From the IMG/VR virus record IMGVR_UViG_3300028025_001045, positions 1-34,035 of that record: a DNA stretch of 34,035 nucleotides; one strand, 5' to 3'. Made by a program: the position numbers and the translations under genes. This stretch comes from a virus. The notes under the pieces were generated by a model that searched no databases, was not told the origin of the DNA, and saw nothing but the letters and a program-made list of their open reading frames with translations. Below are positions 1 through 34,035 of this stretch, one piece after another (the stretch's first letter is position 1; each line of letters starts with the position of its first letter).

Positions 1-1068
1 TGCCATCCTTGATGCTTGTATGCCGTCTTGTAATGACAGATTTGGAACAATTTTAAACGATTCTTTAGGTAATTTGTCAAAAATTTGCTCAATTATGCTC
101 TTTCCGCCACTTGCCAAAGTTTTAGCTTTAGCGTCATGCGGTAGCCAATGTGTGCCATATTCGTATGGTCGTTCTTTAATTTGGTTAGCATAATAAGGAA
201 TAGGTTGCCCATAAGCTTCGTGGTAGTCCAATACCCGTATCTCTCCATGTACGACCTGATACCACCAAATAGCTGTAGCATCGTTAAAGCCCAAGTCCCA
301 AGCCGTATGCACAGGAAACATGGGGTCGCACTCAACCTTATCAATACGCCCTGCATCGGTCAATAGTCGCATCTCTGTGCCGTAGATAGCCCCAATGATG
401 GCAGCTTCAAAGCTACATTCAAACTCTTGCTGATACTGGTCAATGGTCATAAGCTTTAATGCGTCATCCAGTTCTTCTTGGGCGATTATCTTGGTCTGAC
501 TTGCCCGTAAAGTCTTGCTATACCATTCATTTGGGTTTAGCGTGGCGTATTGGTATATGTCGTAAAAGGTATTGTGACCTTTAGGAGTACCAATAAACAC
601 CGCCCAACCCCGCCTATCAGATAGCAATGGGCGTATAACTTCACCCCATAAACTAGGCTTTGTGTCGGCCATTTCGTCAATAATTACGCCATCGAGGTAG
701 TTTCCACGCAAGCTGTCAGGCGAATCGCCACCAAATAGCCTTATGCGTGAGCCATTCATAAGCTCTACCCATAGTTCTGAGATGTTATGGTTGACCCGTA
801 CAGGCTCGGAATACCGCATTAAGTAATCCCAAGCAATAGACTTAGCCTGTGCGTAGTACGGGGCTATATAAGCGTACCTAGCGTTATCTTTACCTTCGTT
901 AATGGCTCGTAGCAATAAGTCGTTAATACACGCCACAGTCTTACCACAGCGTCTATGAGCAACAATCACAGCCCAACGCTGTTGTCTAGTGTGGAAATCC
1001 CAAAATACCTTGCGTGGCCAGTAATCTATTTCATGCTCTAGCTCGTCAGAGCAGATGGCATTTTCCAT
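1..1068 (-). CDS. terL: Terminase large subunit (3' end cut by window edge)
   Basis: This is the motor ATPase and nuclease that packages phage DNA into proheads. The reading frame is open through base 1, giving 356 residues with no stop, so the C-terminus lies outside the window. Visible motifs are a Walker A-like HRRCGKT near residues 37-45, a Walker B with catalytic acid (VIIDEMAD) near 127-134, and AWDLGFND near 256, which fits the first metal-binding Asp of the RNase H-like nuclease domain. The chosen ATG overlaps the small terminase gene by 31 bases with no clear ribosome site, suggesting translational coupling. The remaining nuclease acids would lie in or near the missing part. Confidence 0.95.
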   Translation of the reverse strand, partial: MENAICSDELEHEIDYWPRKVFWDFHTRQQRWAVIVAHRRCGKTVACINDLLLRAINEGKDNARYAYIAPYYAQAKSIAWDYLMRYSEPVRVNHNISELWVELMNGSRIRLFGGDSPDSLRGNYLDGVIIDEMADTKPSLWGEVIRPLLSDRRGWAVFIGTPKGHNTFYDIYQYATLNPNEWYSKTLRASQTKIIAQEELDDALKLMTIDQYQQEFECSFEAAIIGAIYGTEMRLLTDAGRIDKVECDPMFPVHTAWDLGFNDATAIWWYQVVHGEIRVLDYHEAYGQPIPYYANQIKERPYEYGTHWLPHDAKAKTLASGGKSIIEQIFDKLPKESFKIVPNLSLQDGIQASRMA

Positions 1069-1343
1069 GTAACTGTGTGCTTAATAGGTTGTTTTTGGTC
1101 GCCTGCCACTTCAGTACGGGCAAGTTTAGGCATTGTGTATTCAAGGGCTTTGAAATAAAGGTCTAACCGCTTGGCGGGGTCGTCTATCTCATTTAGCCAT
1201 GAATCAAGCTTATCTGCGTTGGCAGAGGTAAAGGCTGCAATGGCTTGTTTCACCTCAATGGTGACTTTATTAGACGCTCCTGTAGGCCTTCCAGCCCCTT
1301 CACGCTTACCGCCTTTGATAGATTTTGATTTTTTATCATCCAT
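1038..1343 (-). CDS. terS: Terminase small subunit-like DNA-binding protein
   Basis: A 101-residue protein directly upstream of and overlapping the large terminase, the classic terS position. The N-terminus is basic and glycine-rich (GGKREGAGRPTGASNK), a pattern common at the start of small terminase and related phage DNA-binding proteins, followed by a predicted helical segment. It would recognise packaging sites and recruit the large subunit. The call rests on position and the N-terminal pattern; no catalytic motif is expected. The start ATG has GGATAAGT upstream, a weak ribosome site. Confidence 0.75.
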   Translation of the reverse strand: MDDKKSKSIKGGKREGAGRPTGASNKVTIEVKQAIAAFTSANADKLDSWLNEIDDPAKRLDLYFKALEYTMPKLARTEVAGDQKQPIKHTVTWKMPSALTS

Positions 1344-1395
1344 ACTTATCCAAGTGATTGATTAAGTTAGGTTAATTCTACACTACAAACAATGC

Positions 1396-1548
1396 TTATG
1401 CCATGTCCTTTTGGAACTTATTAAAGTGTGTCAGTAAAGCAGCTTTACGCTTCATGCGTTTTTCTTCGTTAGCTTGTAGCTTGCTTGGCTTACCACCCTT
1501 CATTGAGAAGTCTAGCTTTTTTGGTTCTGATTGAGATTTAGTTTTCAT
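1396..1548 (-). CDS. Small basic phage protein, 50 aa
   Basis: The frame is open from 1602, but the internal ATG at 1548 has AAAGG upstream and begins 10 bases after the previous gene stops, so it is the better start. The product is highly charged and lysine-rich (for example KRMKRKAALL), with no membrane segment or cysteine. It sits in a run of small co-directional genes ahead of the terminase, where phages often carry short conserved proteins of unknown function. A nucleic acid-binding role is only a guess from charge. Confidence 0.6.
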   Translation of the reverse strand: MKTKSQSEPKKLDFSMKGGKPSKLQANEEKRMKRKAALLTHFNKFQKDMA

Positions 1549-1558
1549 TGCATAACCT

Positions 1559-1879
1559 TTATTTATTTGGAAAGTTAGGTGGTACGGAAAAATAGCGGTC
1601 ACCGAACTTCATTACTTGATAACCTCTATCTTGTTCGCCCTGTACACCCATTTGAAATGTAGGGTGTGCCGCACCTTTTAGCATCATGTAAGAGTTTTCA
1701 GGCAATCCATAATCCATGCGGTATTGCAAAGGTGTCGGGGCTACTGACCCCCAATGTCCTTTGTTTTCACCGCCTTCTTTCTGTGGTTGCATACCAGCAG
1801 CCATAGCAGTTGTATAGTCGTAATCAGCCCCATGCGGGTCAAAAAGTCTAAGCATGGCGGCTAACTTTTGGTTGACCAT
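1559..1879 (-). CDS. Conserved phage protein with GHWGS motif
   Basis: 106 residues, ATG at 1879 with AAGGAT a few bases upstream. The central GHWGSVAPTPLQ segment and the C-terminal part reading LKGAAHPTF...GYQV...RYFSVP resemble a short protein I recall next to terminase or portal genes in many environmental phages. The function is unknown; a virion or packaging accessory role is inferred only from position. The ATG overlaps the stop region of the gene upstream at 1879. Confidence 0.75.
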   Translation of the reverse strand: MVNQKLAAMLRLFDPHGADYDYTTAMAAGMQPQKEGGENKGHWGSVAPTPLQYRMDYGLPENSYMMLKGAAHPTFQMGVQGEQDRGYQVMKFGDRYFSVPPNFPNK

Positions 1880-2073
1880 TACATATCCTTCATTTTGTCG
1901 GTAAGCATTTGTTTTCTAGTCTTTTTGGGCGGTTTTGCCGTCTTAGCCGACTCAATAAAGTCTTGCTTGCTAGGAGCGTCTTTGCTACCAACCTTGTTCA
2001 TCTTTTCGCCTGAACCAGCTTTGATTCGCTCACGCTTGGCGTGGATGTTTGCGTATAGTCCTTGTTTAGCCAC
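1879..2073 (-). CDS. Small conserved phage protein (MAKQGLYANIHAKR type)
   Basis: 64 residues starting with GTG at 2073, preceded by a GAGGAG stretch. The opening AKQGLYANIHAKRERIKAGSGE is a strongly conserved signature I recognise from short proteins of many aquatic phages and prophages. It is very basic and lacks membrane segments. Function is not established. Its start overlaps the end of the next upstream gene by 8 bases, so the run 1396-2567 behaves as one operon. Confidence 0.8.
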   Translation of the reverse strand: MAKQGLYANIHAKRERIKAGSGEKMNKVGSKDAPSKQDFIESAKTAKPPKKTRKQMLTDKMKDM

Positions 2074-2368
2074 AGTTCCATCTCCTCATGCTTGCTTTTG
2101 CTCGTTCAGCGTTTTTGCTCTTAGCTACTACCCCACCCATTCTTGCACAAAAACTAGCTTTTCTACCTTTGTCGGCATCAGTCTTAGGATTTGGGGCGGG
2201 GGCTTTTAAATTGGCGTTGTTCTTACGATTGTAGGCTTCACGACCTTTGGCGGTCATTCCAGCCCCTTGGTCTGTTGGCAAGTAATTCTTACCTTTACCC
2301 GTTGTAGTCTTAGGTATTGGCTTATCGTGCTTATCCATTGCAGCACGAATTTGGTCTTGTCGGCTCAT
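2066..2368 (-). CDS. Conserved phage protein (DUF6321-like)
   Basis: 100 residues. The middle and C-terminal part, with MTAKGREAYNRKNNANLKAPAPNPKT and KASFCARMGG, matches the pattern I associate with DUF6321, a family of unknown function found in phages; the family name is from memory. The terminal region is rich in Arg and Lys. There is no good Shine-Dalgarno before the ATG at 2368, where an unusual TTCAAGA palindrome cluster sits instead. It usually occurs with the neighbouring small proteins, as here. Confidence 0.7.
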   Translation of the reverse strand: MSRQDQIRAAMDKHDKPIPKTTTGKGKNYLPTDQGAGMTAKGREAYNRKNNANLKAPAPNPKTDADKGRKASFCARMGGVVAKSKNAERAKASMRRWNCG

Positions 2369-2370
2369 AT

Positions 2371-2398
2371 TTCAAGAATTTTCAAGATTTTTCTTGAA
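2371..2398. repeat. TTCAAGA inverted-repeat cluster
   Basis: Three related octamers are packed in 28 bases: TTCAAGAA, TTCAAGAT and TTCTTGAA. On the minus strand the transcript can form a 7-bp stem (TTCAAGA/TCTTGAA) with an AAAA loop just before the ATG at 2368. It overlaps the end of the upstream small gene. It could be a hairpin controlling translation of the next gene or a protein site. There is no U-tract, so it is not a terminator. Confidence 0.45.
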
Positions 2399-2567
2399 TG
2401 TACCGAGCATAAGCATCTTCTAGCTTAGACTTACGGCTACCTTTGGCGTTTTCCCGTTGGACTGACAAAGCAATCGCTAGACTTTGTTTCTTAGACTTGC
2501 CTGATTGACGCTCTTTCTCGTAATTCTTCCCGATTGCTTCCTTACTACCTGATTTCATTAATGGCAT
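2382..2567 (-). CDS. Conserved small phage protein (DUF6496-like)
   Basis: 61 residues beginning MPLMKSGSKEAIGKNYEKE and continuing GKSKKQSLAIALSVQRENAKG. This G-S-K, then KQ.LAIAL pattern is the one I recall for DUF6496, a short phage family of unknown function; the name is from memory. AAGGAT precedes the ATG. It is basic and probably cytoplasmic. It belongs to the same small-gene run as its neighbours. Confidence 0.75.
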   Translation of the reverse strand: MPLMKSGSKEAIGKNYEKERQSGKSKKQSLAIALSVQRENAKGSRKSKLEDAYARYIQEKS

Positions 2568-2578
2568 GATTTATCCTT

Positions 2579-2935
2579 TTATTTCAAGAACTTAAGTTTG
2601 TAAGTCGTAGTGTTAATCAGGTCTGCAATCTCATCAATAATGTTCTGTAATTCAGAATCTTGCGGTAAATCTTGGCGAGCATCTGCCACAAAGTTTTGTA
2701 GGGATTCTAAGTATTTAAGTGGGTCTTTGGGTTGATGGTACACGCTTGGAAATGCGGTAAATTTGCCATATTTGCCCATGTAAGACTCGGCAAAGGTGTC
2801 TGTTAGTTCTACAATGCCATCGTAGTATTCAGCGAGTGCGCTGTGTTTAGAAAAACTGTCAGTAGACCAATGGAAAAAATGCGTGTTAGTCGCAGAATGT
2901 AGTAATGTAGCTACAAATAATGCACAATTTTCCAT
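2579..2935 (-). CDS. Dps/ferritin-like phage protein (DUF5856-like)
   Basis: 118 residues with AAGGAG before the ATG. The sequence runs LLHSATNTHFFHWSTDSF, then EYYDGIVELTDTFAESYMGKYG, a four-helix pattern similar to Dps-type starvation proteins where His and acidic residues bind iron. Phage members of this kind are known (DUF5856-like, from memory). It could sequester iron or protect DNA, or be a structural remnant. The helical pattern and the conserved H-x-x-H spacing are visible; ferroxidase activity is not shown. Confidence 0.65.
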   Translation of the reverse strand: MENCALFVATLLHSATNTHFFHWSTDSFSKHSALAEYYDGIVELTDTFAESYMGKYGKFTAFPSVYHQPKDPLKYLESLQNFVADARQDLPQDSELQNIIDEIADLINTTTYKLKFLK

Positions 2936-2950
2936 ACAAACTCCTTGTTT

Positions 2951-3247
2951 TTATTGATTATAATCGTATTTTGGGATTAATCCAATCACTCTTAATGCAG
3001 ATTCGGGGCTATCTACTCGGCTTAATGGCCCACCTTTCCACTTAGCAATAAACTTTAATTGTTCTGCGGTGAATTTAGCTTTAGCGTCACGCTTGACTTC
3101 CATCAAAATAGTTTCGCCATTAAAAGTTACCAGTAAATCGGGTATTCCTTTGCCGACTTTTGATAAGTCGTACACATCAGCACCAGCTTCTCGTAGCGTT
3201 TTAACGATTTCGGCTTGATTTGCGTCAGTTCTTCTTGCGTATGCCAT
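2951..3247 (-). CDS. VRR-NUC domain nuclease
   Basis: 98 residues. The core GKGIPDLLVTFNGETILMEVKRD carries the D...ExK signature of VRR-NUC, a small PD-(D/E)XK endonuclease family common in phages and proposed to act on Holliday junctions or branched DNA. It covers the full minimal domain. The gene is first on the leftward run and is divergent from the plus-strand gene at 3305. No Shine-Dalgarno is visible before its ATG, so it may be translated from a short or leaderless transcript. Confidence 0.85.
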   Translation of the reverse strand: MAYARRTDANQAEIVKTLREAGADVYDLSKVGKGIPDLLVTFNGETILMEVKRDAKAKFTAEQLKFIAKWKGGPLSRVDSPESALRVIGLIPKYDYNQ

Positions 3248-3304
3248 TGTTTTTTAACAGTAATCGGTTAATATATGCTAACTTTATCACGATTAGGGTC
3301 TTAT

Positions 3305-4336
3305 ATGACTAAAAATCAGTATGGTAACTACATAAGTGATGCCGAATTTATAGAGAAATGGCAAGCATATCCTAGCCCTACGGCATTAGCAGCTCATTTA
3401 AAAATTAATATTCGTGCTGTTATGAATCGTAGGCGGTCAATAGAGATTAGACACAACATAACACTAGAAACCGACCTTACTTACAAAAAAGAAAAAAGCC
3501 TAGAGTACATAGAAAAATCTAAGGCTGAAAGAACAAAACGCCAAGAATTGTTGCAAGAACGCCTAGATGCCACTACCCATAGCGTTAGACGGGGTATGGA
3601 GTTAGAAAAGGGTCGGGTTATTATCTTTTCAGATGCCCACTTTACAGAAGATACAACTACAGGGTTTAAAGCCTTAATCAAGTTTATTGAGCATTTCAAA
3701 CCCAAAGCCATTATCTGTAACGGAGATGCGTTTGACGGGGCTGTATTGAGCCGATTCCCAAAGATAAATTTTGACCGCCAACCTAGCGTGTTAGACGAAC
3801 TAAACTACTGTAAAACGCATTTAGATGCTATTGAAAAGGTTAGACCAGCAGGGTGTAGGCTAATATGGACTCTAGGTAATCATGATATGCGTTATGAGTC
3901 GGCTTTAGTAGCTCGTGCCCCTGAGTTTTCGGGGGTCGATGGATTTAACCTAAAGTACCATTTCCCCCATTGGGAAACCTGTTGGAGCTTTTGGGTTAAT
4001 GAGGATACTGTAATTAAACATAGGCATAAAGGCGGTAGGTACGCAGGCTATAACAATGTGCAAGCTAGTTTTAGTAATATCTTTACAGGGCATACCCATG
4101 TATTGACTCTTAGCCCTATATCAACCTTTGACCAAAAAACCTACTGGGGTGTGCAAACAGGTACTTTAGCCGACATCAATGCGGATAGCTTTAGCTATAC
4201 AGAAGATAACGCAAAAGATTGGCGACAAGGGTTTGTCATGGCTTCGTGGGAAAGAGGTCGGTTGTTAATGCCTGAAATGATTCAAGTTTGTGGGGAAAAC
4301 GAGGTAGAGTTTCGTGGTGAGATATTAGAAGTATGA
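3305..4336 (+). CDS. Calcineurin-like metallophosphoesterase with N-terminal HTH-like region
   Basis: 343 residues from the ATG at 3305, chosen over an upstream start at 3275 because AGGGT lies 7 bases before it. The metal-binding motifs of the family are all present in order: SDAH near residue 110, GDAFDG near 140, GNHD near 191 and GHTH near 262. The first 60 residues (a W-x-x-YPSPTALAAHLKI pattern) look like a helix-turn-helix. Phage relatives are usually called DNA repair exonuclease or phosphatase, but the substrate is unknown. It is translationally coupled by an ATGA overlap to the SprT-like gene, and the pair lies on the strand opposite its surroundings. Confidence 0.88.
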   Translation: MTKNQYGNYISDAEFIEKWQAYPSPTALAAHLKINIRAVMNRRRSIEIRHNITLETDLTYKKEKSLEYIEKSKAERTKRQELLQERLDATTHSVRRGMELEKGRVIIFSDAHFTEDTTTGFKALIKFIEHFKPKAIICNGDAFDGAVLSRFPKINFDRQPSVLDELNYCKTHLDAIEKVRPAGCRLIWTLGNHDMRYESALVARAPEFSGVDGFNLKYHFPHWETCWSFWVNEDTVIKHRHKGGRYAGYNNVQASFSNIFTGHTHVLTLSPISTFDQKTYWGVQTGTLADINADSFSYTEDNAKDWRQGFVMASWERGRLLMPEMIQVCGENEVEFRGEILEV

Positions 4337-4686
4337 AGATTACGCCTGAAATCTTATCTAATTTATATGGGTCATTTTGCTGTGCTTACCCATTCAGTAA
4401 GTGGGATATGCCTTTGCCCCAAGAGGTGAAATTTGAGATAACGCAAGATGTAGATGCGATGGGAACTTATTTGCTAGACACAGAAGAAGATTACCAGCAT
4501 TACATCACCATTTCGGCTGCTAGGTGTGCGTTTTGGGACACCATCTGTAGGACATTGGCCCATGAATGCGTCCATATGAGTTTTTATCGTCAAAAGGGCG
4601 ATAAATGGATGTCACATGGCAAAGAATTTCGTAGGCGTTGCCGTATGGTAGCTGAAGAATTTGGCTTTGACCCGCTAGAGTTGTAG
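4333..4686 (+). CDS. SprT-like zinc metalloprotease
   Basis: 117 residues. The HECVH at residues 77-81 fits the HExxH zinc-binding motif, and the following HGKEFRRRCRMVAEEFGFDP segment resembles the third-ligand helix of SprT-like proteases. In cells this family (SPRTN and relatives) cuts proteins crosslinked to DNA; here that role is inferred. It starts within the stop of the phosphoesterase gene (ATGA) and its end overlaps the convergent nuclease gene by 12 bases. Confidence 0.75.
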   Translation: MKITPEILSNLYGSFCCAYPFSKWDMPLPQEVKFEITQDVDAMGTYLLDTEEDYQHYITISAARCAFWDTICRTLAHECVHMSFYRQKGDKWMSHGKEFRRRCRMVAEEFGFDPLEL

Positions 4687-4947
4687 CCTAGCATTGACTA
4701 TACCTAGTAAGGTATCGAACTCAACTTCGTGGTATCTTTCAAAAGCCTTTGCTCCGAGTCCATGCACACCTGTAGCACCTCTGTGATGCTCGGTACATAA
4801 GGGGAGTATTGGTGCTTCTGACCGCTTTCCACCGAATCGTCTGACATGGTGAAGCTCTGCGGGGGTGTCATGGTAGCCCAAGTGGTAGCATAAGACGCAA
4901 CCAAGTCTTGCAATATCGTCATGGCGTTTTTTATCCTTTTTGTTCAT
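4675..4947 (-). CDS. HNH nuclease, P1 Ref-like
   Basis: 90 residues. CVLCYHLG, then ELHHVRRFGGKRSE, LCTEHHRGATGVHGLG and FERYHE form the Cys/His pattern of HNH-type nucleases related to phage P1 Ref (a RecA-dependent nuclease) and a widespread phage family. It lies in the recombination block with two other nuclease-like genes. A role in recombination or branched-DNA processing is inferred. It is convergent with, and overlaps by 12 bases, the SprT-like gene. Confidence 0.8.
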   Translation of the reverse strand: MNKKDKKRHDDIARLGCVLCYHLGYHDTPAELHHVRRFGGKRSEAPILPLCTEHHRGATGVHGLGAKAFERYHEVEFDTLLGIVNARLQL

Positions 4948-5329
4948 TAGCGTAGTCGTACCACATTAGATAGAAAGCCTTAAATTCGTCAACCCCGTTG
5001 CCTAGTTTAGTGCATCCAAAAGGTTGGACTTGCCAAAAGTTTTCTATAACTAAATGGTCATCTGTGTTGCCTTGCACAATAACGACTGTAAAGTTAGGTG
5101 TTTTAGCAAAGGCTTGCAATAGGCGTTTTTGACCCTCGCTAACCTTTTCATTGGGTCGTTTCCATTCCATCACCAAAAACTTACCATTACGCTCTGCAAT
5201 CCCATCTATGTTACTGGGGCAGAAGTTTTGGTTAGTTGGTATTAAGCCTTTGAACGCACCATAGTCTATATGGGTGGCGTAGGCATTACGCATTATCTTA
5301 TTGAATGTTTGCATCTTTTTGCAGTACAT
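4931..5329 (-). CDS. PD-(D/E)XK-like nuclease protein
   Basis: 132 residues. The segment NIDGIAERNGKFLVMEWKRP has the D...E-x-K arrangement of a PD-(D/E)XK nuclease core, followed by a helix (EGQKRLLQAFAK) and a strand-rich stretch as in that fold. It could be a Holliday-junction-type or repair nuclease. The start is uncertain: ATG 5329 has GAGG directly against it, and ATGs at 5314 and 5293 are alternatives. It overlaps the gene before it by 32 bases and the HNH gene by 17. Confidence 0.65.
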   Translation of the reverse strand: MYCKKMQTFNKIMRNAYATHIDYGAFKGLIPTNQNFCPSNIDGIAERNGKFLVMEWKRPNEKVSEGQKRLLQAFAKTPNFTVVIVQGNTDDHLVIENFWQVQPFGCTKLGNGVDEFKAFYLMWYDYANEQKG

Positions 5330-5465
5330 CCTCTAGTTCTTGGGCATAGTCAGTTATATCGCAACTAAGCAGATATGCTTCGGTATGGTCATTTTTAAGT
5401 TTAAGTTCATGCACTCGTTTAATGGTGCGGGTTAAGTCTAGGAATACTTCTGCAAATCCTCTCAT
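5298..5465 (-). CDS. Small hypothetical protein, 55 aa
   Basis: This short frame begins MRGFAEVFLDLTRTIKRV and ends before the nuclease start region. It is joined to the upstream gene by an ATGA overlap at 5462-5465, strong evidence of translational coupling, and it fills a gap that would otherwise be empty in a densely packed block. It appears helical and acidic at its C-terminus. No family is recognised. It overlaps the next gene by 32 bases if that gene starts at 5329. Confidence 0.6.
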   Translation of the reverse strand: MRGFAEVFLDLTRTIKRVHELKLKNDHTEAYLLSCDITDYAQELEDVLQKDANIQ

Positions 5466-5797
5466 CGGGTCAACCTTTCTAAGTTGCGGTTAGTGGCTTG
5501 TTCGCTTCTCCATGCTTCAAACTTCATTTGAGCAATAGATATTTCTAAGTTAAGCAATGCTTCTTTTGCGGTAAATTCGTCAATTAAATCGCAATGGTCT
5601 TGAAATTCCTGACTAGCGTAGGCTTCTCGTTCTTGACCGCCCAGCGATTGCTCTGAGCTTTTTTTCATCATTATTGATTTAACGCTGCTTTTAGATTCTT
5701 TTAAACCTGCAAGCCTGCCTTTGGCCCAACTGTATTCTTCTTTAATACTTTCTAATTTATCAAACACTTCTTGAATATTTATAACCATGTTTTCCAC
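5462..5797 (-). CDS. Conserved coiled-coil phage protein
   Basis: 111 residues (108 if it starts at the second Met). It is largely helical, with a central EREAYASQEFQDHCDLI and a C-terminal FEAWRSEQATNRNLERLTR. The QEREAYA and WR..QA.NR.(M/L)E patterns recur in small phage proteins near replication genes. I do not know its function; a single-stranded DNA-binding or replication accessory role is only suggested by context. It overlaps the upstream frame by 19 bases. Confidence 0.75.
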   Translation of the reverse strand: MENMVINIQEVFDKLESIKEEYSWAKGRLAGLKESKSSVKSIMMKKSSEQSLGGQEREAYASQEFQDHCDLIDEFTAKEALLNLEISIAQMKFEAWRSEQATNRNLERLTR

Positions 5798-6072
5798 TCC
5801 CCCTTGTTACCTTTTTTCCATTGGTCTGCAAAGCCTATTAGTAAATTACTATCAAGTTGGTATTTTGATAGGTATTCTCTAAACTTTGCTAACCCCCATT
5901 GACTACGCCATTTACATAACTGCCGTACTGCACATTGGTATTGATGCTCCCCATTGTTCTGCCATTGCTGTTGCGATTCCTTCAAAAGTTCTAGCCCTTT
6001 CTTTTTGGCGGTCTTTACCACCTTTGTTAAACCAATTACCAGCCACTTTAGTGCTTTGGCGTTCTTCAACAA
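5779..6072 (-). CDS. Hypothetical protein with uncertain start, overlapping methyltransferase
   Basis: The C-terminal 45 residues (CAVRQLCKWRSQWGLAKF ... KKGNKGEWKTWL) look like a real small protein. The first part overlaps the methyltransferase gene by about 160 bases and is lysine-rich, so the true start is probably further in; a TTG inside the overlap is a possible start and no internal ATG exists. I do not recognise the family with confidence. It is coupled to the next gene by a 19-base overlap. Confidence 0.5.
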   Translation of the reverse strand: MLKNAKALKWLVIGLTKVVKTAKKKGLELLKESQQQWQNNGEHQYQCAVRQLCKWRSQWGLAKFREYLSKYQLDSNLLIGFADQWKKGNKGEWKTWL

Positions 6073-6553
6073 TATTGGTGGGCACTAATTTTGGCAAATC
6101 TTTTAACCATAAACAAGTTCTTTTTTGCATTGGATGACCATATTCGTAAGGCTGAATTGTTTGCGAATATTGTGGCAAACCATATACCTTTGAAGGTATG
6201 GGATTTTCAATAGCTATCTTGGGTATGTTTGCGTTGTAAAGAGCCATAAAAAACTCTTTTGCAGCCAAACCTTTTATTAATCTTTCTTGGTTCAAAATAC
6301 CTTTTGGATATAAAAACCTAGCACCAGCATTAGATAAATAGGTGCAAGGTGGGTGGGCAATCATTAAATCCCAGCCATTATCAAGAATGTCTAGCACCGA
6401 ACCTTCGTAATGATTACCTTTGGTTTCAGTAGGCAATATGTCACAAGACCAAGCATCGTGGCCCAGTTGTGCAAAAGCATCTCTAACACGCCCCGAATAT
6501 TCACACGCAATTAGCACTTTCAATCTATTTCCATCCCCATTCGCATCATACAT
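5912..6553 (-). CDS. Minimal DNA cytosine methyltransferase-like protein
   Basis: 213 residues. ACEYSGRVRDAF at 16-27 is the AdoMet-binding motif I region, HPPC at 67-70 the PPC catalytic motif and ENP at 116-118 the motif VI-like signature, as in C5-cytosine methyltransferases. It is much shorter than typical enzymes (about 300-400 residues), with little room for a target recognition domain. It could methylate phage DNA against restriction, but target and activity are unknown. The ATG at 6553 overlaps the replication gene; a TTG at 6523 forming a TTGA overlap is an alternative start. Confidence 0.75.
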   Translation of the reverse strand: MYDANGDGNRLKVLIACEYSGRVRDAFAQLGHDAWSCDILPTETKGNHYEGSVLDILDNGWDLMIAHPPCTYLSNAGARFLYPKGILNQERLIKGLAAKEFFMALYNANIPKIAIENPIPSKVYGLPQYSQTIQPYEYGHPMQKRTCLWLKDLPKLVPTNIVEERQSTKVAGNWFNKGGKDRQKERARTFEGIATAMAEQWGASIPMCSTAVM

Positions 6554-6894
6554 TTCTTCTTTAAAGTATCGTAGCTATCGTACCCGTTACCCAGTATTCC
6601 TAGTTCACGAGCTTTGTTCTCAATACCTTGTTGGCTAAACATCCAAGACCTATCCACCTTTTCTTTGGCGGGGGTCATGTCTAAAACATCTTCCCATCGT
6701 GCAGCGTTTATCCACGATGCGGGGTACGGGATGTAGTCTATTTCGGTGCGTTTAAGTTGCCAATGTCTAAGGTGTTTAGGCAAGGCTTCTAAGGCTTCAC
6801 GCTTTTCAAGGTCAGTCAATCGTTTCCAAGCAATTTCAGCTTTTTTCTTTGCGACCTTTTTGGGCCAATTCATCCAAAACTTTTCAAAATCCAC
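6520..6894 (-). CDS. Replisome organizer / helicase loader-like protein
   Basis: 124 residues. It reads FEKFWMNWPKKVAKKKAEIAWKRL, then ALEALPKHLRHW and YIPYPASWINAARWED. This combination is the conserved C-terminal region of many phage replication initiation or helicase-loading proteins. Here it stands alone without an N-terminal winged-helix domain. The start is GTG at 6894, preceded by a G-run ribosome site (AGGGGG) as in the plus-strand early genes, which groups it with early expression. No polymerase or helicase gene is nearby, so host replication proteins are probably recruited. Confidence 0.8.
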   Translation of the reverse strand: MDFEKFWMNWPKKVAKKKAEIAWKRLTDLEKREALEALPKHLRHWQLKRTEIDYIPYPASWINAARWEDVLDMTPAKEKVDRSWMFSQQGIENKARELGILGNGYDSYDTLKKKCMMRMGMEID

Positions 6895-6902
6895 ACATCC
6901 CC

Positions 6903-7049
6903 CTATTTTGTTGCAAGTACATAAAGTCCAATATTACTAAAAGCATAACCGCTATATACAACTGCCATAGCTGTATTACCTTTAAAGCCTTGTTCTATAC
7001 CTATATAGGCATAAATAAGCCCCGTCACAATAATTAGCCAAGAACTCAA
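6903..7049 (-). CDS. Small membrane protein, 48 aa, TTG start
   Basis: This 48-residue protein begins with TTG at 7049 forming a TTGA overlap with the preceding gene's stop. It has one or two hydrophobic segments (SWLIIVTGLIYAYIGI and AVVYSGYAFSNIGLYVLA). The motif GLIYAYIGIEQGFKGN is one I recognise as recurring in very small membrane proteins of related phages, so the frame is likely real. It is too short for usual ORF limits. The role is unknown. Confidence 0.7.
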   Translation of the reverse strand: MSSWLIIVTGLIYAYIGIEQGFKGNTAMAVVYSGYAFSNIGLYVLATK

Positions 7050-7234
7050 AATGGTGCATCCTCAAATTTAGGTTTATCAGCTTTAACAAACTGGTAAGTC
7101 CAATCGGTATAGGTTTTTATTAAATGCTCGGCTTCATGCTTAGTCTTAACTGTACGCATTAATTCACCATGCTCATCATAGATTTTGTAATGGCTATAAG
7201 CGTTTATGCGGTCATCGGTAGTAAATGTAGTCAT
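7046..7234 (-). CDS. Small hypothetical protein, 62 aa
   Basis: MTTFTTDDRINAYSHYKIYDEHGELMRT, then FEDAPF at the C-terminus. Aromatic and charged, without membrane segments. It is first in the leftward early block after the candidate promoter at 7316-7345, and its stop is coupled to the next gene by a TTGA overlap. No family recognised with confidence, though the acidic C-terminus ending in APF recalls small phage early proteins. GGGTGA precedes the ATG. Confidence 0.65.
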   Translation of the reverse strand: MTTFTTDDRINAYSHYKIYDEHGELMRTVKTKHEAEHLIKTYTDWTYQFVKADKPKFEDAPF

Positions 7235-7257
7235 AAATCACCCGTAAAGACTGTAGG

Positions 7258-7271
7258 TTAAGTTTACTTAA
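7258..7271. promoter_or_regulatory. Perfect TTAAG-N4-CTTAA operator-like repeat
   Basis: Perfect inverted repeat TTAAG TTTA CTTAA. It shares its half-sites with the repeats at 8907, 8960 and 11021. It lies between the candidate leftward promoter and the start of the gene at 7234, where a bound protein could block transcription or translation. Binding of the repressor encoded at 8656-8907 is inferred, not shown. Confidence 0.5.
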
Positions 7272-7315
7272 TAATAAGGTATATAGGGATAAACCCTAGT
7301 GTTACTTAATGTCGG

Positions 7316-7345
7316 TATATATAATTTATATATAACTTTTTGCAA
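7316..7345 (-). promoter_or_regulatory. Candidate leftward sigma70-type promoter
   Basis: On the minus strand TTGCAA (7345-7340) and TATATA (7321-7316) are 18 bases apart, embedded in an AT-rich palindrome. It would transcribe the leftward block starting with the gene at 7234. The same palindrome also holds TATAAT on the plus strand at 7320-7325 without a clear -35 box, so the site might work in both directions. Confidence 0.45.
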
Positions 7346-7368
7346 GCTCTTTTCCCATAGAACGACCA

Positions 7369-7540
7369 ACGCCACAAGTGGCGATACTGTCAAGAGATGT
7401 ATCGAGTAACGACTCTACCCAAGCTGGCTTGACCCAATATCTTGGCGGCTATCGCAGGTGTCGACCCTCGCTCCGATGCTGAATCTCCATCGGCCTCTAG
7501 CCCATCCCCGACTTTTTCTAACACCCTGTCGTTTCGGGTG
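7369..7540. other. Hairpin-dense non-coding region (possible origin or structured RNA)
   Basis: At least seven consecutive short inverted repeats occur in 170 bases: CGCCAC/GTGGCG (7370-7383), CGATAC/GTATCG (7382-7404), GAGT/ACTC (7404-7415), CAAGC/GCTTG (7420-7431), CCAA/TTGG (7434-7445), CCGATG/CATCGG (7473-7493) and CACCC/GGGTG (7522-7540). The last two have 9-base loops. The region is more GC-rich than its surroundings. A minus-strand TTG-started frame of 80 residues crosses it but has no ribosome site. It may be a replication origin or part of an RNA; which is not clear. Confidence 0.45.
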
Positions 7541-7547
7541 GCAGAAA

Positions 7548-7679
7548 TAAAAAAACCCTTTTGGGTTGCTCTAAGTTGAACCCGCTTAATAAATGTGTCG
7601 AAATCATTTAGTAAACGCTCAGGGCAACCCAAAAGGGTCTTATGGCTTCGACATAACTACTAAACAGGGTTCAATCTGC
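7548..7679 (-). ncRNA. Candidate structured small RNA
   Basis: About 130 bases between a consensus-like minus-strand promoter and an intrinsic terminator, with no credible coding frame. Pairings visible on the minus strand: TTGAACCC (7674-7667) with GGGTTCAA (7583-7576), nested TGTCGAA (7653-7647) with TTCGACA (7602-7596), and a 15-bp pairing of 7638-7624 with 7569-7555. The last crosses the first two, so they form either a pseudoknot or a switch. The terminal 8-bp stem begins about five bases from the predicted transcript start. No known RNA class was recognised. Confidence 0.5.
7549..7569 (-). terminator. Intrinsic terminator on minus strand
   Basis: On the minus strand the hairpin AACCC-AAAA-GGGTT (7567-7554) leads directly into seven T (7555-7549). 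It ends transcripts from the PP-loop/repressor operon or from the candidate small RNA that begins near 7679. A 15-base inverted copy of the hairpin sequence lies at 7624-7638, so a much longer alternative stem can form. Confidence 0.65.
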
Positions 7680-7685
7680 TTGTAC

Positions 7686-7715
7686 AGTATAACAAACTAT
7701 TCGGTACATTCGCAA
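7686..7715 (-). promoter_or_regulatory. Promoter for the candidate small RNA
   Basis: On the minus strand TTGCGA (7715-7710) and TATACT (7691-7686) are 18 bases apart, near sigma70 consensus, predicting a start near 7679. The -35 box lies in the last codons of the PP-loop gene and the -10 box just beyond its stop. There is no gene start within 400 bases downstream, which points to an RNA product. Confidence 0.5.
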
Positions 7716-8467
7716 GGTGCATCAAATCCCACTAAAGGTAGCGTCAGTTGGGCTTCGTGCATCCGAATAACATCTGCCCATGCGTAGTTGCGACCAAGCC
7801 CTTTAATGCTAGTTAATTCAGCGTTTTGTTCAATCTTTAAGGCTCGTTGTAATAAATCAGGGTATTCTTTGTAAAGTTGCACAATTTCCTGTGGTTTTGA
7901 GCTTGGGCAATAAAAACAAGCAGATTTGGCTACATTCTTAATGCCTACAGATTCAATAACATCTAAGCATTTTTGCCTATCCCATTGCCATTCAATTAAT
8001 GGGTAAATGTAGTCGTATTTCTTATCCTCACGCTTGGCAGCGTTCTCAGCCCTATGTTCTTCGTTGGCATCATAACCTATGTATTTAACGCACTTTTGCC
8101 CGTTTTTCCATGTATTAATGGCTGGTTGCCAATTATTGCAAAACTTGTCTTGTGGGGCTATTTTGTGTTTTTGCGAGCATCTTTTATACCCATAAGCTAT
8201 AGATGGTAAAGCGTTAGCTCGTAAACATTCTTCTTCTAGTGTTTCGTATTCGCCTGATTCTGTAACCCTTTTAACCACAGTAATTCGTGGATAGCCTTGT
8301 TGCTCTAGCCAATCGCTAAAGGCTTCAATGTGTGCGTAGGTTGCGGGTCGTTCACCGCCAGTATCGGCAAACAAAATAAGGTCTATAGGGCGTTTTTCTT
8401 GAATAAGACCAATAACCATAGCTGTGCTATCAACACCGCCACCAAAAGCCACTATATGCGGAATCAT
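7697..8467 (-). CDS. PP-loop ATPase, PAPS reductase-like
   Basis: 256 residues. The N-terminal FGGGVDSTAM at 8-17 is the PP-loop that binds ATP in the adenine nucleotide alpha-hydrolase fold, and LILFADTGGERPATY follows as in PAPS reductase/DndC-type enzymes. A CFYCP motif near residues 182-186 provides a CxxC pair, and another cysteine (KRCSQKHK) is near 95. Phages often carry such genes. Roles could be sulfur transfer, assimilation or nucleotide modification; none can be chosen here. It is last in the repressor operon. Confidence 0.8.
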   Translation of the reverse strand: MIPHIVAFGGGVDSTAMVIGLIQEKRPIDLILFADTGGERPATYAHIEAFSDWLEQQGYPRITVVKRVTESGEYETLEEECLRANALPSIAYGYKRCSQKHKIAPQDKFCNNWQPAINTWKNGQKCVKYIGYDANEEHRAENAAKREDKKYDYIYPLIEWQWDRQKCLDVIESVGIKNVAKSACFYCPSSKPQEIVQLYKEYPDLLQRALKIEQNAELTSIKGLGRNYAWADVIRMHEAQLTLPLVGFDAPCECTE

Positions 8468-8488
8468 CGTAATTCAGGCCATATCAAT

Positions 8489-8659
8489 TTATTGTTGTGT
8501 GCTAATTTTTGATAATTGTATTGTTGTTTCTTCTTCAAGTTGTTTTACAAGGGTTGTAATTAACTTTGCAAATAAAAGGGCATTACCTTCGCCCTCAATA
8601 TCCAAATGGGCTACAAGCCCATCTACAGTTACTTTAATGGTTGCGACTGTTGTTGTCAT
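8489..8659 (-). CDS. Small hypothetical protein, 56 aa
   Basis: MTTTVATIKVTVDGLVAHL, then a helical acidic part ending in KISTQQ. It starts inside the stop of the repressor gene (ATGA overlap) with AAGGA five bases upstream, so it is translationally coupled to the repressor. No membrane segment. The function is unknown; its position immediately after a repressor suggests a regulatory partner, but this is only context. Confidence 0.7.
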   Translation of the reverse strand: MTTTVATIKVTVDGLVAHLDIEGEGNALLFAKLITTLVKQLEEETTIQLSKISTQQ

Positions 8660-8907
8660 AGTTTTTCCTTGTTAAGCTCAGGCCAAATTAAATGAAATGA
8701 ATCAGGAAATAAGTCTTTACGGCTTACCAATCCTTTGGATTCTTGCTCTAACAAAGCCCCCAAATAGACCATTTTATCGGCTGGAATACCTGAGTTTTTC
8801 CACATAGACACCGCAGGTACGCTAATTTTGCAGATTTTGGCTATTTTGGTAGGCCCACCCAGTAACTCGATAATTTGGCTATCGGTAAACACTTTTTTCT
8901 TTCGCAT
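8656..8907 (-). CDS. Cro/YdaS-like helix-turn-helix repressor
   Basis: 83 residues. The stretch IIELLGGPTKIAKICKISVPAVSMWKNSGIPADKM is a typical helix-turn-helix of the Cro/YdaS type, in which the recognition helix is the SVPAVSMWK part. It is divergent from the early operon, as in lambda-like control regions. An operator-like repeat overlaps its start, and its candidate promoter places the transcript start on the ATG itself. It probably represses its own gene and the rightward early promoters. Confidence 0.85.
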   Translation of the reverse strand: MRKKKVFTDSQIIELLGGPTKIAKICKISVPAVSMWKNSGIPADKMVYLGALLEQESKGLVSRKDLFPDSFHLIWPELNKEKL

Positions 8908-8942
8908 TAAGCTATCTTACCAAATAAACAACGCAGATTCAA
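8907..8942 (-). promoter_or_regulatory. Repressor promoter with overlapping operator
   Basis: On the minus strand TTGAAT (8942-8937) and TAAGAT (8919-8914) are 17 bases apart. The predicted start is at 8907, the A of the repressor ATG, implying a leaderless message. The repeat TTAAG-CTAT-CTTAC (8907-8920) covers the -10 box and start, one base off the perfect repeat at 7258. Confidence 0.5.
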
Positions 8943-8947
8943 ATAGT

Positions 8948-8976
8948 TTGCACTTTTTTTTAATTTGGCTTAATAT
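8948..8976 (+). promoter_or_regulatory. Rightward early promoter P1
   Basis: TTGCAC (8948-8953) and TAATAT (8971-8976) are separated by 17 bases and predict a start near 8983, ahead of the gene at 9015. The spacer and -10 box contain TTAAT-TTGG-CTTAA (8960-8973), an imperfect version of the operator-like repeat. A nearly identical arrangement is at 11009-11037. Confidence 0.65.
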
Positions 8977-9014
8977 TGTGGTACAGCATAAGCTGTTTAC
9001 TTTTGGAGATGATT

Positions 9015-9227
9015 ATGGATGATTTACAGGAATTACATAACGAACAGTTGCAAGACCAAGAACGCCTTGAGATAGCTTTAGATAAGGCAGAGGATGGTGA
9101 TATGTTGACATTGGCAGAAATTGACCTAATCAGGTTTCATTGTGGCTTACCCAATAAGCGTAGGATTAGCCCCATTTTGGGTACGATTTTTGACGATTTT
9201 TCTAATATTTTTGGGGGGAAACAATGA
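9015..9227 (+). CDS. First early gene, hypothetical acidic protein, 70 aa
   Basis: The ATG at 9015 has GGAG six bases upstream and is preferred to earlier in-frame starts at 8976 (TTG) and 9009. The product is helical and acidic at the start (MDDLQELHNEQLQDQERLE), with a C-terminal GLPNKRRISPILG and hydrophobic/aromatic end. No family recognised. First gene after P1 and overlapping the SSB-like gene by four bases, so it is probably part of early control or replication. Confidence 0.65.
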   Translation: MDDLQELHNEQLQDQERLEIALDKAEDGDMLTLAEIDLIRFHCGLPNKRRISPILGTIFDDFSNIFGGKQ

Positions 9228-9847
9228 TTGTGACAGGCACAACTACAGAAAAGAAAGAGTTTAAGGTAGCCCCAGTAGGGTCGCACCTAGCTCGTTTATA
9301 CCGAATTATTGACTTAGGTACACAGAAGTCCGAGTACATGGGTCAAGTCAAGATGCTACGCAAAGTGAAGTTCTTTTGGGAGCTTCATGGCGATGACTTA
9401 AAGATTGAGGGCAAACCTCTTATCCAAACACGCAACTACACGCTGTCGCTAGGCGATAAGGCTTCGTTACGGAAGGACTTGGAATCTTGGCGTGGCAAAT
9501 CATTTACCGATGATGAGTTGCGTGGCTTTGACTTACGCAATTTGTTAGATAAATGGTGCATGGTTACTGTTCAGCATAGAACCGCTAATAACGGCAATAC
9601 CTACGCTGATGCGGTGGCTATTACTCCAGTTCCCGCAATCGTACAGAAAGCGGGTGTACCACAGGGCGTAAACCCTTGCGTCTTGTTTGACTTGCAGAAG
9701 TTTGACCAAGAAGTATTTGACAGCTTATCGCAAGGTCTAAAAGACCAAATCATGCTGTCAGCCGAATACCGCAACACTTTTAATAAACCTGATGTAAATA
9801 AGCAGTTGCAAGACGCAGCAATTATTGATGACGATGTTCCATTTTAG
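9224..9847 (+). CDS. Phage single-stranded DNA-binding protein-like
   Basis: 207 residues. The core (YRIIDLGTQKSEYMGQVK, then RNYTLSLGDKASLRKDLESW and DDELRGFDLRN) is a pattern I recognise from phage proteins annotated as single-stranded DNA-binding. The acidic tip DDDVPF matches the partner-docking tail of bacterial SSB. It would coat ssDNA and recruit replication or recombination proteins. The ribosome site is an unusual G6 run (9213-9218) followed by AAAC, fully complementary to part of the RNA at 10948-10958. Confidence 0.8.
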   Translation: MIVTGTTTEKKEFKVAPVGSHLARLYRIIDLGTQKSEYMGQVKMLRKVKFFWELHGDDLKIEGKPLIQTRNYTLSLGDKASLRKDLESWRGKSFTDDELRGFDLRNLLDKWCMVTVQHRTANNGNTYADAVAITPVPAIVQKAGVPQGVNPCVLFDLQKFDQEVFDSLSQGLKDQIMLSAEYRNTFNKPDVNKQLQDAAIIDDDVPF

Positions 9848-9870
9848 GGGGTAACCTTTAGGAGCGAGCT

Positions 9871-10068
9871 ATGAACCACATGATTAAAGACTTTATTGAC
9901 CAAAAATATACAGTCAAGACCTTTCAAGAACGGGGCTACGATGAAGAAGTACCCATCATCGGATTTGCTCAAGATGACTTGGAAACTGTCATTAAGACTG
10001 TGGTTCAGGCTTGTGCCGACAGGGTTAAAAACTCAGACGATAGAATGGCTGTGCTACAGTTAATGTAA
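9871..10068 (+). CDS. Small hypothetical protein, 65 aa
   Basis: ATG at 9871 with AGGAG ten bases upstream. The product is mixed alpha/beta by eye, with an acidic centre (YDEEVPIIGFAQDDLETV) and a single cysteine. It lies between the SSB-like and exonuclease genes in the early operon, so an accessory role in recombination is possible. No family recognised. Confidence 0.65.
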   Translation: MNHMIKDFIDQKYTVKTFQERGYDEEVPIIGFAQDDLETVIKTVVQACADRVKNSDDRMAVLQLM

Positions 10069-10086
10069 TGTTTAACAGGGGGAATT

Positions 10087-10830
10087 ATGTTAGTGAAAGA
10101 GAATACAAGTGAGAGCGGTCATTGGTACTTACCCGATGGCAGTCCAGCCTATCGCATCGTTGGCAAGAACGGGAAAGAAAGAAACTCAACTGTCAAAGAC
10201 GCAAGAGAACATGGCTTATTGCCCTCAGTTACCACAATTATTGGTTGTGCGTCAAAACCCGCATTGGATGTATGGAAACAACAACAAGCCATACTCGCTG
10301 CACTTACATTACCTCGCTTAGAGGGTGAATCTGAGGAAGATTGGCTAAGTCGGGTCGTTGCTGACAGCAAGGAAACCGCCAAGCAAGCTGCGGAACGGGG
10401 AACGCAGATACATGGGGTCATAGAAGCCTTCTACGAGGGTATTTATATACCTGAGCTACCACCCTATGTCCGAGCCGTAGAAAACGCCATAAACGAGCAT
10501 TTTGGCTCACAGCTATGGATTTCTGAGAAGTCCTTTGCTTATGGTGGTTTTGGCGGTAAATGCGACCTAGTTGCCAAGTCAGGCTTTGTGGTTGACTTCA
10601 AAACGACTGAGAAAGACCTAGACAAGCTCGATTACTTCTTTGACCACCAAATGCAGTTGTCAGCCTACCGACAAGGGTTTGAGATGCCCAAAGCTCGGTG
10701 TGCGATTGTTTATGTCAACGCCCTACAAAATAAAGCTAAACTAGTCGAGATACCTGAAGATGACCTGAGAATTGGGTGGGAATGTTTTACCCATTTATTA
10801 GCGTTTTATAGGGCAAAAAACAAACTATAA
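10087..10830 (+). CDS. RecB/Cas4-like PD-(D/E)XK exonuclease
   Basis: 247 residues. The nuclease core has H at about residue 108 (GTQIHGVIE), then GGKCDLVA near 156-163, VDFKTT near 168-174 and Q-x-x-x-Y (QMQLSAYRQ), matching the order E/H, D, E/D-x-K, QxxxY of RecB/Cas4-type exonucleases. With the SSB-like gene before it, this suggests a phage recombination module, although no annealase or RecT is visible. Its ribosome site is CAGGGGGA (10076-10083). The last codons overlap a TATAAT box. Confidence 0.85.
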   Translation: MLVKENTSESGHWYLPDGSPAYRIVGKNGKERNSTVKDAREHGLLPSVTTIIGCASKPALDVWKQQQAILAALTLPRLEGESEEDWLSRVVADSKETAKQAAERGTQIHGVIEAFYEGIYIPELPPYVRAVENAINEHFGSQLWISEKSFAYGGFGGKCDLVAKSGFVVDFKTTEKDLDKLDYFFDHQMQLSAYRQGFEMPKARCAIVYVNALQNKAKLVEIPEDDLRIGWECFTHLLAFYRAKNKL

Positions 10831-10831
10831 T
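10826..10831 (+). promoter_or_regulatory. Consensus -10 box before candidate RNA
   Basis: TATAAT, identical to consensus, overlaps the stop codon of the exonuclease gene. Seven bases on, the predicted start at 10838 is exactly the first base of an 8-bp stem. The -35 region is weak (GTTTTA at the right distance), so promoter strength is uncertain. Confidence 0.4.
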
Positions 10832-10837
10832 GATTAC

Positions 10838-10987
10838 GGGGTGGCGGCAATCCCCCTGCCACAATCTCCTTCACACAGAGGGCCACCCCACCTTTATAGG
10901 GCGGTTAAGCAAGCGTTAGAGGATGCTTGGATAAAGGGTTTTCTTGCTTTCCCCCCAATTTAGCCAAATCTACGCCCTGTTTTTTTA
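10838..10987 (+). ncRNA. Candidate structured RNA with C-rich anti-ribosome-site segments
   Basis: About 150 bases without a coding frame. GGGGTGGC (10838-10845) pairs with GCCACCCC (10882-10889), enclosing GGCA/TGCC (10846-10860). ATAGGGCG (10896-10903) pairs, with one wobble, with CGCCCTGT (10973-10980), enclosing CAAGC/GCTTG (10910-10929), and a run of seven T follows, as in an intrinsic terminator. C-rich segments TCCCCCTG (10851-10858) and TTTCCCCCCAA (10948-10958) are exact complements of the exonuclease and SSB ribosome sites. No known RNA class recognised; trans or cis action on early mRNAs is inferred. Confidence 0.55.
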
Positions 10988-11008
10988 TACACTAGGGAAA
11001 CTACCTAG

Positions 11009-11037
11009 TTGCACTATATGTTAAGTTGGCTTAATAT
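11009..11037 (+). promoter_or_regulatory. Second rightward promoter P2, twin of P1
   Basis: TTGCAC (11009-11014), 17-base spacer, TAATAT (11032-11037), with the spacer ending in a perfect TTAAG-TTGG-CTTAA (11021-11034). The run TTGGCTTAATATT is identical to P1. It would start transcription near 11044, upstream of the TTG-started gene at 11069. An extra inverted repeat ACTAGG/CCTAGT (10991-11009) lies just before it. Confidence 0.65.
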
Positions 11038-11068
11038 TTAATCGTTGTTTAACTAAGGGGGAAATAAA

Positions 11069-11299
11069 TTGCGAACATACGATGAATTAAAAGCAGAAAT
11101 TAAGTTGCGTAAAGAATTAGGTTTACCGCGAATTGAACTAACTTCTGAAGAAAGAGCTAGAGCTTTTGGTGATGCAGATTGGCCTAATCGTGACAAAAAT
11201 GCAAGAATTAATGTAATGTGCAAACGCTACCAAGATGGTTTGCCTTTGTCTAAAAGCGATATTAAAGAAGTAAAAAGATTTTTAAGGGGGAATGTATGA
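11069..11299 (+). CDS. Small early protein, 76 aa, TTG start
   Basis: TTG start at 11069 with AAGGGGG seven bases upstream, a convincing site despite the rare start. The product is highly charged (YDELKAEIKLRKELG, then FGDADWPNRDKNARINVMCKRY) and looks cytoplasmic. The end overlaps the next small gene by four bases. No family recognised. Its position directly after P2 suggests early expression. Confidence 0.65.
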   Translation: MRTYDELKAEIKLRKELGLPRIELTSEERARAFGDADWPNRDKNARINVMCKRYQDGLPLSKSDIKEVKRFLRGNV

Positions 11300-11388
11300 A
11301 AGACTTTTTATTAGGTATGGTTGCAGGTGTGTTGGCATTTGGCATACCTGCTATTGTGTATGTGTGGAGAACTGGGGGAATATCATGA
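11296..11388 (+). CDS. Tiny membrane protein, 30 aa
   Basis: Starts by ATGA overlap with the previous gene and ends by ATGA overlap with the lipoprotein gene; AAGGGGG precedes the ATG. The sequence MKDFLLGMVAGVLAFGIPAIV is one transmembrane segment, followed by a short hydrophilic tail. The tight overlaps and G-run ribosome site make it likely real. A role in membrane or superinfection functions is only a guess. Confidence 0.6.
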   Translation: MKDFLLGMVAGVLAFGIPAIVYVWRTGGIS

Positions 11389-11636
11389 AATACGCAATCG
11401 CACTATCAACCGCATTATTAGGGGCTTGTTCATCGTTTGAGCCACCCAACGCTACACTAGAAACAGATAAGACTGTTTTTCACATGACTCGTAGTCAGGT
11501 TATCTTGGCTATTAATGAATGTGAGTCAGCTAACACAAGACCAGTAGTCATTGAGGCTAGGCGTAAGATTAACGGGGTAACGACTACTGTACCCGTTGAA
11601 GTAACTTGCCATCCACGCTATAAAATCTTTTACTAG
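11385..11636 (+). CDS. Small lipoprotein, 83 aa
   Basis: ATG at 11385 with GGGGGAATATC upstream is preferred over an earlier frame start at 11292. The N-terminus MKYAIALSTALLGACSS is a lipoprotein signal peptide with a lipobox ending at Cys15, so the mature protein would be anchored in the membrane. The remaining sequence has two more cysteines (ECES and VTCH). It might be an exclusion protein or o-spanin-like, but no i-spanin partner is adjacent. Confidence in the lipoprotein call is good; function is unknown. Confidence 0.75.
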   Translation: MKYAIALSTALLGACSSFEPPNATLETDKTVFHMTRSQVILAINECESANTRPVVIEARRKINGVTTTVPVEVTCHPRYKIFY

Positions 11637-11644
11637 GGGGTAAT

Positions 11645-11848
11645 ATGATTGGTACTGTAACGATTGGCGATACGCCTGTTGATGTATATGGCACAGAACT
11701 GCCTTCTGAACCTGCTGTTGGCATTATGGGCAATTATGTTGAGATTGAGGACTTAGAAGTAGGCGGCATTAGCATCTATGAAATGGTCGCTAACAACCCA
11801 ATCTTTGAGCAAATCCAAGAAGCAATCAACGATATGGTGAACTCATGA
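11645..11848 (+). CDS. Small acidic protein, 67 aa
   Basis: TAGGGGG precedes the ATG at 11645. Acidic and probably beta-rich at the start (MIGTVTIGDTPVDVYG), with a helical end ending in INDMVNS. Cytoplasmic by appearance. Overlaps the start of the next tiny gene by four bases. No family recognised. Confidence 0.65.
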   Translation: MIGTVTIGDTPVDVYGTELPSEPAVGIMGNYVEIEDLEVGGISIYEMVANNPIFEQIQEAINDMVNS

Positions 11849-11931
11849 ACCCATTTGTAGCTACAATTCTGTTCGTTTTATTAGCAGTAGCGTGTACAAC
11901 TCTAGGTTACATTTTAGGGGGGTATTTATGA
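11845..11931 (+). CDS. Tiny membrane protein, 28 aa
   Basis: MNPFVATILFVLLAVACTTL is a single hydrophobic segment. It starts at an ATGA overlap with the gene before it and ends at an ATGA overlap with the gene after it, with GGTGA upstream. This coupling on both sides makes it a probable real gene in spite of its length. Function unknown; similar tiny membrane proteins are common in early regions of phages. Confidence 0.55.
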   Translation: MNPFVATILFVLLAVACTTLGYILGGYL

Positions 11932-12131
11932 ACATTCCATACAACAACGGCAAAGTCAGCATTGGTAAGTATTATGTGCCACCTAAGTATGTTGAGAAAG
12001 ACACCGATATGCTAGAGCTTCAGTCTTATTTAATCTATGACCCAGCCCGTCTTAATAGGGCGTATTGGACTGAAAAAGGTCTGTTGCTACTAGGACTCTT
12101 TATTGTCTTGGTTATATTCCTCAAGAGCTAG
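11928..12131 (+). CDS. Small membrane-tail protein, 67 aa
   Basis: Start at 11928 has TTAGGGGGG upstream, better than the frame's earlier start at 11892. The product begins MNIPYNNGKVSIGKYYVPPKY, a signature I recall from small proteins of related phages, and ends with a hydrophobic helix (GLLLLGLFIVLVIFLKS). Probably membrane-anchored by its C-terminus. It overlaps the convergent endolysin gene by 42 bases. Function unknown. Confidence 0.7.
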   Translation: MNIPYNNGKVSIGKYYVPPKYVEKDTDMLELQSYLIYDPARLNRAYWTEKGLLLLGLFIVLVIFLKS

Positions 12132-12632
12132 TTTTCTAGCATCCTCAACCCGATTAAGCCACCCTTTAATAAAGCGAGCTTGGTCGGGTTTTCTTGCCAC
12201 TATGCCTTGATAGAAGTCTGCCCTAGCGTCTGAAAACTTTGCAATAAGGTCTTTAGGCTCTGCATCATTAATTGCTGCCATAGTCTTAGGCCCGATAACT
12301 CCATCAGCCACGCATCCGATTGCCTGTTGTAGCGTCTTAACGCTTCTGCCTGTGCCTGCATTAACGGCAAAATCGAATACCACATAATCTAAGCCTTTCG
12401 GTAGGACTTCACAATAACTAGGATTCCAATACTTCATTTTATACATTGAGCCGACTTTTTCGGGGGTCAAGGCTCGCATATCAGCTTCGGATACAGGATG
12501 CCCCACAAATTCTTCCCAAACACGCTTAGTAACGCCTAGATTGGTCATACCGCCTGAGTCTAGGGGGTCATTAACAAAACCACCCTCGTGCTTTAGGATG
12601 CGTTTTAAGGATTTCTCAAACTCGCCTGTCAT
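12090..12632 (-). CDS. Endolysin, GH108-type muramidase with peptidoglycan-binding domain
   Basis: 180 residues. The N-terminal KHEGGFVNDPLDSGGMTNLGVT contains the conserved EGG with catalytic Glu16 and the GG.TN.G motif of glycoside hydrolase family 108. From about 95 the GRSVKTLQQAIGCVADGVIGPKT part fits a small peptidoglycan-binding domain. It would cut the cell wall at the end of infection. There is no signal sequence, so release depends on the neighbouring holin. Starts by ATGA overlap with the holin gene. Confidence 0.9.
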   Translation of the reverse strand: MTGEFEKSLKRILKHEGGFVNDPLDSGGMTNLGVTKRVWEEFVGHPVSEADMRALTPEKVGSMYKMKYWNPSYCEVLPKGLDYVVFDFAVNAGTGRSVKTLQQAIGCVADGVIGPKTMAAINDAEPKDLIAKFSDARADFYQGIVARKPDQARFIKGWLNRVEDARKLALEEYNQDNKES

Positions 12633-13024
12633 TTCTTACGCATCTCCATAATCTTCTCTAGCGAGCGACCACCAAAATAGAATGACATAATTAGCATACC
12701 CCATTGACCTAATAGCTCAACATAGTTGTTATTGACTTCAATATCGGCAGCAGATAGCCCCGCAAACGAGGTATAAACTAACAAAATAAAAATAAGAGTC
12801 ATTGGGCGAATATTCTTAGATAGCCAAGAGTCGGAAGCCATATCTGCTTGTTGGCGTTTGGTTAGTTCTTGGGCTTCAATATTGTCAGCATTGAGTTCAG
12901 CTAACCTACCTTCTTGTTGCATCTGTAATAGTTCTTTTTGAGCCTTAGCCTTAGCTTCAGGGTCAGGAATAAACTTGTCTAGGACTTTCATCCCTACATC
13001 AAATAGTGCCATCAAAGGTATCAT
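12629..13024 (-). CDS. Holin-like membrane protein
   Basis: 131 residues. It has a basic helical N-terminal part (EAKAKAQKELLQMQQEG), then two clear hydrophobic segments (MTLIFILLVYTSFAGLSA and LLGQWGMLIMSFYFGG) and a charged C-terminus. This layout matches a phage holin family described as three-helix holins of the gene-transfer-agent type. Position directly before the endolysin supports the call. An alternative start at the second Met (MALFDVG) is possible. Confidence 0.8.
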   Translation of the reverse strand: MIPLMALFDVGMKVLDKFIPDPEAKAKAQKELLQMQQEGRLAELNADNIEAQELTKRQQADMASDSWLSKNIRPMTLIFILLVYTSFAGLSAADIEVNNNYVELLGQWGMLIMSFYFGGRSLEKIMEMRKK

Positions 13025-13455
13025 TTACCACCCCATACTAAAAAATAAGCTATCCAAGTTGCAACCACAAAACACCAAAATTGTGCCGTTCTAGCCTTGT
13101 TTAAATCTTTGTTAAATTGATTCTGAAACTCTTTCTCTTGCTTCTCTAGCTTGGCTTTTAGGGCTTCAACTTCTGCCCATCGTTTGCCATACTTTCTTAA
13201 AAAATCTGCTCTAATCTGTGCTTCTTCTCGTCTAACTCGTTCTTCGTGTTCCCATTGCATCAATACCCGTTTTAGGAATAACTCTTTGCGGACTTCGTTT
13301 TCTCGTAACTCTCTGCGTCTATCTATATTTCGTTGTACTGCAACATCGGTGGCTTCTTTTTGAACATTCTCAATACTTTTAGAAAGTTCTTTAGCCGATT
13401 GACGGCTTGTATCAAGGTTACTGGTTAGGGTTTTAATCCCTTCGTGAAGTTCCAT
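13021..13455 (-). CDS. Coiled-coil protein with C-terminal membrane anchor
   Basis: 144 residues from ATG 13455; an upstream ATG at 13482 is also in frame. Residues 1-115 are charged and helical, rich in E, K, R and Q, followed by a C-terminal hydrophobic segment (FWCFVVATWIAYFLVWG). In the lysis region it could be a spanin-like or holin-regulating protein, but the anchor is at the wrong end for a classical i-spanin. No family recognised. Coupled to the holin by ATGA. Confidence 0.65.
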   Translation of the reverse strand: MELHEGIKTLTSNLDTSRQSAKELSKSIENVQKEATDVAVQRNIDRRRELRENEVRKELFLKRVLMQWEHEERVRREEAQIRADFLRKYGKRWAEVEALKAKLEKQEKEFQNQFNKDLNKARTAQFWCFVVATWIAYFLVWGGK

Positions 13456-13459
13456 AGTT

Positions 13460-13627
13460 TCATTTTGGCAAAGACCACCCATGAGTTGTTAGGTAGGCAT
13501 AGCCTAAACCAGCTACAAAGACATAAAACAATGTTCGTATAGAGAACCAACCAAACTGGGCTACTTTCTCGTTTAACCACTCTTTAATGGCTTCTTTGAC
13601 GATTTCTTTTTCAATTTCGTTAGGCAT
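13460..13627 (-). CDS. Small membrane protein of the lysis region, 55 aa
   Basis: Starts at ATG 13627 with AGGAAG upstream. The N-terminal half is a charged helix (MPNEIEKEIVKEAIKEWLNE), the second half a membrane segment (FSIRTLFYVFVAGLGYAYL). It lies between the coiled-coil protein and the basic protein in the lysis region and overlaps the latter by eight bases. A role in lysis is inferred from place; no family named. Confidence 0.65.
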   Translation of the reverse strand: MPNEIEKEIVKEAIKEWLNEKVAQFGWFSIRTLFYVFVAGLGYAYLTTHGWSLPK

Positions 13628-13787
13628 TTTTCTTCCTAACTGTAGTCTTTTTAACAGCAGGTTTACGCTTAACCGCAGGTTTTTTGGGCGTGGCTTTTAC
13701 TTCACCTTGCCAATTATTAAGCACAGTAAGCCAATGCACCTTTTTGGTGTAGCCCATCTTATCGAACATCCAATCAATTAGGAACAT
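13620..13787 (-). CDS. Small protein with Lys/Pro/Ala-rich tail, 55 aa
   Basis: Begins MFLIDWMFDKMGYTKK and has a C-terminal tail built of KPAVKRKPAVKKT-like units, resembling histone H1-like tails. AGAGG precedes the ATG, and it overlaps both neighbours by a few bases. It may bind nucleic acid or a membrane surface; function unknown. The repeated KPAVK motif is directly visible. Confidence 0.6.
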   Translation of the reverse strand: MFLIDWMFDKMGYTKKVHWLTVLNNWQGEVKATPKKPAVKRKPAVKKTTVRKKNA

Positions 13788-14271
13788 TTTGCACCTCTAC
13801 ATAGTTAGGGTCGTTGGGCCAAGTAACAGTTAATTGTGCCAATTCATCAACATTTGTGCAAGCATTAACCGCAGTAATAGCGTTCTCACAAGTAGTCCGT
13901 ATTGATGCTCTCCATGTGTTCCAATCGCTTGGGATTGGGGTAGATGTTTCTACTGACTTTACGACCATCCAATCAGTTGGCAAAAGTATGGAATATGCGG
14001 TGGTTCTTAGCTGACTAACCGCATTGGTTTTGCAAGTATCTAAGTCTTTGGGATTGTTTATGTAAGTTAATGTTGCACCATTTAGTTCTTGGCTAACCCA
14101 ATAATATTGTTGATTGGCGGGGCTATTAGTCGCAATGACTTCCTCTAAACCAATCTCAGCCTTTTCTTGTGGGGTAGATAGGTTTAACCAATTCTGTGGG
14201 TACTGAATCCCGTTAATCTCAAAGGCTGTGCCTTCTTGAATATAAGTGTTTGTGGTGGTTGAATAGAACAT
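13774..14271 (-). CDS. Tail fibre assembly-like protein
   Basis: 165 residues with AGGAA upstream of the ATG. The N-terminal FYSTTTNTYIQEGTAFEINGIQYPQNW and the C-terminal LLPTDWMVVKSVETSTPIPSDWNTW-like part match proteins found after fibre genes in phages (fibre assembly or DUF4376-type). It would assist folding or attachment of the adjacent 776-residue fibre, which is just upstream and in the same operon. Confidence in the exact family is moderate. Confidence 0.6.
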   Translation of the reverse strand: MFYSTTTNTYIQEGTAFEINGIQYPQNWLNLSTPQEKAEIGLEEVIATNSPANQQYYWVSQELNGATLTYINNPKDLDTCKTNAVSQLRTTAYSILLPTDWMVVKSVETSTPIPSDWNTWRASIRTTCENAITAVNACTNVDELAQLTVTWPNDPNYVEVQNVPN

Positions 14272-14279
14272 AATATTTC

Positions 14280-16610
14280 CTATCGTGCGTTAGCGTATTT
14301 AAAGGGTGATTCGGCAAATGCCATGTAAATTAAAGTGTTACTACTGCCGTTTATAGCTGGGTCAGTTGCTCGAATTTTAAATCCATTAGACAGAATATCA
14401 CTAGAGTAAGTTGTGCTATTTGTTTCTGCTCCTGATGAGTTTGGAAACAAATTAAGCGTTGTTTGGTTATAAGTATCTCTAGATGTGTCTATAATAATCC
14501 AGCCATTACCTGATGCACTTGCGTTTTTAACCATTAAAAACCTAGGTCTAAACCCTGTGTACACAAAAGTTCCATCCGTAGAACCATTACCTGTGTATGA
14601 GCCAAATGCAGAGTATCCAGCAATTGGGGTAAAGCAATATGCAACCATGTTATCGCCATTGGTTGCGCCCGAACCAGCATAAGTAAATACAGTTGATGTA
14701 GGTGCAGTGCTATTCCAAAATGCAGGGCTGTATGCCGCATCTGTAGTGTTTAAGTTTAATCTATTACCCCACCCTATGCTATTACACCCTACATCCCAGT
14801 TATATGCGGTTGTTCTTGATTTAAGAATAATAAATTGCGGGGCAACGCCAAGTCCATGACCAATTGTTGAAGTTGTTGAACTATGTACCCAAGTAACAAC
14901 ACTAAACCCGCTTGTTGTATTAGCACTTACTGTAGATGTAATAGAACCTGCTGTGTTGGTTACTCCTGTGCCATTAGCTTTCCATTGCCAAGCAACATAA
15001 GTGTTTGTGCTTTGATTTGCTCCAGCATCGTTACCAACAGAAAATCCATTGCTATTAAATGCTGTTAATGAGCCAGCAGTTGTACTTTCTGCGGTAGTTA
15101 AATTTGAAGAAAGTCTTTGTAAAACGCCACGAGTAACATCAAATAGAGCATGATTAAAAGTTGTGTCTCTACCCTTATACCAAACTAAGTCAGGTTGCAT
15201 AGAGCCTGAATTAGTAATAGTTTGAGTTGAGCCATTACCTGTATACAGAGTAGCATCCATATACTTATTCGCTGTTGTAGATGCAGTAGCACCAATCGTA
15301 GGAGTAGGTAAGTTAAATGTGTTTAGTGCTACAAAGCCTGTTGGTGGGGTGTAAGCGAATGGTCTTTGACCGAAGTTCCAATCTGAAGTAGCTCCATAAG
15401 GTCTGCCACAGAAGGTAAATGTTCCTACTAAGCCTGTAAATGCTGTTCCTTGGCTTACATTATTTTTATAAAAAGTAACAGTTCCAGCATCCATGTCAAG
15501 CGCAATTCCAATAACATCTGTGCTAGTAAATGTTGCGCCATAAGATGAACTAGAACCATTGTTATACTTGGTTGCGTTAGCATGGTATCCGTAACTATTA
15601 GCAGTTGCTCCGGGGTAATCAGCGGCATCTGTGACCAAAACAACACCAGGAGCATCTGGTCCACCTGTTACTTCGGCATACCATTTTCCTGATGAAGCTC
15701 CGATAGTTCCTTGGATTCCTTCATTAATGCTTGCGCCAACTGTTAAGGTTAAGTTAGCATTTGAAACAGTTACCCCACTTGTTTTTTTAAGAGGATTCCA
15801 TACACAATAATTAGCCGCAGTAGCACTTGTCAGCGTAGGCACATCGGTCATGCTGTCATAAGTAGAGCCAGCAGTAATGCTGATATTGTTTGTAGTCCAA
15901 TAGTTTGCGTTGCCTGAGAAGTCTTTTCCTAGTCCCACATTCGATGATGTAGTCAGAGCAGAGTTATCGGTAAATGGTAAATAGAATCCATTAGTGCCGT
16001 AAGTTCCTGTGTATTTCTTAGGAATCCATACACCTGTGGTTGAGGATGTTTCACCGAATGAGGATGGGGTTAGGGTTTGTCCATCAATTGCATTAATTTC
16101 AGCCATGTAGCCATCAAAATAACCGCCACTTATATAAGTACCAATACCTCTATTGTTACCATCATTGTCAAACCAAGATACTGTGGCATTTAAACCAAGA
16201 TTGTTTGTAGTGCCAAATGCAGTTATTTGTTGACCATTAAGGTATAAACTCTGTCTATTAGATGAAGTAGCTTGAGTTGTATCCCAACTAGCAACTAAAT
16301 GATACCAAGCCGATGGGTCACGAAATACTTGAGTTGTAATAAAAGTATTTGAACCGCCATTTTGCCAAACCAATTGATTGGAAGAATTAAAATACAAGTA
16401 AAAGATTGTTCCGCTACTTTTTCCAACAAGATATTGGTTAGCTTGACCTATGCCTTTAAACCAAATTGATATTGTTCCTATGGTTGTGCTGGTTGCCGCA
16501 ACACTTGGAGTTCTATTTAAATAAGCAGATGCACTAGACCGAAAGCGTAGGGAGTTGGTTAGGTTATAACCACTTGGCCCGTTAGCAGTAAAGACTACAG
16601 GTAGGGTCAT
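14280..16610 (-). CDS. Tail fibre/receptor-binding protein with LamG and SPRY-like domains
   Basis: 776 residues. Residues about 10-210 contain a LamG/concanavalin-type fold pattern (TISIWFKGIGQANQYLVGKS, YHLVASWDTT, YLNGQQI). Around 290-400 a SPRY-like part (WYAEVTGG ... GIALDMDAGTVTFYKNN) follows, then repeats of the type YTGNGSTQTI and YTGNGSTDGTFVYTGF found in aquatic phage fibres. It probably binds surface glycans. It starts with an ATGA overlap with the preceding fibre gene. Confidence 0.75.
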   Translation of the reverse strand: MTLPVVFTANGPSGYNLTNSLRFRSSASAYLNRTPSVAATSTTIGTISIWFKGIGQANQYLVGKSSGTIFYLYFNSSNQLVWQNGGSNTFITTQVFRDPSAWYHLVASWDTTQATSSNRQSLYLNGQQITAFGTTNNLGLNATVSWFDNDGNNRGIGTYISGGYFDGYMAEINAIDGQTLTPSSFGETSSTTGVWIPKKYTGTYGTNGFYLPFTDNSALTTSSNVGLGKDFSGNANYWTTNNISITAGSTYDSMTDVPTLTSATAANYCVWNPLKKTSGVTVSNANLTLTVGASINEGIQGTIGASSGKWYAEVTGGPDAPGVVLVTDAADYPGATANSYGYHANATKYNNGSSSSYGATFTSTDVIGIALDMDAGTVTFYKNNVSQGTAFTGLVGTFTFCGRPYGATSDWNFGQRPFAYTPPTGFVALNTFNLPTPTIGATASTTANKYMDATLYTGNGSTQTITNSGSMQPDLVWYKGRDTTFNHALFDVTRGVLQRLSSNLTTAESTTAGSLTAFNSNGFSVGNDAGANQSTNTYVAWQWKANGTGVTNTAGSITSTVSANTTSGFSVVTWVHSSTTSTIGHGLGVAPQFIILKSRTTAYNWDVGCNSIGWGNRLNLNTTDAAYSPAFWNSTAPTSTVFTYAGSGATNGDNMVAYCFTPIAGYSAFGSYTGNGSTDGTFVYTGFRPRFLMVKNASASGNGWIIIDTSRDTYNQTTLNLFPNSSGAETNSTTYSSDILSNGFKIRATDPAINGSSNTLIYMAFAESPFKYANAR

Positions 16611-17338
16611 GCAACCCCCAAACTTCTACCTTGCTCGTATAGGTTTGTACCATCAGAGCGGAATACAAAATAGTCTTTAGCACTAGCACCTGTTGATAAG
16701 GTAGGTGCAGTTCCACCCGCCCACTTAAATACTGCGTTCCAAGTTAGAGTATTTGACCCTGCGTTTTGGATAACTGCTAGACCATAATAAGCCCCGTTTA
16801 CAAGTCCTGTAGGTGCGCCCATTGTTCTGTTATTCGATACAAAGGTAAAGGTAGCGACTTGGGCAGTATTAGCCGCCCATGCAATCGTAGCACCATCGGT
16901 TAAAGCTACATTACCAAAGTATTGTTGAGCAGTAAAGTTTGTAGCGGTTGCGGGGGCTACATACTCTGTACCTGCGGTGGCTACAGCAACCACGCCTGAA
17001 GTACCTTTTAAGACCCCTGTTAAGGATGTAGCAAGGGTAGTCGTACCTGTAACTGTTAAGGTTGTAAACGAACCTGTACCGCCACTAACTAAAGCGTCAG
17101 CATAAGCCTTAGTAACTGCATCGGTTGATAAAGTAGGGGTAGCTAAGTTAACAATTTTGTTACTATTTAAATTTAAATTACCCGACATTGATGTTTGACC
17201 ATCGGCAGCTACCGAATCAGTCAAAGCAGAAGCTATATCACTAAGTGTGTTATTAGCCCATGTACTTGCAATGGTTGTGCCTGTAACTACGGGATTACCC
17301 GCAGGTAGGGAATATGTGCCTGACCCGTTTCTACTCAT
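16607..17338 (-). CDS. Tail fibre protein
   Basis: 243 residues. The beginning (MSRNGSGTYSLPAGNPVVTGTTI, then STWANNTLSDIASALTDSV, DGQTSMSGNLNLNSNKIVNLATP) is a pattern I recall from many phage and prophage fibre N-terminal parts, which attach the fibre to the baseplate. The C-terminal part is Thr/Gly/Ala-rich. Probably works together with the 776-residue protein as distal part. Confidence 0.75.
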   Translation of the reverse strand: MSRNGSGTYSLPAGNPVVTGTTIASTWANNTLSDIASALTDSVAADGQTSMSGNLNLNSNKIVNLATPTLSTDAVTKAYADALVSGGTGSFTTLTVTGTTTLATSLTGVLKGTSGVVAVATAGTEYVAPATATNFTAQQYFGNVALTDGATIAWAANTAQVATFTFVSNNRTMGAPTGLVNGAYYGLAVIQNAGSNTLTWNAVFKWAGGTAPTLSTGASAKDYFVFRSDGTNLYEQGRSLGVA

Positions 17339-19214
17339 TTTCTTCTCCGCTCATTGCTTGACCAGTTCTTTGTATGCCTTGAATGGTTAAAAGTCTAGCC
17401 AAATCGTTTCTAGTTTTAGCATCCATTTTAGCTTTTGGCATTCTGCCTGCACGCATTAGACGCAAAGTTTCTTCAGGTGATAACAAAGATTCTGCTAATT
17501 TTTGCGCCATTTCTTTGTTTGCTCGCCCATAAGCAACATCACCCATTCTTGAAATTAATCCTGTGCCTGTTGCATTTGACAAAGCAGTAGGAATGCCAGC
17601 CCGTTGAATCATGTTGCTGTATGCTAGTTTTTGAACAGTATCCGAACCTACGCCTTTACCAGCTTCTGCAGCAAACTTAGTTCGTGCTAAATCTTCTTTA
17701 ATAGCGTTTAAGCGTTCAATCTGACGATTAGTTAGCTTGCCTTCGTCAATTAACTTTTGTAAATCTTGAGCAAAACGAGAAATGTATATTTTTTCGTTTT
17801 CGGGTGAAATAGACTTTTTAGCTAATTTAGCAATTGATTCTAGTTGTTCTACTGGTTTAGACAGTTTTTCGTAAGTTACCCGTGCTGTTTTGTACTCAGG
17901 GCTTACAGTTTCAATAAAACCTAAAAGTCTGTTTTTAGCGGTCATTAAGCCATTCAATTCTGCGCTAGTAGCACCAGCATTGTCACGCTCTAACTTGGCT
18001 TTGACGGCTTTAATTTGGTCATCTAATGCCATTTTGGTTTCATGCAGTCCACGCATAGAACCAGCAGGGTCAGCAATATCTAAACCTCTGTTAGCAGCAT
18101 TTACTTGTGCGTCTGACATAGCCCGTTTAATTGCTGGAGTTTTTGTAAGACCCGCTATTTCTTTGGTCATTTGGGGCGTAAGTTGACCTAAATTTAATGG
18201 TTTTAGTGCATCGTCATATAAATCATCTGCTACCCGTTCTCTTAAGTTTGTGTATTTAGATACACGGCTTTCAGATGCAATATTACGCAAAGCGTTAGCC
18301 CTTGCTTCATTTTGAGCAGATTGTCTAGCGGCAACTAAATTAGCTGCAACAGGCGAATTAGCGACAGCCGTTCTTTGTAATGCGGCTAAACTTGGAACGC
18401 CAGCTACTTCAGCAGCAGTTGGCATAGAGCCAGCAACTAATGGCTGTGTTGCTCTTAAATTACGCATTGCTTGTGGGGCTTCGCCACCAGCAGCTTCTCG
18501 TAAAAAACGACCAATAATTTGTTCTTGACCTTTTTCATAAAATGGCTCAACCATACCTTTTGCTGATTGAAATCCTTTAGAAATAAGGTTACTTACTACT
18601 GGGGCAACTGCACCTAATGGTAAACCTATTGCTGTTCCAACTGCAGCATTTTTACCCATTTGTTGATACATAGGTGCGCCAGTTTCTCCTGTTTCAACAG
18701 GTTGTAAAACTCCTTGTACAGCACCGCCAGCACCAGTTACTGCAGCACCTTGAACATAAGGATTGGCACGGGTAAAACTAGGAATTGCACCTATTGGTTT
18801 TGCTATTGCAGCAGCAGGCAATACAGCACCAGTTACACGGCCACCAAAATATGACGCTGGATTTGCTTCTGAATATACTTCACCTTCTTGTGCTAAACGC
18901 TTGACAGCATCACTAACTCCCCTACGACCACCTGTAACTATTTGCGCTGCACCTAATAATGGGTCAATAGCAGATTTAGTAACACCTGCAGCAAACGATT
19001 CTAAGGGTCTTGGTGTTTCTTCAATGTTTCTTTTGCCACGATTTATTGGTCTACCTGTAGCCGCACCGCCAGCAGTTTCACCAAAAGACATTGGTGATGC
19101 TGAAGTTGCTACTTGTTCTGCAATCATAGTTTGAGCTTGTTCAGGGGTAGTGCCTTCTGCTACCTCAAACCTAGCAATACGACCATCTGGCATTTGAAAT
19201 CGTGCTATAGGCAT
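17331..19214 (-). CDS. Large internal virion-type protein
   Basis: 627 residues. The opening PIARFQMPDGRIARFEVAEG and TPEQAQTMIAEQ is common in large virion proteins of podophages, followed by Ala/Gly-rich stretches (TGAVLPAAAIAKPIGAIPS and GTAIGLPLGAVAPVVSN) that may insert into membranes, then long charged helices. It may be ejected with the DNA. No enzymatic motif was seen. It overlaps the start of the fibre gene. Confidence 0.6.
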   Translation of the reverse strand: MPIARFQMPDGRIARFEVAEGTTPEQAQTMIAEQVATSASPMSFGETAGGAATGRPINRGKRNIEETPRPLESFAAGVTKSAIDPLLGAAQIVTGGRRGVSDAVKRLAQEGEVYSEANPASYFGGRVTGAVLPAAAIAKPIGAIPSFTRANPYVQGAAVTGAGGAVQGVLQPVETGETGAPMYQQMGKNAAVGTAIGLPLGAVAPVVSNLISKGFQSAKGMVEPFYEKGQEQIIGRFLREAAGGEAPQAMRNLRATQPLVAGSMPTAAEVAGVPSLAALQRTAVANSPVAANLVAARQSAQNEARANALRNIASESRVSKYTNLRERVADDLYDDALKPLNLGQLTPQMTKEIAGLTKTPAIKRAMSDAQVNAANRGLDIADPAGSMRGLHETKMALDDQIKAVKAKLERDNAGATSAELNGLMTAKNRLLGFIETVSPEYKTARVTYEKLSKPVEQLESIAKLAKKSISPENEKIYISRFAQDLQKLIDEGKLTNRQIERLNAIKEDLARTKFAAEAGKGVGSDTVQKLAYSNMIQRAGIPTALSNATGTGLISRMGDVAYGRANKEMAQKLAESLLSPEETLRLMRAGRMPKAKMDAKTRNDLARLLTIQGIQRTGQAMSGEENE

Positions 19215-20407
19215 TATTGTTGTCCTGTAGGTGCTGGCTCAAATCCTAAAAACTTAGGTGCTTTTACGGCAGGAACATTTAATTGTTGCCCAACAGTAGA
19301 TTTAGGTTTTTCTTCTTTTTTAGGTGTGGTTTGTGGCTTAAACACATCAATCTTGCCAATATCATCAGGGTTTAGATTGTTTCTTAAAGCAATGTCCCTG
19401 TATTCATTAAACTTTTCGTTATATTGATTTAATGAAGTTTGATAAAACTCGTCAGATAATTTTCTAAAATCTTCACGCTGTGCTGGATTTAATTTTTGTC
19501 CTGTTACACGCAAATTAGCATAATTATACAATCGGTCTAATGCACCGCTTGCTTGCATAGCTAATAACAATTCAGATTCACGAACTACAGAACCTGGGTC
19601 TAATAACTTCATAAACTTGGTTGCAGCAGCAAGGTCTCCAGCAGGAGATTTGGCATTTAAACCAGTATTAATTTGATTCCATGCGTTTTTAACTTCTTGA
19701 TAACCTTTGTAAATGCCTTCATTATTAAATTCTTTTCTAAGAGATAGGGCGTTACCAAAATCTTTTGAAGATGCTTCTTTTGGTGCTTGGAAAATTACTC
19801 TTCCTGTTTGTGGGTCAATTAAATAACTTCCAACAGTTACAGGCGCACGAGTTCTGTCACCACCTTCTGCTACTTTTTTTACAGTTCCATCAGGCATTGT
19901 TACAAAACGAGCAGAACCCTCTGGCAAAGTAAACGCTTCAGGTTCAGCATTCATTCTTTGAAAAGCAAATTGTCTTTGTGCTTGCGTAGCTCTTGGATTT
20001 GTATAAAGATTTGCTAATGCAGCTTGTGGGTTAGCAGGTATGGCTGGCGTTCCAGCATCAATTAGTTCATATCCAGTAGGCGCAGGTTGAGCGGGTCTGC
20101 CTTGTTTTTGTTGCATATAATCAGTCATAGCAGATATTTCATCTGCTCGTAGCTGTTTAGCTAAATCTAATTGGCGTTGTTCAACCTTTTCTAACTCTTT
20201 TCTACCTACATAGCCTTGCAATAAAGGTGCTGCGTATTGAAAGAAACTAGGTGCAACAAAACGATTGCCTACCATTTGTCCTGATGGCGTTTGCTGACCT
20301 TGTTGCATCAACAACTCTGCCATCTTTTGTTGACGAGCAATTTGTTGTTGCTGTATCTGTTGTTCGGGGCTTAAATTGCCACCTAGGTTAAGCATTGGTT
20401 GAGCCAT
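19214..20407 (-). CDS. Internal virion / ejection-type protein
   Basis: 397 residues. The N-terminus is Gln-rich and helical (PEQQIQQQQIARQQKMAELL), followed by a linker with prolines and a C-terminal helical part (EDFRKLSDEFYQTSLNQYNEKF). It lies between the small Gln/Asn-rich protein and the 627-residue protein, a usual layout for DNA-ejection proteins of podophages. Role inferred by position and composition. The stop and the next ATG share one base (TAATG). Confidence 0.55.
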   Translation of the reverse strand: MAQPMLNLGGNLSPEQQIQQQQIARQQKMAELLMQQGQQTPSGQMVGNRFVAPSFFQYAAPLLQGYVGRKELEKVEQRQLDLAKQLRADEISAMTDYMQQKQGRPAQPAPTGYELIDAGTPAIPANPQAALANLYTNPRATQAQRQFAFQRMNAEPEAFTLPEGSARFVTMPDGTVKKVAEGGDRTRAPVTVGSYLIDPQTGRVIFQAPKEASSKDFGNALSLRKEFNNEGIYKGYQEVKNAWNQINTGLNAKSPAGDLAAATKFMKLLDPGSVVRESELLLAMQASGALDRLYNYANLRVTGQKLNPAQREDFRKLSDEFYQTSLNQYNEKFNEYRDIALRNNLNPDDIGKIDVFKPQTTPKKEEKPKSTVGQQLNVPAVKAPKFLGFEPAPTGQQ

Positions 20408-20408
20408 A

Positions 20409-20744
20409 TTACATATCGCTTATTATGTCGTTAGGATTCATACCAGCAGAATAATAGTTTTGTGCAGGTCTTTGGTTATAAGCCGACATTTCTGCATTAG
20501 CCATATTCATTCTTTGTTGGTCTTGCTGATTGCGTAGGGCATTAGCCATAGCCAATTGGTTGTAACCAGCCCCAGCTTGTTTGCCATCAACAGTCATTCC
20601 TGCTTGATTAGTCAAGTTCATGCCTTGTTGTAAAGCCTGTTGTTGCATGGCTTGTTGGGCGGCTATGTTTTGCATATACGGGGATAACCCACCTAAATCT
20701 TGGGTTTGGGGCATCTGTTGAATGTAGGGGTTGTACATATTCAT
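20409..20744 (-). CDS. Gln/Asn-rich small virion-type protein
   Basis: 111 residues, rich in Q, N, M and A (QQAMQQQALQQGMNLTNQAG). Low complexity with no catalytic motif. Similar Q-rich short proteins accompany the internal virion genes of podophages. Starts by ATGA overlap with the chaperone-like gene. Function unknown; possibly structural. Confidence 0.6.
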   Translation of the reverse strand: MNMYNPYIQQMPQTQDLGGLSPYMQNIAAQQAMQQQALQQGMNLTNQAGMTVDGKQAGAGYNQLAMANALRNQQDQQRMNMANAEMSAYNQRPAQNYYSAGMNPNDIISDM

Positions 20745-20953
20745 GGTAATAGTCCGTAATCTACGACTTTATAGCCGTCATCTAGGGTTTTAACTGCATA
20801 AGGAAACACTTGCTCTACTTCGTCAGACATTATTCCAACATGGATATTATTGCTTGTTAATGGGTTTAATTTAACCTCATCTTTGTATTCAAAGCTATAC
20901 AAGGTTAAGCCGTTATTCATTACACCGATTGCTTTAATATTTTCTTTAACCAT
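20741..20953 (-). CDS. Free-standing peptidase S74-like chaperone domain
   Basis: 70 residues beginning MVKENIKAIGVMNNGLTLY and including VGIMSDEVEQVFPYAV and YKVVDYG. This is the core of the S74 intramolecular chaperone domain (RLKENI..., G.(I/M)ADEVE, Y..VDY), which usually sits at the C-terminus of fibre or structural proteins. Here it starts at ATG 20953, eight bases before the stop of the upstream 280-residue gene, in a different frame. It may be a split chaperone or the product of frameshifting. Confidence 0.65.
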   Translation of the reverse strand: MVKENIKAIGVMNNGLTLYSFEYKDEVKLNPLTSNNIHVGIMSDEVEQVFPYAVKTLDDGYKVVDYGLLP

Positions 20954-21788
20954 ATCTGCCCATCCCTGCACCAGCCAAGCTAAATAAACCTTGATTAAGG
21001 TTAGCTTGTGCGGCTTGTTTGGCGTTAAAGTCACCCATTTGGGCGTTGTATCCCATCTGTGCAGCACCCAATATGTCAGGGCCTGCGGTAGTAGCTTGTT
21101 GGGCAGAATTAACAAATTGTGGGCCTTGTACCTGTGCGCCTGTACGAACCGCAGATAGGGTGTTTAATGGCTCGTTTCTAAGGTAGGCTTGTTCTTGCAA
21201 AGCAGATTGACGGGCTTGCTGACCAACACCAAAGCCTTGGGTTGTGGCGGCAGCCAATAGGTCGTTCTCACGCTGGGCTTGTTGCATCATGGCTCGGTCA
21301 TAGGCTTCAGAACCAATATCAATGCCTTTGTTTGCAAGTTGTTGTTGTAACTGTTCACGCCCTTGTTGTAACTGTGGGGCAAGCCGTTGCATATAGGCTT
21401 CTTGGTATGTCTGACTAGGATTAAACCCTGTAGATGGTAATCTGCTTACATCAAACGGGGTGTTGAGCATATTCTCAACATAACCCAATCCTTGACCTGC
21501 AAGTCTGCCTAATCCAAGGCTTGTTTGGTTTTGATAATCAAGTAATTGTTGTTGGGCGGGGCTTAAGGTCTGAGTAGCAGTCCAAGTCGGATTGCCATAA
21601 GGGTCAGCACCAGTAACAGCGTAGCTAAGATTGCCATAAGGCGTGACTTGATTAACACGATTAGCCGCAGTTGCGACTCGTGCCGCTTCAATATTGCCTT
21701 GTGCTGTCTGTTGTGCCGCCCCCGCATAATCAGGGGGTGCAGGTGCGCTTGGCGCAGGCCCTAATCCTAAAAATCCACCACCACCCAT
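20946..21788 (-). CDS. Structural protein of podophage type, 280 aa
   Basis: 280 residues. N-terminus Gly/Pro/Ala-rich (MGGGGFLGLGPAPSAPAPPDY), then AAQQTAQGNIEAARVATAANRVNQVTPYG-like sequence and long Gln-rich helices (QLAPQ, QREQLQQQL), a pattern seen often in phage genomes between tail and ejection genes. Function unknown; virion protein is likely. It precedes the detached S74-like domain by overlap. Confidence 0.65.
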   Translation of the reverse strand: MGGGGFLGLGPAPSAPAPPDYAGAAQQTAQGNIEAARVATAANRVNQVTPYGNLSYAVTGADPYGNPTWTATQTLSPAQQQLLDYQNQTSLGLGRLAGQGLGYVENMLNTPFDVSRLPSTGFNPSQTYQEAYMQRLAPQLQQGREQLQQQLANKGIDIGSEAYDRAMMQQAQRENDLLAAATTQGFGVGQQARQSALQEQAYLRNEPLNTLSAVRTGAQVQGPQFVNSAQQATTAGPDILGAAQMGYNAQMGDFNAKQAAQANLNQGLFSLAGAGMGRYG

Positions 21789-21789
21789 A

Positions 21790-22227
21790 CTATTCTCCCT
21801 TGTTTAAAGAGCATCGGATGTTAAGAAACCGACACTCCTCTTTTCTCATAGCCATAATTACCAAATCACCACTCATGTGGGCATCAGGTATTTCAGCTAC
21901 AACCTTAAAGCCCAAATGTCGGTTTAACTTTAGGGCATCTGTGTTATCAGCACAGATTTGCCCTAGTATAACGCTAACTCCTAGTTTATTAAAGGGGTAA
22001 TCAAAAGCCGCCCATAATAAATCTCTACTCATCCAGTTCGTTTCAGCCAATGCCCCAATGTGCATTTCGCAGGCTTTTGGCATGAAATTACAATATCCAA
22101 CTACAGCTACTAAATTACCATCTTGCATCTGACCGATACATTGGGTGGTTTCAGGTAGGGGAAAGTTAAGCACTCTAACCAGCCATTCCCCCAAATATCG
22201 CTGGTTTTCAGTCGTAACAGTTCTCAC
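21790..22227 (-). CDS. GNAT-type acetyltransferase-like protein
   Basis: 145 residues from a GTG at 22227, which overlaps the stop of the upstream gene (GTGA) and has a GGAGG-like site before it; a longer frame from ATG 22269 is possible. The pattern (AVVGYCNFMPKACEMHIGAL, then ADNTDALKLNRHLGFKVVAEI) is the GNAT fold with the N...A..L....GF end motif. GNAT proteins are frequent in virion gene clusters of aquatic phages. Substrate unknown. Confidence 0.7.
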   Translation of the reverse strand: MRTVTTENQRYLGEWLVRVLNFPLPETTQCIGQMQDGNLVAVVGYCNFMPKACEMHIGALAETNWMSRDLLWAAFDYPFNKLGVSVILGQICADNTDALKLNRHLGFKVVAEIPDAHMSGDLVIMAMRKEECRFLNIRCSLNKGE

Positions 22228-23993
22228 AATACCCCGCCAGCCTCCATTACAAAGTCGGTTGATGCCCAATGAAAGTCAATGCCTTGGCTTGCCACATTCA
22301 TGCTAACTGAGCCTGCATAGCCTATTCCTGTCACGCCTTGCCAAAACTTAGTCACAATTAGATTTCCACCCCAGTTGGTGTCATCCCATGTAGATGTATC
22401 CCAAACCCCAATATCTAGGGTTGAAGGATTAAACGATATTTGGCTAGTTAAAGGTACTGTATCAAAATCGGTACTGACACCGCATAAAACAGTCGGTAAG
22501 CCGTTATCGGTCTGTAGGATAGGGCGTACCATAGTAAAGCGTTTTTGTTGCCCTCTGCGGTCAAAATAGGAGTAGGCTTGTTGTACAAACCCACTAATAT
22601 TGTCGGTATCGTCAGAAAATGAGTCATAAAAACGGGCTACATAGCCGTTTCCACCAAAATACATATCTTCACCACTCGTTTCCCAACAATTTGCGTCAAT
22701 ATTGGTAAATCTTGCCCATGACTTTGTAATGTTGTGCATGACATATTGCTCAGAACCCGTAGTTACGGGGATATTTAGCAACAACATATTGTATTTGGCT
22801 AGGTAATTTATCTGCCAACCATAATTAGCGGAATAAGCGTCTGCTGCTTGGCTAATAGCAAAGAAAATCTTGTCTGTAATGTTAACTCGTGGGTCTAATC
22901 GGGTGGATTGTAAGCCTGCGGATAGGGGTACTAAGCCTTGTTGGGTTAATAATAGGATGTCACCACCATATTTAAAGACGCATTTACGAGCAAAAGACTG
23001 TCCGATGTTCCAAATACCTACCAATGCCCAATCATTAGGGTCAGATGGGTCAGAACCCTTGTAAACAGCGACTTCCCCGTTACTTGTGACAAATACGGCA
23101 AGGTCATCTACCCCGTAACCAGCGTCAATAGTCCATGTTCCCATTGCTTGTAGGTAGCCACCATTTTTAAAGATGCCACCTAGGGGGAATGATGTTACCG
23201 CCCCGTTTATTGAATCTACAGGCAAGTACCAAAAGTTAAGGGAGTTTTCTTCTACAAAATACAAACGCTCTTTAAACAGGTTTACATATGCAAATGTATT
23301 AGAATTTTTACCTGTAATAAAGTAATTAATTGTGTAAGTGCCTACAACTGTTGCATTACCGCTAGGGGCAACCGCCATCGTATAGGTGAGGGTTGATGCA
23401 CCCGTAACAGTAATGCGGTAAGTGCCGTTAAATTCTGCAGGGGTAGCACCTGCGACTGTAATCGTATTGCCAGTTACTAGATTATGAGGACTAGCCGTTG
23501 TTAGGGTAGCGGTTAAATTGCCCGTTCCACCCCTAGTAATAGTAGAAATAGTCTGTGCTGTGTTTGTCGTAGCACTTCTTGACCATCTTGTACCATCATA
23601 AACAACCATAGGGTCTGCACCATTTACAGCCGCCATAAACGAACCACCAGCAGTCGTAATCATGGCGTGAATCCATTTACCATCGGTATTGCCTGTAAGA
23701 CTAGCTGTAGCCGTAGAAGTGCTTGTATCCCAAATAGTTGTTGCGGTAGAGGCAAACAACTTTGTCGTACTTGGACTTGAATAACTCATCAAGGACAAAA
23801 CCTCACCAGTTATGCCCGTAGAAATCTTGGTATACCCTTTTCTAAGGGTTACATCCGTAGGCGTAGGAAAGAAATTGACCATCTGAACCGCATCTAATTG
23901 GTTCATTTCTGCCAAAGAATCCCTTGCGTTCCACCCCCCAATTGGGGATGGCAAGGAAGCGGTCATTGCCCGTCTTTGTTGAGCTACCGCCAT
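22224..23993 (-). CDS. Tail hub / DNA-stabilising-type protein
   Basis: 589 residues. It starts SLPSPIGGWNARDSLAEMNQLDAVQMVNFFP, a widely conserved signature in podophage tail proteins of the P22 gp10 / tubular type, then a repeat-rich beta region (TNTAQTISTITRGGTGNLTATLT), and a C-terminal part with blade-like repeats and Trp/Asp. It would sit below the connector and close or extend the tail. The name is given from pattern memory; other virion roles are possible. Confidence 0.7.
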   Translation of the reverse strand: MAVAQQRRAMTASLPSPIGGWNARDSLAEMNQLDAVQMVNFFPTPTDVTLRKGYTKISTGITGEVLSLMSYSSPSTTKLFASTATTIWDTSTSTATASLTGNTDGKWIHAMITTAGGSFMAAVNGADPMVVYDGTRWSRSATTNTAQTISTITRGGTGNLTATLTTASPHNLVTGNTITVAGATPAEFNGTYRITVTGASTLTYTMAVAPSGNATVVGTYTINYFITGKNSNTFAYVNLFKERLYFVEENSLNFWYLPVDSINGAVTSFPLGGIFKNGGYLQAMGTWTIDAGYGVDDLAVFVTSNGEVAVYKGSDPSDPNDWALVGIWNIGQSFARKCVFKYGGDILLLTQQGLVPLSAGLQSTRLDPRVNITDKIFFAISQAADAYSANYGWQINYLAKYNMLLLNIPVTTGSEQYVMHNITKSWARFTNIDANCWETSGEDMYFGGNGYVARFYDSFSDDTDNISGFVQQAYSYFDRRGQQKRFTMVRPILQTDNGLPTVLCGVSTDFDTVPLTSQISFNPSTLDIGVWDTSTWDDTNWGGNLIVTKFWQGVTGIGYAGSVSMNVASQGIDFHWASTDFVMEAGGVL

Positions 23994-24916
23994 TATGTGC
24001 CGTATCCTGTATCGGGAATGTTAGCGTAACCAATAAGCACCTTGGTTGGGTAGGGTGCAAAGCTAAGGTTAGCAGAACCTTTATCGTTGGCTTTGGCTAC
24101 ATTCAAATAGCGGAAATAGTCTTGTTGCAATGCAGTAGTGTCAAAGCCTTTAATTTGGAAATACTTAAGTTTTGTGCTTAGAACCATAACTGTATCGTCA
24201 AAAATGGTTGTATCGGTGTCAACCGTAAAGCTGTTTTTAACTGCACCAGCAGCACTTCTAGCCCAACCTTTTGAGCGGTATTCAAAGCCTAAATACTCTT
24301 GTGTGTTATATGGTGGCCAAATTTGGAACTTATCGCCTAGAATACGCCACCTAATGCGTGGTCCTGTTGAAATATAACCCGACTTTAGCCATTGCCATTG
24401 TTGGGCATCTTCAGGGCCAAGCATCTGCCAATGCTTTGTCTTATCCCAATGCGTATTGTCCGTAATGGCTTCAAAGTCATTAGGTAAAGGGTATTTGGTC
24501 TGTGAAAAGGTAAAAGTCACGCCTGCGTATGTACCACTAGCTAACTGGCTCATAACAATGGTTGATAAACCTGTGCCTGAGTTGTAAGTTACGCTTGACA
24601 CATAGGTATCTTGGTTAATGCCTGTACCTGTAATGGTGTAATTGCTATTTAAGGCTGTAGCGTTACCAGTAACAATAATGTTATAGCTTTGGTCGCTAAC
24701 TGTAGAACCTACAAAAGTCTGTGCATCGGTGTAAAAACGATACTCCAACTGTAAACCTTGCCAATCGTATTCCTTAACCAAATCATAGCCAGCACGATTC
24801 ATCAGGGCTAGAACTTGTTGTACATCCTGATTGGTATTACCCGCCACATAGGTGGGAATAGCAAGATTTAACTCGCTAGTAGTCTGTTGCACGAGTTGGA
24901 GCATCGTTGATGACAT
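23993..24916 (-). CDS. Head-tail connector / tail tubular A-like protein
   Basis: 307 residues. The N-terminus (LVQQTTSELNLAIPTYVAGNTNQDVQQVLALMNRAGYDLVKEYDWQGL) is the helical part of the adaptor proteins common in podophages, and the C-terminal part is mixed beta. It follows the capsid module and precedes the tail hub gene, fitting the connector position. Overlaps the next gene at the ATG. Confidence 0.7.
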   Translation of the reverse strand: MSSTMLQLVQQTTSELNLAIPTYVAGNTNQDVQQVLALMNRAGYDLVKEYDWQGLQLEYRFYTDAQTFVGSTVSDQSYNIIVTGNATALNSNYTITGTGINQDTYVSSVTYNSGTGLSTIVMSQLASGTYAGVTFTFSQTKYPLPNDFEAITDNTHWDKTKHWQMLGPEDAQQWQWLKSGYISTGPRIRWRILGDKFQIWPPYNTQEYLGFEYRSKGWARSAAGAVKNSFTVDTDTTIFDDTVMVLSTKLKYFQIKGFDTTALQQDYFRYLNVAKANDKGSANLSFAPYPTKVLIGYANIPDTGYGT

Positions 24917-24919
24917 AGT

Positions 24920-25561
24920 TTAGGCTTCCTCTACGCTTTTCTTTTTGCGGGGTTTCTTTTCACCAACTGCCGCAAGTATAGCCGCCATCTGTTCTTGCAT
25001 TAGGGCGAGCTTCGCATCAGTTTCAGCCTTGATTTTAGCAGTTTCCTCGTCTTTTTTGGCAAGTTCTTGCTTTAACTGATTAATTTCTTCAGTTCGTTTT
25101 GTGGCTTCTGCGGTTTCTTCGGCAAGGTTTAAAAATGTTCTAGCCTTATCCCTAAAGGCATGGGGTGACATACCAGCAATCATGCCAATGCGTTGAAGTT
25201 GTAGGTCTGAAGCGTTAGCAATGGATTCGACTGTCATAAACTTGATGCCCCGTAGCTCTTGGGCTTGGGATTGGCTAATTAAAGTCCATTCCTCTACAGG
25301 CGTTCCAATCATCTCGCTACTGGTGTCTTGTGTAGCCTGATATTGAAGCCATTGGCGTGGAAAACGCTGTTTGTGGCTATTCTGTGCGTAGGTGTCAATC
25401 TCTGTAAGGCTGTCACCAGCGACCATAATGCGTACAAAGTCGTAATCTTTGAATATTGGTCTGCCTGCTTCGTTTGATTCATGCTCTAGTTTGACTGCTC
25501 GCCTATAAAACTTAACTGCCAAACGAGAATCTGCGTCTTGCATATCGCTATCTATTGCCAT
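24920..25561 (-). CDS. Conserved phage protein with C-terminal coiled coil
   Basis: 213 residues. The first 140 contain the conserved DSDMQDADSRLAVKFYRRAV and a VRIMVAGDSLTEIDTYAQ segment typical for a virion-associated family in podophages; the rest is a charged coiled coil ending in KKPRKKKSVEEA. Function not known. It follows the terminator behind the capsid and decoration genes. Upstream ribosome site is not obvious (AGTTTTAAA before the ATG). Confidence 0.55.
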   Translation of the reverse strand: MAIDSDMQDADSRLAVKFYRRAVKLEHESNEAGRPIFKDYDFVRIMVAGDSLTEIDTYAQNSHKQRFPRQWLQYQATQDTSSEMIGTPVEEWTLISQSQAQELRGIKFMTVESIANASDLQLQRIGMIAGMSPHAFRDKARTFLNLAEETAEATKRTEEINQLKQELAKKDEETAKIKAETDAKLALMQEQMAAILAAVGEKKPRKKKSVEEA

Positions 25562-25594
25562 TTTAAAACTCCCAAGTGGTTAGGATACTGCGGT

Positions 25595-25637
25595 TAAAAA
25601 AAGAAAAAGGAGCTACCCCATTACGAGATAGCCCCTT
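25595..25637 (-). terminator. Intrinsic terminator behind capsid genes
   Basis: On the minus strand AAGGGGCTA (25637-25629) pairs with TAGCTCCTT (25615-25607) with one G-U, then TTTTT C TTTTTTT follows. It is placed between the decoration protein and the gene at 24920, so it may lower transcription of downstream tail genes relative to the capsid. On the plus strand the reverse reading also has a T-rich tail, so it may act in both directions. Confidence 0.75.
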
Positions 25638-25657
25638 GTTTTTACTACAATTTTTGA

Positions 25658-25963
25658 TTAGACGCTAGTAGCAGCAAACCAACCAAAGTCACCGCTTGCC
25701 ATCGATTCGGCTGATACATAAGTGCCACCTGATGCGGAAGCAATAAATGTAGAAGCGTTGATAGAGCAAGTTGCGGTAGATGCACCGATAGCAGCACCAG
25801 CTTTAGCAAAGACATAACGCTTGCCGTCAGAGCCAAAAGTTTGTGTGCCAAGTGGCCCAAAGTTAGGAATATCAATGGTCGTTGTGCCATTTACATATTC
25901 AAAACTAACTGGAGTTACAGTATTTAAATCAACCCCTGCAATGGGGAGTGTTGAGTAAGCCAT
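25658..25963 (-). CDS. Head decoration-like protein
   Basis: 101 residues with AAGGAA before the ATG. The product is small, beta-rich, Gly/Ala/Thr-rich (TFGSDGKRYVFAKAGAAIGAST) and follows the major capsid protein, which is where decoration or head-stabilising proteins usually are. No conserved family is named with certainty. It lies just before the strong terminator. Confidence 0.6.
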   Translation of the reverse strand: MAYSTLPIAGVDLNTVTPVSFEYVNGTTTIDIPNFGPLGTQTFGSDGKRYVFAKAGAAIGASTATCSINASTFIASASGGTYVSAESMASGDFGWFAATSV

Positions 25964-25982
25964 GATTATTTCCTTTACTTAA

Positions 25983-26957
25983 TTAGGTGGTCAAAATACC
26001 CTGCAACTGAGCGTTGCTGGTGGTTAAGTTACCTGCCCAACCATAGAGTTTAACAATCGCATCTTGGTTGATGGCTTGACGCTCACCACCGATAGGTACG
26101 AAATTACGCTCTTTATGTGGACGGAAGAAAATGTAGTTGGTGTTCAAGAGATACATATAGTTGTCATTCTCTTGTTGACCAATACCACCACCGAGTACCA
26201 CATCAGCAGATGTACCACCGCCGTAGAACTTGAGGGATGCAAAACCTGCTGCACCGCTTTCTTCGGTAGTAATACGCTGAATTGCTTGCAATGCACCTAC
26301 AAAATACTGATATGCGGTGTTACCAGCAATGTACAGGTCAGCTTTGTCTGTACCACGAACCTGCTTGATGGCAGCTTCAGTCATCTTAGCAAGGGTGTTG
26401 GTAGAGAGCAAACCAGTAGTTACTTGGTTACGCCAGAAAGACCAGTTAGCACGATTGATACCGCCATAAGTGCCTGTGGATGGGGAAGTAGCAACGGCAG
26501 CAGCCAAGCCGTCAATGTTCTTACCGCCATTACCAGTACCATCGCCATACAAATCGCCTGAAATGCGGTTCAAAAGGCGAGCTTCAGAAACTTGCATACG
26601 ACCATCTAACAGGTCAATGATTGCTTCTTTGCTTGAGTTTTGGAGCATCTCTAAACCGCTCATTGTTACAGCAGCAGCGTACTGAGCAATCTTGAACTGA
26701 GCAGCCGAGATTGGGCTATCAGGAGCAATGTTCAATACTTCGTAACCGCTATAGGAATTAGCGTTGTTGGTGTTAGGGTCGTTGTACATGATTTCTTCCA
26801 AAATCACATTACCACCCGAGAATGGGCGTACATTGCCCTTAGAGTTAAGTCTTTGCAGAATCGCATTGTTCTGCGTTAAGTTATCAGCCAATTCACCGCT
26901 ACGACTTTGAATGGTGGTAGCGATAATATCGGTGATTGCTGAGTTAGCAAATGCCAT
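25983..26957 (-). CDS. Major capsid protein
   Basis: 324 residues with AAGGAA before the ATG. The sequence begins FANSAITDIIATTIQSRSGELADNLTQNNAILQRL and contains GGNVILEEIMYNDPN, VTMSGLEMLQNSSKEAIIDLLDGRM and later APDSPISAAQFKIAQYAAAVT, a pattern shared by HK97-fold capsid proteins of many phages. It is placed between the scaffold and decoration genes and has the expected size. It forms the head shell; expected to be the most abundant protein. Confidence 0.85.
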   Translation of the reverse strand: MAFANSAITDIIATTIQSRSGELADNLTQNNAILQRLNSKGNVRPFSGGNVILEEIMYNDPNTNNANSYSGYEVLNIAPDSPISAAQFKIAQYAAAVTMSGLEMLQNSSKEAIIDLLDGRMQVSEARLLNRISGDLYGDGTGNGGKNIDGLAAAVATSPSTGTYGGINRANWSFWRNQVTTGLLSTNTLAKMTEAAIKQVRGTDKADLYIAGNTAYQYFVGALQAIQRITTEESGAAGFASLKFYGGGTSADVVLGGGIGQQENDNYMYLLNTNYIFFRPHKERNFVPIGGERQAINQDAIVKLYGWAGNLTTSNAQLQGILTT

Positions 26958-26978
26958 GATATTTCCTTTTTAAGTTAA

Positions 26979-28049
26979 TTAAAGCCTACCGCTCTCTGCT
27001 TCGGTCATCTGAGCCATCAGTAGAGAACGCCTGTCCTTTGCTTCGACTTTCGCTTGTGTTCCGTTAGGAGTAACGGATTTTGGGCTAACAGCCGTTGCTT
27101 TGGCTCGTGCTACTTGTTGTGCCTTAGATGCTTGCTTTGTAGCGTTGCTCAGGAGTTTTTCCTGTTCCAACCTAAATGCTTCATCGTTCATACGCACAGC
27201 TTTTGCATAAGCCGTTTCAAGGTCTTGGGCCTTACCTAGCTCAAGTAGTTGAGCCATTTCTTCCCTAACCATATCAAAGTGCGGAAACCGCTCTTTGTCA
27301 CTTCGTACTCGCTCAATCTCATTATTTAATCGAGCTTGTTCTTCTTGCTCAAACCGCCCTTTTATCGAGCTAACCTCTTGATTAACTTGATTAAGTTGTT
27401 GCATTAACTGTTGAGTATATGCGTCAACTGGTTGTTGCGGTTCGTTAATTTGATTTAAGTTTACTCCATAATCTTGTGCAAGTCTATGAAACATCTGTAC
27501 TTTTTGTTCATAGGGTGCTTTGCTCAATACCATGTGGGCACGACCTAAGTTGTTTATCCATGCGGCAGGGTGGATTCCTTGTGCTTGGAGTTCGGGGACA
27601 AACGGGGTAATTGCTTCCTCAAGAGCCTTTGCTCGTTCCGCTTCCGCTTTATATACGCTAACGCCTTTTTTAAACTCGTTCTCTCTTTGGTTAAGGTATT
27701 CAAGATGTTTCTTACTTTCTTCTTTAGTTAATGTTTCGCCTTTGGCTATCTTATCCCATAGAGGTAAAAGGTCTTTCTTCCAAGTCGTAGGCTTTGGTAT
27801 ATCGCTAACTTCAGGCTGTTCTTCGGGCTGTTCGGGTTCAACCTCATCTTCTGCAACAGCCTCAGCGACTTCTTCCTCTGCCACCGCTTCATCTTTAGCG
27901 ACAAACTGTCCCTTTTCATTGCGAGCAGGTTCGTCTTGAGAAACTTCCTCTTGCACTTCCTCATGTTCTTCCTCTACGGGTTTACCCTCATCTTGTGGCT
28001 CAAGAACATCCTCTAACGCTGCTTCCAACATCTCTCTGCGGTCTGCCAT
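26979..28049 (-). CDS. Scaffolding protein
   Basis: 356 residues with AAGGAG before the ATG. The first third is extremely acidic (EEEHEEVQEEVSQDEPARN), followed by helical Gln/Glu-rich repeats and a basic C-terminus (KQASKAQQVARAKATAV and EAKDRRSLLMAQM), the composition of a scaffold that is removed after head assembly. Position directly before the major capsid protein supports this. No protease motif was seen. Confidence 0.75.
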   Translation of the reverse strand: MADRREMLEAALEDVLEPQDEGKPVEEEHEEVQEEVSQDEPARNEKGQFVAKDEAVAEEEVAEAVAEDEVEPEQPEEQPEVSDIPKPTTWKKDLLPLWDKIAKGETLTKEESKKHLEYLNQRENEFKKGVSVYKAEAERAKALEEAITPFVPELQAQGIHPAAWINNLGRAHMVLSKAPYEQKVQMFHRLAQDYGVNLNQINEPQQPVDAYTQQLMQQLNQVNQEVSSIKGRFEQEEQARLNNEIERVRSDKERFPHFDMVREEMAQLLELGKAQDLETAYAKAVRMNDEAFRLEQEKLLSNATKQASKAQQVARAKATAVSPKSVTPNGTQAKVEAKDRRSLLMAQMTEAESGRL

Positions 28050-28058
28050 GATTACTCC

Positions 28059-28433
28059 TTAACGATAGTTTAGTTTGGCGTAAGCAAGCTCGGCAATCTT
28101 GCGTTTACGGGTTTCTTGGTCTTTACGGCTTAATTCCACAGGCTTGTGCTGTAGGGGTACATCGTTGCCTAATTCAATCATGCGGTGCTGTTTAAGGTGG
28201 TTTCTGTGGTGACTACGGCTACTAATCCAAGTGCCATCGACCTGAGATACATAGCCTTCAATGTCTGACATGACCATTGGTGACTCTTTGGCGGTCATTT
28301 CTTGCTTTTGTTTCCATGCTTCTTCGGCTTCAGGCGTACCTTGTTTGAATCCCCAAAAGTCTAGGTACTTTTCTTTGTCTGATTTATTTACGACATGGTT
28401 ACTTTCAGAGTATCCACACTTAGGGCAAATCAT
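28059..28433 (-). CDS. CxxC-containing phage protein, 124 aa
   Basis: 124 residues. MICPKCGYSESNH at the N-terminus is a CPxCG half zinc knuckle, followed by charged helices and WISSRSHHRNHLKQHRMIELGNDVP. Possibly zinc binding by the two Cys and nearby His. Position before the scaffold and in the same transcript suggests a virion or assembly factor; I do not recognise it further. Its ATG overlaps the stop of the glycosyltransferase by TAATG. Confidence 0.6.
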   Translation of the reverse strand: MICPKCGYSESNHVVNKSDKEKYLDFWGFKQGTPEAEEAWKQKQEMTAKESPMVMSDIEGYVSQVDGTWISSRSHHRNHLKQHRMIELGNDVPLQHKPVELSRKDQETRKRKIAELAYAKLNYR

Positions 28434-29332
28434 TACATTCTCCTTATTAACTCAGGCACTTTGTCGTATTCGTGGGGTCTTAAAGCCACTATAGAATCGT
28501 ACCAACGCCCGTTTTTCCAACGCCAACATACAAATTCTTCTTTAGGCAAAAGCACAATAGTCTTGACTCCTAAAGCCCCTGCAAGGTGGGCAGTACCCGT
28601 ATCGACTGTCACAATGCCTTTACAGGCTTTCATGTGTTGGGCGGTTTGCATCCAGTTCTTCTTCCAACCATCGTTAGGTAGGGGGTGAAATGGACCTTCG
28701 CTCTTGGGGTTTAGAGAATAGCAGTTGTCACCCGTTAGTTTGAGCATTTCCCGACTATCTATGGATTTGACGTAATACAAAGACTTGCCAGATGCTTCCC
28801 AGTTCACCCCAATCTTTGCAGGAATATTGCTAGGCGTAGCTTCCAAATAGCCTTCTGAACCAACAATCTTTTTAGTAGTAACTGGAAATAGACTTTTAAC
28901 ATAGGGTTGGCTGTGTGAGATGTAGTGGGGCAAAGACATTGAGCCAATCCAATAATCAGCTTCGGGGGCTTCGCCTTTGTCGATTTCGTTGGTTATGACA
29001 TCAATACATTCCATCTGCCCAATAAGGTAGTGCAATGAGGATTCTTGCAAAACAATGAGTTTTTTAGCCCCCATAACTTTTAAGGCAGGCAAAAAGCGAT
29101 AGAACTGCAATACATCGCCAAAACCTTGTTCCATCTGCACTACGATGGATTTGCCTAGTAGGGATTCCCCACGCCATACAGGGATTGAGAGGGCAGGCGT
29201 ATAGGGTGTTGACTGCTCCCCCATAATGTCTTTGTGCCATCTGTATTCAAAATGCCTAAACCCCGCTTCATAACGCCCTGCGTGTAAATGGTCGTAGGCT
29301 AACTTGTATAGGGCTTTTATATCAGTAGTAAT
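28433..29332 (-). CDS. Glycosyltransferase-like protein with TPR piece, apparent ATT start
   Basis: About 299 residues if it begins at ATT 29332, or 263 from the first ATG at 29224. The upstream 36 codons encode LAYDHLHAGRYEAGFRHFEYRWHKD, the TPR end and E.RW motif common before this domain, then VQMEQGFGDVLQFYRFLPAL and VDTGTAHLAGALGVKTIVLLP, as in GT41/GT9-type glycosyltransferases. GAGG lies seven bases before the ATT, and a TGA in frame closes further extension. It probably modifies a protein or surface sugar; target unknown. Start codon is inferred and may reflect a base change. Confidence 0.65.
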   Translation of the reverse strand: MTTDIKALYKLAYDHLHAGRYEAGFRHFEYRWHKDIMGEQSTPYTPALSIPVWRGESLLGKSIVVQMEQGFGDVLQFYRFLPALKVMGAKKLIVLQESSLHYLIGQMECIDVITNEIDKGEAPEADYWIGSMSLPHYISHSQPYVKSLFPVTTKKIVGSEGYLEATPSNIPAKIGVNWEASGKSLYYVKSIDSREMLKLTGDNCYSLNPKSEGPFHPLPNDGWKKNWMQTAQHMKACKGIVTVDTGTAHLAGALGVKTIVLLPKEEFVCWRWKNGRWYDSIVALRPHEYDKVPELIRRM

Positions 29333-29793
29333 ATGCTTTCCTCATCGTCTTGTTCAGCAAGGCGTTGAGTTTCAAGTATTGCGAGCCTAGCCCTTATTTG
29401 GCCTTGTTCTCGTCTTAACTCTACCGCCCTTAGCAACTTGCTTCGTTGGTTTTCAAGGTAGGCGATAGACTGCTCTAGTTCTGTAGTATCAACTGGCGGT
29501 ATACCAGCCTTAACCTCTTGAATAGATTGTAGTTTATTTTGTTTCTGTTTAGCAACAATTTTTGGTGGGTCAACTAAACCCTTAATTCGAGCTTTACGAG
29601 ATTCTCTGTCGGCTCGTTGGGCTTTTAGTAATGCTAGTTCTTTTTCCCGTATCTTTCGGTCTAAGTTTTTTGCCCGTCTAATTTCTTCGGGCGTGAAACC
29701 ATCATGCGTGTCAGTATAAGGATTAGGGGGTATTTGTCCTATCTGAAACGCATTAGTTTGAAACGCTAAGACCTGAAATGCGGTTTGGAACAC
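29317..29793 (-). CDS. Coiled-coil protein with FQ-repeat N-terminus
   Basis: 158 residues. The first 22 contain the repeat FQTAFQVLAFQTNAFQIGQ, a motif I recall in virion proteins of related phages. The middle is basic and helical (KIREKELALLKAQRADRESRKARIKG) and the rest is a long coiled coil. The end overlaps the ATT start of the next gene. Function unknown; structural role likely. Confidence 0.65.
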   Translation of the reverse strand: MFQTAFQVLAFQTNAFQIGQIPPNPYTDTHDGFTPEEIRRAKNLDRKIREKELALLKAQRADRESRKARIKGLVDPPKIVAKQKQNKLQSIQEVKAGIPPVDTTELEQSIAYLENQRSKLLRAVELRREQGQIRARLAILETQRLAEQDDEESILLLI

Positions 29794-30059
29794 TAGCAGT
29801 CCTCTGCGCCTTCGTAATCACTATAAGTCTTTAGAACCTCGTAGATTGCAGGGATTAAGTCACCATTTAAATCTTCCATGTTGATATAGTGTGCGTTTTC
29901 TTTGACTGTAGCCATGTTGCTATGCCTTGCCGACTCGTCATAATGAATAGCGACTTGGACTTGGATTTGGTCTTTAGTGCCAAAGAAGTTAGTAATTCTA
30001 GCGTAGGCTTGTGGGGCTGGTACGCCAAATTGGGTTTGAACTGCGAGCTTTAATGCCAT
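29793..30059 (-). CDS. Small conserved phage protein, 88 aa
   Basis: ATG at 30059 with AAGGAG upstream. The product is beta-rich (QVAIHYDESARHSNMATVKENAHYI, ending in DYEGAEDC). Related sequences are frequent next to fibre genes in phages and may be fibre or tail accessory proteins. No function known. Overlaps the next gene by one base. Confidence 0.6.
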   Translation of the reverse strand: MALKLAVQTQFGVPAPQAYARITNFFGTKDQIQVQVAIHYDESARHSNMATVKENAHYINMEDLNGDLIPAIYEVLKTYSDYEGAEDC

Positions 30060-30068
30060 GATTTCTCC

Positions 30069-32303
30069 TTAGTAAGTCATTTCGGTTGTGCGGATTTGGC
30101 AAACTGTACGAATAGTCGTACTAGCTTGTCCTGTAAAGGTAACTCGTAATCCACCATTGGTCGTATCTGCTGTTACTGCAATAGTCCATGTTGCCGCACC
30201 TACATCAGCGTACATGGATGTGACTGTAACCCCAACAAGGGTAGTAGATGCCGCATTAGCACCACGCTTAATCACACCTTCGATAGTCCAGCCTTTAGTG
30301 TTACCACCGCCAGTTACACCTGATACCACTTCACCTCTAAAGAAGTAAGCAGAGTTGTTAGGTAGTATTACTTGGTTTGTTCCGCTTGCCGCACCTCCAT
30401 CTGAAGTTAAAGCTGTGGCTGTTGCATCGGTAGTTTGTTTTGCAAGAACTAGTAAAGCGGCTTGACCGCCACCAATAGTGCTTAATGTGGTAAATGCAGA
30501 AGCAGGAAAAACTGCGTTTCCGATAATTCCTCTAGTTGTTCCATAAGAACCACCAACAATAATTGAGTAATTGGCACTAGCGGTATTTTGTAAGCCTCCA
30601 CAAACAGAACTGTAAGTGCTTGAAGCTAAATTAGCGTTTCCTCCAACAATTGCAGATAAAGCCCCAGTTGCTTGATTACCCGATATTGATGTTGCTCCAG
30701 AATTTAATCCACCCCCACCAACAAAAGAGCCTATTCCTGTAGCTTGGTTTTTAATTCCACCACCAACAAAACTCCAATCCCCACTAGCCACATTCCTATT
30801 AGCCGCAGTACCAGCATCACCACCACCACCGATAAATGAATAACTACCTGTAGCTTGGTTATTACCACCGCCTACTACTACTCCATGAGGAGTAAAGAAA
30901 GATAGAGTGCTTGTAGATGAACCTGATGCGTTTTTACTTAAAGTTAAAGATGTTCCGCTAATGGCGGCTACATAGGTATCACTAGCAATAGAAGTGCCTG
31001 TGATGTATTGACCGACTTTAATGTTTGCGTTAGAACCTGACAATGTAACCGCAGTAGTTGCGTTCATTGTTCCGCTTTGCGTGGTTACCGCAGAAGACGA
31101 AGTTCCACTATTAGTAAAACCACCGCCAATAAAATTAAAATAGCCATTTGCAGTATTTATATTACCACCAACAATTGATGAATAAGTACCACCAGCAGAA
31201 TTTTGATTTCCACCTAAAACTGAAGAACCAGTGGCGGAAGTTGCATTACTTAATCCACCACTAATTATAGAATAAGCACCACTAGCAGTATTACCATAAC
31301 CGCCAGCTAAAGTAGAATATGCGCCACTTGCCACATTTGAAGCGGCTGCTCTTGAAGTAGACCAATCTACTGCATAACTACCCCTAGCATTACCACCTGC
31401 TGTAGTAGATGTAGTAGCTTGTGCTTGTAATGCGCCTGTTCCTGCTGGTTGTAAATACAATGCACCAGTAGACAGTAAACCTATTTCAGATACTCCACTA
31501 AAGGATAGGGTAGGAGTTCCGTAAACTGCTGTAGTGGTTGTGGGGATGTAGGTGTTTTCTACAGAACCAACTTCTAATTGTGGATTGGATAATGTAACAT
31601 CGCCTGTGGCTGAACCATTTACACCTACACCAAATCGTACAGTTGATGATGCACTTACTGCTGTAACAGGAAGCACTATTTGAATATTTGTGTTGCTTAA
31701 AAGAACTGTAGAACTAGGAACTGAAACGCCATCCACATAATACAGAGGAGTTGCTGTTGTGTTTAAGACGCTAAAAATATTAGCAAGAGTTATGCTCCCA
31801 CTTGTTACTGTTTCAACATTAAAACTAACGCTGTATGTAATACCAACAACAAAATTAGACGCTAATGCCTGTTGAATAAAAGGTCTAGCGGCTGTTGCGG
31901 CAAACCTAATAGAGTTACCACTTCCTGATAACGCTGATGCGTAAGTAACTGTGCCACCAGTTGAGCCAAAAGACCAAGATGTTGGGGCAACTGCACCGCT
32001 TCCTACTGTGCCGCTAGTGCCACCAGCCCATCCGCTTTGCAACAGTAAATTCTGCCCAGTACCATTTAACCTAGCTGTCTGTCCTGTAATCGTAGTAGCG
32101 TTTACAGAGGATGCAGAGGTAACACCTATAGTAGTGCCATTGATTGTGCCGCCTGTGATGGCTACTGCGTTGGCGTTTTGCTCTGCCATTGTGCCAAGAC
32201 CAACTAGAGTATGGTCAGCATTCCAATCACTAGGTCTAACTAAACTTGTGTCATCTGTGTCAGGGATTGTGCTGACTTTAGTGTGTTTGACTGTTATTGG
32301 CAT
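30069..32303 (-). CDS. Tail fibre with YadA head-type repeats
   Basis: 744 residues. N-terminus (MPITVKHTKVSTIPDTDDTSLVRPSDWNADHT) is an attachment signature of phage fibres. The centre carries repeated motifs of the kind ASGAYSTLAGGYGNTASGAYS and GNQNSAGGTYSSIVGGNINTA, as in the YadA head beta-roll. The C-terminal end is beta-rich with an RTTEMTY end. It probably forms a trimeric receptor-binding fibre. It overlaps the portal gene's stop by one base. Confidence 0.8.
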   Translation of the reverse strand: MPITVKHTKVSTIPDTDDTSLVRPSDWNADHTLVGLGTMAEQNANAVAITGGTINGTTIGVTSASSVNATTITGQTARLNGTGQNLLLQSGWAGGTSGTVGSGAVAPTSWSFGSTGGTVTYASALSGSGNSIRFAATAARPFIQQALASNFVVGITYSVSFNVETVTSGSITLANIFSVLNTTATPLYYVDGVSVPSSTVLLSNTNIQIVLPVTAVSASSTVRFGVGVNGSATGDVTLSNPQLEVGSVENTYIPTTTTAVYGTPTLSFSGVSEIGLLSTGALYLQPAGTGALQAQATTSTTAGGNARGSYAVDWSTSRAAASNVASGAYSTLAGGYGNTASGAYSIISGGLSNATSATGSSVLGGNQNSAGGTYSSIVGGNINTANGYFNFIGGGFTNSGTSSSAVTTQSGTMNATTAVTLSGSNANIKVGQYITGTSIASDTYVAAISGTSLTLSKNASGSSTSTLSFFTPHGVVVGGGNNQATGSYSFIGGGGDAGTAANRNVASGDWSFVGGGIKNQATGIGSFVGGGGLNSGATSISGNQATGALSAIVGGNANLASSTYSSVCGGLQNTASANYSIIVGGSYGTTRGIIGNAVFPASAFTTLSTIGGGQAALLVLAKQTTDATATALTSDGGAASGTNQVILPNNSAYFFRGEVVSGVTGGGNTKGWTIEGVIKRGANAASTTLVGVTVTSMYADVGAATWTIAVTADTTNGGLRVTFTGQASTTIRTVCQIRTTEMTY

Positions 32304-34035
32304 TATTGGACACCTATGATTTTGCCTGCTTCATCCCTTACTACTTGTTTAGGTTGATTTAGTCTGTCAATTAAAACACCAAGAGTAGCAGTCATTTCTT
32401 GATTACCTTGAGCAATAGCGTTGGCTATCGGGGCTAATGGGTGTTCAAGGTTCTGAATCATGTTCTCATCATTGTCGTATTGCTCGGCTATTCCTTCACC
32501 GCTATCCACACCTGCGGAGATACGAGCCGTTTCAATCTTAGCCCCGTTATTAATATAAGCAAGCAAGAGTTGGGTATTACGCTCAGTCATCATCTTCATC
32601 TGAGCTAACTTCATCTCCATCTCTCGGTCTTGAGTATTACGCTGTTCTTCAAGTTGGAACTTAAGTTGATTCTCTTGTGCCTGATATTCCTGTTTAGCCT
32701 TTTCAAATTCAATTTGAGCAGCCATCTTTTGCTGTTCCAGTTGTACTGACATCTGCATTTCTTGCATCTTAGCCTGAGTCTGAGCCTGAATCTTTTGCAT
32801 TTCAAGTGGGGGTGGCTTAGGTTGGCCTTCCATCGCTTTAGCTTTATTTCTAAATTGGTCGGCAGTTTCATCAATAAGCCCTTCCATACCTTTGCCAGCC
32901 TTAAACGCAGTAACCCCAAACTTGAGCATCTCCATGAGTAATGGGGTTAGTTCAGGGGCTTGGGTGGCTACTGGCAATGCTTGGTTCATAAACTGGGATA
33001 AAGCACCTAAGAACTCGATTCTGTCGGCTTTCTCTTGTTGCTCATCTTGGTAAATCATTGAGTCGCTAGTAACTTCAATACGGAAGTTCTTAGCGGGTTC
33101 GTCTTTTAAAAGCTGTAAGGCTTGTGGTACTAACTGTTGGTCTTGTGGGCTTAGTTGCATTGCACCACTAATCTTGACAATCGTATCGTCAGTAAAGTGC
33201 TTGCAGATAATCTGAGCCTTGATACTTAGAAGCTCGGTAGCAAAGTCAACGACTGCGTGTTGCATATTCTTCAATCTGCCTGCTGCGTTATTTGACTTAA
33301 TAATCTGTGCCCCAAGCGTTTCATTGGGGTCTGTCTGTCCCCTTTGTATGTCGGCAATACCCATAATCTCGTAAATCTGACCTTTGACTTGCTCCATAGC
33401 CTGATAAGCCATCGTCAAGCCTTGAGCGATTGGGGTTATATCTACAAGGTCAATAGCCCCTTTCATGCCTTGTTTTTCAGCGAAAGCAGCCCAATTCTTA
33501 ACTGGTATCAGGGTGTTGTTCTCGCCCTCAGAGAATAGTCTTGCAAGGCTAGGTTCGGATGCATCATAGACACCCCGTACTTTTAAGGCGTTAATGAAGC
33601 CATCTATGCGGTCTGCAAGCGTGTCTAACTGCTTGGCTTGGTCTTGGTATAGTACAAAGTCAGGTACAGGCTCTAAGCTGTCTGTAGTCAATGTAGCGTA
33701 CATTGGTTTAGGGCAAGGGAAGAATCCCTCTAACTGTAGTGGGTCATCCTTTTCATCAAGAATCTCGCCCATCGATTTGCTAACCCAAAAGACTTTGCCT
33801 TGTTCTTTATCCCATATCTCATAGATACAGGCTTGGTAATGCTCGACAGTCATTTGTTTGGTAGCCCATTTATCACTATCAGGCTTGGTATCTAGCGGAA
33901 TCTTGCTACCAACTTCTTCACCAAAGCGGTCAATCAGAGCTTGTCGGCTCATATAGACTTTACGCCATACGGCTGTTACTTCTTCCCAAGTACGAGCAAC
34001 AGTATGACCAAAATCACGCCAATGGACATAATCAA
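32303..34035 (-). CDS. Portal protein (5' end cut by window edge)
   Basis: The frame is open to the right edge; at least 577 residues are present. Part of it contains DYVHWRDFGHTVARTWEEVTA, RQALIDRFGEEVG, FFPCPKPMYATLTTDSLEPVPDF and MAYQAMEQVKGQIYEIMGIADIQRGQTDPNETLGAQ, the usual core of podophage-type portals. The C-terminal third is a long Gln/Met-rich helix. It forms the dodecameric ring through which DNA enters. Its real start lies outside the window. Confidence 0.92.
   Translation of the reverse strand, partial: DYVHWRDFGHTVARTWEEVTAVWRKVYMSRQALIDRFGEEVGSKIPLDTKPDSDKWATKQMTVEHYQACIYEIWDKEQGKVFWVSKSMGEILDEKDDPLQLEGFFPCPKPMYATLTTDSLEPVPDFVLYQDQAKQLDTLADRIDGFINALKVRGVYDASEPSLARLFSEGENNTLIPVKNWAAFAEKQGMKGAIDLVDITPIAQGLTMAYQAMEQVKGQIYEIMGIADIQRGQTDPNETLGAQIIKSNNAAGRLKNMQHAVVDFATELLSIKAQIICKHFTDDTIVKISGAMQLSPQDQQLVPQALQLLKDEPAKNFRIEVTSDSMIYQDEQQEKADRIEFLGALSQFMNQALPVATQAPELTPLLMEMLKFGVTAFKAGKGMEGLIDETADQFRNKAKAMEGQPKPPPLEMQKIQAQTQAKMQEMQMSVQLEQQKMAAQIEFEKAKQEYQAQENQLKFQLEEQRNTQDREMEMKLAQMKMMTERNTQLLLAYINNGAKIETARISAGVDSGEGIAEQYDNDENMIQNLEHPLAPIANAIAQGNQEMTATLGVLIDRLNQPKQVVRDEAGKIIGVQ

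Follow-up and report, generated by a model that had tools for sequence, protein, structure and literature searches.

Genomic setting and promoter of the element

The window analysed here, the whole 34,035-nucleotide stretch of IMG/VR virus record IMGVR_UViG_3300028025_001045 from a freshwater phage, carries a candidate RNA element on its minus strand, flanked on one side by a PAPS-reductase-like gene (7697-8467) and on the other by a short open reading frame (7046-7234), after which comes a replication-initiation-like gene (6520-6894). A gene for a Cro/YdaS-like helix-turn-helix protein lies in the region of the element in the window and in many relatives, with different upstream genes in other relatives. 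The PAPS-reductase-like gene stands directly before the RNA in the window, the place taken in many relatives by a Cro-like gene or by other genes, and this turnover of the upstream gene indicates that the neighbourhood of the RNA has been rearranged. In one relative (L005, 4702-4777) a tRNA-Thr gene with anticodon tgt sits directly behind a relative of the PAPS-reductase-like gene, at the place held by the RNA in the window.

An earlier sequence-only reading of this DNA had proposed a small pseudoknotted RNA transcribed from a minus-strand promoter, and that promoter is indeed present: a -35 hexamer TTGCGA (7710-7715, minus strand) is separated by 18 bases from a -10 hexamer TATACT (7686-7691, minus strand) with an extended -10 TG, as in promoters of the sigma-70 type. 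Among 77 relatives, the -35 match barely exceeds that in shuffled sequence (3.2 versus 2.5 of 6 positions), while at least five of six positions agree with TATAAT upstream of the first hairpin, P0, in 71 of the 77, and the box lies 6-8 nt before P0 in 72. This fixed distance places the predicted RNA start approximately at G7679, where P0 begins, in agreement with the start proposed earlier, five bases before an 8-bp stem.

Fold of the 5' domain

The predicted fold of the window element is far more stable than expected by chance (z = -5.95, with none of 200 shuffles equally good). It opens, where the RNA is predicted to begin, with P0 (7664-7679), a 4-bp hairpin of GCAG (7679-7676) with CUGU (7667-7664). 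Within the P0 loop lies the 5' strand of P1, UUGAACCC (7674-7667), whose last base, C7667, is common to P0; it pairs with GGGUUCAA (7583-7576), which directly abuts P2. P2 itself is formed by GACCCUUUUGGGUUGCCCUGAG (7639-7618) and CUUAGAGCAACCCAAAAGGGUU (7575-7554), and encloses the hairpin P3 (7584-7616; 7616-7605 with 7595-7584), which has 12 positions and one mismatch in the window. The P3 loop holds UUCGACA (7602-7596), the 3' strand of a 7-bp pseudoknot, PK, with UGUCGAA (7653-7647) in the linker as its 5' strand. Behind P2 comes a terminator-like U-run, UUUUUUUAUUUC (7544-7555), and overlapping its end is UCUGC (7541-7545), which can pair with the 5' GCAGA in an outer stem that is an alternative to P0. 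All of these strands are on the minus strand.

Both the 8-bp stem and the nested 7-bp stem described from the letters alone thus correspond to real pairings, P1 and PK. The 15-base inverted repeat reported at the same time, extendable to 18 with a wobble, also exists and proves to be longer, an inverted repeat of 22 positions with one mismatch that is followed by UUUUUUUAUUU. What that description overlooked was P3, the 5'-terminal P0 and a structured downstream module at about 7541-7355. The combination of features exceeds chance: a sequence-blind scan for the architecture, defined as a helix scoring at least 15 that ends at a U-run, together with a P1 of at least 6 that has its 3' strand located at that of P2, gave a single match in the 34-kb window with both strands scanned, and no match in 326 kb of shuffled sequence. 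A covariance model of the element also matches the plus strand at 7523-7656 (47.4 bits), and the element has a 71% self-match on that strand; we put both down to the self-complementarity of the P2 strands.

The nesting of these helices recalls the HDV-like self-cleaving ribozymes, which have the same helix order P1-P2-P3 and a P1 of about 7-8 bp, as here. P1b, however, abuts P2b, leaving no room for a P4 or for a J4/2 with the catalytic C, and the window element has instead a long P2 followed by a U-run; no Rfam ribozyme matched in the window. A place among these ribozymes is therefore a most improbable reading, and we rejected membership on the abutment of P1b and P2b.

Covariation and coding potential in 77 relatives

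The first relatives came from a protein search with a neighbouring gene and further ones from DNA patterns in IMG/VR, giving an alignment of 77 non-redundant copies in which 45 pairs (3449 cells) were tested. Standard pairs occupy 98.4% of the cells against 88.3% in shuffles, and both sides of the pair have changed at 20 pairs. Since the shuffles do not keep relatedness, we regard two other measures as the safer evidence: sliding the 3' strands by 1-3 columns lowers the paired cells to 34-54%, and the number of distinct strand pairs is high, with 23 for P1 and 48 for PK. Double changes occur at all seven tested pairs of P1, at five pairs of P2 (98.9% of cells paired), at seven pairs of P3 (97.1%) and at one pair only of P0 (99.7%). 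For PK, a mean of 6.74 of 7 pairs can form, as against 5.07 with swapped partners, both taken at the best linker offset. The G.U pairs of P2 point to the minus strand as the RNA strand, since they would be A.C on the opposite strand; one position is GU in all 77 sequences, and another is UG in 46 and CG in 31.

Judged by this comparison of relatives, the RNA element is real and its two pseudoknots covary. The covariation that the sequence-only reading had named as a check is strongly positive, and the pseudoknotted phage RNA that it placed behind a promoter is borne out in both fold and promoter. A conserved protein, which the sequence-only reading had named as a refutation, was not found: stops interrupt each of the six frames in 71 to 77 of the 77 sequences, and element lengths are spread over all three remainders of three. 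A protein-coding gene was accordingly rejected for lack of a conserved open frame.

The U-run and the sequence beyond it

The arrangement expected of an attenuator, a stable helix followed directly by a U-run, is found here and at most loci. Behind 215 long helices that had been collected without a rule on T, at least five of the next eight nucleotides are T in 88%, and the mean is 5.92 T in 8 nt against 2.51 expected. The U-run is followed by a short segment that is conserved (UUUCUGC in the window), which suggests that the RNA runs past the U-run at least sometimes. All five pairs of the outer stem GCAGA/UCUGC are possible in 73 of the 77 relatives, where shuffled tails would lead one to expect about 22. 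With a 5' strand that hardly varies, this is consistency more than covariation, save for three cases that deviate from the consensus on both strands as GCGGA/UCCGC. The outer stem of type III 5' domains, a type introduced below, shows changes on both sides when read by eye, and no outer stem was seen in the type II 5' domains. P0 and the outer stem are the only mutually exclusive pairings; P1, PK and P2 are compatible with one another.

Exchangeable 3' modules

Behind the U-run, the window and nearly all relatives with a contig long enough contain a non-coding 3' module, of which there are at least five different ones and, by one count, six classes behind the 5' domain of the window; no consistent open frame was found in any of them. 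The window has module A (7355-7541, minus strand, with an approximate 3' end), a structured non-coding RNA in which 76.6% of cells are paired across 12 variants as against 63.9% in shuffles, with double changes at 20 pairs and a pseudoknot helix paired in 98.6% of cells. Its helix 3 is poorly aligned (31.6% paired) and was excluded as support, and the single-sequence fold of module A is not significant (z = -0.14). Module B has covarying helices too. Among at least 137 unique copies of the type-I 5' domain, the type of the window, the classes of module behind it number 47, 35, 28, 13, 4, 3 and 1, six copies lying too near a contig end to be classed.

One of these classes, D, is the Rfam family Betaproteobacteria-1 (RF02932). 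In relatives, its model gives full-length matches (94.6-112.4 bits) that begin a short way after the type-I 5' domain, and it was matched in six loci (L006, L030, L057, L061, L132 and L138), all with the same 5' domain; behind other 5' domains the matches score 78-107 bits. The window, with its module A, has no RF02932 match at or above the gathering score of 49.4. Thus RF02932 has in common with the present family one 3' module behind the same 5' domain, and it differs in that its 120-position model covers part of that one module, without the 5' domain, the other classes or the modular architecture. One phage contig that carries RF02932 also has a Hammerhead type II match (L240, 4325-4382; 38.1 bits against a gathering score of 37).

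Searches of viral contigs from modules A, B and D returned at least 282 unique loci, in which the 5' half varies too. Under a first set of rules, the loci listed comprise at least 102 with a type-I 5' domain, at least 116 with another long helix and U-run, and at least 64 with neither; under a second, at least 114 are type I and at least 104 others, including about six recurring types. The types are set by simple pattern rules, and the split between type I and the rest is approximate. In the 116 non-type-I loci the mean helix score is 20, whereas shuffled controls reach at most 11. Among the 64 loci with neither, the module mostly stands directly behind a promoter, marked by a -10-like box, and a few loci scored as such (for example L236, L197 and L217) do have a helix and U-run upstream. 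Type I was seen with modules A, B and D among the 282 or more loci, and with further classes among the 137 or more copies; some other 5' types were seen with only one module.

The topology appears to persist across these loci, and the long helices outside type I mostly come with the same P1 pseudoknot. The collected loci, 3.6 Mb in all, contain at least 302 helix-plus-U-run elements near a module, at least 281 of them with a P1 of 6 or more, and in 245 of those 281 P1 directly abuts P2 (offset 0). Distinct sequences number 76 for the P1 strand pair and 69 for the P2 start. An initial, less refined comparison gave the P1 of the non-type-I set a mean of 7.03 against 5.26 in swapped controls; the PK of that set is weaker (4.77 against 3.41), the pseudoknot being clear mainly in types I and III.

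Two contigs each carry more than one copy. The two ends of G005, a single 35.7-kb contig, carry different 5' domains (L189, 512-638, and L191), one of them divergent (61.6 bits, no clear PK) and in front of module B, possibly through strain-level exchange at the locus or an assembly join. G009, of 44.4 kb, has two different copies about 35.2 kb apart (L146, 282-419, and L151, 8264-8401), for which tandem phages, terminal redundancy and an assembly chimera are alternative explanations.

These data bear directly on the form in which the RNA exists. The sequence-only reading had a free-standing small RNA of about 130 nt ending at the terminator, and the corresponding model treats the downstream module as a separate RNA or element. 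In its favour, a U-run behind a long helix is kept across unrelated types. Against it, the segment past the U-run is conserved together with the 5' domain, as is a 3' module in relatives; a promoter scan of the window found no better promoter between the U-run and module A; and most loci that lack a 5' domain have the same kinds of module immediately after a -10-like box. We therefore consider the free-standing RNA unlikely, and believe instead that the halves belong together, probably as a large and almost undescribed superfamily of phage RNAs built from two exchangeable parts, a pseudoknotted 5' terminator domain of one topology (P1 abutting P2, then a U-run) in differing sequences and varied 3' modules, with the halves swapped at a genomic locus. 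Such swapping would mean that phages evolve RNA cassettes there, much as they do protein morons or anti-defence genes.

Carriers

The carriers amount to hundreds of uncultured phage contigs. Capsid and portal proteins are related to those of Mx8-like phages with up to about 52% identity. No copy was detected by the architecture scan in three phages, cultured or named, whose capsid and portal proteins are related. Among cultured phages more generally the window element gave only near-random matches and a class-D relative none, and plasmids gave no match to the class-D relative. A search of the GTDB genome set with one type-I pattern returned one match, in a 3.5-kb MAG contig.

This distribution bears on a role in immunity or incompatibility, in the manner of the P4 CI RNA or a plasmid leader, in which a partner RNA would act on the leader and the fast-changing P1 and PK would set specificity. 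The strands of P1 and PK are certainly very diverse, and in the window a Cro-like gene precedes the element and a replication gene follows it, which would suit such a role. At the same time, the single GTDB match, the absence of any tyrosine integrase from 11 contigs with the element (several being fragments) and the lack of any plus-strand promoter near the element in the promoter scan all argue against it, and we hold an immunity RNA to be very unlikely.

A proposed conditional terminator in front of a structured RNA

Comparison of the loci establishes the conserved box, the fold with its pseudoknots, the lack of a reading frame, the interchangeable modules and the missing or replaced 5' domains. 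The anatomy of a terminator, set within a 5' domain that is pseudoknotted and flanked by the promoter and the structured RNA, leads us to infer leaky or conditional termination at P2 and the U-run, and we propose a leaky or conditional attenuator. In this model, the sigma-70-type promoter would start the RNA at about 7679, and P0 and P1 would form early, the P0 loop pairing as P1 with the strand just before the P2 3' arm. P2, the 22-position helix enclosing P3, would close once its 3' arm emerges, ending at the U-run, and the second pseudoknot would tie the P3 loop to the linker. The polymerase would then either stop at the U-run or read on into module A, to about 7355, giving a long product and a short one of about 130 nt. 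The choice between termination and read-through would depend on whether P1 forms and on the competing P0 and outer stems, and the optional 5' domain would in this way set the amount of 3' RNA made.

Overall, we give about even chances to the model that makes the window element the 5' domain of a modular non-coding phage RNA and P2 with its U-run an optional leaky or conditional attenuator. We do not see the either/or choice that marks a classical attenuator, since P1, PK and P2 can form together, and without some relief a strong terminator so close to the promoter would leave the 3' module unused. The 5' domain could equally have a role in stability, processing or assembly. The regulatory RNA or antiterminator suggested by the sequence-only reading survives as a phage RNA; nothing tested favours antitermination, and the anatomy resembles that of a conditional terminator.

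Among these other roles, a stabilising or processing domain would protect the RNA with its knotted 5' end, and RNase III would cut the roughly 22-bp P2 to free the 3' module, leaving the U-run secondary. P0 starts at about the predicted start site, and P2 has 20-28 positions in many types, a length that RNase III can use. Such a domain does not need a U-run, however, and yet one stands directly behind the helix in 88% of loci, so that we regard this explanation as improbable. Assembly would be at issue in an architectural RNA of the GOLLD or ROOL kind, in which the loop pairings might be intermolecular and build a multimer. Phages carry GOLLD and ROOL RNAs (PMC12286853), which share with the present family that they are large, pseudoknot-rich phage or prophage RNAs without known function, and covariation cannot separate intra- from intermolecular pairing. 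In GOLLD, moreover, one region is conserved and another less so (PMC12286853). Against this kinship, there is no Rfam match to GOLLD or ROOL and no tRNA gene in the window, the 5' domain of the element ends in a terminator-like helix, and its halves are exchanged; an architectural RNA thus appears quite unlikely.

The attenuator model itself has natural points of comparison. The phage P4 CI RNA, pT181-type plasmid leader attenuation and the HK022 put RNA all act as RNA leaders, controlling termination after a promoter. What they have in common with the element, in a comparison that beyond Rfam was made by description only, is a leader between the promoter and the control of termination; they differ in that no antisense partner was found for the element. 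A precedent for two forms from one promoter is the isrK phage RNA locus of prophage Gifsy-1, where short terminated and read-through forms have different roles (PMC4825925). The likeness, again drawn by description, lies in the short terminated and read-through forms proposed here; the long form of IsrK is an mRNA, whereas the downstream part of the element is a structured non-coding RNA module.

Novelty and implications

Searched against 4227 Rfam families, the 5' domain gave no match at gathering scores, and none at E-values up to 5 on 7100-7800, in keeping with the sequence-only statement that no known RNA class could be recognised. Nothing on the element was found in a search of open-access papers. 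One 3' module is partly known, and large phage RNAs without known function are an already known kind. What the sequence comparisons suggest to be new is the exchange of halves around one topology that appears to be kept across different sequences.

Should our interpretation hold, there are many uncultured freshwater phages with a modular non-coding RNA, its 5' half absent from Rfam and its 3' half partly known for one class. A knotted topology that survives near-complete sequence change would then give a rare example from nature of a structure more durable than its sequence, and swapped RNA halves at the locus would parallel, at the RNA level, the gene cassettes of phages. A pseudoknotted leaky terminator before a structured RNA is, moreover, a testable model, and a family whose promoter, boundaries and variable parts are defined would offer a new handle on the function of large phage RNAs such as GOLLD and ROOL.

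One further feature of the locus deserves mention. Upstream of the short minus-strand gene at 7046-7234 lies a palindrome, TTAAGTTTACTTAA (7258-7271), which looks like a putative operator, and TTAAGnnnnCTTAA-like sequences, similar to it, occur near promoter-like boxes behind the 3' modules in many relatives.

Follow-up and report, generated by a model that had tools for sequence, protein, structure and literature searches.

A structured RNA of two modules, A and C', was found at positions 10838-10987, downstream of the exonuclease gene, in the window (the whole stretch of 34,035 nucleotides that was analysed, an IMG/VR virus record of 34 kb carrying genes for portal, head and lysis functions). 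We consider it likely, with a probability of about 0.7, that this is a small RNA whose loop would pair with the G-run Shine-Dalgarno (SD) sequences of a set of phage genes, lowering their translation. In the sequences of the window and its relatives, the RNA has a conserved fold, its stems covary, its loop covaries with the SD sequences, and the matching sites lie at SD spacing from the start codons.

Seventy-two loci encoding exonuclease relatives were fetched, and two further profile searches gave relatives at about 50-63% identity; the relatives readable per scan were the best 80 of 480-odd exonuclease relatives. A nucleotide search among annotated phages returned zero matches, and an Rfam cmscan of the window against all families gave no match at the gathering threshold.

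Architecture and conservation of the RNA

The exonuclease gene (10087-10830, plus strand) is followed by a non-coding stretch before the next gene. A preliminary description of this DNA had called the 150 bases non-coding, which was upheld, and its letters and coordinates were all correct on re-check. The fold of the stretch is slightly better than that of shuffles (-50 vs -42.2 kcal/mol, z -2.0). Module A (10838-10889, plus strand, as are the elements below) consists of an 8-bp stem, P1 (10838-10845/10882-10889), a 4-bp hairpin stem, P2 (10846-10849/10857-10860), a 7-nt loop, and a conserved YTTCAC segment whose TTCAC occupies 10870-10874. The loop ATCCCCC (10850-10856; complement GGGGGAT) is the proposed pairing seed and covaries with the ribosome-binding sites (RBSs) across clades. 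Covariation of the stems in relatives, which had been suggested as a check, was found, with compensatory changes in both P1 and P2. Module A is predicted to fold in every variant with the C-run unpaired (window loop, p about 1.0). The pseudoknotted 3' domain, module C' (10897-10979), has the closing stem AGGGCG/CGCCCT and is followed by a run of seven T (10980-10986), a probable terminator tail. Most relatives with module C have a T-rich tract in this position.

The preliminary description had also proposed a TATAAT element with a start at 10838. The hexamer, a putative -10 element at 10826-10831 (plus strand), is exact and lies 6 nt before the first stem base; both it and the spacing are kept across clade I, and TATAAT recurs in clades III-IV. 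No -35 box was recognisable (0 promoter-like hits). As the hexamer shares bases with the stop codon of the exonuclease gene, the start, from which the RNA would read GGGGTGGC, is only putative.

Module A follows the exonuclease gene directly in nearly all loci with a long enough contig. One locus, L063, has an insertion between the two; at about 3480-4030 of this contig an unrelated ORF (HNH-like by eye) was apparently inserted. The most distant of the fetched loci, L072, is without module A. In clade I the loop has five C in 66/66 readable loci, and in clade II the P2 stem varies freely by compensation around a constant loop. Close relatives swap the modules downstream, carrying A alone, A+B, A+C or A+B+C. 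Of the named relatives, MW202674 carries, 3' of its exonuclease, a C-rich element of divergent sequence (GGGGTG..CACCCC), and in MW202545 and PQ492157 the next gene comes directly after the exonuclease. Nearly all clades (for example the L457, L401, L459 and L402 groups) keep the YTTCAC segment within the 5' hairpin or next to it, and clades with no C-loop do so too; its clade II version is ATCAC or variants. GTGAA is in some excess near G-run genes, and this excess was probably inflated by conserved exonuclease start codons (GTGAAAG); therefore, a role of YTTCAC as a second seed is not claimed.

Module C has the pattern GTTAAGC-N7-AGAGGATG...GCTTTC...CCAAATCT and is also present in phages without module A. 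Across 33 distinct sequences it forms five helices, one of them a pseudoknot, with 94.5% paired cells and two-sided change in 22/28 pairs. Its covariation score was 0.638; shuffles scored 0.214 and slid controls 0.07-0.11. The C' domain of the window is a divergent member of the family (model R1, 54 bits, E 2e-15). Module C is a well-supported structured RNA family that occurs in many phages and has no Rfam match at threshold. A pattern search of 84,980 bacterial species genomes gave 13 hits, all apparently coding or chance, and 274 genomes of one bacterial class gave a single weak hit.

In layout, module C looks like a remote relative of the Rhizobiales sRNA Atu_At1 (RF02496), which appears to share an outer stem, an AAGC..-type pseudoknot with the inner hairpin loop, a U-run before and UUUC after; the likeness is to module C only, and Atu_At1 has no A-type C-loop module. 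A 7-bp pseudoknot can be read in Atu_At1 sequences (for example AAGCGGA/TCCGCTT in L496), and the pseudoknot covaries in module C. However, module C reached 17.8 bits (E 0.83, L120) with the RF02496 covariance model, below its threshold of 60 bits, and in the reciprocal test R1 matched 3/10 Atu_At1 loci, weakly and in part. RF02496 was not among the Rfam matches in the window. With a score so far short of the threshold and a weak reciprocal test, we do not claim membership.

Several further elements were observed in the relatives. Module B (GGGC-RAAA-GCGGATGC..GCAGC-GAGTA-GCCCACC; L008, L042, L052, L383, L392 and others) is a compact hairpin RNA that has a variable insert and whose internal loop is GAAA/GAGUA (sarcin-ricin-like); it occurs in many apparently unrelated phages, often just 5' of a start codon, and the loci scanned gave no Rfam match to it at threshold. 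In the viral contigs L108, L120, L123, L140, L146, L163, L208 and L211, module C lies directly 3' of a short PqqA-like gene (MWTTPAATEMRFGFEVTMYVMNK). In L129, L139 and L169 it is preceded by another 5' module, GGGGCGGG..GATTCC..GTGGGATTCGGT..CCCGCCCCACC or similar. The RF02932 Betaproteobacteria-1 RNA lies roughly 1.6-2.3 kb upstream of the exonuclease in some relatives (L042:160-285, L060:3220-3344 and L066:947-1071 (minus strand)) and was not found in the window.

Complementarity between the loop and the ribosome sites

Of the 59 predicted genes of the window, 9 have GGGGG at SD distance, compared with about 0.3 expected (P about 6e-11), in agreement with the earlier remark that early genes other than the SSB-like and exonuclease genes have G-run sites. 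On the plus strand, the SSB-like gene (9224-9847) has the G6 SD TTGGGGGGAAA (9211-9221), and the exonuclease gene has the G5 SD CAGGGGGA (10076-10083), confirmed as the exact complement of 10851-10858. G5 SDs also precede ORFs 11069-11299 (TTG start; 11057-11061), 11385-11636 (11374-11378) and 11645-11848 (11636-11640) and a small ORF starting near 11296 (11286-11290), and a G6 SD precedes ORF 11928-12131 (11917-11922). On the minus strand, G5 SDs belong to the replication-initiation protein gene 6520-6894 (6899-6903) and the tail fibre/virion protein gene 14280-16610 (16615-16619). Nearly all clade I relatives have TTGGGGG(G)AAA as the SSB site, and nearly all keep the G5 of the exonuclease site while its flanks drift. 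The gene between the two, 9871-10068, keeps an AGGAG site in most relatives, which indicates that the code is gene-specific. G-runs mostly lie 4-7 nt from the ATG and AGGAG 5-8 nt; the C-run orientation is almost never seen at the SD position, and only 4/125 and 1/99 genes with the loop-complement motif have another SD as well.

A second C-segment, TTTCCCCCCAA (10948-10958, plus strand), lies within module C' and had been described as an exact 11-base complement of the SSB site. The match is exact as sequence, but it is absent from most relatives: L111 has an interrupted C-run (CCCCACC), the common C module lacks it, and relatives keep the G-run SSB site whether or not they have the segment. 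This match was thus rejected as a pairing segment and is probably best read as chance.

The loop and the ribosome sites differ together between lineages. Clade I combines the loop WTCCCCC with GGGGGA sites, whereas clade II, which is large and distant, has the same 5' architecture with the loop TTTCCCCTT and AAGGGGAAA sites, its exonuclease sites being AAGGGGAA. Lineages without the C-loop have ordinary sites. GGGGG was found in 595/2367 genes of loci bearing module A, compared with 17/1531 in loci with C and no A and 15/766 in those with B and no A. A de novo 7-mer search was performed upstream of genes, with the first ATG taken as the start and without SD scoring. The top 7-mer was AGGGGGA in clade I (56 seen vs 1.8 expected) and AAGGGGA in clade II (85 seen vs 1.8 expected), each the reverse complement of its own clade's loop; ordinary SDs were on top in clades III-V. 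GGGGG was present in 124/734 clade I and 14/518 clade II genes (Fisher 2e-17), and AAGGGGA in 1/734 and 85/518 (Fisher 2e-33), relatedness not being removed in either test.

A maximum-likelihood tree of 80 exonucleases, with bootstrap not fully settled, was used to follow these pairs. C4TT loops occurred with AAGGGGAA exonuclease sites in 37/37 cases and C5 loops with GGGGG in 15/16, and a G-run was found at this site in 0/22 lineages without a C-loop. L413 (C5 loop, GGGGG site) nests beside the C4TT clade with support of 98/99, indicating that the matched pair changed more than once. The concerted changes on the tree number only about three or four, many loci being near-copies. Two loci fit loosely: L420 has a C6 loop with AAGGGGAA, and L111 combines a C4 loop with G4 as well as G5 sites. 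The base adjoining the G-run does not follow the loop variant within clade I. The preliminary description had held that C-segments varying independently of the ribosome sites would count against pairing, and had warned that the pairing could be chance in a phage using G-runs. Both remarks apply to the second segment, which varies while the SSB site does not; the 5' loop, by contrast, changes together with the RBSs.

Pairing energies to the mRNAs, also suggested as a check, were predicted at -13 to -16.5 kcal/mol for the duplexes of the A-loop with the RBSs, stronger than the roughly -7 to -10 kcal/mol for the 16S anti-SD with the same type of site. The loop gave -3.9 kcal/mol on the AGGAG site of the neighbour gene. 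Energy does not fully separate the clade I and II loops, as the clade II loop on the clade I exonuclease site reaches -14.7 kcal/mol.

Alternative explanations

The RNA could act in cis, as a 3' UTR or intercistronic part of the exonuclease operon transcript, its loop pairing with G-run SDs carried by that mRNA, upstream at SSB and exonuclease and downstream at the small genes, and coupling their expression. Its position inside the gene cluster to be controlled, the absence of a -35 box, and relatives such as L014 that have module A without the T-rich terminator module are consistent with this. However, the leftward genes 6520-6894 and 14280-16610 bear G-run SDs and cannot share the transcript, and clade I keeps TATAAT and its 6-nt spacing to the stem. 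We therefore regard action in cis as unlikely.

A DNA operator would be a quite different explanation, with AGGGGGA or AAGGGGAAA serving as binding sites of a phage repressor at the starts of many genes and, as a single inverted copy, in module A, much like mycobacteriophage stoperators. On double-stranded DNA complementarity is identity, and a Cro/CI-like gene lies at 8656-8907. The motif, however, stands at exact SD distance, in sense orientation and in place of the SD, and this spacing and orientation disfavour an operator; moreover, the module A copy is in the loop of a covarying hairpin, which a DNA site would not need. We consider an operator very unlikely.

C-rich sRNA loops are able to reach many G-rich SDs, so the loop might instead pair with G-rich host mRNAs while the phage SDs titrate it. 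Such a sponge is highly improbable, as the motif in the genes of the phage itself follows the loop, down to the bases flanking the G-run in clade II, and a sponge would not need SD spacing. Mere coincidence between G-rich SDs used for their own reasons and an accidental C-run, to which the low complexity of both and the small number of lineages would lend themselves, is hardly credible: two clades that differ in motif each have the complement of their loop as the top unbiased motif, and on the tree the two traits change in concert.

Proposed role and relation to known RNAs

For the small RNA that we favour, we infer that it is transcribed, pairs in the cell, and represses its targets at a particular time. 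An RNA of about 150 nt would either start at a promoter of its own at 10838 or arise by processing of the exonuclease operon transcript. The hairpin of its 5' module would expose the C-run loop, next to the pseudoknotted, terminator-bearing 3' module. The loop may then pair with the G-run SDs of the SSB-like, exonuclease and replication initiation genes, several small early genes and the tail fibre gene; a covered SD would block initiation and lower translation of the target. Most likely, early functions would be turned down, either with the accumulation of the RNA or when an incoming relative encounters a resident copy. The identity of the window genes carrying the code makes early-function shutoff or self-immunity the natural reading. 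More tentatively, one loop may set the SDs of a whole early regulon as a genome-wide RBS code, loop and sites shifting together; the result would be RNA-based self-silencing or immunity groups in which phages of a different code are spared.

The preliminary description knew of no RNA of this kind. Indeed, we found no described family or regulon to match it, and no description of a phage RNA with a loop coevolving with the SDs of a whole gene set in the limited literature searched; c4 RNA and the UCCC-motif sRNAs, however, also pair at or near RBSs. The c4 RNA of P1 and P7 is a small structured phage RNA that pairs with phage mRNA around the RBS; its complementary segments are thought to be in loops, its target is the antirepressor (ant) mRNA, and it is essential for P1/P7 heteroimmunity (PMC12197685). 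Module A is similar in that its loop is complementary to the RBS region of phage mRNAs. Unlike c4, it has a single loop matching the SDs of many genes, which include the SSB-like, exonuclease, replication initiation and tail fibre genes and small ORFs but not the antirepressor, and the window, searched against all Rfam families, had no match to the known c4 family at the gathering threshold. In the UCCC-motif sRNAs of low-GC Gram-positive bacteria (LhrC, RsaE, RNAIII, SprD and FsrA), translation initiation is blocked by exposed C-rich segments that bind to G-rich SDs (PMC4132741). The RNA described here is likewise predicted to expose a UCCC-type loop complementary to G-rich SDs, but it is carried by a phage, and from lineage to lineage its loop changes together with the SDs. 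In the T4 RegB/RegA shutoff, a phage factor at the SD region of many early mRNAs ends their translation (PMC3014915); the purpose would be similar, although those factors are proteins, not RNA.

The phage RNAs of a similar sort that we found described act on one target mRNA, whereas in the present case many unrelated genes appear to have SDs that coevolved with the same loop, one code being replaced by another in nature. If true, this would offer ready-made loop/target pairs for synthetic translation control. The matching changes of the loop and its binding sequences between lineages suggest an RNA switch that turns the early gene set down, and uncultured phages would then have a global, RNA-encoded switch for timing or immunity.
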